NCBI RefSeq assembly: GCF_005311025.1
Contig: NZ_CP031747.1
Coordinates: 2,478,954-2,542,953, forward strand
Direction of reading: 5' to 3'
Source of the DNA: Alcaligenes faecalis
GTDB lineage: Bacteria > Pseudomonadota > Gammaproteobacteria > Burkholderiales > Burkholderiaceae_B
Length of the DNA stretch: 64,000 nt
In this document: piece by piece, positions 1 to 64,000 of the stretch
How positions within the stretch are numbered: the stretch's first letter is position 1
Layout: every line of letters starts with the position of its first letter
Translations under genes and position numbers: made by a program
The notes under the pieces: model-generated
The model's database searches: none
Seen by the model: only the letters and a program-made list of their open reading frames with translations
Told to the model about the DNA's origin: nothing

Positions 1-787
1 CTCATCTTCTCAAGCCCCTGCGGCACAGCTCAGCCTGATTGGCGAGGAACTACTCTCCGGCAATCTCCTGACCGAGAACATCCTGAATCAAATTGCCCGC
101 CTTCCCAGCGACTGGCGTGCAACATTGGATCGCCCGGAGCTGCAAGACATATTGGCAACTCTGGCCAAGTGGTTGGACAAGGAGTGCCAGGATGGCGCCT
201 CTATTTACCCGGCCGCCCCTTTCCGCGCACTGGAACTGCTGCCATTGCAGAAAGTCAGCGTCGTGATTCTGGGCCAGGACCCTTATCACGGTCCCAATCA
301 GGCGCAGGGATTGTCATTTTCCGTGCCTGACACTTGCCCGGCCCCACCCAGTCTGCGCAATATCTTTAAAGAGCTGGAGCTGGAATATCCCGACACCACC
401 TTGCCAAGCAGTCATGATCTGAGCAACTGGGGTCGACAAGGTGTCTTGCTATTGAATACATCGCTGACTGTAGAAGATGGTTTGCCTGCCTCTCACGCCA
501 AGAAAGGTTGGGAGCAGATTACTGACTCCCTGCTGATGAACCTGGCCCAGCAGACTACACGCCCTATTGTTTATATGTTGTGGGGTGCTCACGCCCAAGC
601 CAAAGAAGCACTGATTCAGCAGCACTCCCAGCATCCTTACCTAATATTGAAGGCCAATCACCCTTCCCCCTTGGCTGCTCGCCGCCCCCCTGTTCCTTTT
701 ATTGGCTGTGGTCATTTCCAGCAGGCCAATGACTGGCTCAAAGAGCAAGGCGTCACTCCCATACAATGGTTTGCCACTGGCGCTTGA
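1..787 (+). CDS. ung: Uracil-DNA glycosylase, 5' end cut by window edge
   Basis: Removes uracil from DNA to start base excision repair. The frame is open from base 2, so the true start lies left of the window; 261 residues are visible. The family 1 catalytic loop GQDPYHGPNQAQGLSFSV is present, with the catalytic Asp codon at 278-280. The C-terminal minor-groove loop reads HPSPLAARR, close to the usual HPSPLSAHR. The visible part already exceeds the usual family length (about 220-230), so an N-terminal extension is likely. A small unknown gene follows 30 bases downstream on the same strand. Confidence 0.95.
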   Translation, partial: SSSQAPAAQLSLIGEELLSGNLLTENILNQIARLPSDWRATLDRPELQDILATLAKWLDKECQDGASIYPAAPFRALELLPLQKVSVVILGQDPYHGPNQAQGLSFSVPDTCPAPPSLRNIFKELELEYPDTTLPSSHDLSNWGRQGVLLLNTSLTVEDGLPASHAKKGWEQITDSLLMNLAQQTTRPIVYMLWGAHAQAKEALIQQHSQHPYLILKANHPSPLAARRPPVPFIGCGHFQQANDWLKEQGVTPIQWFATGA

Positions 788-817
788 CCATCCGTTCCCC
801 TTACCTGATCCAGAACC

Positions 818-1171
818 ATGCCTTTAAGCCCTGCCAATCCAGAATTAAGCTCTCAAGAACAACATGCTCTTTGGTCGAACGAACTGCTCGAACAATATGG
901 CTGGCAATTTCAGGGAGAAACGCCGTTTGCCGTCCCCTTAAGCAGCCTGCCCTTGCTGGATGAATTGTTCAAGTTTGTGAACGAGACCATCAAGGACTCT
1001 TTTGATCGCTCTTTATTCTGCTGGACTGATCTTAAACAAGACAACAAAGGTCTGACGGCCTGGTATCTGGGCGTCGAAGATTACGACGAAGTGCTGGAGC
1101 CTTATATAGAGAGCTTGTCTGCCAAGGCCCTGGCCCAGAGTGATGCAGTAGAAAGCCCACCGTCCGAATAA
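818..1171 (+). CDS. Small hypothetical protein downstream of ung
   Basis: A 117-residue protein of unknown function. It has no signal peptide or membrane segment. It is acidic overall, with aromatic residues in the middle (WTDLKQDN, AWYLGVEDYDE) and a disordered-looking Ser/Pro/Glu C-terminus. Codon use looks like that of the neighbours. It starts 30 bases after the ung stop without a strong Shine-Dalgarno sequence, so it is probably translated from the ung transcript. I do not recognise the family. The link to ung is positional only. Confidence 0.6.
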   Translation: MPLSPANPELSSQEQHALWSNELLEQYGWQFQGETPFAVPLSSLPLLDELFKFVNETIKDSFDRSLFCWTDLKQDNKGLTAWYLGVEDYDEVLEPYIESLSAKALAQSDAVESPPSE

Positions 1172-1314
1172 AAGGACACCAGCAAGCAGTGATACAGGCA
1201 GCCAGGGATACATGCCCCAAGAACCGCGAACGACTCTCCGGCTTGCTGGCTGCCCTGAAACCTGTAAAAAAACAGGCAGACGCGGATCAACAACACCGGA
1301 AAACCCGGAAGTCA

Positions 1315-1343
1315 TAAAAAAAACCCGGCGCCAAGGCCGGGTT
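1315..1343 (-). terminator. Rho-independent terminator of lipA
   Basis: The stem AACCCGGC (1322-1329) pairs with GCCGGGTT (1336-1343) around a 6-base loop. Read on the minus strand it is followed by a run of eight or more T. It lies just past the lipA stop, between convergent genes. Confidence 0.85.
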
Positions 1344-1387
1344 CTTCAAATAAAAGCCAAGTCTTACAAAGACCTGTTCTCTTATCT

Positions 1388-2392
1388 TTAAGGTTGCACA
1401 CCTGCTGCGTGCGCCTGCTGGTCTGCGTGATAGGACGAACGCACCATGGCACCAACCGCCGCATGGGTAAAGCCCATTGCATAGGCCTCGCGCTCAAACA
1501 TCAAGAATTCATCAGGCGTCACGTAGCGCATCACGGGCAAGTGGTGGCCGGATGGCTGCAAATACTGGCCAATGGTCAGCATATCAATATCGTGAGCTCG
1601 CATATCGCGCATCACTTCCAGAATCTCTTCGTTGGTCTCACCCAAGCCAACCATCAAACCGGATTTGGTTGGAATGTTTGGATGCAACTTCTTGAACTCT
1701 TGCAGCAGTTTCAAGGAGTGGTGGTAATCCGAACCAGGACGCGCCTGCTTGTACAAGCGAGGTACCGTTTCCAGGTTGTGGTTCATCACATCTGGAGGGC
1801 AGGCATTCAGGATCCCCAACGCACGGTCCAGACGAGCACGGAAGTCCGGCACCAGCACTTCAATAGTCGTAGTTGGCGAATGCTCGCGCACCTGACGGAT
1901 ACATTCCACAAAGTGGGCAGCGCCACCATCACGCAAATCGTCACGGTCTACGGAGGTAATAACCACGTAGGACAACTTCATGGCGCCAATGGCCTTGGCC
2001 AGGTTGGCAGGTTCATTCTCGTCCAGCGGGTCAGGACGGCCATGGCCCACATCACAGAATGGGCAACGACGTGTGCACTTGTCGCCCATGATCATGAAGG
2101 TGGCCGTGCCCTTGCCAAAACACTCCCCGATATTGGGACAGGAAGCTTCTTCGCACACCGAGAACAGCTTGTGCTCGCGCAGAGTTTCCTTGATCTCGTA
2201 GAAACGGGAATTCGGTGCAGCCGCCTTCACCCGAATCCAATCAGGCTTTTTCAAACGCTCTGCCTGCACGACCTTAATGGGAATGCGCGAGGTCTTGGCC
2301 TCGGCCTTCTGCTTTTGCGTTGCGTCGTATTCGACAACGCGAGGGCGCACAGTAGGTTTGGAATCGACGGACGTATCTGTAGGGGTGGTCAT
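1388..2392 (-). CDS. lipA: Lipoyl synthase
   Basis: Radical SAM enzyme that inserts two sulfurs into octanoyl groups on lipoyl domains and the glycine cleavage H protein. At 334 residues it has normal length. The auxiliary iron-sulfur cluster ligands are C80, C85 and C91 ([12 protein letters not shown]), the radical SAM cluster ligands are C106, C110 and C113 (CTRRCPFC), and the conserved RSSY motif lies near the C-terminus. The N-terminal 40 residues are a low-complexity extension. Its partner lipB is not adjacent: a divergent crotonase gene at 2592-3383 separates them, so lipA probably has its own promoter in the 2393-2591 interval. Confidence 0.97.
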
Positions 2393-2591
2393 AGGCGTCT
2401 AAATAGAAAAACAGCGTGCGGGCAACATCACTAAACGATGGGCGCAGTGGTCAATTGTAGCCCCTTCGCTTTACAAGCGCCTAGAACAAGGGCGATAGTT
2501 TGTACCAGACCCCTCTAATATAGAGGTCGACTTAACGATGCAGCAACACCCAAAAATAAAACCTGCACATACTATAAGTACGGAGACTTGC

Positions 2592-3383
2592 ATGTCACAA
2601 GAGCACCTCGCCGATCCCGTCCTGCTGGAACAGCATCAGGGACTGGCCCGCATCACCTTGAACCGGCCCGCCAAGTACAACGCGCTGTCTGAAGAAGTGT
2701 TGGACTCTTTACAACACATTCTGGACAAGCTGGCCCAGGACCCCAGCTTGCAGTGCGTCATCATTCAGGCGGAAGGCAAGGCCTTTTGTGCCGGGCACGA
2801 TCTGAAACAGATGCGCTCCAAACCCGAACACGACTATTACCGTGATCTGTTCAGCCGCTGCAGCCGCGTCATGCAAGGTGTGCTGGCCTTGCCCGTGCCG
2901 GTGATTGCTCGTGTGCAAGGGCTGGCCACCGCAGCGGGCTGTCAGCTGGTTGCTACCTGCGATATGGCTGTTGCCACCGAGTCCACTCGCTTTGCAGTAT
3001 CAGGCATTAATGTTGGTCTTTTCTGCTCCACCCCTGCTGTTGCCCTGTCACGCTGCGTGCCACCCAAGGCCGCCATGGAAATGTTGATGACTGGCGAATT
3101 CATCAGCGCCCAACGAGCTCAAGAGCTGGGGCTGATCAATTACGCGGTAGCCGAAGACCAGCTGGATCAAACCGTACAGAAACTGGCCGACAGCATCATG
3201 GCCAAGAGTCCGGTCGCCGTCCGCGCAGGCAAGGCCATGTTCTACCGCCAGCGCAGCCTGGCTATTGAACAAGCCTACGACTACGCCGGTCAGGTCATGG
3301 CTGACAATATGATGAGCAATGATGCCTGCGAAGGTATTGATGCTTTTATCGAGAAACGCGCGCCGCACTGGAGCGGAACCTGA
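2592..3383 (+). CDS. Crotonase-fold protein, ECHDC3-like
   Basis: Enoyl-CoA hydratase/isomerase superfamily, 263 residues. I chose the ATG at 2592 because GGAG sits seven bases upstream; an upstream in-frame ATG at 2538 lacks such a site. The CoA and oxyanion elements are visible (FCAGHDL at 65-71, and AAGCQLVATCD). However, both acid/base glutamates of classical hydratases are missing: Gln118 stands where GCEL is expected, and Gly138 where PEI is expected. The pattern AAGCQLVA...GINVGLFCSTP matches the ECHDC3 subgroup as I remember it, whose reaction is poorly defined. Classical hydratase activity should not be assumed. It lies between the divergent lipA and convergent lipB. Confidence 0.9.
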   Translation: MSQEHLADPVLLEQHQGLARITLNRPAKYNALSEEVLDSLQHILDKLAQDPSLQCVIIQAEGKAFCAGHDLKQMRSKPEHDYYRDLFSRCSRVMQGVLALPVPVIARVQGLATAAGCQLVATCDMAVATESTRFAVSGINVGLFCSTPAVALSRCVPPKAAMEMLMTGEFISAQRAQELGLINYAVAEDQLDQTVQKLADSIMAKSPVAVRAGKAMFYRQRSLAIEQAYDYAGQVMADNMMSNDACEGIDAFIEKRAPHWSGT

Positions 3384-3419
3384 GGCGGCACTTGACGAAT
3401 AAATAACAATATAAAGATG

Positions 3420-3442
3420 AGCGCCGCCACATGCGGCGCTTT
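3420..3442 (+). terminator. Terminator-like hairpin between crotonase and lipB
   Basis: The perfect 8-bp stem AGCGCCGC (3420-3427) / GCGGCGCT (3433-3440) with loop CACAT is followed by a short T run on the plus strand. It sits between convergent genes and may serve the crotonase gene. Confidence 0.65.
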
Positions 3443-3455
3443 ATCGCTGCACTAT

Positions 3456-4118
3456 TTAAGCTGCCGCTGCCTGTAGGCGCAGAGCCATCGCTTGCGATAG
3501 ATAATTAGACAAATACTGTGCAACCTCGTCCATAGGGACCACAACACCTTGCGAACGCATATCCGTTGTTTGCAGCCCTTCATAGCCACAGGGATTGATG
3601 CCGCTAAATGGGCTTAGATCCATGCCTATATTCAAGGCCAGTCCATGGTAAGAGCGGCCATTGCGAATCTTGATCCCCAATGCGGAAATCTTGGCCAACT
3701 CCTGCCTTGCCACCCCTTGCGGTACATAGACACCCGGTGCCCCTGGCTTGCAGCAAGCCCCTTCGACACCAAAATGCGTCAGACAGGCAATAACAGCCTC
3801 TTCCAAAAGGCGTACGTATTCTTTGACGTACAGGCCTACCCGGCGCAGATCAAACAGGCAGTACACCATTAACTGCCCAGGGCCGTGATAGGTAATCTGC
3901 CCGCCCCGGTCGGTTTGCACCACGGGGATGCCACCGGGGTTCAGCAGATGTTCCGGCTTGCCGGCCTGTCCTTGCGTGTAGACAGGCGTGTGCTCGACAA
4001 GCCAGATTTCATCAGCAGTCTCTGGCCCGCGCTGCTCGGTAAAGTCGCGCATTGCCTGCCAGATAGGTTCATAGGCGCTAGGCCGCTCAAACCACTTGAT
4101 ACGAACTGAGTCGGACAT
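3456..4118 (-). CDS. lipB: Octanoyl-ACP:protein octanoyltransferase
   Basis: Transfers octanoate from acyl carrier protein to lipoyl domains, the first step of de novo lipoylation. It has 220 residues. The family signature [16 protein letters not shown] is at 71-86. The catalytic Lys143 ([10 protein letters not shown]) and Cys177 (INPCGYEG) are present. It starts 18 bases after the ybeD stop and is the last gene of the leftward run dacC-dat-ybeD-lipB. In many proteobacteria lipA follows directly; here a crotonase gene intervenes. Confidence 0.96.
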
Positions 4119-4136
4119 GAACGCCTGATCCCTGCT

Positions 4137-4409
4137 TTACATCACCACACGCACCAGATGATGCGCATGCAGGGCACGGTAAAGATTATCCAGCTGCTCA
4201 CGCGAGACAGCGCGCACTGTGAAAGTCAGGCCCGTGTAGTTGCCTGCCTTGCTGGGACGCACCTCGATAGTGGCAGCGTCAAAGCCTGGATCGTGTTCCA
4301 GCACGATAGCCAGCAATTCGTCTTGCAGGGTTTCGTGAGTCTGGCCCATGACTTTGATAGGAAAGTCACTGGGGTATTCGATCAACGATTCTTCGGGGGA
4401 AATTGTCAT
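4137..4409 (-). CDS. ybeD: YbeD / DUF493 family protein
   Basis: A 90-residue protein of the DUF493 (YbeD) family with an ACT-like ferredoxin fold, commonly encoded beside lipB. The conserved IEYPSDFPIKVMG opening and the VRAVSREQLDNLYRALHAHHLVRVVM ending region fit the family. Its start overlaps the stop of the upstream aminotransferase gene by four bases (ATGA), which implies translational coupling. The molecular function is not established; context suggests a regulatory or accessory role for lipoate or cell-wall genes. Confidence 0.9.
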   Translation of the reverse strand: MTISPEESLIEYPSDFPIKVMGQTHETLQDELLAIVLEHDPGFDAATIEVRPSKAGNYTGLTFTVRAVSREQLDNLYRALHAHHLVRVVM

Positions 4410-5278
4410 GCTTGCTCCGCAGCCTTGATGGCCTTGTCATAGCCTTCACGTAATTTGGCAAAGACAGGGCCGGGTCGTCCGTCGCCGACGGGCTGACCGT
4501 TAAATACAACGATGGGCAGCACCTCTTTGGTGGCTGACGTCATCATAATTTCATCGGCAGTGTCGACCTCTTCACGAGAGATCTGACGCGCCTGAAAAGC
4601 TATACCCGCCTGGGCGGCCAGCTCCTCCATCAAACTGTAGCGAATCCCTTCCAGGATCAAATTGTTGCGCATGGGTGCCAGCAAAGTACCGTCGCGCACA
4701 ATCCAGATATTGCAGGAGGCCCCTTCGGTCAGAAAACCTTCTCTGAACTGAATAACCTCGTCCACACCGGCTTCAAGAGCCTGCTGCTTGGCCAAAACAT
4801 TGCCCAGCAAGGAAACGGATTTTATATCGCAACGCAGCCAACGCTCATCTTCAATGGCCACCGCCTTCAAACCGGTTTCGCGCTCTTGCTGCACTCGCTT
4901 GAAGGGCGAGACCATGATGAAGATGCTGGGCGGCACATTGCTGGGGAAGGCGTGGTCGCGCTTGGCAACACCGCGGGTTACCTGAATGTAGACCATGCAG
5001 TCGGCACCCCGGCCCGAACGGGCCAGCATATCCAGCACCAGCTTTTCCCATTCACGGCGAGTGAAAGGGTTGGTGATGCCCACTTTTGCCAGACTGCGCT
5101 CCAAGCGCCCCAGGTGCCCATCAATACGAAAAGGTTTCCCGTGATAAGCAGGCACGACATCGTAAATGCCGTCGCCAAAGATAAAGCCACGATCCAGTAC
5201 CGAGATCTTCGCTTCACCCAAGCGCACAAAGTCGCCGTTCAAATAAACAATGCTGTCGGGGTCAATGCCTGCAATCAT
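4406..5278 (-). CDS. dat: Class IV aminotransferase, probable D-amino acid aminotransferase
   Basis: PLP-dependent fold type IV enzyme of 290 residues. The PLP lysine is K153 in CDIKSVSLLGN, and RGVAKRDHAFP (102-112) resembles the carboxylate trap of D-alanine aminotransferases rather than IlvE. It would interconvert D-Ala and D-Glu with their 2-oxo acids, supplying D-amino acids for peptidoglycan. Placement directly after dacC, a D,D-carboxypeptidase that releases D-Ala, supports this. IlvE-like or 4-amino-4-deoxychorismate lyase activity cannot be excluded from sequence alone. Confidence 0.85.
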   Translation of the reverse strand: MIAGIDPDSIVYLNGDFVRLGEAKISVLDRGFIFGDGIYDVVPAYHGKPFRIDGHLGRLERSLAKVGITNPFTRREWEKLVLDMLARSGRGADCMVYIQVTRGVAKRDHAFPSNVPPSIFIMVSPFKRVQQERETGLKAVAIEDERWLRCDIKSVSLLGNVLAKQQALEAGVDEVIQFREGFLTEGASCNIWIVRDGTLLAPMRNNLILEGIRYSLMEELAAQAGIAFQARQISREEVDTADEIMMTSATKEVLPIVVFNGQPVGDGRPGPVFAKLREGYDKAIKAAEQA

Positions 5279-5302
5279 AGGATTTAGCCTCGCACCAAGG
5301 AA

Positions 5303-6532
5303 TTACTCAAACATCAAGCGCACTTTGTCGGCCATACGACCAAAAAAGCCGGCCTCGGGCACATCTTGCAGCACCAGCAAAGGCTGCTCTGCCAAAACCT
5401 TGCCATCCAGGGACAAAGTCAGTGTACCGACCTTGTCACCCTTGCTCAACGGAGCCAGCAAAGGCTGGGTATAGTTGGCAACAGGCTTGATTTCCGAGGA
5501 CTTGCCACGTGGAACAGTCAACCACAAGGCTCCTTCTGTACCCAGGCCTACATTCTCGACCTCACCTTCCCAAACACGGGCGGTGACAGCAGGATTGCTG
5601 GCGTCGTACAGTTTGACCGTTTCAAAGTTCTGAAAGCTCCAGTTCAGAAGCTTCAGGCTGTTTTCTGTACGGGCGGCATCGTTCGCTGTACCCACGACAA
5701 CCGACACCACACGACGACCATCGCGCAAGGCCGTCGACACCAGGCAGTATCCGGCCGATTGGGTATGGCCGGTTTTCAAACCATCAACTGTATTGTCCAG
5801 CCACAGCAGGCGGTTACGGTTGGGCTGCTTGATATTGTTGTAGGTGTACTCTTTTTGGCTGTAGTAGTGCAGATACTGGGGGAAGCGGGCAACCAGTGCC
5901 GCGGACAACACGCCCAGATCACGTACCGAGGTCAGATGCTCGGGATCAGGCAAGCCGGTGGAGTTCTTGAAATGCGTAGCCGTCAAACCCAGCTTGGCGG
6001 CTTCTTCGTTCATCAAGGCGGCAAAAGCACCTTCGCTACCCGCAACGGCTTCGGCCAAGGCAACAGAGGCATCATTGCCCGATTGCACGATCACACCTTG
6101 CAGCAGATCATTCACGGCCACTTGCGAATTAACTTTCACGAACATGCGCGAACCTTCGGTGCGCCATGCCTTGTCCGAAATCACAACGGTCTGATCCAGC
6201 TTCAGGCGACCGGATTCCAAAGCATCAAAGACCAGATAGGCCGTCATCAGCTTGGTCAGGGAGGCAGGCTCGACCTGTTCGTTCAGCCCTTCTGCCGCGA
6301 TGATCTGGCCACTATTAACGTCCATGGACAACCAGGCACGTGCCGTCAGGCTAGGTGCGGGTACAACGGACAAATCACCTGGCAAGGCAGGCGTCTGAGC
6401 GCCAAGCACTTGAGCCGATTCTGTCGGGGTAGGGGTTTGAGTCTGTGCCTGAGCCACCATAGGCAGCGCCAGGGCAAGTGCCACCACACAACGAGAGAGG
6501 ACTGGAGATGCAAATTTTTGAATAGAAGTCAT
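5303..6532 (-). CDS. dacC: D-alanyl-D-alanine carboxypeptidase (PBP5/6 type)
   Basis: Periplasmic, membrane-attached penicillin-binding protein that trims the terminal D-Ala from peptidoglycan pentapeptides. I chose the start at 6532 (MTSIQKF) because it gives a clean signal peptide ending near VAQAQ; the frame extends further upstream but reads as non-coding. The 409-residue protein has the SLTK (SxxK), SGN (SxN) and KTGHTQSAG (KTG) active-site motifs, then a PBP5 C-terminal beta domain, and ends in an amphipathic tail (FFGRMADKVRLMFE) typical of the membrane anchor. It heads the run dacC-dat-ybeD-lipB. Confidence 0.95.
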   Translation of the reverse strand: MTSIQKFASPVLSRCVVALALALPMVAQAQTQTPTPTESAQVLGAQTPALPGDLSVVPAPSLTARAWLSMDVNSGQIIAAEGLNEQVEPASLTKLMTAYLVFDALESGRLKLDQTVVISDKAWRTEGSRMFVKVNSQVAVNDLLQGVIVQSGNDASVALAEAVAGSEGAFAALMNEEAAKLGLTATHFKNSTGLPDPEHLTSVRDLGVLSAALVARFPQYLHYYSQKEYTYNNIKQPNRNRLLWLDNTVDGLKTGHTQSAGYCLVSTALRDGRRVVSVVVGTANDAARTENSLKLLNWSFQNFETVKLYDASNPAVTARVWEGEVENVGLGTEGALWLTVPRGKSSEIKPVANYTQPLLAPLSKGDKVGTLTLSLDGKVLAEQPLLVLQDVPEAGFFGRMADKVRLMFE

Positions 6533-6657
6533 GGAAAAAATCGATTGCTTTGACAGTGGCGGAAAGAACCCATTATGGCAGAGCCATCTGGGCCTGTGAG
6601 GGGCAAGGCCCCTGAGTCTGAACAGGAAAACGCAACGATTTGAAAGCAAAACCCGGC

Positions 6658-7308
6658 TTAGGTTCCAAGCCCGGCCAAATGACGGCTGACCAACTCACGC
6701 AGCTGAATCAGCTTGCCATGAAAAAAGTGGCCAGCCTCGGGCAGCACAACCATGGGCAACTGATGCTCACGCGCAAAGTCCATGCCTTCCGACAAGGGAA
6801 CGACATCGTCGGTTTCACCGTGCACTAACAAGGTATCGGCAGGAGGGCTGACATCCCGGAAGCGGAAACGATTGACCGCAGTACCAGTCAGGATGAAGGC
6901 GCCGGGCAAAGGTGCCTGGGCTTCCTGCAGGCTGGCATACACTTGAGCAGCGACTGCAGTGCCAAATGAAAACCCGGCCAACATGGATGGGCCGGAACTC
7001 CACTGCGGGAAATGTGATGGGAATTGCTCAATCAAAGCCAGCATATCGGCAGTTTCGCCGCGGCTGCTATCGAACTCCCCGGCAGACTTTCCGACACCAC
7101 GGAAATCCGGGCGTACTGCCAGCAAACCATGTTGAGTGGCACTGCGCGACAAGGTTGTCACCACTTTGTTGTTACGTGCCCCACCATGCAAAGGGTGAGG
7201 ATGCAGCAACAAGGCCCAACCCTTGGGCTCGCCCGCTGGCCAGTCCAGAGCACAGTCAATAACACCGGCCTGGCCGGAAAATTGGATTGTATCTACGCGT
7301 TCAGACAT
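6658..7308 (-). CDS. Alpha/beta hydrolase
   Basis: Small cytoplasmic alpha/beta hydrolase of 216 residues from the start MSERVDTIQF. The nucleophile elbow is AGFSFGTAVA, the acid is in VHGETDDVVP and the histidine is in EAGHFFHGKL, so the triad is complete. HPHPLHGGARNNKVV near the N-terminus provides the oxyanion-side HPHP motif of the dienelactone hydrolase-like/YheT-like group. The substrate is unknown. It is divergent from birA with 57 bases between start codons. Confidence 0.88.
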   Translation of the reverse strand: MSERVDTIQFSGQAGVIDCALDWPAGEPKGWALLLHPHPLHGGARNNKVVTTLSRSATQHGLLAVRPDFRGVGKSAGEFDSSRGETADMLALIEQFPSHFPQWSSGPSMLAGFSFGTAVAAQVYASLQEAQAPLPGAFILTGTAVNRFRFRDVSPPADTLLVHGETDDVVPLSEGMDFAREHQLPMVVLPEAGHFFHGKLIQLRELVSRHLAGLGT

Positions 7309-7365
7309 GCTCAGATCAAATATCACATAAGATTACGTTTAACTCATCCAGTGTACCGGATTGTC

Positions 7366-8235
7366 ATGAATACCTCTTCTGCATTCACCCTACCCAGCCC
7401 GCGCGATATGGTGGCAGAGCTGCGTACGCGCTTGCCACATTTTCCCCAGATACGCTGGGTAGACTCGACCGAATCGACCAACGCCGATTTGCTTGCCCTG
7501 GCTCGTCAGGAATCCGGGCCGCGTGTGCGTCCCTGGTTGCTGGGCGCACATCTGCAAAGTCGTGGTCGTGGGCGTGCCGGACGCACATGGGAAAACAGCG
7601 TCGGTGCAAACCTGATGTTTTCCTGTGCCTTTGATATTTTTCTGCCTGCGCGGCAGCTGCCTACTCTTTCGCCGCTGTCCGGTCTGGCAACAACGGAAGC
7701 GCTGCGCCAGTTTCTGGAACCGGCAGTGCGTAATCGTCTGGCCATGAAATGGCCGAATGACGTGCTATGGGATCAGGCCAAGCTGTCCGGCATTCTGGTT
7801 GAGGCGACTCGCGCCAGTGCAGCGCCCAGCTCCAGTGACCATCATGTGGTGATTATCGGCATAGGCCTGAACCTGCGTGAAGCAGAGACCATCAGCCAGA
7901 ACACGCAACGCGCCATTGCAGACTGGACCAGCATTGCTGAACACTCCCAGCAAGCGTCTCTGGCACGCTGTTCGGACCTTGTGGCCAAAGTCGCGCAAAG
8001 CCTGTACCTGAGCCTGAATCATGTCACAGCCCACGGTTTTGCTGATCTGCCTACACGCTACGCGCAAGTTGACGCGCTAATTGGCCAGCAAGTCCATATC
8101 ATTGACAATGGCCAAGTCCTGCATACAGGCATCGTGACGGGCATCAATACCTCGGGGCAGTTATTATTGCGCCACCCCGATGGTTCCGAACGTGCGGTCA
8201 CAGTGGGCGAAGTTTCCGTTCGCGCTCACCGCTGA
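7366..8235 (+). CDS. birA: Biotin--[acetyl-CoA-carboxylase] ligase
   Basis: Activates biotin with ATP and attaches it to the biotin carboxyl carrier protein. It has 289 residues from the ATG at 7366. It shows STESTNADL, the biotinyl-AMP loop SRGRGRAGRTW, the KWPNDVLW motif near residue 128 and GIGLNL, then a C-terminal SH3-like domain. The N-terminal winged helix of the E. coli repressor form is absent, so this is the monofunctional type. It is followed 38 bases later by coaX, an arrangement also known from Bordetella. Confidence 0.96.
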   Translation: MNTSSAFTLPSPRDMVAELRTRLPHFPQIRWVDSTESTNADLLALARQESGPRVRPWLLGAHLQSRGRGRAGRTWENSVGANLMFSCAFDIFLPARQLPTLSPLSGLATTEALRQFLEPAVRNRLAMKWPNDVLWDQAKLSGILVEATRASAAPSSSDHHVVIIGIGLNLREAETISQNTQRAIADWTSIAEHSQQASLARCSDLVAKVAQSLYLSLNHVTAHGFADLPTRYAQVDALIGQQVHIIDNGQVLHTGIVTGINTSGQLLLRHPDGSERAVTVGEVSVRAHR

Positions 8236-8273
8236 TCGCTATACTGCACTCTTTTTAGCTCTGACGATCCGGC

Positions 8274-9110
8274 ATGACCCTGCTCATCGACTCTGGCAAC
8301 ACCCGTATCAAACTAGGGTGGTGTCATCCTTTAAGCGGCGCGCGCGAAAGCCAGCCGGTTAGCGTGCATGCCGACCAATTGGATCAATTGGCGGTTTGGC
8401 TGGAGGCAAGCCAGGCCCCGCTGCAGGAATTCGCCCAACAAAAAGGTGTACAAGCACTAGGAGTGAATGTGGCCGGGCCACAGGTCCAAGCGCAAATTGA
8501 TGCGGCCGTCAGCCGTCTGGGCTTGGGACCGGTACGCTGGTTGCAGGCCCAAGAGCAGGCTTTTGGGCTGCACAACGATTATGAACAGGCTGGCCAATTG
8601 GGTGCCGATCGCTGGGCCTCCTTATTAGGGTTAAGCGATTTGCTAACCCAGGAATACCCGGTCGACCAAGGCGCCTTGCTGATCAGCTTTGGTACTGCTA
8701 CCACGATTGACTTGCTGGGACCTGCACAAAATGGAGTGCGTCACTTTTTAGGTGGCTCCATTCTGCCCGGTCCCAGCTTGATGCTGGCTTCACTCAAGCA
8801 AAATACGGCGCAGCTCCCTGAGGCGCATGGGCAAACTGCGGCGTTCCCACGCAATACTCAAGAAGCTATCAGTACCGGGGTTGCTGCCGCACAGGCTGGA
8901 GCCGTGTTGCGACAATGGGAGAAAGGCCGTCAGCATCTGGGACACAGCCCATTGGTCTTTTTGGCGGGCGGTGGCCGCGCACTGGCGCAGCAAGAACTGT
9001 TAGAACAATTAAGTCATCATTGCCGTTTGCTCAATATAGAGCCCCCCCATCTACACGAGCTGGAAACTCCTGCCTTGCGGGGTCTGTCGCTGTTTGTGGC
9101 GCACCCGTAA
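8274..9110 (+). CDS. coaX: Type III pantothenate kinase
   Basis: Phosphorylates pantothenate in the first step of coenzyme A synthesis. It has 278 residues. The ATP-site motif DSGNTRIKLGW is at 6-16, GADRWASLLGL is near 110 and FGTATTIDLL near 139, all hallmarks of the type III (Baf) family in the ASKHA fold. The usual GGSILPGPSLM element is present. In Bordetella the orthologue was first described as Bvg accessory factor. It is probably co-transcribed with birA. Confidence 0.96.
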   Translation: MTLLIDSGNTRIKLGWCHPLSGARESQPVSVHADQLDQLAVWLEASQAPLQEFAQQKGVQALGVNVAGPQVQAQIDAAVSRLGLGPVRWLQAQEQAFGLHNDYEQAGQLGADRWASLLGLSDLLTQEYPVDQGALLISFGTATTIDLLGPAQNGVRHFLGGSILPGPSLMLASLKQNTAQLPEAHGQTAAFPRNTQEAISTGVAAAQAGAVLRQWEKGRQHLGHSPLVFLAGGGRALAQQELLEQLSHHCRLLNIEPPHLHELETPALRGLSLFVAHP

Positions 9111-9258
9111 GTCGATTCGAGCTTACAACCGTCCCTCTGCCCCCTCTTGCCTGTGAACTGCCGGTGACCCATAGATACGATTGGCATTAAAACGGATGAA
9201 CTTAAACTCCCCTACCCGTACAATCTTGGGTTGAACTGTACTTTTCAGGGCATTTGCG

Positions 9259-9435
9259 ATGCGACTGCTTTTCATACTGATCCTGGTGGCAAACCTTGCC
9301 TTGCTGGCTTTTGGACAAGGCTTTTTTGGCACGCCCCCCAGCGAACAAGGCCGTGAGCCTAGACAGTTTTCGCAGCGTAACCAAGATGCCATTCAACTTG
9401 GAACCCCGGCCCATCCGACGCCAGCTTCCCCTTGA
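9259..9435 (+). CDS. Short membrane-anchored protein, possible remnant of a SPOR-type protein
   Basis: A 58-residue frame with AGGG nine bases before its ATG, 18 bases upstream of galU. The N-terminus MRLLFILILVANLALLAFGQ is one hydrophobic helix, followed by a polar, Pro/Gln-rich tail with no domain. In related Alcaligenaceae a longer protein with a similar N-terminal anchor and a C-terminal SPOR domain is, as I recall, found at this site; here only the anchor remains. It may be a truncated gene that is still translated, or a genuine small membrane protein. Confidence 0.55.
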   Translation: MRLLFILILVANLALLAFGQGFFGTPPSEQGREPRQFSQRNQDAIQLGTPAHPTPASP

Positions 9436-9453
9436 TCCTCGATTGACGACACT

Positions 9454-10284
9454 ATGAAACCCATACGCAAAGCAGTTTTCCCCGTCGCCGGTCTAGGCAC
9501 ACGTTTTCTGCCCGCCACCAAGGCCATGCCCAAGGAAATGTTGCCAATTGTCGACAAACCACTGATTCAGTACGCTGTCGAAGAGGCTGTCGCCGCTGGA
9601 GTCACAGAACTGATCTTTATCACTGGCCGCAACAAGCGAGCCATTGAAGATCACTTTGACAGCATCCCGGAACTGGAACACGAACTGGAAGGCAAGAACA
9701 AGCTGGAGTTGCTGGATGCCGTTCAAAACATCATTCCCAGCCATGTCAGCTGTATTTACACCCGCCAGCCGCGCGCGCTGGGTCTGGGCCATGCCGTGCT
9801 GTGCGCTGCACCCATCGTGGGCAACGAGCCCTTCCTGGTCCTGCTGGCGGACGACCTGATCGACGCCACCACACCTGTATCGCGGCAACTGGTTGAGGCT
9901 GCGCATCAATACAACGGAAGTATTGTGGCAACTCAAAATGTAAATAGAAATGAAACAAATAAATATGGAATTGTTTCGGGTAATTTAGTCGACTCAAAAG
10001 CAACTCGACTTAATGGAATTGTTGAAAAGCCTGCACCCGAAGTAGCCCCTTCTACACAAGCCGTTGTAGGCCGTTATGTATTGGAAGCGGAAATATTTGA
10101 CCACCTGCGACGCACTCAAGCAGGGGTAGGTGGAGAGATTCAATTAACGGATGGAATTGCCAGTCTTTTGGAAAGTCGTGCGGTATATGCATATGAATAT
10201 GAAGGCACACGTTACGACTGTGGTAGCAAGTCCGGTTTCTTTCATGCTACGCTTGAATTTGGTCGTAAATACCACGGACTTTAA
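9454..10284 (+). CDS. galU: UTP--glucose-1-phosphate uridylyltransferase
   Basis: Makes UDP-glucose for LPS, capsule and trehalose synthesis. It has 276 residues. The nucleotide-binding start [19 protein letters not shown] and [12 protein letters not shown] are intact, as are the LLADDLID metal site and the C-terminal YDCGSKSGF. Base composition changes sharply near position 9900: the first half is GC-rich like its neighbours, while the second half uses AT-rich codons such as AAT, AAA, GAA and ATT. The protein stays full length and in frame, so function is probably kept. The change suggests mosaic origin of the gene. Confidence 0.96.
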
Positions 10285-10376
10285 CGAGGGGCGCAGAGGG
10301 GTCCGTTACGATAACAAGCTTGGTTGCAATTGTTGATCAAACACTGCCTTAAAACCACGCAGAGGGTCGATTTAGC

Positions 10377-10406
10377 TTGACTTACAGGTTAAATACCCCC
10401 TACGAT
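10377..10406 (+). promoter_or_regulatory. Putative promoter of the cold-shock gene
   Basis: TTGACT (10377-10382) and TACGAT (10401-10406) are separated by 18 bases. Transcription from here would give a 5' leader of about 125 bases, in the range known for cspA-type thermoregulated leaders. Confidence 0.4.
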
Positions 10407-10502
10407 TGGCGGTGCAGGATTTCAAGTTCGTCGAAGTTTGTTCAATACGGTATTGTTTCTAATACTCATTGCCCTGATTTTTACATCTTGACAATCTTTT
10501 TT

Positions 10503-10529
10503 GAGCAGATTGCTCGTCATTTTTAGGGA
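10503..10529 (+). promoter_or_regulatory. Hairpin just upstream of the cold-shock ribosome binding site
   Basis: GAGCA (10503-10507) pairs with TGCTC (10511-10515) around GAT, followed by a T run and then the AGGGA ribosome binding site (10525-10529). The position suggests a role in attenuation or translational control of the cold-shock gene. Confidence 0.35.
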
Positions 10530-10538
10530 ATGCAGGAA

Positions 10539-10748
10539 ATGCAAACAGAAACCGGTATCGTGAAATGGTTCAATAACGAAAAAGGCTACGGCTTTATCTC
10601 CCCCGACAACGGTGGCAAAGATCTTTTCGTTCACCATTCCGACATCTTGGGCACGGGCTTTAAATCCTTGGAAGAAAACCAGCGCGTTTCGTACGTGTCG
10701 GCTGAAGGCCAAAAGGGTCCACAAGCTAAGAGCATCCAAAAACTGTAA
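10539..10748 (+). CDS. cspA: Cold-shock protein (CspA family)
   Basis: A 69-residue single-domain OB-fold RNA chaperone. The RNP1 (KGYGFISP) and RNP2 (LFVHHSDI) motifs are present. I chose the ATG at 10539 because AGGGA lies nine bases before it; the in-frame ATG at 10530 sits directly against that site. The gene has a long AT-rich leader (10285-10538), as is usual for cold-inducible members, and its own strong terminator. The exact paralogue is not certain, so the symbol is generic. Confidence 0.93.
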
Positions 10749-10775
10749 ATCGATCTCGATTAGTTTTTAGATCTC

Positions 10776-10806
10776 AAAAAAGCCCGCTAAATGCGGGCTT
10801 TTTTAT
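10776..10806 (+). terminator. Terminator of the cold-shock gene
   Basis: AAGCCCGC pairs with GCGGGCTT around TAAAT, with an A run before and a T run after, so it could act in both directions. Confidence 0.9.
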
Positions 10807-10903
10807 TTAACTTGATTCAAATCAAGACGAGCTGTCCTCAAATCGCCACAAATTCCAAAACACGTAAAACTAAATACTTATTAGCTAATAAACAGCCACG
10901 TAT

Positions 10904-12229
10904 TTAATCGCGGATTTGTGCCAATCCAGAAAGTACGCGCTGCACTGCGCCTTCGTGCATTTGAACCCAATGCAAACCCGCATCAGCCATTTTGTGATGG
11001 CGTGCTGGATCATCTACTAGCTCCAGTGCCTGCTGCAGCGCCAAGGCTGGCGTACCCGCACGTATCGCAGCGCCGGCCTGCATGGCATCTTGCATGGCTT
11101 GGGCAAAATTATGAGTATGCGGGCCCACAATCACAGGGACACCCACTGCGCAGGCCTCGATAAAGTTCTGCCCGCCCAAAGGCTGGAAGCTGCCCGCCAC
11201 AATGGCGACTCGTGCCAGGCCGTAATACCAGTGCATTTCACCTAGGGTGTCGCCCAGCAGCACATCCACTTCACGACAAGCCTTGATCGCACTGGTGCTG
11301 GTATCGCCCTGCTCCAGCAACTCGCTACGCCGCACGGACCGCAAACCTAGCTGATTCAGATAATCTGCCGCTTCTTCAAACCGCTCCGGGTGACGTGGAA
11401 TCACAACAAACAGGACTGGGCTATGCAGCTCGCTACCATGCTCTCGTTCACGGCGCAGGTAATGGGCAATGGCATCAATGAAATCGACATGCTCAGTCTC
11501 GCGCGTACTGGCGATCACCACCACACGCCGTCCCAGGTCACTGGCAAAGCCACGGCCACGTGCAATCTTGTCCTGTGGCAAAACCACATCAAACTTCAGA
11601 TTCCCTGACACGCGCACGCCTTGTGCGCCCGCCAATTCCAGCCGCTGTGCATCAGCCAGGCTTTGTGCATAGATCAACTTGAAGGAGCGGTAGGCCTCTC
11701 GCATGACCGAACCTGCTTTCAGGCTGGTACGCAATGCACTTTCCGAGAACCGGGCACTGGCCAACATCATGGGAACACCTTGCCGGCGTGCCGCAGCCAA
11801 TAGATTGGGCCACACCTCGCGTTCAATCAGCACCCCGGCACATGGCCGGTAATGGGCGAAAAAACGTCGTACCGAGCCCGGAAAGTCGTAGGGTAGCCAT
11901 TGTTGCAGTAATTGCCCGCTGGCAATCTCAGCCGCAAACGCAGTCGCACCTTCTGTACGGCCCGTAACTGTCATATGGGTTAACAGGACCGTCTCACCCT
12001 GATCCAGCAAAGCACGAATCAAAGGCTGCGCCGCACGCGTTTCACCCAAGCTGACCGCATGCACCCACACCGGGGCTTTCCTGGGCGCAGGCAGCGAACC
12101 ATAAAAACCAAAGCGGGGACCCGATAACACCTGCCATTCGCCACCAGCTCGACGGGCACGCAAGCCCATCCAGGCCATCAAGGCTGGAGCCAATATGCGA
12201 ATAGAGGCGGTATAGAAGAATCGGTTCAC
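10904..12229 (-). CDS. waaA: 3-deoxy-D-manno-octulosonic acid transferase
   Basis: Inner-membrane GT-B glycosyltransferase that attaches KDO to lipid IVA. It has 441 residues and starts at GTG with GAGG upstream. An N-terminal hydrophobic helix (about 5-20) is the anchor; WVHAVSLGETRAAQPLI and the LLTHMTVTGR segment follow, and the C-terminal domain contains GGQNFIEACAVGVPVIVGPHTHNF, the family's sugar-nucleotide region. It lies 185 bases downstream of waaC on the same strand, with a hairpin in between. Confidence 0.95.
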   Translation of the reverse strand: MNRFFYTASIRILAPALMAWMGLRARRAGGEWQVLSGPRFGFYGSLPAPRKAPVWVHAVSLGETRAAQPLIRALLDQGETVLLTHMTVTGRTEGATAFAAEIASGQLLQQWLPYDFPGSVRRFFAHYRPCAGVLIEREVWPNLLAAARRQGVPMMLASARFSESALRTSLKAGSVMREAYRSFKLIYAQSLADAQRLELAGAQGVRVSGNLKFDVVLPQDKIARGRGFASDLGRRVVVIASTRETEHVDFIDAIAHYLRREREHGSELHSPVLFVVIPRHPERFEEAADYLNQLGLRSVRRSELLEQGDTSTSAIKACREVDVLLGDTLGEMHWYYGLARVAIVAGSFQPLGGQNFIEACAVGVPVIVGPHTHNFAQAMQDAMQAGAAIRAGTPALALQQALELVDDPARHHKMADAGLHWVQMHEGAVQRVLSGLAQIRD

Positions 12230-12318
12230 CCGCTTAGCCTCAGTACGAAATCAGCAGCAGCCAAGCCACGCTCGGCGCTACCAGGAAGACGAATAGAAAA
12301 TAATGTCAGGCAGACAAA

Positions 12319-12348
12319 GGGCCTGCACCCAGGCGGGGCTGCAGGCCC
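12319..12348 (-). terminator. Hairpin between waaC and waaA
   Basis: GGGCCTGCA (12319-12327) pairs perfectly with TGCAGGCCC (12340-12348). On the minus strand it is followed by only three T, so termination after waaC may be partial. Confidence 0.6.
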
Positions 12349-12414
12349 CTTAGCATCGCGTATTGTAAGCACAAAGCCGGCTGACAAAAAAACGAATTGG
12401 CGATCAGGCCCGAA

Positions 12415-13416
12415 CTAGCCTTTTGGCGCGTCCAACAAGGCCGCCTCCGGCACTACTGTCCGCCCCAGCGCCTGATCGATGGCACAGAGCACCGTTTCCG
12501 CTGAAGGAGGATGCCCACGCTCGCCCAGGCTGGCGGTGTAGGCGGAACCTTCCAGGGGGGTACGCACTGGGGTCGAGGCTTTATAGATACCAATAGTAGG
12601 ACGGCCCAAACCGGCTGACAAATGCGTCAGACCACTGTCCAGACCCACCATGACTTGCGCTCCAGCCAATTGCAGAGCGATAGGCGTCAAGTCCATTCGT
12701 GGCATCACCTGAGCCTGGCTGCGACCGATAATCAGCGCCTCGGCACGGGCGGACTCGGCAGGGCTGCCCGCCAACAAGCGCAATGCCATCCCTTCCTCTT
12801 GCAAGCGATCAAAGACCTGTTGCCAGTTCTCCGGCTCCCAGAGCTTATCGTCGCGGCTGGCCGACGGCATGATGATGGCGTAAGGATCCTCGTCCTTGGG
12901 GGCTTGCGCGGCCAAACCCTGCAAACCAAAATCAGGAGCGCCTTCAAACTGATAGCCAAAGGCAGACGCGGCCAAGCTGCGCTGACGGAACACAGCAGGC
13001 TGCCAGAAACCGACGCGATGACGCACATCGTAGAACAGCGAGGCCAGCGGTTCACGCGCCGACTTCCAATCCAGCCCATGACGACGGCCTTTAGTCTGCC
13101 GTACCAGCCAGATGGATTTCATCAGCGCCTGCATATCCAGCACAACATCGTATTGGCGTGATTGCAGTTGTTCGCGCAAGGCGGCGCGTTCCTGGCGTGT
13201 CTGGGCAGACCACCACTGTTTGCGCCAGCGCCGATGCGCTACCGGGATCACTTCATTTACTGCCGGATGCCAGCCCGGAATCTGAGCAAAGCTCTCTTCT
13301 ACGAGCCAATCAATTTGTGCACCGGGCACATGGCGTGCAATGTCCGAGATTGCTGGCAGCATATGCACCAGATCTCCCAAAGAGGACGTACGCACAATCA
13401 GTATCTTGCAAGTCAT
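12415..13416 (-). CDS. waaC: Lipopolysaccharide heptosyltransferase I
   Basis: Adds the first heptose to the KDO of the LPS inner core. It has 333 residues from the start MTCKILIVRTSSLGDLVHML, the typical N-terminus of family 9 glycosyltransferases. The C-terminal part has VGLDSGLTHLSAGLGRPTIGIY, which binds ADP-heptose. The frame extends 11 codons upstream, but the family start favours 13416. It is paired with waaA as an LPS core unit and is divergent from a LysR regulator. Confidence 0.94.
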   Translation of the reverse strand: MTCKILIVRTSSLGDLVHMLPAISDIARHVPGAQIDWLVEESFAQIPGWHPAVNEVIPVAHRRWRKQWWSAQTRQERAALREQLQSRQYDVVLDMQALMKSIWLVRQTKGRRHGLDWKSAREPLASLFYDVRHRVGFWQPAVFRQRSLAASAFGYQFEGAPDFGLQGLAAQAPKDEDPYAIIMPSASRDDKLWEPENWQQVFDRLQEEGMALRLLAGSPAESARAEALIIGRSQAQVMPRMDLTPIALQLAGAQVMVGLDSGLTHLSAGLGRPTIGIYKASTPVRTPLEGSAYTASLGERGHPPSAETVLCAIDQALGRTVVPEAALLDAPKG

Positions 13417-13540
13417 GGGCGAATTATAGTGGTGGCCGCGTCCAATCAAACAAAGATGCAGAAAAATATCCGCCTGCTCTACTTATGCCCGCCAATTGCC
13501 ATCAGGCATAATAAGACTGCCTATTTTCTGGACCGGAAAC

Positions 13541-14440
13541 ATGATTGATCTCAAACAGATCGAAGCCTTTGTATGGGTTGCCGAGCTTGGCGGTTTCCGG
13601 GCAGCTGCCGAAAAACTCAACACGACCCAACCGTCTATTTCTCAGCGTATCGCCGGACTGGAATCCAGTCTGGAGCTGCGCTTGTTTGATCGGGGTGCCC
13701 GGGGCATCAAGCTGACCGATAAAGGCCAGGAGTTGTTGTCGCACGCACAGCGCATGCTGGATCTGCGTACCGAGATGCTGCGCGCCGCCAAAGAGCAGAA
13801 CGCCATCCGCGGCCTGCTGCGTCTGGGGGTGGCTGAAACCATTGTGCAGACCTGGCTGCATGAGCTGATCGACAAGCTGCATCAGGAATACCCGGCTTTG
13901 GTCATCGAGATTCATGTCGACACCACCAGCGTGCTGCGCCAGCAACTGGCCAGCTTCCAGATTGATATGGCCATGATTGTGGGCGTAGGCCAGGATCCCA
14001 AAGAACAATGCATTCGACTGTGCGCTTATCAGTTAGGCTGGGTCGCCAGCCCCGAATTGAAGCTGCACGGCCGCAAAGTCAGCGTTTCCGAGCTAGGGGT
14101 TTACCCTGTAATCACCTATCCATCCGGTAGCGTTCCCTACCTCGCCACACGCGAAGCTTTGCTGCGTGCCGGCGTCAAATCCCCACGTATTTTTGGCAGT
14201 GCATCGCTAAGCACAATCGTGCAGATGACGCGTCATGCCATGGGCCCCAGCGTGCTGGCTCCCGAGGTCGTAAAAGACGAGCTTTCCGAGGGAAAACTGC
14301 GCCTTTTGAAGGTGGATCAACCCCTGCCGGCCATCGAATTTTTTGCCTGCTGGATGGATTCTCCGGACAGTCATATTGCCCGCGTCGTGGCCAATCACGC
14401 CCAAGAAATCGCCCAACAATACGTGCAGTCCGATAAGTAA
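13541..14440 (+). CDS. LysR-type transcriptional regulator of the TRAP/amidase cassette
   Basis: A 299-residue LysR regulator. The N-terminal winged helix-turn-helix (about 1-60) reads MIDLKQIEAFVWVAELGGF with TQPSISQRIAGLE; the rest is the periplasmic-binding-like effector domain. The start at 13541 has GGAA upstream and matches the family N-terminus. It is encoded on the same strand, 98 bases before the putative hydro-lyase gene, and is the likely regulator of the genes up to the terminator at 20636. The inducer is unknown. Confidence 0.92.
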   Translation: MIDLKQIEAFVWVAELGGFRAAAEKLNTTQPSISQRIAGLESSLELRLFDRGARGIKLTDKGQELLSHAQRMLDLRTEMLRAAKEQNAIRGLLRLGVAETIVQTWLHELIDKLHQEYPALVIEIHVDTTSVLRQQLASFQIDMAMIVGVGQDPKEQCIRLCAYQLGWVASPELKLHGRKVSVSELGVYPVITYPSGSVPYLATREALLRAGVKSPRIFGSASLSTIVQMTRHAMGPSVLAPEVVKDELSEGKLRLLKVDQPLPAIEFFACWMDSPDSHIARVVANHAQEIAQQYVQSDK

Positions 14441-14538
14441 TCGTTATGGCCTAGGATTCAAACATACGATTGGACACAAATTATCTGATCGGTTGCAATC
14501 CGAGGCTGTGATCAACCCCCTTTGTGCGAGTGGTCATC

Positions 14539-15342
14539 ATGAACCTGCAAACCCTGCCTGTGCTGGCGCCCGAGGCTGAAAAATGCCGCGAGCTGATCCG
14601 TCAAGAAACTCATACTGGTCCTACCGCAGGACTGGCCGCAGGCTATGTGCAGGCCAACCTGATGATTCTGCCCAAAGACTGGGCCGATGAGTTCCTGCTG
14701 TTTTGTCAGCGCAACCCCAAACCCTGCCCTTTATTAGCCGTGACGGAACCCGGTCAGTTTCAGGTGCCAACCTTGGGTGGCTCGATTGATCTGCGCACGG
14801 ATTTCCCTCGTTACCGTGTCTGGCAGAACGGCGAGCTCAGCGCCGAGCCGCTGAACATCGAAGATGTCTGGCGCGATGATCTGGTGTCCTTTCTGATTGG
14901 CTGCTCCTTCTCCTTTGAAGAAGCGCTGCTGGCCGACGGAATTGATGTGCGCCATATCAGCGCGGGTGTGAATGTGCCCATGTATCGCAGCTCGATCCAG
15001 ACCCAGGGTACACAGCGCCTGTCTGGCCCCCTGGTAGTGTCGATGCGCCCCATGCGTGCGGCCGATGCCATTCGTGCCATTCAGATCACCTCGCGCTTTC
15101 CGTCCGTGCACGGTGCCCCGGTTCATATCGGCGACCCGTCCCTGATTGGAATCAACGACCTGCAACAACCCGACTATGGCGATGCAGTGCCAGTCGGCCC
15201 CGACGAATTACCCGTTTTCTGGGCTTGCGGCGTCACCCCTCAAGCCGTTGCTGCCCAGGCCAAGCCGCAGTTTTGTATCACACATGCCCCTGGCCATATG
15301 TTGATTACCGATCTGCCCAACACACGGCTGGCCGCGCTTTAA
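14539..15342 (+). CDS. DUF1445 putative hydro-lyase (D-glutamate cyclase-like)
   Basis: A 267-residue protein of the DUF1445 family, usually called putative hydro-lyase. The recognisable segments are [15 protein letters not shown] near the N-terminus, [14 protein letters not shown] in the middle and VVSMRPMRA followed by [18 protein letters not shown]. The mammalian D-glutamate cyclase, which interconverts D-glutamate and 5-oxo-D-proline, contains this domain, so chemistry on a lactam or 2-hydroxy/amino acid is plausible but unproven. It is the first enzyme gene of the LysR-regulated cassette. Confidence 0.88.
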
Positions 15343-15457
15343 GCAAGTTTTGACCGACACAAAACCGGTCGCCCCTTTGGTTTCAATATGCAGCTCCCTG
15401 ACAACAAGGGCGCGCACTCTATCAACCATACAGCTGGACCGCTATTAGGAGCACCTT

Positions 15458-16504
15458 ATGAAAAAAATCGTACTGACCTCCCTGGCTTTGGGCTCGCTGG
15501 CCCTGGGCTCTGCTGCCATGGCCCAAGAACTGCCCAAGACTTCTTTGAAAGTTGTCGGTGGCTTGAGCAACCTGACCGCCTACCAGAACACCGAGCAGCC
15601 CTTCTGGACCAAGAAAGTACCTGAGCTGTCCGGCGGCCAGATCACGGCCGATATCAAGGGCTTTAACGACATGGGCCTGAAAGGTCCTGAAATCATGCGC
15701 TTGATCAGCCAAGGTGTGATTCCTTTCGGTACCGCCACCCTGGCTTACTTTGCCAGCGACAACTCCATTAACGAAGCGATCGACCTGGCTGGTCTGGCTC
15801 CCGATATTGAAGTGGCCAAGAAGCTGACCGACGCGTTCACTCCCGCCTACGAACAGTTCTACGCCAAGAGCAACGTCAAGGTTCTGGGCTTTTCCACCTA
15901 CCCTGCCCAAGTTCTGTTTTGCAATGGCAACTTCAATGGCCTGAGCGACCTGAAAGGCAAGAAGGTGCGTACCAGCAGCCGTACTCAGGCTGAATTCGTT
16001 CAGGCTCTGGGCGGCAACAGCGTAACCATCCCATTTGGTGAAGTGGTTCCTGCCCTGCAAAACGGTGTGGTCGATTGCGCCATTACCGGCTCCATGTCCG
16101 GCTACTCGGCCAAGTGGTACGAAGTCAGCTCCAAGCTGTACGAAATGCCCATCAACTGGAACCAGCAGATTCACGCAGCCAACCTGGGCACCTGGAACAA
16201 GCTGGACCCCAAAGTTCAAGAGTTCCTGGCCAGCAACATCAAGGCCATGACCGAAGAAATCTGGGTGGCCGCTGCCAAGGAAACACAGGAAGGCTATGAC
16301 TGCAACACGGGCGCCGACGCTTGCACGCAGCCCGTCAAAGGCAAGATGACTCTGGTCAAACCTACCGACGCTGACCGTGAACTGCTCAAGAAAGTCATGA
16401 GCGAGACCGTGGTTCCCAAGTGGGCCGAGCGTAGCGCCGCCGACACCGTGGCTGCATTCAACACCAGCCTGAGCCCGATCCTGGGCTTCGAAGCCAAGAA
16501 GTAA
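15458..16504 (+). CDS. dctP: TRAP transporter substrate-binding protein DctP
   Basis: Periplasmic receptor of a tripartite ATP-independent transporter, 348 residues. The signal peptide MKKIVLTSLALGSLALGSAAMAQ is followed by a DctP fold with the conserved KGKKVRTSSRTQAEFVQALGG segment, whose Arg normally clamps the substrate carboxylate. A good AGGAG site precedes the ATG. Such receptors bind organic anions; the exact ligand is unknown. A strong stem-loop follows the gene before dctQ. Confidence 0.94.
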   Translation: MKKIVLTSLALGSLALGSAAMAQELPKTSLKVVGGLSNLTAYQNTEQPFWTKKVPELSGGQITADIKGFNDMGLKGPEIMRLISQGVIPFGTATLAYFASDNSINEAIDLAGLAPDIEVAKKLTDAFTPAYEQFYAKSNVKVLGFSTYPAQVLFCNGNFNGLSDLKGKKVRTSSRTQAEFVQALGGNSVTIPFGEVVPALQNGVVDCAITGSMSGYSAKWYEVSSKLYEMPINWNQQIHAANLGTWNKLDPKVQEFLASNIKAMTEEIWVAAAKETQEGYDCNTGADACTQPVKGKMTLVKPTDADRELLKKVMSETVVPKWAERSAADTVAAFNTSLSPILGFEAKK

Positions 16505-16517
16505 ATCTGTACGTCCT

Positions 16518-16545
16518 GCCTGCCACCAGACTCACGGTGGCAGGC
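16518..16545 (+). promoter_or_regulatory. Stem-loop between dctP and dctQ
   Basis: The perfect 10-bp stem GCCTGCCACC (16518-16527) / GGTGGCAGGC (16536-16545) has an 8-base loop and no T run. It probably protects the receptor transcript or partly terminates before the permease genes. Confidence 0.6.
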
Positions 16546-16595
16546 TGCCTGTACCCCAGGCCCCTCCCTCCTAGACCCTGTACGGGGTAGACATC

Positions 16596-17216
16596 ATGGA
16601 AAATACCGAAAAATTCGCCATGCTGAACCGTTTGCTGTCCGCCGCCACATCCCTGTCGCGCGTCGCCATCTGGTTCGCAGGCAGCCTGACATTGATCAGC
16701 GCCCTCTACATCACCGCGGACGTCCTGTTCCGCAAATTCAGTGGCAGCTCTCTGGGCGGCTCGGATGAACTGTCCGGCTATGCCTTTGCCATCAGCATTT
16801 CCTGGGCACTGTCCTTTGCCACCCTGCAACGGGCCAATATCCGTATCGACGCCATCTACCAGCACTTACCTGTTCGTCTGGCTGCCCTGCTGGACTGGAT
16901 TGCTCTGGTGGCCCTGTCTGTTTTCATTGTCTACCTGACCTTGTACGCCACCGACGTGGCCGGCCTGTCCTGGACCAACCAGTCCACCGCCAACACCGCC
17001 ATGGGCACTCCCTTGTGGATTCCCCAGTTCCTGTGGGTGGGCGGCCTGATCTGGTTGTGCATCGTTCTGGCCTTGATGCTGCTGCGCTCCAGCCTGGCCC
17101 TGATTACAGGTGACCTGGTCGGTATCCAATCCCTGTGCGGTATCCGCAGCACCCAGGAAGAAGCCTCTGAAGAAGCCGAGGCTGGCAAACGCATGGTGCA
17201 AGGAGACGCCAAATGA
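16596..17216 (+). CDS. dctQ: TRAP transporter small permease DctQ
   Basis: A 206-residue integral membrane protein with four predicted helices (about 20-42, 60-80, 95-118 and 140-165), the usual form of the small TRAP subunit. Conserved FRKFSGSSLGGSDELSGYAF and SWALSFATLQRANIRID match the family. It forms the membrane complex with DctM. Its stop overlaps the dctM start (ATGA at 17213-17216), showing translational coupling. The C-terminal tail is charged and cytoplasmic. Confidence 0.93.
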   Translation: MENTEKFAMLNRLLSAATSLSRVAIWFAGSLTLISALYITADVLFRKFSGSSLGGSDELSGYAFAISISWALSFATLQRANIRIDAIYQHLPVRLAALLDWIALVALSVFIVYLTLYATDVAGLSWTNQSTANTAMGTPLWIPQFLWVGGLIWLCIVLALMLLRSSLALITGDLVGIQSLCGIRSTQEEASEEAEAGKRMVQGDAK

Positions 17217-18496
17217 TTACAACCGCACTGACTCTCTTGCTCGTTCTGATCGGACTGAGCATTCCCGTGGGCGCTGCCCTGGGTGTTTTGGGCCTGATTC
17301 TGGACCCGCTGTACTCCATGCTGCCCCTGACCGGCGCATTGGGTGAAATTTCCTGGGGCACCAGCAACGAGTTCCTGCTGGTGGCCATTCCCCTGTTCAT
17401 CATGCTGGGCGAGATCCTGCTGCGCTCGGGCATGGCTGAACGTATGTACAACGCCATGAGCCTGTGGCTGTCCTGGCTGCCCGGCGGCCTGATGCACGCC
17501 AACATTGGTGCCAGCGCCCTGTTTGCCGCCACCTCCGGTTCCAGCGTGGCCACTGCCGCCACCGTGGGCACCGTGGCCCTGCCGCAAATCAAGAAACAAG
17601 GCTATAACGAGCCTCTGTTCCTGGGTAGTCTGGCGGCTGGCGGTACCTTGGGCATTCTGATTCCGCCTTCGATCAACCTGGTGATCTACGGCGTACTGAC
17701 CAATACTTCTGTGCCCAAGCTGTACCTGGCCGGCATCATCCCCGGTTTGGGTATGGCCTTGCTGTTCATGTTGGCAATTGCTGCTGCATGTATGGTCAAA
17801 CCCAAGTGGGGCGGTGCGAAGATCAAGGCCTCCTGGGGACAGCGTTTTGCCAGCCTGGTGCATCTGGTTCCACCACTGGGTATTTTCCTGCTGGTCGTGG
17901 GCTCGATTTACGCCGGGATTGCCACTCCAACCGAGGCTGCTGCCCTGGGTGTGGTCGGCGCCTTGATTCTGGCTGCCTTCTCGGGCCGCATGAGCTGGAA
18001 CATGATCAAGGAAGTGCTGGAAGGCACCATGAAAGCCACCGCCATGATCATGCTGATCGTGATCGGTTCGGCCTTCCTGAACTTTGTCATGGCCGCCACC
18101 GGCCTGACCAACGCACTGACCGATGCCATCACGGGCCTGGGTGTCTCGCCCATGGTCATGCTGCTGATCATTGTGGTGTTCTACCTGGTGCTGGGCTGCT
18201 TCATGGAAACCCTGTCCATGATGATCACCACCATCCCTATCGTGGCTCCCATCATGATCGCCCTGGGCTTTGATCCGGTGTGGCTGGGTATTGCCATCAT
18301 CATTCTGGTGGAAGTGGCGCTGATCACTCCGCCTGTTGGTCTGAACCTGTTTGTGGTCCAGAGCCTGCGCAAGAGCGGCAGCATGAATGACGTCATGATT
18401 GGCAGCCTGCCCTTTGTGATCATGCTGCTGGCCATGGTGGGCCTACTGGCTATCTTCCCGGATCTGGCTTTGTGGCTGCCACGCCTGTTCGGTTAA
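17213..18496 (+). CDS. dctM: TRAP transporter large permease DctM
   Basis: A 427-residue membrane protein that performs sodium- or proton-coupled transport for the DctP receptor. About a dozen hydrophobic helices span the whole length, with the family elements ATSGSSVATAATVGTVALPQ and GGTLGILIPPSINLVIYG, and ALITPPVGLNLFVVQS near the end. It overlaps dctQ by four bases and is followed 33 bases later by the DUF1185 gene, so it belongs to the same operon. Confidence 0.95.
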   Translation: MITTALTLLLVLIGLSIPVGAALGVLGLILDPLYSMLPLTGALGEISWGTSNEFLLVAIPLFIMLGEILLRSGMAERMYNAMSLWLSWLPGGLMHANIGASALFAATSGSSVATAATVGTVALPQIKKQGYNEPLFLGSLAAGGTLGILIPPSINLVIYGVLTNTSVPKLYLAGIIPGLGMALLFMLAIAAACMVKPKWGGAKIKASWGQRFASLVHLVPPLGIFLLVVGSIYAGIATPTEAAALGVVGALILAAFSGRMSWNMIKEVLEGTMKATAMIMLIVIGSAFLNFVMAATGLTNALTDAITGLGVSPMVMLLIIVVFYLVLGCFMETLSMMITTIPIVAPIMIALGFDPVWLGIAIIILVEVALITPPVGLNLFVVQSLRKSGSMNDVMIGSLPFVIMLLAMVGLLAIFPDLALWLPRLFG

Positions 18497-18529
18497 TCCC
18501 AATCTGTCTTTGAGTAAACGAGTACTGCT

Positions 18530-19213
18530 ATGCGTTTGACCTTTGAACTGGCCCAGGCCACCCACACTGAAATCATCGAAGCTGATTTGCAGCACTGCAT
18601 CGTGGCCGGCTGGGCTGGCCGCGATCTGGCTGCCATCGAGCACCACATTGAAGAGCTGGCCGAACTGGGCGTACCACGCCCTAGCTCGGTGCCTTTGTAC
18701 TACCGCATCGCCGCCAACCAGATGATCCAGGATGCCGACATCCAGGTCGTGGGCTCCGGTTCGTCCGGCGAGACCGAAGTGTTTGTGTTCAACCACCAGG
18801 GCCGCCTGCTGGTCAGCCTGGCCTCGGACCACACGGACCGCGTGCTGGAAGCCCACAGCGTGGCCCTGTCCAAGCAGATCTGCGCCAAGCCCGTTGCCCG
18901 CGAAGCCTGGTTGTTCAGCGATGTGGCCGACTACTGGGACGAGCTGATCATCCGCGCCTACATTCAGGAAGACGGCAAGGAAGTCCTGTACCAGGATGGT
19001 CCCTTGTCCACCCTGAAGAACCCGCTGGAGCTGATCGAAGGCTACTTCCAGTCCACCACCATGCCTGAAGGCTTTGGCATGACCTGCGGTACCGTGGGTG
19101 CCATTGGTGGCATTCGCCCTGCTACCCAGTTCACCATGGAACTGTATGACCCCCGCCGCGAACGCAGCATCCGTCATACCTACGTAACCGAAATCCTGCC
19201 TGAAGTAGCCTAA
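18530..19213 (+). CDS. DUF1185 (amino acid synthesis) family protein
   Basis: A 227-residue soluble protein of Pfam family PF06684, known as DUF1185 or AA_synth. Structures of this family were reported to have a variant of the Bacillus chorismate mutase fold; the reaction is not established. No signal peptide is present, so it acts in the cytoplasm. It lies between the TRAP permease and an amidase, which suggests it processes the imported compound or the amidase product. Confidence 0.85.
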   Translation: MRLTFELAQATHTEIIEADLQHCIVAGWAGRDLAAIEHHIEELAELGVPRPSSVPLYYRIAANQMIQDADIQVVGSGSSGETEVFVFNHQGRLLVSLASDHTDRVLEAHSVALSKQICAKPVAREAWLFSDVADYWDELIIRAYIQEDGKEVLYQDGPLSTLKNPLELIEGYFQSTTMPEGFGMTCGTVGAIGGIRPATQFTMELYDPRRERSIRHTYVTEILPEVA

Positions 19214-19255
19214 ACTGGCCCAGCCCGCCCCACCCATTTATTTTGCGAGTGACCC

Positions 19256-20611
19256 ATGCTAGCGACTATTACCGAACTGCAACGTGCTCTTGATCGTGGC
19301 GAAACCACCTCGGTCGAACTGACCCAGCAAGCCCTGGACCGTATCCAGGACGAAAGCCGTGACGGCGCTGCCACGTTCATCGAAGTGTTTGCTGAACAGG
19401 CTCTGGCCGCCGCCAAAGCCTCCGACATTTTGCGCGCTGCCGGTTTGAGCCGCTCGCTGGTTGAAGGTCTGCCCATGTCGGTCAAGAACCTGCATGACAT
19501 CGCAGGCTACATCACTCTGGGTGGGTCGGCTGTACTGAAAGACGCCGAACCGGCCGAACAGAACGCCACCATTGTGGAGCGCCTGCTGCGCGCCGGTGCC
19601 ATTCTGATCGGCTCCACCAATATGACCGAGTTTGCCTTCTCCGGTCTGGGCATCAACCCCCACTACGGTACGCCTCGTTCCGTCTGGGACCGTGACAATG
19701 CCCGCATCCCGGGTGGTTCGTCCTCCGGCGCCGGTGTGGCCGTCGCTCAAGGCATGTCGGTTTTCTCCATTGGTACCGACACGGGCGGCTCCATCCGTAT
19801 TCCTTCGGCCTTTAACGGCCTGACCGGTTTCAAACCCACCGCTGAGCGCGTTCCCAGCGAAGGCACCATGCCTTTGTCGCGCAGCCTGGACTCCAATGGC
19901 CCTCTGGCTGCCTCGGTAGAGTGTTGCGCCATTGTGGACTCCATCCTGACCGACCAGCCTTATGTGCCCGTGGCAACACCTGCCCTGGACACCTTGCGTC
20001 TGGCTGTGCCCAAGACCTTTGTGTTTGACGGCATTGATGAAACCGTGCGCGCCGCCTTTGACCGCGCCATCGCCCTGCTGCGTGAGCAAGGCGCTGTGGT
20101 TGAGGAAATCAACTTGCCCGAGTTTGACCAACTGCCGCAGATCAACCGCAAAGGCGGTTTTGTCTGCGCCGAAGCCTGGTCCGTGCACCGCGACACCCTG
20201 CAAAGCAAGGGCGAGCAATATGACCCACGCGTGGCCTCCCGCATCCTGCGCGGCAAGGACATCGATTGCGCCGACTACATCGAACTGCAAGACACCCGCC
20301 AGGCCTGGATCAGCGCGGTGGAAAGCCGTCTGGAGCGCTACGACGCCGTCCTGATGCCTACCGTGCCCGTTGTCGCTCCCCGCATTGCCGATCTGAAAGA
20401 GTCGGACGACGTCTACTTCGCTACTAACGGCCTGGTCCTGCGCAACCCCACCCTGATCAACTTCCTGGACGGCTGCGCCCTGTCGCTGCCTTGTCATGCC
20501 GCTGATGAAGCCCCTGTGGGCCTGATGGTGGCAGCCCCTGCCTACCACGACGAACATCTGCTGGCAGTAGGTTCAGCAATCGAACGGGTATTACCCCTGC
20601 GCAAACGCTAA
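19256..20611 (+). CDS. Amidase signature family hydrolase
   Basis: A 451-residue cytoplasmic amidase. The Ser-Ser-Lys triad is visible: Lys77 in MSVKNLHDIAG, the cis-Ser in PGGSSSGAG (about 155-156) and the nucleophile Ser179 in TDTGGSIRIPS. It hydrolyses a C-N amide bond, releasing ammonia or an amine. The family covers aryl, aliphatic, peptide, allophanate and Glu-tRNA(Gln) amides, so substrate cannot be read from sequence. GatA is unlikely because gatB and gatC are not here. It is the last gene of the cassette, before the terminator. Confidence 0.93.
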   Translation: MLATITELQRALDRGETTSVELTQQALDRIQDESRDGAATFIEVFAEQALAAAKASDILRAAGLSRSLVEGLPMSVKNLHDIAGYITLGGSAVLKDAEPAEQNATIVERLLRAGAILIGSTNMTEFAFSGLGINPHYGTPRSVWDRDNARIPGGSSSGAGVAVAQGMSVFSIGTDTGGSIRIPSAFNGLTGFKPTAERVPSEGTMPLSRSLDSNGPLAASVECCAIVDSILTDQPYVPVATPALDTLRLAVPKTFVFDGIDETVRAAFDRAIALLREQGAVVEEINLPEFDQLPQINRKGGFVCAEAWSVHRDTLQSKGEQYDPRVASRILRGKDIDCADYIELQDTRQAWISAVESRLERYDAVLMPTVPVVAPRIADLKESDDVYFATNGLVLRNPTLINFLDGCALSLPCHAADEAPVGLMVAAPAYHDEHLLAVGSAIERVLPLRKR

Positions 20612-20635
20612 TCCATTAAGATTTACGTTCCTTCC

Positions 20636-20666
20636 AGGACGGCCATTCGGCCGTCCTTGTGCTTTT
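20636..20666 (+). terminator. Terminator closing the TRAP/amidase cassette
   Basis: AGGACGGCC (20636-20644) pairs perfectly with GGCCGTCCT (20649-20657) around ATTC, followed by TTGTGCTTTT. It separates the amidase from the DMT transporter. Confidence 0.85.
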
Positions 20667-20681
20667 CGTCAGGAGCCTGTC

Positions 20682-21617
20682 ATGAGCACACCCCAGTCCT
20701 CCTCCTTGCCCCAGACCCTGACACCCACGGTCTTTCCCTTGGCGGGGGTGCTCATTCTGATTCTGTCTTCCTGGGCCCTGTCGGGTCTGGATGCCAGCGG
20801 CAAATGGATCATGGGCTTTGGCGTGCCCCTGCTGGTGATGTGCTGGTTTCGCTACGTCATCCATCTGGGATTAGTGCTGGCGCTGGTCTTGCCGGTCAAG
20901 GGCCGCAAGATCCTGCGCAGCTCCCGCCCCAAAGCACAAATTTTGCGTGGCACAGTGATGATGCTGTCCACCTTCTCGTTTTTCAACGCCTTGAGCTATC
21001 TGCCTCAAGCCGAAGCCACCTCCATCAACTTTCTGGCCCCTTTGCTGGTGCTGTCTGTTGCCCCCTGGATTCTGAAAGAGCCACCGCGCATCAGTCGCTG
21101 GGTAGCTGCCGGAGTCGGCTTTCTGGGCGTGCTGATCATCATCCGGCCTACCGCTGGCCTGCACCCAATAGGGGTGATGTTTGGCTTGATGACCGCCTGT
21201 CTGTTCGCCACGCAATTTATCGCAACACGTCGCGTGGCCGTGGACAATTCGCTGACCACCCTGATCTGGAGCGGTGCAGTCGGCAGCATCTGCCTGACCA
21301 TTGCCTTACCCTTTTTACTGCCCGCCGCCCTGCCTGCCTTAAAAGAGCTGAGCTTTTTCCAATGGTTGATTCTGATTTCGACCGGACTGTGGGGTTGTCT
21401 GGGCCACCTGCTGCAAATCCAGGCCTATCAACGCGCCTCGGCGTCTTTGCTGGCCCCGTTTGTGTATCTGCAAATTGTGGCCGCAGCCGCGCTGGGATGG
21501 CTGATCTGGGGTCAGTTCCCGGATGTCTTTACCTGGATCGGGATTGCCGTGGTGTGTACCAGCGGCATTGTGATTGGGACTCTGGAGTGGCGGCGCCAGA
21601 ACAGGTCTGGCGCCTGA
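20682..21617 (+). CDS. DMT superfamily (EamA) transporter
   Basis: A 311-residue inner membrane protein with about ten hydrophobic helices arranged as two EamA repeats (about 18-150 and 160-300). Family members export amino acids, purines or other metabolites. The motifs FFNALSYLPQAEATSINFLAPL and IQAYQRASASLLAPFVYLQ at the repeat joins are typical. It lies 25 bases beyond the cassette terminator, so it may be transcribed separately or by read-through. The gene is convergent with fmt, only 16 bases apart. Confidence 0.9.
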   Translation: MSTPQSSSLPQTLTPTVFPLAGVLILILSSWALSGLDASGKWIMGFGVPLLVMCWFRYVIHLGLVLALVLPVKGRKILRSSRPKAQILRGTVMMLSTFSFFNALSYLPQAEATSINFLAPLLVLSVAPWILKEPPRISRWVAAGVGFLGVLIIIRPTAGLHPIGVMFGLMTACLFATQFIATRRVAVDNSLTTLIWSGAVGSICLTIALPFLLPAALPALKELSFFQWLILISTGLWGCLGHLLQIQAYQRASASLLAPFVYLQIVAAAALGWLIWGQFPDVFTWIGIAVVCTSGIVIGTLEWRRQNRSGA

Positions 21618-21633
21618 GTCCAGGTGGCAAGGC

Positions 21634-22575
21634 TTAGCGAGACTGCCAGCCCTGCACAAAGACGGCGACGGGCTGACGCTTGGAACCGGCTTTTTGCAGC
21701 TCCAGCAAACGCAACACACCTTCACCGCAAGCCACGTCAATGCCTTGGGCACTGACGTTCAGAACCTCACCAGGTTCTGCTGAATGCTTTTGCTCTAGCG
21801 CCTGAGCGCGCCAAACCTTCACGGGCTGCTCCAAACCGGGCAGGGACAGGGTGGAGCCAGGCACTGGGTCAAACGCGCGAATACGGCGCTCCAGCTCCTT
21901 GGCCGGTTGGCCTAAATCCAGCACCGATTCGGCCTTGGACAGTTTCTCGGCGTAGGTCACACCTTCTTCTGGCTGGGGAGTCGCCTGCAAGGTGCCATCA
22001 CGCACTTGCTGCAAGGCTTCCAGTAAGGCCTGTGCACCTAGCTGCGCCAAATCGTCATGCAGGGTTGCGGCACTGTGATCATCACGAATCGCCAGCTCGC
22101 TGCGCACCAGCATATCGCCGGTATCCAGGCCTTCATCCATCTGCATGATGGTAATGCCCGTGGCCGCATCACCCGCCTGAATTGCACGCTGAATCGGTGC
22201 CGCACCGCGCCAACGAGGCAAGAGGCTGGCATGAATATTGAAGCAACCATAGCGCGGCAGCTCCAAAGTCCACTTGGGCAAAATCAGGCCGTAGGCTGCC
22301 ACCACCATCAGGTCCGGCTGTAAATCCAGCAAGGTCTGGCGGGCCTGGGCTGCTTCCTCGGGATACTTGCCATCCAGACGCAAGCTATGCGGCTGCAGCA
22401 CCGGGATATTAGCGTTCACAGCGGCTTGCTTGACCGGGCTGGGACTGAGCTTCATGCCACGGCCAGCTGGACGGTCTGGCTGCGTCATGACCAAAGGAAC
22501 ATCAAAGCCCTGCGCTAACAGAGCTTCCAGGGCGATACGGGCAAAATCCGGGGTGCCGGCAAAAACAATACGCAT
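21634..22575 (-). CDS. fmt: Methionyl-tRNA formyltransferase
   Basis: Formylates initiator Met-tRNA using 10-formyltetrahydrofolate. It has 313 residues. The N-terminal formyl transferase domain starts [12 protein letters not shown] and contains the signature [17 protein letters not shown] (Asn, His and downstream Asp form the active site). The C-terminal OB-like tRNA-binding domain follows after about residue 205. It is translated just after def, with five bases between them, the standard def-fmt pair. Confidence 0.97.
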
Positions 22576-22580
22576 GGCGA

Positions 22581-23099
22581 CTATTGCCCTGCCTTCAGTG
22601 CTTCACGCTGCTGCTTGCGCAGACGGCTGCGGATACGCTCACGCTTGAGCACGGACAGGTACTCCACAAACACCTTGCCATCCAGGTGGTCCAGTTCATG
22701 CTGAACACACACGGCCAACAGGCCATCGGCTTCTTTCTCGTACCACTCGCCTTTTTCATTCTGGGCCTTGAAGCGAATATTGGCGGCGCGCTCAACCTTG
22801 TCGTAGGTATCAGGTACAGACAGGCAGCCTTCTTCGTAAACCTTCAGCTCTTCGCTTTTCCAGGTGATCTCAGGGTTGATCAGCACCAGCAATTCATTGC
22901 CGCTTTCCGATACGTCAATGACCACCACGCGCTCGTGCACGTCAACCTGCGTCGCGGCCAGCCCTACGCCGGGTGCGTCATACATGGTCTCGGCCATATC
23001 CTTGACCAGTTTGCGAATACGGTCGTCGACCTCCTGCACGGGTTTGGCAACCGTGTGCAGACGTGGGTCAGGAAATTTAAGGATAGGAAGCAAAGCCAT
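22581..23099 (-). CDS. def: Peptide deformylase
   Basis: Metal-dependent hydrolase that removes the formyl group from nascent proteins. I chose the start [14 protein letters not shown] at 23099, the family N-terminus; the frame continues upstream as non-homologous sequence. The 172-residue protein has all three motifs: [20 protein letters not shown] (metal-binding Cys) and QHELDHLDG (metal-binding His pair and catalytic Glu). It is divergent from dprA. Confidence 0.97.
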
Positions 23100-23252
23100 T
23101 GTCATGTCCGAAGAAAAAGCGATAAGTCGATATAATAAAACAAGTTTCAGGGCGGCACCCGATTGCCCCGGCAGCATATGAAGCCCTAGCCCACAAAGCG
23201 GCAGTCACACTGGATACAAACGTCCGGGCCACACAGAACAAAGATCGGTTTC

Positions 23253-24422
23253 GTGCCACACTACCTTATGCCTGATCATTTTAGCTCGGATGAAATCTCG
23301 GAAGAATTGCGTGCCTGGTTGCGCCTGTCGCTGGAGCCAGAGCTTGCGCCCGCCCAGGCCCGGCAATTGCTGGCTGCCTGTGGACTGCCACCGCAAATCT
23401 ATCAAAGCTCGGTTCAAACCCTGTCGCGCCATCTTCCGGCCGAACTGGCCGTGCAACTAAGCCAGGAACCACTGGACGAGCTGCAGGCGCAGATTGAACA
23501 AGCGGTGGCATGGCTCAAGCAAGCCAATCACCATATCGTGACGCTGGCTGACCCCACCTATCCCGCCTCCTTGCTGGACCTGCACGACGCACCTCTGCTG
23601 CTTTATGCCAATGGCGATCTGGGAGCCTTGCAACGCAAAGGACTGGCTATTGTGGGAGCCCGCAATGCCACCCAATCCGGCCAGGAAATCGCGACAGATT
23701 TTGCAGCTACTCTGGCCGCCAGAGGCTGGTGTATCATCAGCGGCCTGGCCAGCGGCATCGACCAGGCGGCACACAAAGGAGCGTTAAAAGCCGGCCCTTC
23801 TTCCGCAGGCACTATTGCCGTGATGGGGACGGGGCTGGACTTGGTCTACCCGGCAGCACACCGCGATCTGGCTCATCAGATCAGCGCTCAAGGTCTCTTG
23901 CTGAGCGAGTTTCCTTTGGGCACCCGGGCCATGCCCCATCACTTCCCACGCCGTAATCGCATTGTGGCTGCCTTGGCCAAAGGCGTACTGGTGGTTGAAG
24001 CGGCCAAACAAAGTGGCTCCCTGATCACGGCCCGTCTGGCCGGAGAATTAGGCCGAGAAGTTTTTGCCATTCCCGGCTCCATTCACTCCCCTTTGGCTCG
24101 CGGCTGCCATGCCTTGATACGCCAAGGTGCCAAACTGGTGGAAAGCGCCCAGGACATTCTGGATGAACTGGGCAATGTGCAAGGCGACTTCAATCTGGAT
24201 ACGGCTCCACAAACTGGTTCAAAACCCAATCCTTATGAAGCCTTGCCCGAGGAATTACGCCCTATTCTTGAGCGCATTGACTTTGCGCCCCTCAGCCCCG
24301 AACAGCTGATGCGGCGCACAGGCCTGCTGGCGACCGAACTGCCCGCCGTTCTGGCTGAACTGGAGCTGGCAGGCTGCATCGAGCCCCTGGCAGACGGACG
24401 CTTTCAACGCTTGAAACCTTAA
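23253..24422 (+). CDS. dprA: DNA processing protein DprA
   Basis: Loads RecA on incoming single-stranded DNA during natural transformation. It has 389 residues from a GTG at 23253; an ATG at 23268 is an alternative start, and neither has a strong ribosome binding site. The Rossmann-like core contains GLASGIDQAAHKGAL, GTGLDLVYPAAHRDL and SEFPLGTRAMPHHFPRRNRIVAAL. The C-terminal 60 residues form the winged-helix DprA domain. Its place next to def-fmt is common in proteobacteria. Competence itself is not shown by this gene alone. Confidence 0.95.
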   Translation: MPHYLMPDHFSSDEISEELRAWLRLSLEPELAPAQARQLLAACGLPPQIYQSSVQTLSRHLPAELAVQLSQEPLDELQAQIEQAVAWLKQANHHIVTLADPTYPASLLDLHDAPLLLYANGDLGALQRKGLAIVGARNATQSGQEIATDFAATLAARGWCIISGLASGIDQAAHKGALKAGPSSAGTIAVMGTGLDLVYPAAHRDLAHQISAQGLLLSEFPLGTRAMPHHFPRRNRIVAALAKGVLVVEAAKQSGSLITARLAGELGREVFAIPGSIHSPLARGCHALIRQGAKLVESAQDILDELGNVQGDFNLDTAPQTGSKPNPYEALPEELRPILERIDFAPLSPEQLMRRTGLLATELPAVLAELELAGCIEPLADGRFQRLKP

Positions 24423-24528
24423 AGACCATAGGGCAGTTCCTAGGACGCCAGCCCTGGCCTTCAAGAGGTATCATGACGATTACGTAAGGGCCTTCCAGCC
24501 CCAGCCATCTACCCCTCCAGGAAACTTC

Positions 24529-25449
24529 ATGTCATACCCATCACGCGTCAAGATTGTGGAGGTCGGCCCTCGGGACGGCCTGCAGAACGAAAAAGAATTC
24601 ATCCCCACCGACATCAAGGTCGAACTGGTCAACCGCTTGTCCCACGCCGGTTTTGTGAACGTGGAAGCCGCGTCCTTTGTCTCGCCCAAATGGGTGCCGC
24701 AAATGGCGGACGGCGCAGATGTAATGGCTGCTATCGACCGACGTCCCGGTACGATTTATTCGGTTCTGACCCCCAATATGCGTGGTTTTGAAGATGCCCT
24801 GGCCGCCAAGGCTGACGAAGTGGTGATCTTTGCCGCCGCCAGTGAGGCATTTTCCCAGCGCAATATCAATTGCAGCATCGAAGAATCGCTGGAGCGCTTT
24901 GCCCCGGTTGCCCAGGCTGCCAAAGAAGCCGGTTTGCGTCTGCGCGGCTCCATCAGCTGTTCTTTCGGCTGTCCCTATGAAGGCGCTGTGGCTCCCTCCA
25001 ATGTGCTGAAAGTGGGCAAACGCCTGATCGAACTGGGCTGTGACGAGATCGACGTGGCCGACACCATCGGCGTAGGCACGGCCCGCCAGGTGTATGACGT
25101 CATGCGCATGGTAACCGAGCACATTGACCCGGCTCATGTGTCCGGCCACTTCCACGATACCTACGGCCAGGCCATCGCCAATATCGTTGCTTCCATGCAA
25201 GCTGGCATCCATATTTTTCACAGCTCCGTAGCCGGTCTGGGCGGCTGCCCCTACGCCAAGGGGGCAACCGGCAACGTCGCCACTGAAGACGTTCTGTTCC
25301 TGATGCAAGGCCTGGATATTGAAACCGGCATTGATCTGAACGCCGTGGTAGACACGGGACAATGGATTTCGGCTCATTTGAAGCGTAAATCGGCCAGCAA
25401 CGCCGGTAACGCTCTGGCCGCCCGCAAGCAAGGGGCCGCCGCGTGCTGA
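24529..25449 (+). CDS. hmgL: Hydroxymethylglutaryl-CoA lyase
   Basis: Cleaves 3-hydroxy-3-methylglutaryl-CoA to acetoacetate and acetyl-CoA, the last step of leucine breakdown. It has 306 residues in a TIM-barrel fold. VEVGPRDGLQNE (catalytic Arg and Asp), the metal-binding HFHDTYG and the signature GGCPYAKGATGNVATEDV with the catalytic Cys are all present. It has an AGGAAAC site before the ATG. No other leucine degradation gene is adjacent. The stop overlaps the start of the next gene by one base (TGATG). Confidence 0.95.
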   Translation: MSYPSRVKIVEVGPRDGLQNEKEFIPTDIKVELVNRLSHAGFVNVEAASFVSPKWVPQMADGADVMAAIDRRPGTIYSVLTPNMRGFEDALAAKADEVVIFAAASEAFSQRNINCSIEESLERFAPVAQAAKEAGLRLRGSISCSFGCPYEGAVAPSNVLKVGKRLIELGCDEIDVADTIGVGTARQVYDVMRMVTEHIDPAHVSGHFHDTYGQAIANIVASMQAGIHIFHSSVAGLGGCPYAKGATGNVATEDVLFLMQGLDIETGIDLNAVVDTGQWISAHLKRKSASNAGNALAARKQGAAAC

Positions 25450-25916
25450 TGAGCCAAGCTCCCTCGAAAGAGGAAATTGATGCCATGTTGAAGGATCTGG
25501 GCTCGCTTCCCATTCAAGGCCGTTCCTGGCCCAAATGGGTAGCAGCCAGCGCCTGGATTGTGCTGGCCCTGATCGGCGTGCGTTTCGCGCTGGTGGCCAG
25601 CTCCCCACAAGGGGCCACCATCAGCCCCGTCCTGGCGGGCTGCCTGGTCCTGCTGTTTACCGGCCTGATTCTGATTGCCTGGCACATGTGGCACGGCGTC
25701 ACCACGATTGACCAGAATGGCATACGCCAGAACTGGATCATGAAACGGGAGGTGCAATGGCAGGATATTCACTTTGCCAAATTTGTACCTCTATTCAACT
25801 CAAAGCGCCTGATCTGCTTTACCCGGCGTGGCCGCCCTGTGATTTTTCAGGGTGCCACACAGGATCTGCAAGTGGCCTTTGCCAAGATTTCGCTTGTATT
25901 GCGGCGCAAGAGCTAA
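25449..25916 (+). CDS. Small membrane protein with PH-like C-terminal domain
   Basis: A 155-residue protein translated from an ATG that overlaps the HMG-CoA lyase stop. It has two hydrophobic helices (about 27-48 and 55-78), then a soluble part that alternates short beta-strand-like segments (VTTIDQNGIRQNWIM, VQWQDIHFAKFVPLF), resembling bacterial PH domains. The N-terminal APSKEEIDAMLKDLG is amphipathic. The function is unknown. Coupling to the lyase may reflect operon compaction rather than shared function. Confidence 0.75.
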   Translation: MSQAPSKEEIDAMLKDLGSLPIQGRSWPKWVAASAWIVLALIGVRFALVASSPQGATISPVLAGCLVLLFTGLILIAWHMWHGVTTIDQNGIRQNWIMKREVQWQDIHFAKFVPLFNSKRLICFTRRGRPVIFQGATQDLQVAFAKISLVLRRKS

Positions 25917-25989
25917 GTCTCTCTGTTTGCCCCATACGGCTAACCATATGGGGATAAACCGAGAACCGTGCGTTGCAGTTAAGCAGCCT

Positions 25990-26017
25990 ATCTATCGCCG
26001 TGTTCCAATACACGGTG
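25990..26017. repeat. Intergenic inverted repeat
   Basis: An 11-base arm TATCGCCGTGT pairs with ACACGGTGATA across TCCAAT, with one G-T wobble. No T run follows in either direction. A weaker hairpin CCCCATA/TATGGGG lies about 50 bases to the left. The 245-base interval holds no gene that I can support. Confidence 0.5.
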
Positions 26018-26105
26018 ATACCTACACCGAGAGTTCAGGGCAGCCCATATCGCCGGGCGAGGCAAAAAACATATCAACGTCATCTCCCCCAGATCAAACA
26101 GTCAA

Positions 26106-26138
26106 TAAAAAAGCAGCTCTCAAAGAGAGCTGCTTTTT
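26106..26138 (-). terminator. Terminator of the AapJ-like receptor gene
   Basis: AAAAAGCAGCTCTC pairs with GAGAGCTGCTTTTT around AAA. It ends the leftward gene and could also stop rightward transcription. Confidence 0.88.
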
Positions 26139-26161
26139 GCATATCGCAAATCCCGAAAGAA

Positions 26162-27178
26162 TTAACGAATAGGCAGACCGTAGATCAGGCCACCGTCGAT
26201 CCACAAGGCGTTCAGGCCACGTTCGATTTGCAACGGGCTACCTTTACCCACGTTGCGCTCGAAGGACTCACCGTAGTTACCAACTTGCTTGATGATGTTG
26301 TAAGCCCATTTTTCGTCCAGGCCCAGGTTTTTACCGGCACCGGGAGTCACGCCCAGCAAACGCTGGATATTGGGGTTGTTGCTCTTGAGCTTCTCGTCCA
26401 CGTTGGCAGCGGTCACACCCAGCTCTTCGGCGTTGAAGCTGGCCTGAATGGACCATTTCACAATGTTCAGCCAGGCATCATCACCCTGACGGACGAATGG
26501 GCCCAGCGGCTCTTTGGAAATGATTTCAGGCAACACCAGGTAGTCGTCCGGGTTCTCCATTTTGGAGATACGGATCGACGCCAGACCGGAAGCGTCGGTA
26601 GAGAACACATCACAGCGGCCAGCCACGAAAGCGTTAACCACTTCGTTGAACTGCTCGATTACTACAGGCTTGTACTCAACCTTGTTGGCACGTGCCCAGT
26701 CAGCCATGGTGTTTTCGTTAGACGTGCCAGTCTGCATACAAACCGTGGCACCGTTCAATTCCTTGGCGCTGGATACGCCCAGTTTCTTGGACACCAAAAA
26801 GCCCTGACCGTCGTAGAAGTTGATACCGGCGTGGATCGCACCGACAGCGGTGTCACGCTGCTGAGTCACGGTGGTGTTACGAGCCAACAGATCAATCTCA
26901 CCGGACTGCAGAGCCGTAAAGCGCTGCTGCGAGTTCAAGGGCACCGCCTTGAATTTGCTGGCGTCGCCCAGGGTGGCGGCGGCTACCGAGCGACACACGT
27001 CGATATCCAGCCCCGTCCACGTGCCCTTGTCATCAGGGGCAGAAAAACCGGCAAATCCGGTGGTCACACCACACAGCACGTGACCGCGCTGTTTGACGTT
27101 GTCCAGGGTGTCGGCGTGGGCAACAGGCATGCTGGCCATCAAGGCCAGGACTACAGCAGAAACTGGCACAAAGCGCAT
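26162..27178 (-). CDS. aapJ: General L-amino acid ABC transporter substrate-binding protein (AapJ-like)
   Basis: Periplasmic receptor of the polar amino acid family, 338 residues. The start at 27178 has GAGGAG upstream and gives the signal peptide MRFVPVSAVVLALMASMPVAHA. The mature part starts DTLDNVKQRGHVLCGVTTGFAGF, and VCRSVAAATLGD and NTTVTQQRDTAVG match AapJ/BztA receptors for general L-amino acids. The cognate permease and ATPase genes (aapQMP) are not adjacent, so it is an orphan here, with its own terminator. Confidence 0.9.
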   Translation of the reverse strand: MRFVPVSAVVLALMASMPVAHADTLDNVKQRGHVLCGVTTGFAGFSAPDDKGTWTGLDIDVCRSVAAATLGDASKFKAVPLNSQQRFTALQSGEIDLLARNTTVTQQRDTAVGAIHAGINFYDGQGFLVSKKLGVSSAKELNGATVCMQTGTSNENTMADWARANKVEYKPVVIEQFNEVVNAFVAGRCDVFSTDASGLASIRISKMENPDDYLVLPEIISKEPLGPFVRQGDDAWLNIVKWSIQASFNAEELGVTAANVDEKLKSNNPNIQRLLGVTPGAGKNLGLDEKWAYNIIKQVGNYGESFERNVGKGSPLQIERGLNALWIDGGLIYGLPIR

Positions 27179-27267
27179 CGGGCTCTCCTCAAAGATATAG
27201 GTATTGACTATTTTCCAGCATAGTACCGCAGCCCGACTGCTACTTGTGTGCATATCTACATGGCTAA

Positions 27268-28548
27268 TTAATCGTAGCTGCGTTGGTCCTCGATGACTTT
27301 ACCATCCCGAGGCAAGGCTCCTGGCTCCATGAACTCCACCTGGGCACGCAGTTTGGTAATTTCACGAATCGAGTCGGCCAAAGCGCTTTCCAAGCCCTCA
27401 GGCTTGGCGGAGACTTCAACTTGGAACACCATCTGATCCTGGCCGCTGGCACCACGCACCACCAAGCGCGCCTGGCCCAGCTCCTTGTGACGCAGACGAA
27501 TCTGCTCCACCTGCCCTGGATGCACAAACATGCCGCGCACCTTGGTGGTCTGGTCAGCACGCCCCATCCAGCCGCGAATACGCTGGTTGGTACGACCGCA
27601 GGGAGACTGGCCGGGCATGACAGCAGACAAGTCTCCTGTCCCGAAACGCACCAGCGGATAGTCGGGGTTAAAGGAGGTCACGACCACCTCGCCCACTTCG
27701 CCCGGCGCAACCGGCTGGCCTGTACCAGGACGCACAATTTCCAGAATCAGGTTTTCATTGAGCACCAAGCCTTCGCGGGCCTGGGTTTCGTAGGCAATCA
27801 TGCCCAGATCGGCACTGCCATAGGCCTGATAGCCTGCCACGCCGTGCTCACTGAACCACTTTTGCAAGGAAGGCGGATAGGCTTCGCCGGAGAACAAGGC
27901 CTTGCTCAGCCCTGGCAGAGCAATCTGCATGGACTGGGCTTTTTCCATGATGATCTTCAGGAAACTGGGGGTACCGGTATAACCATGTGGACGCAAATCG
28001 GCCATGGCCTGCACTTGCTGTTCGGTTTGACCCACGCCGCCTGGAAATACCGTGCAGTCCAGGGCATGTGCGGCGGTTTCCATCATGGAGCCAGCCGGAG
28101 TGAAATGGTAAGAAAAGCAGTTGAAAATCAGTTCCTCGCGGCGGAAACCAGCCGCGTACAGTGCGCGCGCAAAGCCCCAATAATCCGGGCGACGGCTTTC
28201 TGGCTCGTACATGGGACCGGGCGAGGCAAACACCTTGCGGGCCGCACCCCAGGCAATGGAGGAAAAGCCCCCGAATACGGACTGCGCGTAATCAGCCGAT
28301 GGCCCGCCCGAGCGAGCCTGCTCACGTGCTTCCAGCTGAGCTTTCAGCAGCTCGCTTTTACGAAACACCGGAATGGCCAGCAGATCCTCGCGGCTGCGCA
28401 CGGCGGCCAGATCAACCGAACCCAGTTGCTTGGCAATCGCAGGGGCCCCTTTTGCGGCCGCTTGCAAGACCTGCGGCAAACGGGACAGTAAATCGGCTTC
28501 GCGCTCGTCCGGCTCCAGGGTTTCGCGCTCGTCGTAATATTCGCTCAT
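27268..28548 (-). CDS. Phenylacetate-CoA ligase-like adenylate-forming enzyme
   Basis: A 426-residue PaaK-type ligase that would convert a carboxylic acid, ATP and CoA to an acyl-CoA. The start at 28548 has GGAGGAGAG directly upstream. Visible family elements are GPMYEPE, FNCFSYHFTPAGSMMETAAHALDC, QAYGSADLG and the C-terminal RGMFVHPGQVEQI. PaaK-like enzymes often take aryl or arylalkanoic acids. It is the last gene of the leftward Liv operon; 253 bases separate it from livF, in which I see no gene or terminator. The substrate is unknown. Confidence 0.87.
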   Translation of the reverse strand: MSEYYDERETLEPDEREADLLSRLPQVLQAAAKGAPAIAKQLGSVDLAAVRSREDLLAIPVFRKSELLKAQLEAREQARSGGPSADYAQSVFGGFSSIAWGAARKVFASPGPMYEPESRRPDYWGFARALYAAGFRREELIFNCFSYHFTPAGSMMETAAHALDCTVFPGGVGQTEQQVQAMADLRPHGYTGTPSFLKIIMEKAQSMQIALPGLSKALFSGEAYPPSLQKWFSEHGVAGYQAYGSADLGMIAYETQAREGLVLNENLILEIVRPGTGQPVAPGEVGEVVVTSFNPDYPLVRFGTGDLSAVMPGQSPCGRTNQRIRGWMGRADQTTKVRGMFVHPGQVEQIRLRHKELGQARLVVRGASGQDQMVFQVEVSAKPEGLESALADSIREITKLRAQVEFMEPGALPRDGKVIEDQRSYD

Positions 28549-28801
28549 CTCTCCTCCAGTGGGATGAATTGGCATTCAAACACTCCCGCGCCCAGCCGAC
28601 GTTCTGTCCGCAGACAGACAGGTGTCGATACCAAGCTCTGCTACCACACCCCGTGTAGCCAGAAGCTGCCCAAAACTAAAAACGTCAAAAGGGGTCAGGG
28701 CGGCACCTTGTGTGCATCCCGATCGGTGGCCTGCTCCTGTGCTGATCCTGCTGCTTTCAATACAGGCCAGGCCCTGCTGATACATTGGAAATCCTTGGGA
28801 G

Positions 28802-29635
28802 TTAAGCCAGCCAGCGCTTGCGTCGTCGATAAAATTTATTGTCGCGAAAGCTCTTGCGCTCGCCCCCGGACACGCCCAGATAGAACTCCTTGACGTCTTC
28901 GTTCTCGGCCAAGGCCTGGGAGGGTCCATCCATCATGACGCGGCCGTTTTCCAGGATGTAGCCGTAGTCGGCATACTTCAGAGCCACGTTGGTGTTTTGC
29001 TCGGCCAGCAAGAAGCTGACGCGCTCGCGCTGATTCAGGTCACGCACGATCTCGAAAATTTCTTCCACCACCTGTGGTGCCAGGCCCATGGAGGGTTCAT
29101 CCAGCAAGATCATGCCCGGGTCGGCCATCAAGGCACGGCCAATGGCACACATTTGCTGCTCCCCGCCCGAGGTATAGCCGGCCTGACTGGTACGGCGCTG
29201 CTTCAGACGCGGAAAATACTGGTACACCTTGTCCAGCTCGGCGCTTAAATCGCCGCGTGACAAGGTACGGGTATAAGCCCCGGTCAGCAGATTCTCTTCA
29301 ATGCTCAAGTGCGCAAAACAGTGGCGCCCTTCCATCACCTGCACCACGCCGCGCTTGACCAGATCCGCCGGAGTCAGTTGGTCAATACGTTCGCCACGCA
29401 GATGGATCTGGCCTTTGGTCACATCGCCACGCTCGGCGCGCAGCAAATTCGATACGGCCCGCAAGGTCGTGGTTTTACCGGCACCGTTGGCGCCCAGCAA
29501 GGCAACAATCCGCCCCTCTGGCACACGCAAGGACACGCCCTTGAGCACCAGAATGACGTGGTTGTAAATCACTTCGATGCCATTGACGTCCAACAAGATG
29601 GGCGTCTCATCCACTTGGCCTACGGTCTCACTCAT
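28802..29635 (-). CDS. livF: Branched-chain type ABC transporter ATP-binding protein LivF
   Basis: One of two ATPases of a hydrophobic amino acid/amide-type (HAAT) importer, 277 residues. Walker A is GANGAGKTT at 48-56, the signature is TSGGEQQMCAIGRAL and Walker B is MILLDEPSMGL. A GGGGAAG site precedes the ATG at 29635. A C-terminal extension of about 30 basic residues (SFRDNKFYRRRKRWLA) goes beyond the classical LivF; such tails are common in copies next to acyl-CoA ligases. Confidence 0.94.
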   Translation of the reverse strand: MSETVGQVDETPILLDVNGIEVIYNHVILVLKGVSLRVPEGRIVALLGANGAGKTTTLRAVSNLLRAERGDVTKGQIHLRGERIDQLTPADLVKRGVVQVMEGRHCFAHLSIEENLLTGAYTRTLSRGDLSAELDKVYQYFPRLKQRRTSQAGYTSGGEQQMCAIGRALMADPGMILLDEPSMGLAPQVVEEIFEIVRDLNQRERVSFLLAEQNTNVALKYADYGYILENGRVMMDGPSQALAENEDVKEFYLGVSGGERKSFRDNKFYRRRKRWLA

Positions 29636-29657
29636 AATCTTCCCCACGCAATGCAGT

Positions 29658-29677
29658 GCCCAGGGCGAACCCTGGGC
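29658..29677 (-). promoter_or_regulatory. Stem-loop between the receptor gene and livF
   Basis: GCCCAGGG (29658-29665) pairs perfectly with CCCTGGGC (29670-29677). Read on the transcribed strand the loop is TTCG, a stable tetraloop. There is no T run, so mRNA stabilisation or partial termination is likely. Confidence 0.6.
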
Positions 29678-29685
29678 GCCTGGGT

Positions 29686-31005
29686 TTAGCCTTCGCAGGT
29701 GCGAGGCGTAATTTTCTTCTCGGCGGCGTATTTAGCCGACATTTCCTTGACTAAAGGATCGACAAACTTCTTGTCGGACTGATACCAGTCGGACACGACG
29801 TCGAACTTGCTGCCGTCCCACTGCACGATACGGGCCCAGTCATCACCCATGTGGTTGTTGCACGAGGTTTTGACGGGACGCATGATGCCTTCAAAGCCCA
29901 GCTCTTTCAGGCGTGCTTCGTCCAGATTCAGGTTCTCGAAGCCCCAGCGCACTTGCTCGGGAGTCATGTGCTGACCTTTGCCGAACTTCTCTTGTGCGGT
30001 GCGGATAGCCTCAACCTGCATCATGGAGATCATCATGCCGCGGGTGTGAGCCAGCGTGCCGACGTACTTGTCACCGTTTTCAGCGCCTTTGCCTTTGGCG
30101 TGCATCTCGCGCACAGCGTCATGCACCGGACCGTCCCCAGCACTGTTGTGAATGGTGATGCCCTTGTAGCCCTTGGCGGTCTGGCCCAGATCGACCACAT
30201 CGCTCTCGGAAGCTGCCCACCAGATGCCGTAGATCTTGTCGCGTGGGTAACCCACAGCCTGAGCTTCACGGATGGCGGTAGGCGTCATGATCCCGGCGCT
30301 CCACAGCAGGACGAAGTCAGGACGGTTCTTGCGCACTTGCAGCCAGGTGGATTTCTGTTCCACGCCAGGGGCGGTCACAGGGTACAGATCCAGCTTAAAG
30401 CCTTGTTCCTTGGCGCGTGCTTGCAACAGGGCGATAGGCTCCTTGCCGTACGGCGAGTCGTGATAAACCAGAGCAATGCGCTGGTCCTTCAGCTTGTCCT
30501 CGCCCACTTGCTTGGCGATGTCCTGGATCATGACGTCAGCCGCAGTCCAGTAGGTACCCAGCAGCGGGAAGTTCCACTCGAATACCGCACCGTTAGCCGA
30601 GTGCGACAGGCCGTAGCCCATGGTTTCAATGGTCACGCCATCGACAAAGGCCTTGTCAGTCAGCGCGAAGGTAATGCCCGTGGACTGGGTATCAAAACCC
30701 GAAGCGCCCCCGTTCTTGCCTTTCATGCGCTCGTAGCACTCCACGCCACGGTCGGTGGCGTACGCTGTTTCACACTCTTCGTATACCAGCTTGACGCCAT
30801 TCACACCGCCGTCACGTTCATTAACCAAAGCCAGATAGTCCAGCTTGCCGTCCGCCCATGGAATACCCAGTGGGGCAAAGGAGCCGGTGCGGTAGGTCAG
30901 CAAGGGAATGTACTGTTCCTCGGCTGCTACAGCGGCTGTACTCATGGTCAGCATTGCAGCGCAAGCACTCAAACCGAGCACAGCGCGTTTCAGTCGTGTT
31001 GTCAT
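29686..31005 (-). CDS. ABC transporter substrate-binding protein, LivK/HAAT type
   Basis: Periplasmic type I binding protein, 439 residues, larger than LivJ or LivK (about 345 mature residues). It has an N-terminal signal peptide ending near AAVAA. The segments YIPLLTYRTGSFAPLGIPWADG and ECETAYATDRGVECYERMKG (with two Cys) typify the subgroup found next to FadD-like ligases. The ligand is more likely an aromatic or aliphatic carboxylate than a branched amino acid. GGAG precedes the start, and strong hairpins flank the gene on both sides. Confidence 0.9.
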   Translation of the reverse strand: MTTRLKRAVLGLSACAAMLTMSTAAVAAEEQYIPLLTYRTGSFAPLGIPWADGKLDYLALVNERDGGVNGVKLVYEECETAYATDRGVECYERMKGKNGGASGFDTQSTGITFALTDKAFVDGVTIETMGYGLSHSANGAVFEWNFPLLGTYWTAADVMIQDIAKQVGEDKLKDQRIALVYHDSPYGKEPIALLQARAKEQGFKLDLYPVTAPGVEQKSTWLQVRKNRPDFVLLWSAGIMTPTAIREAQAVGYPRDKIYGIWWAASESDVVDLGQTAKGYKGITIHNSAGDGPVHDAVREMHAKGKGAENGDKYVGTLAHTRGMMISMMQVEAIRTAQEKFGKGQHMTPEQVRWGFENLNLDEARLKELGFEGIMRPVKTSCNNHMGDDWARIVQWDGSKFDVVSDWYQSDKKFVDPLVKEMSAKYAAEKKITPRTCEG

Positions 31006-31041
31006 CTCCTGGTCCTCCGATAAGTACCATTTGTCTAAGTA

Positions 31042-31060
31042 CCCCGTCCCGATGGCGGGG
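31042..31060 (-). promoter_or_regulatory. Stem-loop between livM and the receptor gene
   Basis: CCCCGTC (31042-31048) pairs with GGCGGGG (31054-31060) including one G-T pair, with a 5-base loop. It lies upstream of the receptor start and may act as a boundary that lets the receptor be expressed at a different level. Confidence 0.45.
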
Positions 31061-31090
31061 CTGTTGTTGTAATGAACTGCCTACCTGCTG

Positions 31091-32155
31091 TTAATGGGGG
31101 AAGGGCCACAAGCGCAGCTTTTCCTTACCAATACTCCAGAGTCGAGCCAAACCGTGTGGCTCCACAATCAAGAAAAATACGATCAGGGCACCGAACACCA
31201 TGTGTTCAATATGCGAGGCTGTATCCACGCCAATGGACACACCAAACCAGTGCGGCACGTTGGTCAGGAACACGGGCAGCAAGACCATGAACGCGGCACC
31301 GAAAAAGCTGCCTACGATCGAGCCCAGACCCCCGATGATGACGATGAACAGCAACTGCAAGGAGCGGTTCAGGTCAAAGGCCAGCGGCTCCCAGGAACCC
31401 AGGTGCACAAAGGCCCACAAGGCACCGGCCACACCGATGATGAAAGAGCTGACGGCAAAGGCGGTGAGCTTGGCGTAGACCGGACGAATACCAATCACTT
31501 CTGCGGCCACGTCCATGTCACGAATAGCCATCCATTGGCGGCCAATCGCACCACGCACCAAATTCTTGGCCAGCAGAGCAAACACCACCACGAAGATCAG
31601 CACGAACAGGTACTTCTGCATGGGGGTTTGAACCGGCAAGCCAAAGGCGCTCAAGGCAGGCACCGACACGTTGCCCGAAGGCGAGTAGTTCGTGAAGAAA
31701 GCAATACGCAGGAAAGCCCAATCCACAAAGAACTGTGCGGCCAAGGTTGTGACGGCCAGGTACAAGCCACGGATACGCAAGCTGGGAATACCGAAAGCCA
31801 CGCCTACCAAGGTGGCGAACACGCCGCCCAGCAGGATCTGCAGGACCAGTGGCAGCTCCGGAATACGGACACCAAAGTTCCAGGCGGCATACGCACCCAC
31901 AGCCATGAAAGCACCCGAACCGATGGAAATCTGGCCGCAATAGCCCACCAGAATGTTCAGGCCAATCGCTGCCAAAGACAGGATCAGAAAGGGGATCAGA
32001 ATAGCTTGCAGGAAGTAGTTGGATGCCATGGCTGGCACCAGCAGGAATGCCACCAGCAACAAACCCAACACCACATAGCGATCCTGGCGGATGGGAAAAA
32101 TCTGCTGGTCAGCCCGATAGCTGCTTTTGAACTGACCATTTTCGCGGTAAATCAT
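31091..32155 (-). CDS. livM: Branched-chain type ABC transporter permease LivM
   Basis: A 354-residue inner membrane permease with about ten hydrophobic helices. The family element NILVGYCGQISIGSGAFMAVGAYAAW (residues about 70-95) is intact, as is the cytoplasmic EAA-like loop near RQWMAIRDMDVAAEVIGI. It forms the channel together with LivH. It starts 12 bases after livH ends and is followed by the receptor gene after an 85-base gap with a hairpin. Confidence 0.94.
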   Translation of the reverse strand: MIYRENGQFKSSYRADQQIFPIRQDRYVVLGLLLVAFLLVPAMASNYFLQAILIPFLILSLAAIGLNILVGYCGQISIGSGAFMAVGAYAAWNFGVRIPELPLVLQILLGGVFATLVGVAFGIPSLRIRGLYLAVTTLAAQFFVDWAFLRIAFFTNYSPSGNVSVPALSAFGLPVQTPMQKYLFVLIFVVVFALLAKNLVRGAIGRQWMAIRDMDVAAEVIGIRPVYAKLTAFAVSSFIIGVAGALWAFVHLGSWEPLAFDLNRSLQLLFIVIIGGLGSIVGSFFGAAFMVLLPVFLTNVPHWFGVSIGVDTASHIEHMVFGALIVFFLIVEPHGLARLWSIGKEKLRLWPFPH

Positions 32156-32167
32156 ATCGACTCCACC

Positions 32168-33097
32168 TCAGACGCGATCAATAATCTTCTCGCCGAACAG
32201 ACCTTGTGGTCGGAACAGCAAGAACACCAGGGCCAGCACATAAGCAAACCAGATCTCGATGCCGCCACCTACATAAGGGCCCAGGTAAACCTCGGACACT
32301 TTCTCGCCCACACCGATAATCAGGCCACCCACAATAGCGCCGGGCACCGAGGTCAGACCACCCAGAATCACCACCGGCAAGGCGCGCAGCGCTGCGGTCG
32401 ACAAGGTGAACTGCACCCCGTATTTGGAGCCCCAGATAATGCCGGCAACCAGAGCCACCAAACCGGCTACGGTCCAGACCACCACCCAGATACGGTTCAA
32501 GGGAATACCAATGGATTGCGCTGCCTGATGATCGTCCGCCACCGCACGCAGGGCGCGGCCCACGCTGGTGTATTGGAAGAAGATGGCCAGGGCCACAACC
32601 AGCAAGGCTGCAACCACGGCCGAGCTCAAGTCTTCCAGGCTGACCAGCACGCCGCCTTCAAACATGGACTCCAGAATGAAAGCCGGATCTTTGGGCATGC
32701 CCACATCAATGGAATACACGGAGCTGCCAAACACGATCTGACCCAGACCGTCGAGCAGATAGCTGATACCGATCGTGGCCATCAGCAAGGTTGTGCCTTC
32801 CTGATTCACCAGATAGCGCAGCACCCAGCGCTCAATGACGACGGCCAGCACAAACATCAAGATGGCCGAGACAATGAAAGCCAGCACATTGCCCAGGATG
32901 CCCGGCTCCATGCCCAGCAACTGCGGAATCCACTGGGACAGACGGGCCATGGCCAGCGCGGCCACCAGCACCATGGCGCCCTGTGCAAAGTTAAAGACAC
33001 CCGATGCTTTGAAGATCAGCACAAAGCCCAGCGCGACCAGGGCGTACAACATCCCGCTCATCAGGCCGCCCAGCAAAGTTTCAAGAAAAAATGCCAT
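32168..33097 (-). CDS. livH: Branched-chain type ABC transporter permease LivH
   Basis: A 309-residue permease with about eight hydrophobic helices from the start MAFFLETLLGGLMSGMLYAL. FNFAQGAMVLVAALAMA and the RALRAVADDHQAAQSIGI coupling loop are conserved LivH elements. The start at 33097 is the family N-terminus. It lies 11 bases after livG and is part of the same operon. Confidence 0.94.
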   Translation of the reverse strand: MAFFLETLLGGLMSGMLYALVALGFVLIFKASGVFNFAQGAMVLVAALAMARLSQWIPQLLGMEPGILGNVLAFIVSAILMFVLAVVIERWVLRYLVNQEGTTLLMATIGISYLLDGLGQIVFGSSVYSIDVGMPKDPAFILESMFEGGVLVSLEDLSSAVVAALLVVALAIFFQYTSVGRALRAVADDHQAAQSIGIPLNRIWVVVWTVAGLVALVAGIIWGSKYGVQFTLSTAALRALPVVILGGLTSVPGAIVGGLIIGVGEKVSEVYLGPYVGGGIEIWFAYVLALVFLLFRPQGLFGEKIIDRV

Positions 33098-33108
33098 GTC
33101 CGTTCCCC

Positions 33109-33912
33109 TCAATGGCCAGCGCCAAGATAGGCGCGGATGACGTCCGGATTTTGTCGTACTTCGTCCGGTACTCCGTCACCAATTTTCTTGCCATAGTCCA
33201 GGACCACCACACGGTCCGAAATATCCATGACCACACCCATATCGTGTTCAATCAAAACAATCGTGGTGCCGTACTCTTCGTTCACATCCAGAATGAAACG
33301 GCACATATCCTGCTTTTCTTCGATGTTCATGCCCGCCATGGGCTCATCCAGTAGCAGAATGCTCGGTTGCATCGCCAGTGCCCGCCCCAGGTCAACCCGC
33401 TTTTGCAGGCCGTAAGGCAAGCGTCCTACCGGCGTTTTGCGGTAGGCCTGGATTTCCAGAAAGTCGATGATGCCTTCCACATATTCACGGTTGCGAATCT
33501 CTTCACGCTCGGCACCGCCCAGTCGGAAAGCCTGGGCAAACACCCCGCTTTTCATGTGCAGATTGCGGCCGGTCATGATGTTGTCCAGCACACTCATGCC
33601 CTTGAACAGAGCCAGGTTCTGAAAGGTGCGGGCAATGCCCTGCTCGGCGGTGTGACGCGAGTTCATGCGGGCATAACTCTGGTCACGCAAGACAATCTCG
33701 CCTTGTTGTGGTGCATACACGCCATTGATGACGTTCAGCATGGAGCTTTTGCCTGCGCCGTTCGGGCCAATGATGGAGCGGATCTCGTGCTCACGGATGT
33801 TGAACGAGATGTCGGTCAGCGCTTTCACACCACCAAAAGACAGCGAAATATTCTTCAAATCCAGTACCACTGGGCCAATGCGACGGCCCGGCATTTGCGC
33901 CTCACTCATCAT
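33109..33912 (-). CDS. livG: Branched-chain type ABC transporter ATP-binding protein LivG
   Basis: Second ATPase of the HAAT importer, 267 residues. Walker A is GPNGAGKSS at 49-57, the signature region reads LPYGLQKRVDLGRAL (where LSGGQ is more usual, a known LivG variation), and Walker B is ILLLDEPMAGM. Its start overlaps the stop of the upstream AMP-dependent ligase by four bases, so the ligase and transporter are translationally coupled. Confidence 0.94.
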   Translation of the reverse strand: MMSEAQMPGRRIGPVVLDLKNISLSFGGVKALTDISFNIREHEIRSIIGPNGAGKSSMLNVINGVYAPQQGEIVLRDQSYARMNSRHTAEQGIARTFQNLALFKGMSVLDNIMTGRNLHMKSGVFAQAFRLGGAEREEIRNREYVEGIIDFLEIQAYRKTPVGRLPYGLQKRVDLGRALAMQPSILLLDEPMAGMNIEEKQDMCRFILDVNEEYGTTIVLIEHDMGVVMDISDRVVVLDYGKKIGDGVPDEVRQNPDVIRAYLGAGH

Positions 33913-35876
33913 GCGCTCCTTGCTGCTGCGTCTGTCATGCGCTCAATGTGCAGGTCTGCCGAAATGCGACCGCTGCGCCCATCCTCAAACTTCACTTCTG
34001 TCTCCACAAACTGCCTGTCCAGGCCATTGAACAGGGCGTCGACCAGAACCTTGTACTTTTGCGCGATAAAGCCGCGACGTACTTTGCGGGTACGGGTCAG
34101 TTCATCGTCATCGGGGTCCAGCTCTTTGTGCAGAATCAGGAAGGCGCTGATGCGCGATCCGGCCAGCTTGGGGTCGTTAGCCAGATCAGCATTGACCTGA
34201 GCCACACAATCCCGAATCAGGGCATAGACCTCGGGTTTGCCGGCCAGATCGGTGTAACCGGCATAGGGCAGGTTGCGACGTTCGGCCCAGTTACCCACGG
34301 CTTCCAGATCAATATTGATAAAGGCACACACTTCCTCCTGACCATCGCCAAAAGCCACGGCTTCCTTGATGAAGGGGAAAAACTTGAGCTTGTTCTCGAT
34401 GTACTTGGGTGCAAACAAGGAGCCATCGGCCAGTTTGCCCACGTCCTTGGCACGGTCGATGATCTTTAGCTGACCATCGGTGTCCAGATAACCGGCATCA
34501 CCCGTGTGGTACCAGCCGTCCTCGGTAAAGGACTCGGCGGTGGACTCGGGGTTGCGGTAGTACTCCTTGAACAGGCCGGGGCTGCGCACCTGAATTTCAC
34601 CGTTATCGGCCACACGAATTTCCACGCCTTTCACAGGTGGGCCTACGGTGTCGGCACGCACATGGCCGTCTTCCTGGACGCAGACGAATACCGAGGTCTC
34701 GGTAGCGCCATAGAGCTGCTTCAGGTTGATGCCAATGGAACGGTAAAAGTCGAACAGATCGGGTCCGATGGCTTCACCAGCGGTATAGGCCACACGCACG
34801 CGGCTCATGCCCAAGGCATTACGCAAGGGGCCGTAGATCAGGATATTGCCCAGGCCATAGCACAGGCGATCCCACATCCCCACGCCGGGACGCTTGTCCA
34901 GAATCTTCACACCCACACGATGCGCCAGAGACATGAAACGCTTGTACAAGGCGCGCTTCAGAGCACCGGCATCTTCCATGCGGATAGTCACTTGCGTGAG
35001 CAAGCCTTCCAGCACGCGGGGAGGCGCAAAGTAATAGGTCGGGCCAATATCATGCAGGTCGATGGACACGGTTTCAGGTGACTCAGGGTGATTCACCGTA
35101 AAGCCCGTGACCAGGAACTGCGTGTAGGAAAACATGTTCTGCCCGATCCAGGCGGGAGGCAGATAAGCCAGCACTTCCTCGGCATCGGTCAGCGACTCCA
35201 GTTCCTGAATGGCCAGGCCACGATCCACCAGAGCGCCGTGAGTCAGCACCACCCCCTTGGGCTTGCCGGTGGTGCCGGAGGTGTAGAACATGGCAGCAGC
35301 ATGGTCAGGCGTAATAGCCTTCCAGATGTGTCGCACACAGTCCGGATCCCGCGCCAATTGCAGGCGGCCCTGCTCCATGACCTGCTCGATGTATTGCAGC
35401 TGCTCTTGCTGATAATTGCGCAGACCGCGTGGGTCGTCATAGATCAGCGCATCCAGATCGGGGCACTGATCCCAGACTTCCAGCAGCTTGTCGACCTGCT
35501 CCTGGTCCTCGACCACGGCCACGCGTATGCTGGCATCCAGCAATACGTGCAGCATTTCCTGGGCTACCGCATCCTGATACAAAGGCACGGGCACAGCGCC
35601 CAGCATTTGCGCCGCCATCATGGCCAGGTACAGGCGCGGGCGGTTTTCACCGATCACCGCGACGTGCTGACCGTCTTTGACACCCAGCCCGGCCAGGCCC
35701 GCAGCCAGTTGCTCGGCCTGTTCGGCCAGCTCCTGCCACGTCCAGGTCTGCCAGATTCCCAGGTCTTTTTCGCGCATGGCAACTTTGTTGCCGCGCACCT
35801 GGGCATGGTGTTCTATCCAGGCTGGGAAGGTGCCGGGTAAACCCGCTACCTGCTCTTTATCCATCCGCACAACCAT
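33909..35876 (-). CDS. AMP-dependent acyl-CoA ligase (long-chain type), first gene of the Liv operon
   Basis: A 655-residue adenylate-forming ligase, the size of long-chain acyl-CoA synthetases. It has the P-loop MFYTSGTTGKPKGVVLTHGA at about 194-213, YGATETSVF, DGWYHTGDAGYLD and a C-terminal domain whose catalytic Lys region reads TRTRKVRRGFI. GGAGGAG precedes the ATG at 35876. It heads the operon ligase-livGHMKF-PaaK-like, overlaps livG, and is divergent from a Crp/Fnr regulator. It probably traps the imported acid as a CoA ester; the substrate is unknown. Confidence 0.93.
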   Translation of the reverse strand: MVVRMDKEQVAGLPGTFPAWIEHHAQVRGNKVAMREKDLGIWQTWTWQELAEQAEQLAAGLAGLGVKDGQHVAVIGENRPRLYLAMMAAQMLGAVPVPLYQDAVAQEMLHVLLDASIRVAVVEDQEQVDKLLEVWDQCPDLDALIYDDPRGLRNYQQEQLQYIEQVMEQGRLQLARDPDCVRHIWKAITPDHAAAMFYTSGTTGKPKGVVLTHGALVDRGLAIQELESLTDAEEVLAYLPPAWIGQNMFSYTQFLVTGFTVNHPESPETVSIDLHDIGPTYYFAPPRVLEGLLTQVTIRMEDAGALKRALYKRFMSLAHRVGVKILDKRPGVGMWDRLCYGLGNILIYGPLRNALGMSRVRVAYTAGEAIGPDLFDFYRSIGINLKQLYGATETSVFVCVQEDGHVRADTVGPPVKGVEIRVADNGEIQVRSPGLFKEYYRNPESTAESFTEDGWYHTGDAGYLDTDGQLKIIDRAKDVGKLADGSLFAPKYIENKLKFFPFIKEAVAFGDGQEEVCAFINIDLEAVGNWAERRNLPYAGYTDLAGKPEVYALIRDCVAQVNADLANDPKLAGSRISAFLILHKELDPDDDELTRTRKVRRGFIAQKYKVLVDALFNGLDRQFVETEVKFEDGRSGRISADLHIERMTDAAARSA

Positions 35877-36051
35877 GTCTCCTCCGAATTTTCCCGGCTT
35901 GTTATGGTCCAGGAGGCTGCTTATGATTGCGGCAGAAGGCAGATGTTATGCCCTCAAGCTATTTGCAGCCTGTTAATAATCAAGTTATCGGCTGCCCGTC
36001 CCGAAGATTGTCACGGACATGACATTCGACCTTTATCGAGGGTTAATCCTC

Positions 36052-36738
36052 ATGCATGTTGTAGATGCTTTATCGGAGCGAGCCGCCTGGTTTCGCTTGT
36101 TGACACCCGAGCTGCAAGAGCGTGTCCGCCGCGACACACTGATCACCGCATACGAGGCCGGGGCCATCGTCGAACGCAAGGGAGAACGCGCCACCGCGTG
36201 GATTGGCGTGCTCTCGGGTTTGCTCAAAGTGTCGGTAGGAAATTCCGAAGGCAAGATCGCTTCCATGACCGGGGTACCTGCCGGTGGCTGGATAGGCGAA
36301 GGCTCCTTGCTGAAAAACGAAGAGCGCAAATACGATGTGGTCGCCTTGCGCGACAGCCAGGTGGCCCGCTTGCCCGTACACAGTTTTAACGATTTGCTGG
36401 ACCAGAGCATTGCTTTCAACCGCTACCTCCTGCATCAGCTCAATGAACGTGTGGCGCAATTTATCGGCAAGGCGGAATACAACAGCCTGTCTACCCCCGA
36501 TGCCCGCGTGGCACGCTGTCTGGCAGAGCTGTTCAACCCGCTGCTCTACCCCGGAAAAGGTCTGCGCCTGGACATTACCCAGGAAGAGATCGGCTACCTG
36601 GCGCGTGTGTCGCGCCAACGAGCCAACCAGGCCCTGCGCCAACTGGAAAACGAAGGGCTGTTGTTGATCAAGTATGGTGGCGTCCAGGTGCTGGACCTGG
36701 ACGGCCTGAAACGTTACGGCGATGAATATGCCGCCTGA
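36052..36738 (+). CDS. Crp/Fnr family transcriptional regulator
   Basis: A 228-residue regulator with an N-terminal cyclic-nucleotide-binding-like domain (about 10-125) and a C-terminal winged helix (LDITQEEIGYLARVSRQRANQALRQLENEG). I chose the ATG at 36052 because GAGGG lies nine bases upstream; an in-frame ATG at 36019 lacks a good site. There is no N-terminal Cys cluster, so it is not a classic oxygen-sensing FNR. It is divergent from the ligase-Liv operon with a 175-base shared region, and probably controls it. Confidence 0.9.
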   Translation: MHVVDALSERAAWFRLLTPELQERVRRDTLITAYEAGAIVERKGERATAWIGVLSGLLKVSVGNSEGKIASMTGVPAGGWIGEGSLLKNEERKYDVVALRDSQVARLPVHSFNDLLDQSIAFNRYLLHQLNERVAQFIGKAEYNSLSTPDARVARCLAELFNPLLYPGKGLRLDITQEEIGYLARVSRQRANQALRQLENEGLLLIKYGGVQVLDLDGLKRYGDEYAA

Positions 36739-36740
36739 TT

Positions 36741-36762
36741 ATGCGGCCACTGTGGGCCGCAT
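36741..36762. terminator. Hairpin between convergent crp-type and Bug genes
   Basis: ATGCGGCC (36741-36748) pairs perfectly with GGCCGCAT (36755-36762) around ACTGTG. Neither side has a T run, so termination efficiency is uncertain. Confidence 0.5.
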
Positions 36763-36767
36763 CAAGG

Positions 36768-37736
36768 TCAATCCATACGGATGCCCGCACGCTCGATAAC
36801 CGTGGCCCATTCAGCCCGTTCACGCTGGGCGTAAGCCTGGAATTCATCGGGCGTCATGGGCATGGGTTCCACCCCCATCTCGCGAATACGCTGGTCCAGC
36901 TCGGGCGTTTTCAGGGCCTGCATCAAGTCCTGGCTCAAGCGTTGACGGGCGCCTTCGTCCATCTTGGGTGGGCCCACCAAACCTTGCCAGGCATAGGCAT
37001 AGAAGTCGGCAATACCCGCTTCGGCCATGGTTGGCACATCAGGCAACAGACTGCTACGCTCGGGCGTGGCAACCGCCAGCACTCGCAGTTTGCCGGCCTT
37101 GATGTTGGATAGCGCTGCGGCGGAATCCACAAAGGACATATCCACCTGGCCGCCCAGCAAATCCTGAATGGCGGGTGCGGCTCCCTTGTAAGGAACGTGC
37201 ACGATCTTGGTGTCCGTGCGCTGCTTGAACATCTCCAGAGCCAAATGGTGTGGAGAGCCACTGCCAGCGGACGAGGACGTCAGCTTTTCAGGCTGTTTAC
37301 GCGCTGCTTCCAGCAGATCGGCCACGGTTTTATAGGGCGACTCCTGTGGCACTGCCAGCATCAGGGGGAAGCGGGCCAGACCGCCCACATAGGTGAAGGC
37401 AGCCGGGTCGTATTGCAGCTTGCTGTACAAAGAGGAGTTAAAGGCCAGCGTGCCCGAATCAGCCGTGCCTACGGTATAGCCATCGGGCTTGGCATTGCTG
37501 ACGTAGGTTGCGCCAATAATGGTGGCGGCCCCCGGTTTGTTTTCCACAATCAAGGTCTGGCCCAGGCTGCTTTCCAGCTGCTTGGCGACCAGCCGGGCAA
37601 TCACATCTGAACCGCCACCTGCGGGATAAGGGACTACCCAGGTGACGGCAGACTGGGGCCAGTCTGCTGCCAAGGCCGTTCCTGTCAGGCTGGCGCTTAG
37701 CAACAGCACACCGGCTCCAAAGTTCTTCCAATGCAT
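36768..37736 (-). CDS. Tripartite tricarboxylate transporter (Bug) receptor
   Basis: Periplasmic Bug-family receptor of 322 residues. The signal peptide MHWKNFGAGVLLLSASLTGTALA is followed by the family start VTWVVPYPAGGGSDVIARLVA, then ENKPGAATIIGATYV and HVPYKGAAPAIQDLLGGQVDMSF. Such receptors bind carboxylates or amides. No TctA/TctB membrane genes are adjacent, so it is an orphan receptor, as is common in Alcaligenaceae. It is convergent with the Crp/Fnr gene. Confidence 0.92.
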   Translation of the reverse strand: MHWKNFGAGVLLLSASLTGTALAADWPQSAVTWVVPYPAGGGSDVIARLVAKQLESSLGQTLIVENKPGAATIIGATYVSNAKPDGYTVGTADSGTLAFNSSLYSKLQYDPAAFTYVGGLARFPLMLAVPQESPYKTVADLLEAARKQPEKLTSSSAGSGSPHHLALEMFKQRTDTKIVHVPYKGAAPAIQDLLGGQVDMSFVDSAAALSNIKAGKLRVLAVATPERSSLLPDVPTMAEAGIADFYAYAWQGLVGPPKMDEGARQRLSQDLMQALKTPELDQRIREMGVEPMPMTPDEFQAYAQRERAEWATVIERAGIRMD

Positions 37737-37760
37737 GATGTCTCCTCCATGCGTGTAGAC

Positions 37761-37783
37761 AGCGCTTTTGGCGCTATTTTTTT
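37761..37783 (+). terminator. Hairpin with T run upstream of the Bug gene
   Basis: AGCGC (37761-37765) pairs with GCGCT (37771-37775), followed by ATTTTTTTT on the plus strand. It could stop rightward read-through before yggS, or form a leader structure of the Bug mRNA. Confidence 0.45.
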
Positions 37784-37793
37784 TAAGTTTTAA

Positions 37794-37811
37794 GCATCCC
37801 GTCCGGGATGC
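37794..37811 (-). terminator. Hairpin after yggS
   Basis: GCATCCCG pairs perfectly with CGGGATGC around two bases. It lies downstream of yggS on the minus strand and is followed there by TTAAAACTT. Confidence 0.55.
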
Positions 37812-37870
37812 GCAGAGACATTATGCGCGGACAGGCCTGCACAGGGCATTAGTAACGATGCGGATATCGA

Positions 37871-38575
37871 TTAGCTGTAATCGCGTGCGCCAAACAGGGC
37901 CGAACCCACTCGCACTTCAGTGGAACCTTCCTGAATCGCCAGCTCGAAATCCCCGCTCATGCCCATGGACAGGCCTTGCACCTGTTCATGGCCCAACTCC
38001 ACCAGACGATCGCGCCACTGGCGCAGGCTGGCAAAGCAGGCGCGAACTGCCTGGGGGTCATCGCTATTGACGGCCATGGTCATCAGACCACGGACCTTCA
38101 AGGTATCGAGCGAACGCAGGGACTGCATGAAAGCGGGCAGTTCTTCAGGTGCCAAACCAAATTTGCTGGGCTCGGGCGAGGTCTTGACCTGGATCAGCAC
38201 GTCCAGGCTACGCTGCTCGTGTTGCAGGTGTCGATCCAGGGCCTGAGCCAGGGACAAACGGTCCAAAGACTGTACTTCGCTGGCTAAGCGTGCAATATCT
38301 TTGGCCTTATTGCTCTGCAGATGGCCTATCATCACCCACTGCACCGCGCGATCGGCCAGCTCTGCCTGCTTGTCTCGAATCTCCTGAACCTTGTTCTCGC
38401 CCATTCGCGACAGGCCCAAATCCAGGGCTTGAGCCAGCACGGGCACAGGAAAGGTTTTGCTTACCGGTAAAAGAGCCACCGCATCAGCAGGGCGGCCGGC
38501 CTGCAAGCAAGCCTGTTCGATACGTTGGCGCAATTGCGCCAAGCGACCAGAAAGGGAAGAGTCAGAAGAAGCCAT
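37871..38575 (-). CDS. yggS: YggS family PLP homeostasis protein
   Basis: A 234-residue PLP-binding protein of the PLPBP/YggS family, which buffers free pyridoxal phosphate and affects amino acid balance without a known catalytic reaction. The start MASSDSSLSG at 38575 was chosen because the upstream frame does not look coding. The PLP lysine is K40 (LLPVSKTFP). GENKVQEI, HLQSNKAK, VRGLMTM and LSMGMSGDFELAI are all conserved. It is divergent from gdhA. Confidence 0.95.
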   Translation of the reverse strand: MASSDSSLSGRLAQLRQRIEQACLQAGRPADAVALLPVSKTFPVPVLAQALDLGLSRMGENKVQEIRDKQAELADRAVQWVMIGHLQSNKAKDIARLASEVQSLDRLSLAQALDRHLQHEQRSLDVLIQVKTSPEPSKFGLAPEELPAFMQSLRSLDTLKVRGLMTMAVNSDDPQAVRACFASLRQWRDRLVELGHEQVQGLSMGMSGDFELAIQEGSTEVRVGSALFGARDYS

Positions 38576-38769
38576 CAATGCACACGCACCCAGATAAAAC
38601 CATCGCAAACGCTGCAAACACAACAGCGGCCATTTCCGATAGCATAACTGTTGCACACGGCCACCGCTAAGCCCATCCACAGCGTGTTTGCCAGGTTCTG
38701 CGTCTGTGCGCAATCACACGTCTTCACTGTGTACTCGTATCCCGTTTCCCCAACCTTATCGAGGAGCTC

Positions 38770-40059
38770 ATGACAGATCGTCCCACCCATGCTTTGCCGT
38801 CATACCTGAACGCCGACGACGTCGGCCCGTGGGGTATTTATCTCGAACAAGTGGAGCGAGTCACTCCGTATCTGGGCAAACTGTCCCGATGGGTTGAAAC
38901 ACTCAAGCGCCCCAAGCGCACGCTGATTGTCGACGTACCCATTGAACTGGATAACGGCACCGTGGCCCACTTCGAGGGCTACCGCGTTCAGCACAATACT
39001 TCCCGTGGCCCAGGCAAGGGCGGCGTGCGCTACCACCAGGATGTCACCCTGTCCGAAGTGATGGCTCTGGCTGCCTGGATGTCGATCAAATCGGCTGCCG
39101 TGAACCTGCCATTTGGCGGTGCCAAGGGCGGTATTCGTATTGACCCGCGCAACCACTCCCAAGCCGAACTGGAGCGCATCACCCGCCGCTACACCAGCGA
39201 AATCGGTGTGATTATTGGCCCCAACAAGGACATTCCAGCCCCGGACGTGAACACCAACGCCCAGACCATGGCCTGGATGATGGACACCTACTCCATGAAT
39301 GTCGGTGGCACCAGCACCGGCGTGGTCACCGGCAAGCCTGTCTCCCTGGGCGGTAGCCTGGGCCGTGTGGAAGCCACTGGCCGCGGCGTGTATACCGTGG
39401 GTTGTGAAGCGGCCCGCGACGCCGGTATCGACCTGAATGGCGCCCGCGTCATTGTGCAAGGCTTCGGTAACGTGGGTGGCACCGCTGCCCGCCTGTTCCA
39501 GGAAGCCGGTGCCAAGGTGCTGGCCGTACAGGATCACACCGGCACGGTATACAACCCCAACGGTCTGGACGTACTGGCCTTGCTGAACCACATGGAACAG
39601 CACAAAGGTCTGGCCGGAGCGCCCAATGCCGAGGCCATTTCCAACGAAGACTTCTGGCATATCGAAACCGATCTGCTGATCCCGGCCGCGCTGGAAGGCC
39701 AGATCAACAAGAACAATGCCGACCGCATCCGCGCCCGCATTGTGATCGAAGGCGCCAACGGCCCCACCACCCCGGAAGCCGACGACATCCTGAACGACAA
39801 GGGCGTGATCATTGTTCCGGACGTGGTGGCCAACGCCGGTGGCGTGACCGTGTCCTACTTCGAGTGGGTCCAGGACTTCTCCAGCTTCTTCTGGACCGAG
39901 GACGAGATCAACAACCGTCTGGAAATGATGATGCGCTCGGCCTACACCACGGTGGCGGCAGTTGCCAAAGAGCACAACGTCACCTTGCGTACCGCTGCCT
40001 TTATCGTGGGTTGCGCCCGCATTCTGGAATCTCGTCAGGTACGCGGCCTGTATCCATAA
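38770..40059 (+). CDS. gdhA: Glu/Leu/Phe/Val dehydrogenase (glutamate dehydrogenase)
   Basis: A 429-residue dehydrogenase that interconverts glutamate and 2-oxoglutarate plus ammonia. The start has GAGGAG upstream. [14 protein letters not shown] and the catalytic-lysine segment [12 protein letters not shown] lie in the N-terminal domain, and the Rossmann motif [13 protein letters not shown] in the C-terminal domain. The length fits the small hexameric class, usually NAD-dependent. A terminator follows, so it is probably monocistronic, though an amino acid importer begins just downstream. Confidence 0.94.
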
Positions 40060-40067
40060 GATCATAA

Positions 40068-40096
40068 GGCGGCGTACCCGGTTTATGCCGCTTTTT
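40068..40096 (+). terminator. Terminator of gdhA
   Basis: GGCGGC pairs with GCCGCT-side bases across a 12-base loop, followed by TTTTT at 40092-40096. Confidence 0.7.
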
Positions 40097-40218
40097 ATGA
40101 GCAAAATACAGCGCTTGTGCAAAAAAAACAGGGGGAAAGCGGTAGAATCGGGGCATCCAGGATATGACACCCGTATGAAACCCTTACCCCCTTTCTCTTT
40201 GACCGCAAGGACGTTGCT

Positions 40219-40998
40219 GTGAATAACAATGACCTGAACGCGGCGGTCCAGGTACGCGACATCCACAAACGCTTTGGCACCAACGAGGTGCTCAAGGGTA
40301 TTTCCCTGCAAGCTCACAAGGGCGATGTGCTCTCCATTATTGGAGCTTCCGGCTCGGGCAAGAGTACCCTGCTGCGCTGCATTAACCATCTGGTCGTCCC
40401 CGATCAGGGCGAAATCCAGATCGGCAATGACATTTTGCGCAGCCATCGCAATCGCAAGGGCATTTGCCAGACGGACAATCCGCGCCTGCTGGAACAAGTC
40501 CGCGCCCGCTTGGGGATGGTGTTTCAGAACTTCAATCTGTGGTCGCACCGCACGGTGCTGCAAAACGTCACCGAAGGCCCCATCCATGTCAAAGGCCGCC
40601 CGGCCCGTGAAGCGGCTGAATACGCCCGCGAACTGCTGGGCAAGGTGGGCCTGAGCAACAAATGCGATGCCTACCCGGCCGAACTGTCCGGTGGTCAGCA
40701 GCAGCGCGTGGCCATTGCCCGTGCCCTGGCCATGGACCCGGATGTCTTGCTGTTTGACGAACCGACTTCGGCGCTGGACCCGGAAATGGTGGGCGAAGTA
40801 CTGCGTGTGATTCGTCAGCTGGCCCAGGAAGGCCGCACCATGATCCTGGTCACCCACGAAATGAATTTTGCGCGTGACGTCTCTTCCGAGACCATTTTCA
40901 TGCACAACGGCCTGATTGAAGAACGTGGCCATCCCAAAGATCTGTTCGATAGGCCACAATCCGAGCGTCTACAGCAGTTTCTACAACCAATGCAGTAA
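40219..40998 (+). CDS. hisP: Polar amino acid ABC transporter ATP-binding protein (HisP-like)
   Basis: A 259-residue ATPase of the polar amino acid importer family. It starts at GTG with AAGGA eight bases upstream. Walker A is GASGSGKST at 42-50, the signature is ELSGGQQQRVAIARAL and Walker B is LLFDEPTSALDPE. An insert after NDILRSH (about residues 70-90, NRKGICQTDNPRLLEQ) matches HisP-type ATPases. It is first in the operon ATPase-receptor-permease-permease-asparaginase. Confidence 0.95.
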   Translation: MNNNDLNAAVQVRDIHKRFGTNEVLKGISLQAHKGDVLSIIGASGSGKSTLLRCINHLVVPDQGEIQIGNDILRSHRNRKGICQTDNPRLLEQVRARLGMVFQNFNLWSHRTVLQNVTEGPIHVKGRPAREAAEYARELLGKVGLSNKCDAYPAELSGGQQQRVAIARALAMDPDVLLFDEPTSALDPEMVGEVLRVIRQLAQEGRTMILVTHEMNFARDVSSETIFMHNGLIEERGHPKDLFDRPQSERLQQFLQPMQ

Positions 40999-41087
40999 GA
41001 TCATCGCTTCGTGAATACGACACCGGCTGGAAAACCAGCAGGGCCAATACGGCTCTGACCAGCCTATCCACAAAGGAGAGCCAGACC

Positions 41088-41897
41088 ATGAGTTTCCTCA
41101 GCAAGACCCTGATCTGTGCCAGCCTGGCCCTGTTGGGCTCCCAGGCTGCAATGGCAGACACCCTGAAAATCGGTACCGAAGGCGGTTACCCACCATGGAG
41201 CATGGTGGACGCAGCCGGTAAAGTCACCGGCTTTGACGCCGACGTGGGCGCTGCCCTGTGCAAGGAGCTGAACAGCGATTGCAAATTCATCGTGCAAGCC
41301 TTTGACAGCCTGATTCCTTCGCTGGATGCCAAACGCTTTGACCTGATCATCTCGGGCATGTCCTACACCCCCGAGCGTGCCAAGCGCGTGAATTTCAGTA
41401 TTCCTTACGCCGTTGAAGACGCCATTTTCGTTCTGCCCAAGAACAGTGAACTGGTCGGTGCCGACAACGAACAAGCTATTTTTGATGGTCTGGCTGGCAA
41501 AACCATTGGCGTTCAAGGTGGCACCACTCACGGCGCTTTCCTGTCCAAGAAAGCCCCCAAGACCACCGTCAAGAACTACGAGACCCTGGACCAGATGCAA
41601 ATCGATCTGGACGCCGGTCGTCTGAACGGCACCTTTGCCGACCTGACCTCCCAGTCCAAATTCCTGCATAAAGTCGGCGAGGACAACTTTGCCCTGTCCA
41701 AGCTGGTCATCAAAGGCTCTTCCGACCCTGAAACTCTGGGTTATGGCATTGCCGTCGGTATTCACAAAGACAATGCAGAACTGAAAGCCAAGGTTGACGC
41801 TGCCCTGTGCAAGCTGATCGACGATGGCACCGTCAAGACCGCCAGCGAAAAGTGGTTTGACATCGACATCGCCAACTACGAGATCTGCAAGAAATAA
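41088..41897 (+). CDS. Polar amino acid ABC transporter receptor (HisJ/ArgT-like)
   Basis: Periplasmic SBP_bac_3 family receptor, 269 residues, with AAGGAG before the start and the signal peptide MSFLSKTLICASLALLGSQAAMA. The mature part has TEGGYPPWSMVDAAGKVTGF, DADVGAALCKEL and MSYTPERAKRVNFSIPY, typical of the Lys/Arg/Orn/His receptor group. The ligand within polar or basic amino acids cannot be fixed from sequence. The Cys pair (CKELNSDC) probably forms a disulfide. Confidence 0.93.
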   Translation: MSFLSKTLICASLALLGSQAAMADTLKIGTEGGYPPWSMVDAAGKVTGFDADVGAALCKELNSDCKFIVQAFDSLIPSLDAKRFDLIISGMSYTPERAKRVNFSIPYAVEDAIFVLPKNSELVGADNEQAIFDGLAGKTIGVQGGTTHGAFLSKKAPKTTVKNYETLDQMQIDLDAGRLNGTFADLTSQSKFLHKVGEDNFALSKLVIKGSSDPETLGYGIAVGIHKDNAELKAKVDAALCKLIDDGTVKTASEKWFDIDIANYEICKK

Positions 41898-41915
41898 GTC
41901 GAGAAGTACCACTTG

Positions 41916-42629
41916 ATGCTAGAGACCATTTTTAATGTGCTGCGCGAAGGCTGGGGCTGGATGTTCCTTCGCGGAGCAGCAATGACCTTGCTGATCTCCG
42001 TTTTGGGCATGGCCCTGGGCGTAGTCATTGGGATTACAGGAGCCAGCATCAAGACCAACGGGCCACGCTGGCTGCGTGGCCCCGTTAGCCTGTACACCAC
42101 GGTTGTTCGCAGTATCCCCGAGCTGCTCATCATCTACCTGCTGTTTTTTGGCTCGGTCCAAGTCGTCTCCGATCTGGCCGATTTCATGCGCATGGAAGAT
42201 GTGATGACGCGCTGGTTCCCCGCACTGGTCGGCATTTTGGCCATTGGCCTGATTGCAGGCTCGTACAGCGTGGAAGTGTTTCGCGGTGCCTTGCAAGCCA
42301 TTCCCGAAGGCCAGATCGAGGCCGCCAAAGCCATTGGCATGTCCCCCTGGCAGCGCCTGCGCCGCATTATCCTGCCGCAAATGTTCTGGTACGCCCTGCC
42401 CGGCGCCAATAACGTCTGGCAAACCGCACTGAAAGACACGGCTCTGATCTCCCTGGTGGGTCTGGTCGAGATCATGCGGGCCGCGACCCTGGGAGCCGCC
42501 AACACGCGCGAACCCATGGCCATGTACCTGATTGCAGGCGTGCTTTATTTTCTGATTGGTGCCTGTAGTCAGGCCCTGTTTTTGCTGGCCGAACGCTATA
42601 CCGGCAAAGGCATGAGAGCCCAGGCATGA
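41916..42629 (+). CDS. hisQ: Polar amino acid ABC transporter permease (HisQ-like)
   Basis: A 237-residue inner membrane permease with five or six helices. The EAA loop reads EAAKAIGMSPWQRLRRIILPQ (about residues 135-155), which docks on the ATPase. The ATG at 41916 was preferred to the TTG just before it. The stop overlaps the start of the second permease by four bases (ATGA). Confidence 0.94.
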   Translation: MLETIFNVLREGWGWMFLRGAAMTLLISVLGMALGVVIGITGASIKTNGPRWLRGPVSLYTTVVRSIPELLIIYLLFFGSVQVVSDLADFMRMEDVMTRWFPALVGILAIGLIAGSYSVEVFRGALQAIPEGQIEAAKAIGMSPWQRLRRIILPQMFWYALPGANNVWQTALKDTALISLVGLVEIMRAATLGAANTREPMAMYLIAGVLYFLIGACSQALFLLAERYTGKGMRAQA

Positions 42630-43309
42630 TTGATCTGGAATTATTCAATACCACCGTCGAAACCCTGTTCAAGGGGTTCGGCATGAGCGTCTATATCGGT
42701 CTGTGGGGCATTGTGCTGTCGCTGTTCATCGGCCTGTCACTGGCCCTGATGCGCCAGTCCCATAGCCGCATTTTGCGCAGCTTTGCCTTTAGCTACAGCA
42801 CGGTATTTCGTGGCACCCCATTGCTGGTGCAGTTGTTCCTGCTGTACTACGGTGTGGGCACCCTGAGTTTTGTAAAGGACTCACCCACGTTGTGGTGGCT
42901 GTTCAGCGACGGCATGCGCTGCGCGATTCTGGCCATTGGCCTGAACAGTGGCGCCTACGTCAGTGAAGTCTTCCGGGGCGGTTTTCAGGCTGTGCCAGTG
43001 GGCCAGATCGAGGCAGCCAAGTCCATCGGCATGTCCGCCTGGATGCGCTTTCGTCGCGTGGCGTTTCCTTTGGCGATTCGCCAGGCCTTGCCCGCATACA
43101 GCAATGAAATTGTGCTGGCCATCAAAGGCACCAGTCTGGCCTCGACCATTGCCGTCATGGACCTGACCGGTCATGCCAAACGCTTGATGAACCAGAACTA
43201 CGCCATCATCGAGACCTTTGTTATTGCGGGTCTGCTGTACCTGCTGATCAACTTTACCCTGCTATCGGTGGTGCACCTGGTCGAGCGCTGGTTGAAAGTG
43301 CGCCGTTAA
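42626..43309 (+). CDS. hisM: Polar amino acid ABC transporter permease (HisM-like)
   Basis: A 227-residue inner membrane permease, partner of the HisQ-like protein. The EAA loop reads EAAKSIGMSAWMRFRRVAFPL and FSYSTVFRGTPLLVQLFLLYYG is the conserved family segment. Overlapping starts and stops show tight coupling. It is followed 63 bases later by an asparaginase gene. Confidence 0.94.
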   Translation: MIDLELFNTTVETLFKGFGMSVYIGLWGIVLSLFIGLSLALMRQSHSRILRSFAFSYSTVFRGTPLLVQLFLLYYGVGTLSFVKDSPTLWWLFSDGMRCAILAIGLNSGAYVSEVFRGGFQAVPVGQIEAAKSIGMSAWMRFRRVAFPLAIRQALPAYSNEIVLAIKGTSLASTIAVMDLTGHAKRLMNQNYAIIETFVIAGLLYLLINFTLLSVVHLVERWLKVRR

Positions 43310-43372
43310 ACCGGCGCCACCCCAGGCTCTCCGCACCCCCTAGCGCAACAACTGGACGCGGAGCACCCTCAC

Positions 43373-44362
43373 ATGCCGACTCGCCCCAAACTGGCCCTGG
43401 TAGGCACCGGCGGCACCATTGCCGCCACAACCCAATCCAATCTTGGTCTGACGGACTACGACATCACCCAGGGCGTAGAAACGCTATTGCAAGCCGTGCC
43501 CGGTATCACCGAGCTGGCCGATCTGGAATGCCATCAGATTTTCAACGTGGACAGCCGGGCCATGGGCTCGCTGATGCTGCTGGAGCTGTCCCACAAGCTC
43601 AATGCTCTGCTCGCACGACCGGACATCAACGGCGCGGTCATTACCCACGGCACCGATACGCTGGAAGAAAGCGCTTTTTTCCTGCACCTGACCCTGAAAA
43701 CCGACAAACCCGTGGTTATGGTGGCGGCGATGCGCCCGGCTTCGGCCTTGAGTGCCGACGGTCCACTGAATCTGTATCAGGCCGTGCAAGTAGCCTGCTC
43801 TTCGCTGGCACAGGATCAAGGTGTACTGGTACTGCTGAACGACCAGATACACAGCGCTCGTTTCCTGAGCAAACAACACACCACTCAGACCAGCGCCTTC
43901 GGTTCACCCGATGCCGGCCCCTTGGGTCTGGTTGCAGGCGGGCAGCCGCGTTTCATGATGCGTACGCTGCTGCCCCATACGCACAGCAGCCTGTTCGATG
44001 TGCGCTCTTTGCACAGTCTGCCTAAAGTGCAGATTTTTTATGATCACCCCGATACTTTGGCCGAACTGTACCGCCACGCAGCACAAAGCGGTGTGCAAGG
44101 CATTGTGGTGGCGGCGACTGGCAACGGCAGCCTGACCCCCGGAGCCTTGGAAGGTGTCAGCCGGGCACACCGACTAGGCGTGGTGTGTGTGCGGGCTTCT
44201 CGCATCCATGCAGGACCTGTGACAGACAGTGCGTATGACCAGGATCACAACACCATTGCCGCGCATTACTTGCCTGCTCAAAAGGCCCGAATTTTATTAA
44301 TGCTGTGTCTGGCTGCTCAACTGGAGCACGATGAGATAGAGGCGGCTTTCCGCGACTATTAA
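43373..44362 (+). CDS. ansA: L-asparaginase, type II family without signal peptide
   Basis: A 329-residue asparaginase that releases ammonia from asparagine (and often glutamine). The first catalytic motif GTGGTIAATTQ places the nucleophile at Thr15, and the second motif is THGTDTLEESAFF. Unlike the periplasmic E. coli AnsB it has no signal peptide, so it acts in the cytoplasm, presumably on amino acids brought in by the adjacent ABC importer. A short GC-rich gap of 63 bases separates it from the permease; GGAG lies near the start. Confidence 0.9.
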   Translation: MPTRPKLALVGTGGTIAATTQSNLGLTDYDITQGVETLLQAVPGITELADLECHQIFNVDSRAMGSLMLLELSHKLNALLARPDINGAVITHGTDTLEESAFFLHLTLKTDKPVVMVAAMRPASALSADGPLNLYQAVQVACSSLAQDQGVLVLLNDQIHSARFLSKQHTTQTSAFGSPDAGPLGLVAGGQPRFMMRTLLPHTHSSLFDVRSLHSLPKVQIFYDHPDTLAELYRHAAQSGVQGIVVAATGNGSLTPGALEGVSRAHRLGVVCVRASRIHAGPVTDSAYDQDHNTIAAHYLPAQKARILLMLCLAAQLEHDEIEAAFRDY

Positions 44363-44475
44363 GGTTCGGGCTTTCGCCGTTGTCGCTTGGACACGCTGGC
44401 TAAGTAACGGCCAGGGGCGGCAAGGCTGGCTGTGGCTGTTCGGCAATAGCGTACTCAAGCGCAATGCCAATAGGC

Positions 44476-45402
44476 TCAAGCCAATTCCAGCTGCCGCTGA
44501 CTGCTGAGGCGTCTTTGCTCACCCGTTATGGGGTCCACAAAGGCAATGTGCCGAGCCAGCAACTGCAAGGGCTGGCTGAAATCGTCCGCGTCACGCTCCG
44601 GCAAAAGCTCAGGGTAGAACACATCATTGATAATAGGTGCCCCCAGGCTGCTCAAATGCACGCGTAACTGGTGCTTGCGGCCACTTTTGGGACGCAGGCG
44701 GTACAAGGCCAGCTCCTGACCCTGCTCATCCTGCCAGTGGCGTTCGCAAATAATCTCGGTGCTGCTGTTGGGCTCGCCCTCAACCTCACACATGACAAAC
44801 TTGCCGGGCACTTCTTTCATGCAGCTGCTGTACAGCAGCCCATTTGCCAGCTTTTCCTGAAACGGCGCGACCGCTTCATATTCTTTCTCGATCCCGCCCT
44901 GCTGAAACAGGGACTGGTAGGCCCCGCGAGCCGCAGGATCACGACAAAACAGCAAGATACCCGCCGTTTCCCTGTCCAGCCTGTGAATGGGGCTGATGCC
45001 ATCCTCTCCGAAGTCCCGCCGCAGACGAGTCAGCGCGGTTTCGTACAAGTAGCGACCGCCCGGCGTTGTAGCCAGAAAGTGCGGCTTGTCCACAGCAATC
45101 AGACGCTCATCCGCGTATAGAACGGGCATATCGAAAGGGACGACCGCTTCGTTTTCCACCATGCGGAAGTACCATAACCAACGATCGGGCTGATAAGGCG
45201 AACCAAAATGTTGCGGCACCCCGTCCTGATCCAGAATGTCGCCTCGTGCCAGCCTGTCCAACAGAATCTCGGGGCTGACATGGGGGAAGCGTTCCAGCAA
45301 GAACTCCTCCAGCAAGTTCCAGTGCCCGCGCGGGCACCATACTTTGCTGGGGCTGACCCCACCGCGCGAAGGGACAGGCGGCGCACTTGTTGTTGGTGTC
45401 AT
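44476..45402 (-). CDS. RluA-family pseudouridine synthase
   Basis: A 308-residue RNA pseudouridine synthase. The catalytic motif is HRLDRETAGILLF, with the Asp as nucleophile, followed by SLFQQGGIEKEYEAV and the C-terminal KSGRKHQLRVHLSSLGAPIINDVFY. An N-terminal region (about 25-65) resembles a reduced S4-like RNA-binding domain. The target site (rRNA or tRNA) cannot be assigned. The start MTPTTSAPP at 45402 was chosen over a GTG-type start four codons upstream. Confidence 0.92.
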   Translation of the reverse strand: MTPTTSAPPVPSRGGVSPSKVWCPRGHWNLLEEFLLERFPHVSPEILLDRLARGDILDQDGVPQHFGSPYQPDRWLWYFRMVENEAVVPFDMPVLYADERLIAVDKPHFLATTPGGRYLYETALTRLRRDFGEDGISPIHRLDRETAGILLFCRDPAARGAYQSLFQQGGIEKEYEAVAPFQEKLANGLLYSSCMKEVPGKFVMCEVEGEPNSSTEIICERHWQDEQGQELALYRLRPKSGRKHQLRVHLSSLGAPIINDVFYPELLPERDADDFSQPLQLLARHIAFVDPITGEQRRLSSQRQLELA

Positions 45403-45422
45403 TACAAAAACCAAATAGAAAA

Positions 45423-45445
45423 TGGCCCGCTATTGCAGCGGGCCA
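45423..45445 (-). terminator. Terminator of the TAXI-TRAP operon
   Basis: TGGCCCGCT (45423-45431) pairs perfectly with AGCGGGCCA (45437-45445) around ATTGC. On the minus strand it is followed by TTTTCTATTT. Confidence 0.8.
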
Positions 45446-45498
45446 GACATCCAGAGCCATCAGTGTACTACCAGCCACCCTCAGGGCGGCTGGCTCGC

Positions 45499-48159
45499 TC
45501 AGCTCTGGACTGCAGCTTGTGGGATGGCATCAAGACGCATCCGCCGGCCTTGCCTTAGCCACAGCCAGAGCAAAATCAGGAACGAGGGAATATAGACCCA
45601 AAACTCGGACGGTCGATCCGGATGCGGCACTTTCACCTCCAGAATATCCCAGCCCTGCTCCCACCCGGCTCTAAGCGCTGAACTGCCAAAAGCGACCGAT
45701 GCCACTTGCGCCGTATCTCCAAAAGCCATCACCGTCAGCCCTGCCTGAGACAAACGCTTGCTGGCCGCTGCCAAGCCGGTCGCCCCATCTCCTTGCGGCA
45801 AGCCGGGCAATGATACAGCCACTGTTTTCTGCAAGTCTTTACCCTCCAGATTCATCCCCGCTAGTTGCACCACCAGATTGCCTCCGTCTGGCGTGTTCTG
45901 AACAATCTGCATCAACTCTGACGCGGGGCGACTCTGATACTTTTCGCTGATATGGTCCATGAACCAATCGGGTCGGAACAGCATGAACGTCACCAACAAG
46001 AGCAAGACTGTCTCCAGCCAGCTTGTTTTGATGCGCAGCCATCCCATGGTTGCCGCTGCAAATGTCAGGGAAGCCACGGTCGCACCCACCACGACCATAA
46101 TCAACTCCCAGACACTATGTATGCCAATCAACAAGAGCATGGGATTGAAGATGAACATGAAGGGCAGCACGGCTGTACGCATGGCATAGGTCACGCCCTG
46201 CACCCCTGTCTTGATCGGGTCCTCCCCTGAAATGGCAGCGGCTGCAAAAGTGGCCAAGCCCACAGGCGGGGTGATGTCCGCCATGATCCCGTAATAAAAC
46301 ACGAACATATGGACGGCAATCAGCGGAATGATCATGCCGCTTTGTGCCCCCAGCTCCACCACTACCGGCGCCATCAAGGTAGCCATCAGAATGTAGTTGG
46401 CGGTGGTAGGCATACCCAGGCCCAAAACCAGACACACCGCAGCGGTAAAAAACAGCATGACCAGCACATTGCCCATGGAGACCAGCTCCACAAAGGCTGT
46501 CATGCGCAGGCCCAGACCCGTCAAGGTGATAGCACCCACAATCAAGCCGGCCGTCCCGCAAGCAATACCGATGCCCACCATATTGCGGGCACCTTCCTGC
46601 AACCCCACCCAGACTTCACTGACGCCTTGGCGCAATGGCTGAGCCGCCGCCTGCTTGCGGAACCAGGCAATGATGGGACGCTGGGTTGCCATCTGGAACA
46701 ACATGGCCACAACGGCCCAGAAGGCCGACAGGCCCGCGGACATCACTTCTACCGTCAGGCACCAGACCAAAATGCCAATAGGGATCAGAAAATACAAACC
46801 GGCTCGCACCGTTGGCCACGGTTCGGGGCGCACCGGTGTGTTGACATTAATATCGGTGGGCAGGTCCTCGTGGTCTGCAGCCACTTTCAGCAAAAACACA
46901 TACAGAACCAGCAGCAGGAACAACAAAATCCAGATAGCGGCGGCACCGGCTACCGCCTGAACCCCTACGCCTATCCAGTACACCAGTCCCATCACAATCA
47001 AGGTGCCCGCCGTACCCATGCCCCAGCCGGCTAGCTTCTGCATGAACGTTCTGGGTTTGCCCGATGCCATCATCGGTTGTATTCCCAGCTTGAGCGCTTC
47101 CAGATGCACGATATAAAACAACGCGATATACGAAATGACCGCGGGCAGCAGCGCATGCCGAATGATGTCGGTATAGGGAATGCCAACATACTCAATCATC
47201 AGGAAGGCCGCCGCTCCCATGACAGGCGGCATGATCTGGCCATTGACGGAAGACGCCGTTTCAATGGCCCCGGCCCGAATACCGCCGTAACCGGCTTTCT
47301 TCATCAAAGGGATCGTAAAAATACCGCCCGTCACCACATTGGCAACGGAGGACGCAGACACAATGCCATTCACCGCCGAGGACACCACGGCAACCTTGGC
47401 AGGCCCCCCACGCAAATGCCCCAGCAAGGCAAACGAGACCTGCATCATGTAATTGCCCGCCCCGCAACGATCCAGCAAGGAGCCCAGCAATACAAAAATA
47501 AAGATATAAGAAACCGAAACGCCCAGTGCGACCCCATAAACCCCTTCGGTAGTCAGCCACATATGCGAGACCAGGCGCTGCAATGAAGCACCGCGATGAG
47601 ACAGCGCATCCGGCAACCAGGGGCCGAGAAAAATATAAGCGATAAAGATCAGTGCCAACACGGCCATCGGCGCGCCCAAAGAGCGACGTGTAGCCTCCAG
47701 CAACAACACCAGGCCAACACTGGCCACGACCACATCCATTGTGGTCGGGATGCCTGGGCGCATGGCCAGTTCTTTATAGAAAAAGAACAAATATGAGCCG
47801 CAAAAAGCAGCGATCAGGGCCAGGACCCAGTCATGAATTGGAATACGGTCCCGAGCCGACTTTTTGCGGGCAGGGAACGCCAGATAGGCCAGAAACATGG
47901 CAATGCCCAAATGCAGGGCACGCGCCTCAGTGTCATTGAAAATGCCCATATTCAGGGCAAAGGGCAGCGGGGAAGCGTACCAAAGCTGAAACAAGGACCA
48001 GCCTATGGCCGCCAGAAACAAAACCATGCCCGCTGCGCCCGCAACAGTGCGCCCGCCCCTGTCTACGTCTGCAACCAGCTTTTCCAGTTCTGCCGTTTCA
48101 TCCTGTGTCAGGGCGACGTCCGGCCCCATTTTCTTCTGTTCTTGTTGTGTCATTTGCAT
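45499..48159 (-). CDS. TRAP transporter fused permease (4TM/12TM) with DUF3394 C-terminus
   Basis: An 886-residue membrane protein in which the small and large TRAP permeases are fused. I chose the ATG at 48159, with GGAG upstream. After a cytoplasmic N-terminus, about four helices precede the DctM-like part (LLDRCGAGNYMMQVSFALLG, SSVNGQIMPPVMGAAAFL, LGMPTTANYILMATL, ITPPVGLATFAAAAISG). The last 200 residues form the DUF3394 region, with a soluble domain between two terminal helices. It works with the TAXI receptor encoded just upstream. Confidence 0.94.
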   Translation of the reverse strand: MQMTQQEQKKMGPDVALTQDETAELEKLVADVDRGGRTVAGAAGMVLFLAAIGWSLFQLWYASPLPFALNMGIFNDTEARALHLGIAMFLAYLAFPARKKSARDRIPIHDWVLALIAAFCGSYLFFFYKELAMRPGIPTTMDVVVASVGLVLLLEATRRSLGAPMAVLALIFIAYIFLGPWLPDALSHRGASLQRLVSHMWLTTEGVYGVALGVSVSYIFIFVLLGSLLDRCGAGNYMMQVSFALLGHLRGGPAKVAVVSSAVNGIVSASSVANVVTGGIFTIPLMKKAGYGGIRAGAIETASSVNGQIMPPVMGAAAFLMIEYVGIPYTDIIRHALLPAVISYIALFYIVHLEALKLGIQPMMASGKPRTFMQKLAGWGMGTAGTLIVMGLVYWIGVGVQAVAGAAAIWILLFLLLVLYVFLLKVAADHEDLPTDINVNTPVRPEPWPTVRAGLYFLIPIGILVWCLTVEVMSAGLSAFWAVVAMLFQMATQRPIIAWFRKQAAAQPLRQGVSEVWVGLQEGARNMVGIGIACGTAGLIVGAITLTGLGLRMTAFVELVSMGNVLVMLFFTAAVCLVLGLGMPTTANYILMATLMAPVVVELGAQSGMIIPLIAVHMFVFYYGIMADITPPVGLATFAAAAISGEDPIKTGVQGVTYAMRTAVLPFMFIFNPMLLLIGIHSVWELIMVVVGATVASLTFAAATMGWLRIKTSWLETVLLLLVTFMLFRPDWFMDHISEKYQSRPASELMQIVQNTPDGGNLVVQLAGMNLEGKDLQKTVAVSLPGLPQGDGATGLAAASKRLSQAGLTVMAFGDTAQVASVAFGSSALRAGWEQGWDILEVKVPHPDRPSEFWVYIPSFLILLWLWLRQGRRMRLDAIPQAAVQS

Positions 48160-48290
48160 ATGTCTCCAGGAAAGCCTGGTTTGAAGCGCCGATGCAGCCG
48201 GGTCAAACGACCAAGCACCGATCACCTGGGCCAGGCAGCCCAGGAACTCCAAACCAGAAGCAAGACCACTGCCGGTGCGGTGGCACTTGC

Positions 48291-48317
48291 GACCAGGCCA
48301 GCGTAGCCAGCCTGGTC
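48291..48317 (-). promoter_or_regulatory. Stem-loop between the TAXI receptor and TRAP permease genes
   Basis: GACCAGGC (48291-48298) pairs perfectly with GCCTGGTC (48310-48317). No T run follows. It probably adjusts receptor versus permease expression. Confidence 0.5.
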
Positions 48318-48331
48318 AATATCAGGCCGCC

Positions 48332-49330
48332 TTACAGCAACCCTTTTTCCTTGAAGTACTTTTCAGCCCCTTTGTGCAAAGGAGCAGACAGGCCGTTCTT
48401 GACCATGTCTTCTTTTTTCAGGTTTGCCAATGCAGGATGCAAACGCTTGAAATCATCAAAGTTGTCGAATACGGCTTTGACGACGTTATAAACGGACTCT
48501 TCAGGGACATCCTCCGACGTCACAAAAGTCGCTAAAACACCGTAAGTTTGGACATCGTCTGGGTTGTTGGGGTACAGGCCACCCGGAATGACGGCCTTGG
48601 CATAGTAAGGATAGGTTTCGACCAGTTTTTCTACAGCAGGCCCCGTCAGAGGAACCAGCTTGGCGCCACAAGATGTGGTCGGGTCCTGAATATTGGCCGA
48701 AGGGTGCCCGACTCCATAGATGAACCCATCAATCTTGCCATCACACAGGGCTGGACCATGTTCGTCCGGGCGCAGTTCGGAGGCCAGCGAGAAAAAGCTG
48801 TTATCCAGGCCCATTGCCTGCAACAACTGATCCATCGATGCTCGTGTGCCCGAACCCGGATTGCCTACGTTAAACCGTTTGCCCTTGAAGTCGTCAAAGG
48901 TACTGATATTGGCTTCTTTGCGCGACAACACCGTAAAGGGTTCGGGATGGATAGAAAACACCGAGCGCAGCTTGGTGTAGGCACCGCCGTCCTTGAACTG
49001 CCCTTCGCCGTTATAGGCGTTGTAGCCCACGTCGGACTGCACCACCCCCAGATCCAGTTCGCCCGCCTTGATGGTATTGACGTTAAACACCGAACCGCCG
49101 GTAGACTCGACAGAGCATCGCACGCCATCGGTCCCACGGTCTTTATTCACCAACCGGCAAATAGCTCCGCCGGCCGCGTAATACACCCCTGTCACCCCAC
49201 CCGTTCCAATGCTGACAAATTTTTGCTGGGCACTGGCCGGCAAAGGGCTCAATAACATGGCACATAAAGCGGCTGCTGTGCTTGATGCCAACACCAGTTT
49301 CTTACCTGTTTTCTTTGCAGTGTGCTTCAT
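48332..49330 (-). CDS. TAXI family TRAP transporter receptor
   Basis: Periplasmic TAXI-type receptor of 332 residues. GGGAGA precedes the start. The signal peptide (about 1-34, ending near ASA) is followed by [26 protein letters not shown], the family N-terminus, then [12 protein letters not shown] and [18 protein letters not shown]. Such receptors are thought to bind glutamate- or dicarboxylate-like ligands. It lies between the RpiR regulator and the fused permease in one leftward operon. Confidence 0.94.
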
Positions 49331-49399
49331 CTTTTGTCTCCCTTGGGGTGGACCCCATTTGAATTGCCGGAATGTCCGGTTTACTTTCTATCGTGGTGC

Positions 49400-50293
49400 T
49401 CAAGGCGGATTGGTGACAGCAACATCACCATCCTGCCAATAAATCTCCTGACGGCGAAATGAGGACTCCAGCTGCGCAAGACGCTCTACCACTGTCTTGC
49501 CGCCCTGTGCAGCGATACGAGCCAGCAGATGTTCGGCTACGGTCACAGGCCCTACCAAGGAATGAAAAAAGCTGGCCATGGGCTGCTTGCCCGTATGAGG
49601 ATCAAACAGCAATACATGCTTGGCACCTTGTGCAATGGGTGACAAGACGCTATCGGTCAGGGCCACCACGGTCGTGCCACGCTCCACCGCAGAGCGAACG
49701 CTGTTCACGACGGCCTTCACATACGGAGCCTGGCTGATCACAAGCAGCACGCCACCACTTTCCAGGCCAGTCTCCAGCTCCACCAATACATCTGCGGCAC
49801 GGTTAAGCAACACCCCGTTGCCACACATCAGTTGATAGGCGTAATGCATCTGGAAGGCGCAGGCAAAGCTGGCGCCCGCTCCTAGAAAGCCAACCTTGGG
49901 TGCCGCCAGAATGGCTTTGGCACACGCATCCAGGCTGCCTGCCGGATTAAGCCGAAGGACAGACTCCACCGCTGCCTCCTGCTGCTGGCCCAAGGCCTGG
50001 GTCTGCTGTTCGGCAGCGCGACTACCTTGCAAGGATTGAGCCCGCGAAGCCATGGTGTCGTCATTGCGATGCAAGGCTTGTTGAAACGGCGCCCGGAAAC
50101 GGTCATAGCTGTCATAACCGGCAGCCCGTGCCAAACGCAGCATCGTGGCGGGAGCCACTGACAAGGCCTGAGCTTGCCTGCGCATGGACCAAAGGCTGAC
50201 CTCAACAGGATGGCGCTCCACCCACTGGGCAGCCCGAAGCAACTCAGGCGTCAATTCTGGCAAAATGCGTTGCAGTCGCAGCAAAGGTTCCAT
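49400..50293 (-). CDS. MurR/RpiR family regulator (HTH plus SIS)
   Basis: A 297-residue regulator with an N-terminal RpiR-type helix-turn-helix (about 1-75, including VAPATMLRLARAAGYDSYDRFR) and a C-terminal SIS domain (about 125-260) that normally binds phosphosugars. GGAAG precedes the start. It is the first gene of the leftward run with the TAXI receptor 69 bases downstream, so it probably controls that transporter. The ligand may not be a sugar phosphate in this context. Confidence 0.9.
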   Translation of the reverse strand: MEPLLRLQRILPELTPELLRAAQWVERHPVEVSLWSMRRQAQALSVAPATMLRLARAAGYDSYDRFRAPFQQALHRNDDTMASRAQSLQGSRAAEQQTQALGQQQEAAVESVLRLNPAGSLDACAKAILAAPKVGFLGAGASFACAFQMHYAYQLMCGNGVLLNRAADVLVELETGLESGGVLLVISQAPYVKAVVNSVRSAVERGTTVVALTDSVLSPIAQGAKHVLLFDPHTGKQPMASFFHSLVGPVTVAEHLLARIAAQGGKTVVERLAQLESSFRRQEIYWQDGDVAVTNPP

Positions 50294-50354
50294 TCGGCTT
50301 CCATCGACGTTCTGCTGGAAATAAAACGAATGGTAATCTGAACCGACTAAAAAA

Positions 50355-50411
50355 AAACAAGTGTTTTCCTAGGGTTTGCCCGCAAACTATCTGGCACGTA
50401 ACCACTTGTTT
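50355..50411. promoter_or_regulatory. Nested palindromes upstream of the RpiR gene
   Basis: The 9-base arm AAACAAGTG (50355-50363) has its exact inverse CACTTGTTT at 50403-50411. Between them lies the perfect palindrome GTTTGC-CC-GCAAAC (50374-50387), almost at the centre of the outer pair. The block is 62-118 bases before the RpiR start and looks like an operator region. Confidence 0.5.
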
Positions 50412-50457
50412 GTCGGTGAAATGCGCCCAACCAGCTTCTGCCGTCAACGCTGCCGAG

Positions 50458-50736
50458 CTAGCGTATATCAAAAAAATCGTAGCGTTTGTCTGTGTAAGAA
50501 CGCTGGATATCTACCTGCTCGACCTGGGCCTGTTCAGGGCCGATATGCAGCCAGCTAACCATCTGGTCAATCGCATCCGTACTGCCCTGCAACACCAATT
50601 CGACCGAGCCGTTGGCCGCGTTACTGACCCAACCTTTGACGCCGTATAGATGAGCATGGCGTAGCGCACTTGCCCGAAACCCCACCCCCTGCACCCGGCC
50701 TTTAACACACACTTCTACCGTTTCACAATCCGCCAT
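50458..50736 (-). CDS. acyP: Acylphosphatase
   Basis: A 92-residue enzyme that hydrolyses carboxyl-phosphate bonds. The signature VKGRVQGVGFRASALRHA provides the catalytic Arg, and GWVSNAANGSVELVLQG the catalytic Asn. The start MADCETVEV at 50736 gives the normal family length; the upstream 19 codons of the frame are unrelated. It lies alone, 135 bases from the divergent GGDEF/EAL gene. The physiological role is unclear in most bacteria. Confidence 0.93.
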   Translation of the reverse strand: MADCETVEVCVKGRVQGVGFRASALRHAHLYGVKGWVSNAANGSVELVLQGSTDAIDQMVSWLHIGPEQAQVEQVDIQRSYTDKRYDFFDIR

Positions 50737-50871
50737 TAGCCTGCTCCCTGCTATTTGTGCCCGAAATGTGGCAGCATCCGCCCCGCATCTCAATATTCAG
50801 TTAAATTAGTCGCATCATTGTTGCATGACCGCACCCGCCCCCGCTTACCTGCTTTGTGCAGCCTCTACCCT

Positions 50872-53484
50872 ATGAATTTGCCCCGCCTTTTTACTCTATC
50901 GCTGCGCAGGGCAATGTACGTGCTAGGCATGCTGGCCGCTCTGGGGTTCGTCGCCCCCGCCGCCCATGCTGCACCGCATTCCCAGCAGCATATTGTGCGC
51001 GTGGGTATTTACGAAAACCCACCCAAACTGCTGCTGGACAGCCAAGCCAGGCCCGGCGGCATCATGGGCGAACTCCTGCTGGAGATTGCCAAGCGTGAAG
51101 GCTGGACTCTGGAAGCCGTGCAATGCGACTGGCAGCAATGCTTAAATGCCCTGCAAAATGACTTGCTGGACATTGTGCCCGGCCTGGCTTATTCCCCTGA
51201 GCGCGCCGCCTTGTATAGCTTTCACAGTCGCGCCGTGCTGGAGGACTGGTCCCAGATCTTCACAGGTAAAACCACCCATATCGGTGCACTGAACGACTTG
51301 AATGGCAAGCGCATTGCTGTCATGAGCGGAACTCTGCAACTAACCCAGCTCTACAATATTTTGCAAAAACTGGAGCTGGGTTCCAAGCTGGTCATTACTG
51401 ACTCCCAATACAACGCCCTGAAACTGGTCCAAAGCAAACAGGCCGACGCCGCCGTAGTCGGCCATTTATTTGGAGTGCGCCATGCGGGCGAGCACGGCCT
51501 GAAAACCGCCCCCATCCGGCTGGAGCCAACCAACACCTACTTTGTCACGGCCAAGGACCGCCACCTGGACCTGCTGGCCGCCATTGATACCCACATCAAG
51601 CAATGGCAAGACAACAACGACCCGTTTTACACAGAAACACTGAACCAATGGGGCCTGCGCCTGATCGAGAAACCGACCAAGCCCTGGATTATCCCCGCCT
51701 TGCTGACACTGGGTGTCTTGCTGACCATTGCCCTGTTGACTGTCACCCTGATGCGCATTGGCCTGCGTCGTCAGCGCAAGAAACTGGTCCGTACCGAACA
51801 CCATCTGCATACGGTACTGGATGCGATTGATGCGTACGTCTACATCAAGGACGATCAGTTTCGTTATCAGTACGCCAACCGCAAGCTGTGCGAAGACCTG
51901 AACTACACGACCGTCAGCATTGTGGGCAAAACCGACCAGGATTTGTACGCTAACAAGCAGACTATTAACGAGTTTCGCCATAACGACGAGCAGGTGCTGT
52001 ACAGCGGTGAACGCCTGGCCGTGGAAGAAGTGGTACGCGACCGGAAAGGCGATATCCGCGCGACATTCTTTTCCATCAAAATGCCGGTCAAAGACCCCGA
52101 GACCCGGCAGACCAGTCTGTACTGTATCTCCACGAATATCTCGGCCCTGAAAGCCACGCAGTCAGAGAACTACCGGCTGGCTTTCTATGACCCGCTCACC
52201 GAGCTGCCCAACCGCCGCCTGCTGCTGCAGCGTCTGGAACGTCACCTGCAGACCATAGAACCGTACAAACGACCCGGTGCGCTGTACTTCCTGGATCTGG
52301 ACCGCTTCAAGCACATTAACGATGCACGAGGACACGCGATTGGCGATGCCTTGCTGCGCAAAGTCGCGCGCCGTCTGTCCTTGATGATTGATCCCCAGGA
52401 CATCGTGGCCCGCCTGGGCGGAGACGAATTCGTCATCCTGAAAATCCTGCATCCGGGCACCGTGCGCGACTGCTACAAAGAAGCACTGGAATTTGCTGAA
52501 CTGGTACGCACCCGCCTGGAGGAGCCCTACAGCATCGAAGGCCACTCCTATCTGAGCAGCAGCAGTATTGGCCTGGCGCTGATTACCGACAGCACCCTGA
52601 CCTCTGAGGACCTGATGCGTCAGGCCGACACCGCCATGTATCGCTCCAAGGAGAATGGCCGCAACCAGATCACCTTGTACGAACCTGGCATGCAAGAGGC
52701 GCTTGAAGAACACCTGAGCCTACAGCACGACCTGCGATTTGCCATTGGTTCGGATCAGTTGCGCCTGTTTGTCCAATCCCAGTACGACAAGCAAAACCGC
52801 ATCAGCGGGGCCGAAGTGCTGCTGCGCTGGCTGCACCCGACACGCGGCATGCTGACACCCAACCTTTTTATTCCGCTGGCCGAAAGCACGGACTTGATCA
52901 CCCCCTTGGGCGACTGGATCATGGCATCCGTCTGTGATCTGCTGCTACAGACCCAGGAATGCAGCTTCCCCATTTCCATCAACGTCAGCCCGATTCAGTT
53001 CCGTCGACCCGACTTTGCCCGCCGTACACGCCAGATCCTGGAGACCAGCGGTGCTCCCGCCCACCGCCTGATCTTTGAAATTACCGAAGGCGTGCTGATG
53101 GAGGACTTTGCCTCTGCAAACAGCATGATGCGAGAGCTGAAAGACCTGGGCATCCGCTTTTCCATGGACGACTTTGGCACAGGCTACTCTAACCTGGCCG
53201 CCATCCGCCGCCTGCCTCTGTACGAGCTGAAAATGGACCGCAGCCTGATTCTGGGCGTACCCATGGAACAGGAAGCCAACGCCATTGTGCGCACCGTTCT
53301 GGCGATGGCAAGACAGCTAGGCCTGCATGTCGTGGCCGAGGGCGTGGAAAACGAGCAGCAAAAAGAATTTCTGCTGCGTCGCGGCTGCCATGCACTGCAA
53401 GGCTATCTGTTCAGCGCACCGCAATTGGTGGAGCAGTGGCTGGAAGTGATTCAGCAAGACTGCGGACCGGTGGAGCCGCAGTAA
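50872..53484 (+). CDS. Receptor-PAS-GGDEF-EAL signalling protein
   Basis: An 870-residue cyclic di-GMP protein. In order: signal peptide (1-33), periplasmic SBP_bac_3 receptor domain (about 40-265), transmembrane helix (about 271-297), PAS domain (about 310-425), GGDEF domain (about 440-605, RLGGDEF at about 514-520) and EAL domain (about 625-865). The inhibitory I-site position reads DPQD instead of RxxD. The EAL motif is the accepted variant EVLLRW, with DDFGTGYS, KMDRS and AEGVE intact, so phosphodiesterase activity is likely. An extracellular small molecule probably controls cyclic di-GMP turnover. Confidence 0.93.
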   Translation: MNLPRLFTLSLRRAMYVLGMLAALGFVAPAAHAAPHSQQHIVRVGIYENPPKLLLDSQARPGGIMGELLLEIAKREGWTLEAVQCDWQQCLNALQNDLLDIVPGLAYSPERAALYSFHSRAVLEDWSQIFTGKTTHIGALNDLNGKRIAVMSGTLQLTQLYNILQKLELGSKLVITDSQYNALKLVQSKQADAAVVGHLFGVRHAGEHGLKTAPIRLEPTNTYFVTAKDRHLDLLAAIDTHIKQWQDNNDPFYTETLNQWGLRLIEKPTKPWIIPALLTLGVLLTIALLTVTLMRIGLRRQRKKLVRTEHHLHTVLDAIDAYVYIKDDQFRYQYANRKLCEDLNYTTVSIVGKTDQDLYANKQTINEFRHNDEQVLYSGERLAVEEVVRDRKGDIRATFFSIKMPVKDPETRQTSLYCISTNISALKATQSENYRLAFYDPLTELPNRRLLLQRLERHLQTIEPYKRPGALYFLDLDRFKHINDARGHAIGDALLRKVARRLSLMIDPQDIVARLGGDEFVILKILHPGTVRDCYKEALEFAELVRTRLEEPYSIEGHSYLSSSSIGLALITDSTLTSEDLMRQADTAMYRSKENGRNQITLYEPGMQEALEEHLSLQHDLRFAIGSDQLRLFVQSQYDKQNRISGAEVLLRWLHPTRGMLTPNLFIPLAESTDLITPLGDWIMASVCDLLLQTQECSFPISINVSPIQFRRPDFARRTRQILETSGAPAHRLIFEITEGVLMEDFASANSMMRELKDLGIRFSMDDFGTGYSNLAAIRRLPLYELKMDRSLILGVPMEQEANAIVRTVLAMARQLGLHVVAEGVENEQQKEFLLRRGCHALQGYLFSAPQLVEQWLEVIQQDCGPVEPQ

Positions 53485-53510
53485 GCTCCTGCATCACCCT
53501 TCCAACAATC

Positions 53511-53539
53511 TTGCATTAGTCCCAAAATGGGACTAATAT
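53511..53539 (+). promoter_or_regulatory. higBA promoter with overlapping palindromic operator
   Basis: The perfect inverted repeat ATTAGTCCCA (53515-53524) / TGGGACTAAT (53528-53537) has a 3-base centre AAA. It fills the space between TTGCAT (53511-53516) and TAATAT (53534-53539), which are 17 bases apart. Predicted transcription starts at or next to the higB ATG at 53546, with no Shine-Dalgarno sequence. Confidence 0.6.
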
Positions 53540-53545
53540 CAGATC

Positions 53546-53848
53546 ATGCGAGTTATAGCCGTCAGCACCCTTCGCCAATTCTGGGAAAAACACCCCGATG
53601 CAGAGCAGCCCATCAAAGCATGGGTCGATGAAGCGACTAAGGCGCAATGGACTCAACCCACCGATATCAAGGCTCACTATCGTAGTGCCAGTATCTTGAA
53701 GAATCGGCGTGTCGTCTTCAACATCAAAGGCAATAACTACCGCCTGATTGTTGCAGTGGCATTCAAACTAGGCATCGTCTACATAAAATTTGTCGGCACT
53801 CACGAGGAGTACGACAAGGTCGACGCCGAAACTATTGAAATGGAGTAA
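53546..53848 (+). CDS. higB: HigB-type toxin (mRNA interferase)
   Basis: A 100-residue protein of the HigB_toxin family (RelE fold), which cleaves mRNA on the ribosome. RVIAVSTLRQFWEKHPDAEQ, WTQPTDIKAHYRSASIL and NRRVVFNIKGNNYRLIVAV are characteristic. The toxin gene precedes the antitoxin gene, the usual order for hig modules. No ribosome binding site is visible before the ATG; the predicted promoter implies a leaderless message. Two bases separate it from higA. Confidence 0.93.
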   Translation: MRVIAVSTLRQFWEKHPDAEQPIKAWVDEATKAQWTQPTDIKAHYRSASILKNRRVVFNIKGNNYRLIVAVAFKLGIVYIKFVGTHEEYDKVDAETIEME

Positions 53849-53850
53849 AC

Positions 53851-54222
53851 ATGGAAATCCGCCCCGTACACACCGAGGCCGATTACAAGTCGGCTCTGAA
53901 AGAAATCTCTCGGCTTATGGAGTCTGACCCAGATCTGGGCACGCCTGATGGCGATCGTCTGGATGTGCTAACCACACTGGTATTGGCCTATGAAGCCAAA
54001 CACTATCCGATTGATTTGCCAGACCCTGTAGAGGCCATCAAGTTCCGTATGGAACAAGGTGGTTTGACGGCCAAAGACTTGGAGCCGATGATCGGTAAGC
54101 GCAATCGCGTCTACGAGGTCCTGAATCGCAAACGTGGCCTGACACTGCCAATGATCTGGCGCTTGCACACCGCCCTTGGTATCCCAGCCGAAAGCTTGAT
54201 TCGCCCCCAAACACTGATCTAA
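53851..54222 (+). CDS. higA: HigA-type antitoxin, helix-turn-helix protein
   Basis: A 123-residue antitoxin with an acidic N-terminal half (about 1-65) and a C-terminal helix-turn-helix (about 68-118: GGLTAKDLEPMIGKRNRVYEVLNRKRGLTLPMIWRL). It neutralises HigB and, by family analogy, represses the operon by binding the palindrome at 53515-53537. It begins two bases after higB. It ends six bases from the convergent rmuC gene, without a visible terminator. Confidence 0.92.
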   Translation: MEIRPVHTEADYKSALKEISRLMESDPDLGTPDGDRLDVLTTLVLAYEAKHYPIDLPDPVEAIKFRMEQGGLTAKDLEPMIGKRNRVYEVLNRKRGLTLPMIWRLHTALGIPAESLIRPQTLI

Positions 54223-54228
54223 ACACCA

Positions 54229-55596
54229 TCAGGCATCAGCTTCCTTGTTTTGGCCAGGCACCTCATCCTCCGACAAGACCCAATCCAGCCGTTCGTGCTC
54301 TATATCCGTATGCAAGGGCTCAATGCCGGGCTGGGTACGTTTGGCTCTGGCCGATAGCTCGGCAAAGCGGCTGACTTTGCCGTACAAGCCTTGCTGGCCG
54401 GCCAGTGCAGTCACCGTGCTGTTGTAGTGTTTGCCCGCCTGCCCCAGGGTTTCGCCCAACTTTTTCAGGCGCTCGGCCAGGATGGATACCTGGTTGTAGA
54501 TATCCCCTGCGCGCTGACTTAATTCATGGGCTTGCTCGTTGCTGCGCACCATCATCCAGATATTGGCTACGGTACGCAAAATAGGCAGCAAGGTTGTGTG
54601 CGAGACCATCAGGACGTTCTTGCCCAGGCCGTAGTCAAACAGGCCATGATGCTGCTGCAAAGCCTGCATATAGGCCGCTTCAATGGGCACGTACATGAAC
54701 ACGAAGCCGGGGCTGTTCAAGCCTGCCAAGGCGCTGTAATCCTTGGAGGCCAGATCATCAATATGATTGCGTAGCGCTTGCACATGAGCTTGCAGGCTTT
54801 GTTGACGTTCCTCGTCAGTCTCAGCGCGGATAGCACGGTCGTAATCCACCAGGGACACTTTGCAATCGAGCACCAGATGCTTGTCCTGCGGCAGGTGCAC
54901 CACGAAGTCGGGGTATCGCAAGCGGCCTTGCTCGTCGCGGGCCTGCCATTGTGTGTCGAAGTGGACACCTCGTACCAAACCGGCCACTTCCAGCGTTTTT
55001 TCCAGCTGAGTTTCACCCCAGTTGCCAGTAGTCTTTTTGTCGCCCTTCAGCGCCACCGCCAGGGAGTGAGCCTCGGCACTCATGCGCAGACCCATTTCCT
55101 GCATGCGCTGCAGCTCCAGACTCAAGGCAGTCTGGCCTTTGACGGATTCATCGTGCACTTGATTCACACGCAGCTGGAAGCCTGCCAATTGCTCCCGGAA
55201 TGGTCGCAGCATTTCATCCAAAGTGCGCTGACTATCCTGACGCAGGGTCTGTCCTTTAGCCTCCAGAATCTGCTGGGCCAAAGACTCGAACTGCAAACGC
55301 ATCTGCTCGCGGCTATGCTCCAGGTCCTCTTGTATGGTCTGAGTGCGCATCTCCTGAGCCTGCAACTGGGCATCGCGGCGTATCAGCTCTTTGTCCAGCT
55401 CCACTGCCCTATCCTGCGCATCCTGAGTCTGCTCCTGAGCATGGGCCAGATCTTGTTCCAGACGTGTGCAGCGATCTTCCAGTGCCTGCTCGATAGGCGC
55501 ACTCATGCGCGCCCGCAGCCACAGCCCGATCAGCAAACCCAGCGCCAAGGCGACCAGGGCAATCAGCACATCCAAGCCCCTCAAATCCAGCTCCAT
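54229..55596 (-). CDS. rmuC: DNA recombination protein RmuC
   Basis: A 455-residue protein of the RmuC family, which limits inversions at short repeats and contains a nuclease-like fold. An N-terminal transmembrane helix (about 8-27, VLIALVALALGLLIGLWLRA) is followed by a long coiled coil (about 30-150) and the RmuC domain (about 165-420) with GNWGETQLEKTLEVAGL, RYPDFVVHLPQDKHLVLDCKV and FVFMYVPIEAAY. The C-terminus is acidic. It stands alone on the minus strand. Confidence 0.95.
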   Translation of the reverse strand: MELDLRGLDVLIALVALALGLLIGLWLRARMSAPIEQALEDRCTRLEQDLAHAQEQTQDAQDRAVELDKELIRRDAQLQAQEMRTQTIQEDLEHSREQMRLQFESLAQQILEAKGQTLRQDSQRTLDEMLRPFREQLAGFQLRVNQVHDESVKGQTALSLELQRMQEMGLRMSAEAHSLAVALKGDKKTTGNWGETQLEKTLEVAGLVRGVHFDTQWQARDEQGRLRYPDFVVHLPQDKHLVLDCKVSLVDYDRAIRAETDEERQQSLQAHVQALRNHIDDLASKDYSALAGLNSPGFVFMYVPIEAAYMQALQQHHGLFDYGLGKNVLMVSHTTLLPILRTVANIWMMVRSNEQAHELSQRAGDIYNQVSILAERLKKLGETLGQAGKHYNSTVTALAGQQGLYGKVSRFAELSARAKRTQPGIEPLHTDIEHERLDWVLSEDEVPGQNKEADA

Positions 55597-55874
55597 CTAC
55601 CGTACTCCTGCCCAGCACCGCTCGCTCAGGAATGCCCTGGCGGGTCTGTCTGGCTAAGCCTGCTATTTAACCGTATAACGCTGGTAATTTATACACCCTT
55701 TTTCAGTCTTCTTCGAAAGAGAGCGGGATGTTTTCATCCAGCCTGCATCCACAGAAAACCTGCAGCCATGCAGTCACATCCAGATAAAACTGGACGCTAA
55801 ATCCCGTATTTGGGGGACAAATCAGAAACGTCTGCTCGTTAGGATGGGGAGGTCTCTGATTTTTATGTCTTGTC

Positions 55875-56885
55875 ATGAACTGGATCAGCAATGCACGGAT
55901 CGTGGCGATTTTCTCTGTCGTCTGCCTGCATATCGCCGCCTATGCCGTCCTGAACGCCGAGTTGGGTACTGCAAACTGGTGGAGTGGCAACTTCTACGAT
56001 GCTGCCACCCGCTGGTGTGTGCCGGTATTCGTCATGGTCAGCGGCGCACTCTTGCTGGAGCCTCGTCCCCAGGAAGGCATGAAGCTGTTTTATCGGAAGC
56101 GAGCATCGCGAGTCTTGCTGCCGCTGCTGTTCTGGACCGCTTTCTATCTGGGCTGGACGGCCTTCAAGCAGCATTGGTGGACGCCGGACGCGGACCCCTA
56201 TCCCTATCTGGAGCGGCTGCTACAGGGTCGGCCTTATTTCCATCTCTGGTTTCTGTACATGATTGTGTTCCTGTACCTGTTCACGCCCTTTTTGCGTCGC
56301 ATGGTTCAGAACACCAACTTGAAGCAGCTGGCTGCGCTGACCGGAGCGGCCTTTGTGCTGTCCGCCCTTAGCACCCTCAGCAATCCGGACTTGAACACCC
56401 ACTCTGCGCCCTTCTTTACCTGGTTCCTGTCCTATCTGCCCTATTTCCTGCTCGGTTATCTGCTGCGCAAAGTACCGGTGAATGTGCCCCGCTGGCTGAC
56501 TATCACGGTGCTGCTGAGCAGTATCGTGGCAACGGCCTGGGGCTTTTATGCACTGGCTATCACGCACGATAGACAAACGGGTGCGTACTTTTATGATTAC
56601 CTGAGCATCACCGTCATCCCCATGTCCATCGCGCTGATTCTGCTGCTGCGTGACTGGGATCAGCCTTTGATCAACTCGCGTATCAGCGCCCATCTGGCGG
56701 AGCTGACCTTGGGGGTGTATTTGATCCACCCCTGGCTGATCGACCTGATGTACCGCTACCTGTTCACGGCACTGGATTTCAATGCGCTGTGGTCGATTCC
56801 GGTGCTGGCGGTAGCTATTTATGGGCTATCCCTGTTGCTGACGGCGGGCTTCAAAGCGACGCCGGTTTTGCGGGCAACCGTCTAA
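55875..56885 (+). CDS. Membrane acyltransferase 3 family protein
   Basis: A 336-residue integral membrane protein of the acyltransferase 3 / OafA-WecH family, with about ten helices. The conserved His lies in the first helix (VVCLHIAAYAV), and WCVPVFVMVSGALLL and FYRKRASRVLLPLLFW are typical. Members transfer acetyl or similar groups to polysaccharides, lipids or osmoprotectants. No glycan gene is adjacent, so the acceptor is unknown. The 278-base stretch upstream, to rmuC, holds no further gene that I can support. Confidence 0.9.
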   Translation: MNWISNARIVAIFSVVCLHIAAYAVLNAELGTANWWSGNFYDAATRWCVPVFVMVSGALLLEPRPQEGMKLFYRKRASRVLLPLLFWTAFYLGWTAFKQHWWTPDADPYPYLERLLQGRPYFHLWFLYMIVFLYLFTPFLRRMVQNTNLKQLAALTGAAFVLSALSTLSNPDLNTHSAPFFTWFLSYLPYFLLGYLLRKVPVNVPRWLTITVLLSSIVATAWGFYALAITHDRQTGAYFYDYLSITVIPMSIALILLLRDWDQPLINSRISAHLAELTLGVYLIHPWLIDLMYRYLFTALDFNALWSIPVLAVAIYGLSLLLTAGFKATPVLRATV

Positions 56886-56898
56886 AAACAAATACGTC

Positions 56899-56937
56899 AA
56901 AAAAAATGGGCAAGCTTCCAAGGGAAAACTTGCCCAT
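56899..56937 (-). terminator. Terminator between acyltransferase and dadA
   Basis: ATGGGCAAG (56906-56914) pairs perfectly with CTTGCCCAT (56929-56937). On the minus strand the stem is followed by eight T, so it serves the leftward dadA transcript, about 140 bases past its stop. Confidence 0.75.
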
Positions 56938-57080
56938 CTCCATCTACTGGTACGCAATCATCGCTACTGATTACTAGCGGCCAGTTACCCAGCGCCAAAC
57001 GTTCAATACCACGCCCTGCTACCGTAAACCCATGACCGGCCACGGACAATTTGCCACGTACCCATCATCCGCTTCAAGGT

Positions 57081-58328
57081 CTAAGGACGAAATGGAGCAT
57101 CATCAATAGGCGAAGCCTCGCCCGTCAGGTGAGCCGCCAGAATCGCCGCGCTGCCGCAAGCCAAGGTGAAGCCCAATGCGCCGTGGCCTGCATTCACCCA
57201 CAAGCGACCGGCCAGCTTGCTGGCCCCCACAACGGGCTTGCCCGAAGGCGTAGCAGGGCGCAAACCGGCCCAGGTCTGCGCCTGCTCCAGCGGCAGGCCA
57301 GGGAATAGATCCTTCACCTGTTGCTTCAAAGTTGCCATACGGGCAGCGGGAATATCCAGGCCATCAAAACCAATATCTACCATCGCTGCCATACGCAGCA
57401 CTTCACCCAGACGGGCGTACACAATGCGCTGTTCGTAGTCGGTCACGCTGATAGCTGGCACGGCCTGATTCAAGCCTTCCAGAGGCAGGCTCAAGCTATA
57501 ACCCTTCAAGGGGTAGATCAGGGGACGGCCACCTAGCTGACGCAGCAAAGGCACCGTGCCCATACCGCTGGCCACAACAAACTGATCCGCCTGTATCTCG
57601 CCTTCGGCGGTTTGCACCGCACGAATATCACGCCCTTCCATCACGAAGCGCTGCACCGGCGTGTTCAACTTCAACTGGTAGTCGCTGTCGTTTTGCATGC
57701 GCTCATGCAAGGCCACGGAAAACAGATAAGCGTCGCCCGCTTCTTCGCTAGGCGTGTAAATCGCACCCTGCAAGCGCGAGCCCAACGCCTGCAAAGAAGG
57801 CTCCAGCTCCAGCACTTGGGCCGCTTCCAGCACTTGCTGCGAAGATCCCATATCCGCCTGCAATTGCGCCTGTTCACGCGCATGCTGGAACGGGCCGGGA
57901 CTGCGGAACACAATCAATTTGCCATTGTTTTGATGGGCAAACTCCAGATTGAAGCGCTCTTGCCAGTCGTGCAGGATATCGCGGCTCAGATAGGACAAGG
58001 TCAGCATCTGCGCGGTGGTACGGCGCACCACATCGCCTCGGCAGGCTTTCAGAAAATGCAGCAGCCAGCGCCACTGCTGCGGGCTCAACGCAGGCTTGAA
58101 GCGCAGGGGCGAGTCTTTATTCAATAACCAGCGTGGCAAATCCTTGAACACACCGGGATCGGCCAGGGGGGCCACATAGCTGTAGCTCAGTTGTCCGCCG
58201 TTGGCAAAGCTGGTCTGTCCGGCTACTTGCGAACCGGCTTCCAGTACCGTGACCTTCACCCCTTTCTGGCGCAACATGAACGCGGTGCTCATCCCAATGA
58301 CACCGGCGCCGATAATACATACATGCAT
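57081..58328 (-). CDS. dadA: D-amino acid dehydrogenase
   Basis: FAD-dependent enzyme of 415 residues that oxidatively deaminates D-amino acids, chiefly D-alanine, at the inner membrane. The FAD-binding start is CIIGAGVIGMSTAFML, then LEAGSQVAGQTSFANGGQLS, the family marker, and the C-terminal FAD segment WVNAGHGALGFTLACGSA. No alanine racemase (dadX) is adjacent. A LysR regulator gene lies just upstream on the same strand, and a perfect palindrome sits between them. Confidence 0.94.
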   Translation of the reverse strand: MHVCIIGAGVIGMSTAFMLRQKGVKVTVLEAGSQVAGQTSFANGGQLSYSYVAPLADPGVFKDLPRWLLNKDSPLRFKPALSPQQWRWLLHFLKACRGDVVRRTTAQMLTLSYLSRDILHDWQERFNLEFAHQNNGKLIVFRSPGPFQHAREQAQLQADMGSSQQVLEAAQVLELEPSLQALGSRLQGAIYTPSEEAGDAYLFSVALHERMQNDSDYQLKLNTPVQRFVMEGRDIRAVQTAEGEIQADQFVVASGMGTVPLLRQLGGRPLIYPLKGYSLSLPLEGLNQAVPAISVTDYEQRIVYARLGEVLRMAAMVDIGFDGLDIPAARMATLKQQVKDLFPGLPLEQAQTWAGLRPATPSGKPVVGASKLAGRLWVNAGHGALGFTLACGSAAILAAHLTGEASPIDDAPFRP

Positions 58329-58398
58329 GGAAATACCCCCAATAACTGGCCTCTATTGTCTTGGGGGACGCTGTAGAGCGCCAATGAATAGTTGGCGC

Positions 58399-58423
58399 AT
58401 TCCATAACCCTGGGTTATGGAAT
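58399..58423. promoter_or_regulatory. 25-bp perfect palindrome upstream of dadA
   Basis: The arm ATTCCATAACCC (58399-58410) is exactly mirrored at 58412-58423 around one T. It lies 71-95 bases before the dadA start and just past the LysR stop. The size and T-N11-A content fit a LysR-type operator. No T run follows, so a terminator is less likely. Confidence 0.6.
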
Positions 58424-58434
58424 CAGCGTTCTAC

Positions 58435-59319
58435 TCAATCCGGAAAACGGCATTCCAGCAGAGCCTGCCGGATGTGGTCCAACACACGTTCACGCGAGCC
58501 AGAACCGGCATCGTCGTGAGCCGTCAAAATGCTGACTGGAATTGGCAAAGGCTCGGGCAGGCGGTGTATGGCAAGGCCTCGGCCCTGCATGGCACGGGCC
58601 GTAACCAGATCCACCAGAGCCTCGCCCACCTGTTGTAAAACCAGACCACAAGCCACGTAATGGGTCTGCACACGCATGAAGGGCGCAACATCGGGGACAT
58701 AGCTTTGCAGCAGATCTTCCACCATCGCGCCAACGGGATCGTCAGCGTCCAAAGCGATGAAAGCACGCTCGGCCATCTCCTCCCAATGGCGTAAGGGTGC
58801 AACGCCCGGCAAGGTAACGTGCACCAGTTCGGTATGGGCCAGCACCTGCTGTTGCACACCGGAAGACTCGCCCTGATCAAAGCTCATCACCATATCCAGG
58901 TCGCGCGTCTCCAGAGCTTGCAAGAGCTCCCCGCTGTGGTGTGTGCGCAGCTCGAAACTCATGGCCGGGTGAGCCCGACGACAACGGCTCAAGGCCACCG
59001 GCAATAGCTCCAGACCAAAAGCCGGGCTGCTGCCAATACGCCACAAGCCTTCATGGTGGGAGCGCAGATTACGCGCCAAGCGGCTGACGTCATCCAGATT
59101 CTGATGCAGACGCGCAACGTAGGGGGCCAGAATGCTGGCCTCACGCGTCGGGATCAGGCGACCGCGCACACGGTCGAACAATCGAAAGCCCAGCTGCATT
59201 TCTGCAGTCGCCAACATTTTGCTGGCCGCTGGCTGAGAGATATGCAGCAGCTGCGCGGCCTGCGTCAACGAGCCGCCACGGCAAATCGCATCAAAAATTT
59301 CCACATGCCGCCACCGCAT
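58435..59319 (-). CDS. LysR-type regulator, probable dadA controller
   Basis: A 294-residue LysR regulator with an N-terminal winged helix (MRWRHVEIFDAICRGGSLTQAAQLLHISQPAASKML) and an effector-binding domain. It is encoded on the same strand directly upstream of dadA, with a 106-base gap that contains the 25-bp palindrome. In enterobacteria dad genes are controlled by Lrp; a LysR arrangement points to different control. The effector may be a D-amino acid, which is inference. Confidence 0.92.
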   Translation of the reverse strand: MRWRHVEIFDAICRGGSLTQAAQLLHISQPAASKMLATAEMQLGFRLFDRVRGRLIPTREASILAPYVARLHQNLDDVSRLARNLRSHHEGLWRIGSSPAFGLELLPVALSRCRRAHPAMSFELRTHHSGELLQALETRDLDMVMSFDQGESSGVQQQVLAHTELVHVTLPGVAPLRHWEEMAERAFIALDADDPVGAMVEDLLQSYVPDVAPFMRVQTHYVACGLVLQQVGEALVDLVTARAMQGRGLAIHRLPEPLPIPVSILTAHDDAGSGSRERVLDHIRQALLECRFPD

Positions 59320-59466
59320 CGCTCGGCCCTCCTGCTGCGTACTGGTCTGAAAACAAGGTATTATCCTGCAACTTGGCCTGACATAAAACGCGTCAGTCCC
59401 CGGTGCTTACTTGGTATCCTATAGCCCTTTGAGTCTTTTGCCGTGCGCCAGGCGCCGGGCGAGCTT

Positions 59467-60135
59467 ATGGCTGCCAATCCTTATAAAAAACGCGAACCCA
59501 ATATCCGTGAACAAGTCTACGGCATGCTGCGCCAGGACATTGCCTTGGGCAAAATCGGTTTTGATGTGCGGCTGGTGGATAACGAAATTGCCGCCAGCCT
59601 GAATGTCTCACGCATGCCGGTGCGCGAAGCCTTGCTGCAACTGAAAAACGAAGGGGTGCTGGAAGGAACTTCGCGCGGTTTTGTATTGCGGGTCTACACC
59701 GCCCAGGATATTGAAGATATTTTCTCGGTGCGCCTGTTGCTGGAGCCACCAGCCGCCAAGCTGGCCTGCATGAATCAAAGCAGAGTGGGCATGCTGGCCA
59801 TGGAACAGGCCCTGAGCCGCATTGAAGCCACGCATCAGCAGGGCGACCCTATCGACAATATTCAGGCCAACTGGGCGTTCCGCAGCGCCTGGATCAGCAT
59901 GGTGCCCAACAAGCAACTAGTCGATACGATGGCGCGCCTGCATGATCAGGCTGATCAGGCCCGGATTGCCTGCTTGCAAGACCCTCAATTCCGTCTGGAA
60001 ACCATGCAGCGGGCCAAGGGGATTTGTCAGGCTTTCAGCGAGCGTCAGGAAGAGCAGGCGGCCCATCTGATCATGGAAAATCTGGTCATTTGCTGCTCGG
60101 CTTACTGCCTCAAGCAGGCGGAGCTGCTGGCTTAA
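59467..60135 (+). CDS. GntR family (FCD type) regulator
   Basis: A 222-residue regulator. The N-terminal winged helix contains IREQVYGMLRQDIALGKI and LNVSRMPVREALLQLKNEGVLEG, followed by an FCD-type all-helical ligand domain (about 80-215). The start MAANPYKKRE at 59467 was preferred to a start eight codons upstream. It is convergent with a Bug receptor gene and near an acyl-CoA ligase gene, which it may regulate through a palindrome at 61591. Confidence 0.9.
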   Translation: MAANPYKKREPNIREQVYGMLRQDIALGKIGFDVRLVDNEIAASLNVSRMPVREALLQLKNEGVLEGTSRGFVLRVYTAQDIEDIFSVRLLLEPPAAKLACMNQSRVGMLAMEQALSRIEATHQQGDPIDNIQANWAFRSAWISMVPNKQLVDTMARLHDQADQARIACLQDPQFRLETMQRAKGICQAFSERQEEQAAHLIMENLVICCSAYCLKQAELLA

Positions 60136-60322
60136 TGATTCAGCATAAGCAGGAAGCAGCAAGGCAGGCTGTGATTGCCGCCGCCGATGCTTCCTGCTTA
60201 AGCACCGGCAATATAAAGCCCCGGCTGTAACCCATAGACAAGGTTTAGCCCTTCAGCCCAAGCAACTGTCTTGTGTGTTGAAGACAGTGTCCCCTCATGA
60301 TTCCGGACAGCCCACACACAAC

Positions 60323-60349
60323 AAAAAAAGGCGCCGTAGCGCCTTTTTT
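60323..60349. terminator. Bidirectional terminator between GntR and Bug genes
   Basis: GGCGC pairs with GCGCC around CGTA, flanked by seven A on the left and six T on the right. The position between convergent genes fits both transcripts. Confidence 0.85.
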
Positions 60350-60366
60350 CTTCAAGCCATCACGTC

Positions 60367-61323
60367 TTAGTCCAGCGTGATTTCCAGAGCCTTGATGGTT
60401 GGTCCCATGGCTTGAGCATCGTGCTCGATCAGGTCAGCAAACTCTTTGGGCGTGGAAGGCTCGATCTGGATACCGAAGTCCACGAATTTCTTGACCACTG
60501 CATCCTCTTTCAGGACAGCCGTCAGTTGCTCGGTCAGGCGGGCTACGTCTTCATCAGGCGTACCAGCTTTGGCCGAAATACCCCACCAGATGGTGAATGC
60601 CACATTGGGGATACCGGCTTCGGCAATGGTAGGCACATCTGGACGCAGAGGGCTGCGCTCCGTTGTCGCTGCGGCAATCGCGCGCAGGCGGCCATCTTCC
60701 AGGAAGCCACGGCTGCCCGTCAGCACGTCAAAGATAAAGTCGATCTGGCCGCTGACGGCATCAATCAAAGCGGGGCCTGCGCCCTTGTAAGGCACGTGCA
60801 CCAGACGAGCGCCGGTCTCTTTACGCAGCATCTCGCCCAAAAGATGAGTGCCCGTACCCATACCAGGCGAACCGTATGTCAGCTCCTGCTTCTGGCCAGC
60901 TGCAACCAGATCCTGAACCGTCTTGAAGGGGCTGTCTTTATTGACCAGCAGGAACACCGGCGCCTTGGCAGCCAGCGTCATGGGGATCAGGTCGGTAGCC
61001 ACGTCGTAATTCAGACGTTGGTACAGGTGGCGGTTCAAGGAGTAAGCACCGCTATCGGCCAGGAACAACACCGTACCCAAGGAGCTGGGGTTGGCGTTTT
61101 TCACCACGTTCATGGCAACCTGGGCACCCGCACCCGGGCGGTTTTCCACAATGACTTTCTGATCAAAGCGTGTGCCCATTTCCTGGGAAATCACCCGCGC
61201 CAACTGGTCAGCCGCACCGCCCGGTGGGTAAGGCACAACCAGCGTCACATTCTTGTTTTGAGCATGGGCCTGTGCACCCAACATCAGCGCACAACACGTT
61301 GCTAATTTAAGCCATACCTTCAT
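60367..61323 (-). CDS. Tripartite tricarboxylate transporter (Bug) receptor
   Basis: Periplasmic Bug-family receptor, 318 residues, with the signal peptide MKVWLKLATCCALMLGAQAHA. The family start VTLVVPYPPGGAADQLARVIS, the loop ENRPGAGAQVAMNVV and HVPYKGAGPALIDAVSGQIDF are present. No membrane subunits are nearby. It is divergent from the acyl-CoA ligase gene and convergent with the GntR gene, so it may deliver the acid used by that ligase, or serve as a sensor. Confidence 0.92.
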   Translation of the reverse strand: MKVWLKLATCCALMLGAQAHAQNKNVTLVVPYPPGGAADQLARVISQEMGTRFDQKVIVENRPGAGAQVAMNVVKNANPSSLGTVLFLADSGAYSLNRHLYQRLNYDVATDLIPMTLAAKAPVFLLVNKDSPFKTVQDLVAAGQKQELTYGSPGMGTGTHLLGEMLRKETGARLVHVPYKGAGPALIDAVSGQIDFIFDVLTGSRGFLEDGRLRAIAAATTERSPLRPDVPTIAEAGIPNVAFTIWWGISAKAGTPDEDVARLTEQLTAVLKEDAVVKKFVDFGIQIEPSTPKEFADLIEHDAQAMGPTIKALEITLD

Positions 61324-61679
61324 TGTTCTATCCCCGTTGCCCCTGTGGGCTTATTCAAAGTCATTGTGAAGCACATTGGCTCAAACACGTGAGCCTGGCC
61401 TGCTTGTTGCTGATCGACTGTCGTCCATAAACCTGATCAACCGTCTTGCTGGCCATCCTGCTCCGGCCTGCAAAACGCCCCCTTTTCTGTCCTTGCTCCG
61501 CCCCTGGTTTGCGCGAAATACCACTGCCTGGTGAGCTCTGCTACTTCGGGTTTTTCCGGTGAAGGACAGGAATTTCAAAATAATATATTGCAGTATACTG
61601 TTTGTAGGATATTAGTAATTTCACCCATGCATATCGGCTTGCCGCCTTGATCGCGCGTTGGCCGGGAGACAGATAGATC
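61324..61679. promoter_or_regulatory. Divergent control region between Bug receptor and acyl-CoA ligase genes
   Basis: A 356-base gap without a supported gene. Its centre (61571-61625) is markedly AT-rich. The perfect palindrome CAGTATACTG lies at 61591-61600 and contains TATACT (61594-61599), a good -10 hexamer for the rightward ligase gene. The core GTATAC fits operators of FCD-type GntR regulators. Confidence 0.5.
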
Positions 61680-63296
61680 ATGCACGCCCATTCCATTCCT
61701 GCTTCTGAATTGCCGCTGTTTTCAATACCTGCCACGCAACGCACGGTACCCGCCCTGTTGCGCCTGCGCGCAGAGCGCATGGGTGATGCTCCGCTGTTTT
61801 CAGACCGCAACACTCACTACACCGGCCAGCAAACCTTGCAGACGGCCGCTGCCAGTGCCAGTCGATTGAGCCGCGCCGGTATCAAACGTGGCGACCGTGT
61901 TGCCTTGCTGTGCACCAACCGCCACGAATTCCTGGATATGGTTCTGGGTTGCGGCTGGCTGGGCGCGATTGTGGTGCCTATCAATACGGCCTCGCGCGGG
62001 GCGCAGTTGCAGCACATCTTGTGCAATAGCCAAGCCAGTTTGCTGGTAGTGGAAACGGATCTGACGCCGCTGCTGGCCGATGTGGACCTTGGCGCTACCG
62101 CCGTCCAGCAAGCCTGGTTGATTCAAGGCCAGGAAGCGGCACAAACACTGGCGGTGAGCACCTGCGATCTGCCTGCTTTGGGCGATTACTGCGAGCCTGC
62201 CGATATAGGCCCCGGCGATACGCTGGCCATTCTGTACACCTCCGGCACCTCGGGCCCTTCCAAAGGCGTCCAGTGCCCGCACGCCCAGTTCTACTGGTGG
62301 GGCATTTACACCGCCAGCAAGCTGGGCATGAAGCCCGATGATGTGCTGTACACCTGCCTGCCCATGTTCCACACCAATGCCTTGAACACGTTTTTCCAGG
62401 CTCTGGTCAGCGACGCCTGCATGGTGGTGGACAAGCGTTTCTCGGCCAGCCGTTTCTTCGACAATCTGTATGAAACCGGCGCCACGATTACCTATCTGCT
62501 AGGCGCAATGGTGCCTATCCTGCTGTCCAAACCTGAGACGGCGGCAGAGAAGCTGCACAGGACGCGCATTGCATTAGGCCCCGGTGTTCCCGAGCAATTT
62601 CATAGCCAGTTTCTGGAGCGCTGCCGCATGCATCTGCTGGATGGCTTTGGCTCTACCGAGACCAACTATGTCATGGGCCGCGGCATTCAGGAACAGCGCA
62701 ATGGCTATATGGGCCGTGTGTCGGAAGGTTTTGAGGCTCTGGTCGTGGATGAGCACGACAACCCCTTGCCAGACGGTGAAGTGGGCGAACTGTTACTGCG
62801 CGCCGATGAACCCTACGCCTTCGCGCTGGGATACTACGGTCAACCGGACAAGACAGTCGAAACCTGGAAAAACCTGTGGTTCCACACGGGTGACCGCGTC
62901 GTGCGCGATGCGGATGGTTACTACCGCTTTGTGGACCGCCTGAAGGACATGATTCGCCGTCGTGGTGAGAACATTTCCTCCTACGAAGTCGAGCAGGCTT
63001 TGGCCAGCCATCCTGCGGTCCATACGGTTGCTGTCTATGCCGCCAAGTCCGAGCTGGCCGAAGACGAGGTCATGGCCATGATTGTGTTGCGTCCGGATTG
63101 CACGGTCAGCTGCGAGGAGCTGCTGCAGCATTGCGAGCGCCGTCTGCCCTACTTTGCGGTGCCGCGCTTTATTGAGTTTGCCCAGGTCTTGCCCACCACG
63201 GAAAATGGCAAGATTCAGAAGTTTGCCCTGCGTGATCGCGGCATTGGTCCCGACACCTGGGATAGAGAAAAAGCAGGCTATCAGGTTCGCCGCTGA
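61680..63296 (+). CDS. AMP-dependent acyl-CoA ligase (CaiC-like)
   Basis: A 538-residue adenylate-forming ligase resembling crotonobetaine/carnitine-CoA ligases and medium-chain ligases. The P-loop AILYTSGTSGPSKGVQ lies at about 182-197, GFGSTETNYV in the middle, LWFHTGDRVVRD and RRRGENISSYEVE at the hinge, and the catalytic Lys in TTENGKIQKFALRD. It probably activates an imported carboxylate. Twenty-one bases separate it from the thiolase-fold gene, so they form an operon. The substrate is unknown. Confidence 0.92.
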   Translation: MHAHSIPASELPLFSIPATQRTVPALLRLRAERMGDAPLFSDRNTHYTGQQTLQTAAASASRLSRAGIKRGDRVALLCTNRHEFLDMVLGCGWLGAIVVPINTASRGAQLQHILCNSQASLLVVETDLTPLLADVDLGATAVQQAWLIQGQEAAQTLAVSTCDLPALGDYCEPADIGPGDTLAILYTSGTSGPSKGVQCPHAQFYWWGIYTASKLGMKPDDVLYTCLPMFHTNALNTFFQALVSDACMVVDKRFSASRFFDNLYETGATITYLLGAMVPILLSKPETAAEKLHRTRIALGPGVPEQFHSQFLERCRMHLLDGFGSTETNYVMGRGIQEQRNGYMGRVSEGFEALVVDEHDNPLPDGEVGELLLRADEPYAFALGYYGQPDKTVETWKNLWFHTGDRVVRDADGYYRFVDRLKDMIRRRGENISSYEVEQALASHPAVHTVAVYAAKSELAEDEVMAMIVLRPDCTVSCEELLQHCERRLPYFAVPRFIEFAQVLPTTENGKIQKFALRDRGIGPDTWDREKAGYQVRR

Positions 63297-63317
63297 TGGC
63301 TGCCACAGGAATTCAAT

Positions 63318-64000
63318 ATGACGCCTAATTTCAATCTGGACACAGTACGCCTGCTGGGCGCGACCGAGGTCACCTACACCCGGCGTGGTCAGTTGGGCAC
63401 GTCCGAGCTGCTGGCCCAGGCTTTCAAGCAGTCTCTTGCTGCAGCAGGTCTGAAGGCCAGCGATATTGATGGTCTGGGGGTAGCCTCCTTTACCCATGCA
63501 CCGGATCGGGCTATTGATCTGGCCTGGAAGCTGGGCTTGAAGGTGGGCTGGATCATGGATGACAGCAATGGCGGCGCCAGTGGTCTTAATATTCTGCAGC
63601 ACGCTATTCGTGCGGTACAGGCGGGTGATGCCCGCTGTATTGCGATTGTGGCCGGGGATCATTTTCAGGCCAAGGACTTCCAGCAACTGGTCGAAAACTA
63701 TAACCAGACAACTTACGATCATTTGCGACCTTTGGGCGCGGGCAGTCCGAATCATCGCTTTGCCATGCTGACGGCGAATCAAATGCGCAAGCTGGGTTTG
63801 GAGCGAGAGGACTACGCAGCTCTGGTGATGCGCCAGCGGCTATGGGCCAGCATGAATCCGGGTGCTGCGTATCGCAGCCCCATGAATCTGAATGATTATT
63901 TGAATGCGCCTCAAGTGGCAGATCCTTTGACGCGGCTGGATTGTGTGCCGGTGGTGGATGGAGCCAATGCCTTGATTGTGATGCGCGCGGATCATCCGGC
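63318..64000 (+). CDS. Thiolase-fold protein lacking the nucleophilic Cys, 3' end cut by window edge
   Basis: At least 227 residues of a thiolase/SCP2-thiolase family protein, open at the right edge, with AGGA before the ATG. The N-terminal region (TSELLAQAFKQSLAAAGLKASDIDGLGV) is typical of the family. Where thiolases have Cys-Ala-Ser-Gly, this protein has Gly86-Ala-Ser-Gly (DDSNGGASGLNI), so it cannot be a classical thiolase. Cys-less members include Ltp2-type retro-aldolases that need a DUF35 partner. It is co-transcribed with the acyl-CoA ligase. Confidence 0.85.
   Translation, partial: MTPNFNLDTVRLLGATEVTYTRRGQLGTSELLAQAFKQSLAAAGLKASDIDGLGVASFTHAPDRAIDLAWKLGLKVGWIMDDSNGGASGLNILQHAIRAVQAGDARCIAIVAGDHFQAKDFQQLVENYNQTTYDHLRPLGAGSPNHRFAMLTANQMRKLGLEREDYAALVMRQRLWASMNPGAAYRSPMNLNDYLNAPQVADPLTRLDCVPVVDGANALIVMRADHP

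Follow-up and report, generated by a model that had tools for sequence, protein, structure and literature searches.

Which acid does a gene set handle, and by what chemistry, when it joins a solute receptor and an acyl-CoA ligase to a thiolase-fold protein devoid of the nucleophilic Cys? The question is raised by the right end of the window (the whole 64,000-nucleotide stretch of Alcaligenes DNA that was analysed), where positions 59467–64000 encode a GntR regulator, a Bug/TctC receptor, an AMP-forming acyl-CoA ligase and the thiolase-fold protein, as the initial annotation had located them (Table 1). That annotation saw in them a side-chain degradation pathway for an imported acid, an overall interpretation supported by the sequence comparisons reported here. 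Going beyond it, we propose that the gene set probably imports an oxidised auxin breakdown product, ties it to CoA and cleaves its side chain with the Cys-less thiolase-like enzyme. Genes in the loci of relatives were delimited by ORF calling based on codon-position GC and by tblastn mapping.

Table 1. Features of the gene set at the right end of the window.
Feature	Position	Strand	Remarks
GntR family regulator, FCD subclass, 222 aa	59467..60135	+	Pfam GntR and FCD; start ATG 59467, GTG 59443 also possible
Bug/TctC periplasmic solute receptor	60367..61323	-	Pfam TctC, 184.5 bits; divergent from the ligase gene
CAGTATACTG, perfect palindrome, candidate GntR operator	61591..61600	none	80 bp 5' of the ligase start
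AMP-forming acyl-CoA ligase, 538 aa	61680..63296	+	Pfam AMP-binding and AMP-binding_C; NCBIfam PRK06155
Cys-less thiolase-fold protein, 386 aa	63318..64000, extends past the window edge to equivalent 64478 (L003:5272-6432)	+	Pfam Thiolase_C_1
DUF35/Zn-ribbon protein, 100 aa	outside the window, equivalent 64478-64780 (L003:6432-6734)		zf-ChsH2; TGATG overlap with the thiolase stop

The replacement of the catalytic Cys by Gly86, first read from the letters alone, is borne out by alignment with two thiolases of this genome that retain the Cys, in which Gly86 falls on the nucleophile (NGGASG versus NACSGG and NACATG), and by the aligned relatives, all 28 of which have a Gly at this position. In the same alignment, the His of the thiolase GHP motif corresponds to Gln330 and that of HD(A/C)F to Tyr282, so that neither the nucleophilic Cys nor the GHP His of a degradative thiolase (acetyl-CoA acyltransferase) is present. 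No other Cys takes the place of the nucleophile: Cys209 is a separate residue also found in both true thiolases, and Cys377 is unconserved. Tyr282 opens a catalytic motif, YDDY (Tyr282-Asp-Asp284-Tyr), that is invariant in the 28 aligned relatives; Gly and YDDY occur together in 85 of 92 sequence strings. The closest PDB sequences are those of Ltp2 (6ok1) and 9myr, and a Foldseek search with the predicted model of a 95%-identical orthologue (locus L005) ranked Sal–Shy(DUF35) first and Ltp2–ChsH2 second of 1283 matches; the suggested kinship with Ltp2-type retro-aldolases thus holds both by sequence and by predicted fold. The known second catalytic residue, in Sal Cys304 of YDCY and in Ltp2 Tyr344 together with the His of YDHF, is absent; Asp284 is found instead, in 28/28 relatives. 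As we read the alignments, the site of Ltp2 Tyr344 would be occupied by Gln330 of the GGQLSAGQ stretch, equivalent to Sal Gln352. Comparison supports aldolase chemistry for this protein well.

The DUF35 gene anticipated just past the right edge is indeed there. Its product scores 24.1 bits against zf-ChsH2 (cut-off 23.2), carries a Cys-x2-Cys-x10-Cys-x2-Cys ribbon that is invariant in 22/22 sequences, and has an L005 orthologue whose predicted model matches the DUF35 subunits 6ok1_B and 9myr_B. The label 'CaiC-like' given to the ligase proved loose: the protein is an acyl-CoA ligase, passing NCBIfam PRK06155 'ATP-dependent acyl-CoA ligase' with 811.6 bits (cut-off 722), and it failed the CaiC crotonobetaine/carnitine-CoA ligase model (PRK08008; 287.7 bits, cut-off 651). 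Pfam confirmed the adjoining regulator and receptor genes. A GntR gene occupies the equivalent position in loci L005, L006, L007 and L118; the receptor, of which the imported acid is presumed to be the ligand, is 98% identical in L005 and L006 and 68% in L007. Upstream of the set lie genes for a LysR regulator, a DAO-type oxidoreductase and an acyltransferase. On the 3' side of the DUF35 gene, a stretch of some 0.9 kb in which no gene is likely is followed by a convergent TRAP transporter (DctM, DctQ, DctP) and then by a HAD hydrolase and an ABC-type auxiliary lipoprotein. The acyl-CoA dehydrogenase or MaoC genes that the initial annotation had proposed to look for on the right are absent, no such gene nor any other beta-oxidation gene being found among the eight flanking proteins scanned. 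This absence agrees with a substrate that enters as a beta-hydroxy acid, and led us to set aside a steroid side chain.

The palindrome CAGTATACTG is present in all four Alcaligenes intergenic regions aligned (4/4), and the surrounding 17-mer occurs exactly once in the genome. AGTATACT was not found in L007. An operator common to the window set and to the iad locus described below was not supported: the 17-mer has its single exact copy, and seven copies with three mismatches versus one match for the reversed control.

What, then, is the substrate? The genome contains, about 154–164 kb from the window set, an iad auxin-degradation region (locus L050) in which a paralogue of the aldolase is found with a ligase, a DUF35 gene adjoining it, an IadCDE-like oxygenase, an isatin hydrolase and an IorA-like oxidoreductase. 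The paralogue has the same Gly and YDDY, is 39% identical to the window protein, and falls in a separate clade (support 100 for each of the two clades). Neither an IadCDE-type oxygenase gene nor an isatin hydrolase gene lies beside the window set, the nearest strong isatin hydrolase being 154 kb away. Of the complete related sets, that of L007, the closest relative outside the genus, is nearest to the window set; in it, isatin hydrolase and IorA come directly after the same five genes. Both of these, together with 3-hydroxyanthranilate genes, recur as neighbours in relatives, as do the ligase and DUF35 genes. More specifically, isatin hydrolase is present in 8 of 43 window-type loci, against 0.1 expected when kinship is ignored, and was not found in the other 35 within the stretch examined. 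Within the window clade it marks 7 of 37 scored rows, which requires at least five label changes on the tree (row L087 was left unscored, the change count of 6 being unaltered). A strong isatin hydrolase is present in 24 of 61 genomes of the taxonomic family to which the window belongs, and every one of these 24 has, as judged by profile score, an aldolase of this protein family; nine of ten Alcaligenes genomes contain both aldolase copies, and the tenth has neither copy and no isatin hydrolase. In Variovorax, iadF and iadG mutants accumulate C10H9NO4, assigned to dioxindole-3-acetic acid, and deletion of iadG significantly lowers anthranilate production (PMC12633357). The same study prints IadG as a ketothiolase, calls the IadFGH step reductive and gives its product as C8H7NO2, not isatin.

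Taken together, an auxin catabolite is the likely substrate, rather than a steroid or carnitine. The reading that we favour, by a modest measure of confidence, is that of an import-and-cleave module in which dioxindole-3-acetate is imported, activated and split into isatin and acetyl-CoA. The Bug receptor would deliver the carboxylic acid, in the presence of which the GntR protein would de-repress the operon, and the ligase, judging from its family, would use ATP to form the CoA thioester. A complex of the Cys-less protein and the small DUF35 protein would then catalyse retro-aldol cleavage of the beta-hydroxyacyl-CoA, as sequence, fold and gene pairing suggest. By comparison with Sal, Tyr282 would be the base taking the beta-hydroxyl proton, the backbone of Gly86 would hold the beta-hydroxyl oxygen, and Asp284, at the place of the acid Cys304, may protonate the acetyl-CoA enolate. 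Genome context points to dioxindole-3-acetic acid, an oxidised catabolite of auxin closed to ordinary beta-oxidation by its tertiary beta-hydroxyl, as the substrate, and to isatin and acetyl-CoA as the products; isatin would pass to the isatin hydrolase and IorA-like oxidoreductase of the distant iad region.

Since a ligase and an aldolase are already encoded in the iad locus, and the paralogue is so divergent, a second set suggests either redundancy or a different substrate. The latter is a serious contender, though clearly the less probable one: the same DUF35-dependent retro-aldol chemistry might act on another beta-hydroxyacyl-CoA, for example a dioxindole acetate with a substituent on the ring, or an aryl hydroxy acid that is not indolic; such a difference would explain why the window copy is kept beside the iad copy. 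Besides the low identity and the separate clades, the set has a receptor and a regulator of its own, and the 17-mer surrounding its palindrome occurs once in the genome. In addition, 16 of the 28 genomes behind 30 window-type loci (kinship again ignored) have no isatin hydrolase match above 100 bits, and 13 of these carry a DLH-SnoaL gene in the aldolase locus, so the substrate may be another one there. Against this stand the gene order of L007 and the recurrence of isatin hydrolase in window-type loci. It is improbable that the protein is a degenerate or re-purposed thiolase without C–C lyase activity, acting as a decarboxylase or hydrolase or in a structural role alongside DUF35. Our literature search found no activity for any YDDY protein, and for TbSLP nothing more than a very slow decarboxylation of malonyl-CoA is described (Sal paper, PMC12329534); however, the active-site residues are invariant, ligase and DUF35 genes recur beside the aldolase, and loss of iadG, the presumed counterpart, has a clear effect on anthranilate. 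Carnitine, a beta-hydroxy acid that the ligase would convert to carnitinyl-CoA and the aldolase to betaine aldehyde and acetyl-CoA, is a most unlikely substrate and was set aside, as the ligase matches CaiC only far under the cut-off and the relatives' neighbours point elsewhere.

If dioxindole-3-acetyl-CoA is indeed the substrate, IadG is probably an aldolase too. Enzymes of this type lack the thiolase Cys, which makes the usual thiolysis impossible; a retro-aldol step explains both the CoA activation of a tertiary alcohol, dioxindole-3-acetic acid, and the isatin hydrolase travelling along. We tentatively suggest, at slightly less than an even chance, that YDDY proteins are a third, non-steroidal kind of thiolase-fold aldolase, with Asp as second catalytic residue, converting dioxindole-3-acetyl-CoA to isatin and acetyl-CoA; that IadG belongs with these aldolases and not with the ketothiolases, that its partner is the DUF35 part encoded with IadH, and that IadI is an isatin hydrolase; and that the window set is a stand-alone module scavenging dioxindole-3-acetate. 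An aldolase of this kind did not turn up in our literature searches: nothing on dioxindole- or oxindole-acetate as a CoA ester; nothing on auxin, by title, when thiolase, DUF35, acyl-CoA ligase and retro-aldol were combined; and, for IadG, IadF and the YDDY motif, only PMC12633357 and PMC10374108 on auxin, by title, among the matches listed. A single-enzyme assay can settle the cleavage step. Gly, YDDY and DUF35 together would serve as a marker for finding such pathways, and the protein would add a further variant to a fold that is of interest as a biocatalyst.

Among known systems, the Sal–Shy(DUF35) steroid side-chain aldolase of Comamonas testosteroni (9MYR, PMC12329534) shares with the window protein the thiolase fold, the Gly in place of the nucleophilic Cys, the Tyr of YDxY, both Gln residues of GGQ...GQ and a DUF35 partner, assigned here by gene adjacency. 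It differs in using Cys304 where Asp284 is found here, and in its DUF35 domain, which is C3H1 and fused to a MaoC hydratase, whereas here DUF35 is a protein of its own, 100 aa long, and its ribbon is C4; moreover, a small indolic substrate is predicted here. Ltp2–ChsH2(DUF35) of Thermomonospora curvata (6OK1) likewise combines a Cys-less thiolase fold, a DUF35 partner and the Tyr of its YDHF motif, but has YDHF and a second Tyr344 in place of YDDY and Gln330. The iad locus of Variovorax paradoxus (IadF–IadG–IadH, PMC12633357) also brings a ligase and a thiolase-like protein together, the likeness in Gly and YDDY being taken from the iad copy of the Alcaligenes genome. Unlike the window set, iad includes genes for an oxygenase and an isatin hydrolase, and the Alcaligenes iad copy belongs to the other clade. 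Ibuprofen degradation follows a comparable three-gene logic, IpfF being the CoA ligase and IpfE the DUF35 partner, although IpfD–IpfE–IpfF attack a ring-oxidised aryl acid. In Rhizorhabdus wittichii (PMC9195938), the thiolase encoded by ipfDE releases propionyl-CoA, a likeness to the window set by description.

The gene set put forward in the initial annotation is borne out: a regulator, a receptor, a ligase and a thiolase-like gene lie at the right end of the window, and the thiolase-like product has Gly86 at the position of the nucleophile Cys. The DUF35 gene that had been predicted just past the right edge is also present. In its product, Pfam reports zf-ChsH2 only; the OB half is present in the model of the orthologue from L005, the locus of an Alcaligenes relative (mean pLDDT 94.3), and this model matches the DUF35 subunits of PhlABC, Ltp2, benzoylsuccinyl-CoA thiolase and Sal. 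The window is G000:C1:2478954–2542953 of the genome, a single contig of 4.2 Mb. Beyond the DUF35 gene, no likely gene is seen for about 0.9 kb, after which come the convergent TRAP transporter genes DctM, DctQ and DctP; the β-oxidation-type genes that had been sought alongside are absent from the eight flanking proteins scanned. Alcaligenes sp. SORT26 and A. pakistanensis carry aldolase genes with 95% identity to that of the window, on which ground we assign the genome to Alcaligenes.

Features of the gene set and of its promoter region
Feature	Position	Remarks
GntR/FCD regulator	right end of window	Pfam
Bug/TctC receptor	right end of window	divergent; Pfam
Perfect palindrome CAGTATACTG	window 61591–61600	divergent promoter region, 80 bp before ligase ATG
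AMP-forming acyl-CoA ligase	right end of window	Pfam
Thiolase-like gene	crosses right edge of window	386 aa once completed from genome sequence
100-aa gene	past right edge	ATG overlaps thiolase stop (TGATG); ChsH2-type zinc ribbon

In 4/4 Alcaligenes intergenic regions the palindrome CAGTATACTG is retained while parts of its flanks diverge, and the 17-mer around it has a single exact match in the genome; the palindrome was not found in L007, the most closely related complete set from outside the genus. That it is a candidate GntR operator is a natural guess. Within the window, AGTATACT occurs only at the palindrome site (61591–61600).

For the L005 orthologue, which is 95% identical to the window protein, the AlphaFold2 model has a mean pLDDT of 87.9. 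Its ranking against the PDB places Sal–Shy(DUF35) first (TM 0.86) and Ltp2–ChsH2(DUF35) second (TM 0.83, both by query length); the best PDB chains by sequence for the window protein are likewise 6ok1 and 9myr. We consider it very probable that the window protein is an aldolase.

A second set is found in the same genome at L050 (G000:C1:2.69 Mb, 2684000–2702999), which encodes a nitrilase-like protein, an isatin hydrolase, a reductase, Rieske oxygenase alpha and beta subunits, a ligase, a YDDY protein, a DUF35 protein, an SDR and TRAP transporter parts; its oxygenase is IadCDE-like, and its thiolase-like protein likewise combines Gly with YDDY. Because the oxygenase alpha subunit matches IadDE from Variovorax paradoxus CL014 (structure 9o71, 602 bits) and the PF04199 protein matches isatin hydrolase (5nmp, 462 bits), we take L050 to be an iad locus. 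About 9 kb separate the IorA gene (80% identity, 2706127–2708334) from that of isatin hydrolase. According to PMC9613470, the prevalence of iad-like loci in Alcaligenes averages over 0.95. PMC11160463 describes a cluster of seven genes of A. faecalis ATCC 8750 (AFN_v2_0075–0081), including an oxidoreductase, an acyl-CoA ligase, a thiolase and DUF35_N, as up-regulated in carbon-limited nitrifying conditions; by this description the cluster fits the iad set, made up of a reductase, two oxygenase subunits, a ligase, an aldolase, DUF35 and an SDR.

In PMC12633357, Variovorax mutants in iadF, iadG, iadH and iadI build up C10H9NO4, assigned as dioxindole-3-acetic acid, IadG is a ketothiolase by annotation, and the downstream compounds are C8H7NO2, C8H7NO3 and C7H7NO. 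We read these three formulas as fitting dioxindole, isatinic acid and aminobenzaldehyde, respectively. Retro-aldol cleavage of dioxindole-3-acetyl-CoA would yield isatin directly, and the SDR would then produce dioxindole by reduction. DUF35 is fused to an SDR in the iad loci of Alphaproteobacteria and in those of other genomes from the window's family (as annotated single SDR genes or single tblastn hits), whereas Alcaligenes encodes them separately. This joining outside Alcaligenes suggests that IadH carries a DUF35 part, IadG being equated with the aldolase by locus content only. The joined form occurs in L057 (13158–14414), L058 and L059, with single hits in L090–L110, and the annotated alcohol dehydrogenase IadH may be this fusion.

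Among 61 genomes from the window's family, 24 encode an isatin hydrolase scoring over 350 bits (taken as strong) and 26 an aldolase of the protein family discussed here, from either clade (profile score over 370 bits, the motif being read in fetched genes only, that of G010 as YDDF); all 24 are among the 26 (Fisher 5e-15, kinship ignored). An isatin hydrolase lies within 12 kb of 24/32 such aldolase genes; the tree-placed aldolases near it belong to the iad clade (four were left out of the trees), and the window aldolase is 154 kb from isatin hydrolase. Both aldolases occur in nine of the ten Alcaligenes genomes, and the tenth has neither of them and no isatin hydrolase.

A scan of named genomes gave 40 loci, 36 of them from Burkholderiales by record title. 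L007 has all five genes (ligase 74%, aldolase 65%, Bug 68% and GntR 61% identical to the window set), followed by isatin hydrolase (452 bits against 5nmp) and IorA. Altogether, 43 window-type loci were mapped (the window's own, L005–L044 without L038, and L054–L056, these last chosen from plasmid matches before their neighbours were known), several of which end at contig ends. Isatin hydrolase is present in eight (L007, L011, L015, L017, L024, L044, L054 and L055), IorA in 9, a 3-hydroxyanthranilate dioxygenase-like gene in 6 and DLH-SnoaL in 17. The chance expectation for isatin hydrolase is 0.1 of the 43 loci, given that the 61 genomes (219 Mb) contain 32 strong ones and assuming independence, 17 kb per locus and the density seen in the window's family. 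In a tree of 73 rows, whose finer branching is weakened by several long branches, the window and iad types form separate clades, each with a support of 100. Isatin hydrolase is scored as present in 29 rows and absent from 30, with 14 rows unscored, and this label changes at least six times over the scored rows; at least five of these changes fall in the window clade, where 7 rows have it and 30 lack it. L055, on plasmid pLRE138 of Rhodococcus erythropolis R138, carries an isatin hydrolase-like gene, a TPP enzyme, an ABC transporter, a YDDY aldolase, DUF35, a ligase, an aldehyde dehydrogenase and a set for 3-hydroxyanthranilate cleavage, an apparently complete route starting from dioxindole-3-acetate.

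The loci carrying DLH-SnoaL count against dioxindole-3-acetate as the substrate. Of 28 genomes searched that have window-type loci without an adjacent isatin hydrolase (31 loci, L041 left out), 11 encode a strong one elsewhere (G068 and G076 also have those of L007 and L024, respectively) and one has a 231-bit match; the other 16 show no match above 100 bits, and 14 of them no match at all. No isatin hydrolase match was found in the 13 genomes whose sole such locus carries DLH-SnoaL (L012, L013, L018, L023, L026, L027, L030–L033, L037, L039 and L042), versus a match in 9/13 genomes whose locus showed no DLH-SnoaL (Fisher 0.0005, or 0.001 without G068 and G076, kinship ignored). An SDR2-type gene lies in the locus in 12 of the former 13, none being detected in L026; G079 and G084 have both kinds of locus and an isatin hydrolase. 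Possibly, the DLH-SnoaL fusion protein takes the place of isatin hydrolase, or these loci act on another substrate. We place the window set on the isatin-hydrolase side because its genome has isatin hydrolase and the best DLH-SnoaL match there is only partial (119 bits, query positions 11–229 of 412). On balance, we lean modestly towards dioxindole-3-acetate as the substrate; a step of the published pathway may need correction.

Aligned with Cys-bearing thiolases of the same genome, from L051 (NACSGG/HDAF/GHP) and L052 (NACATG/HDCF/GHP), the window protein reads NGGASG/YDDY/GQA: Gly86 replaces the nucleophile Cys, Tyr282 the His of HD(A/C)F and Gln330 the GHP His, and the third motif residue is Asp284. 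Gly85, Gly86, Tyr282-Asp283-Asp284-Tyr285-Pro286 and Gln330 are invariant in 28/28 aligned relatives. The 92 different sequence strings from all loci, which include two readings of one own iad gene, comprise 85 with Gly and YDDY, two with Gly and YDDF, three with Gly and YDAF, and two true thiolases with Cys and HDAF/HDCF. More distant relatives in the window's family (L113–L115) have Gly at the nucleophile site and YDAF, and retain the GHP His; Bug-like genes lie downstream in L113 and L114.

According to PMC12329534, the base and the acid are Tyr294 (of YDHF) and Tyr344 in Ltp2, and Tyr302 and Cys304 (of YDCY) in Sal; in Sal, Gly occupies the nucleophile site, and Gln347 and Gln352 lie close to Cys304. 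We predict that the window protein works in a Sal/Ltp2-like manner, most of the features tested being present and the known second catalytic residue not being kept. It shares the Tyr, the Gly and the two Gln with Sal but carries Asp where Sal has Cys304 and the Ltp2-type motif has His; by analogy, this residue, Asp284, may be its catalytic acid.
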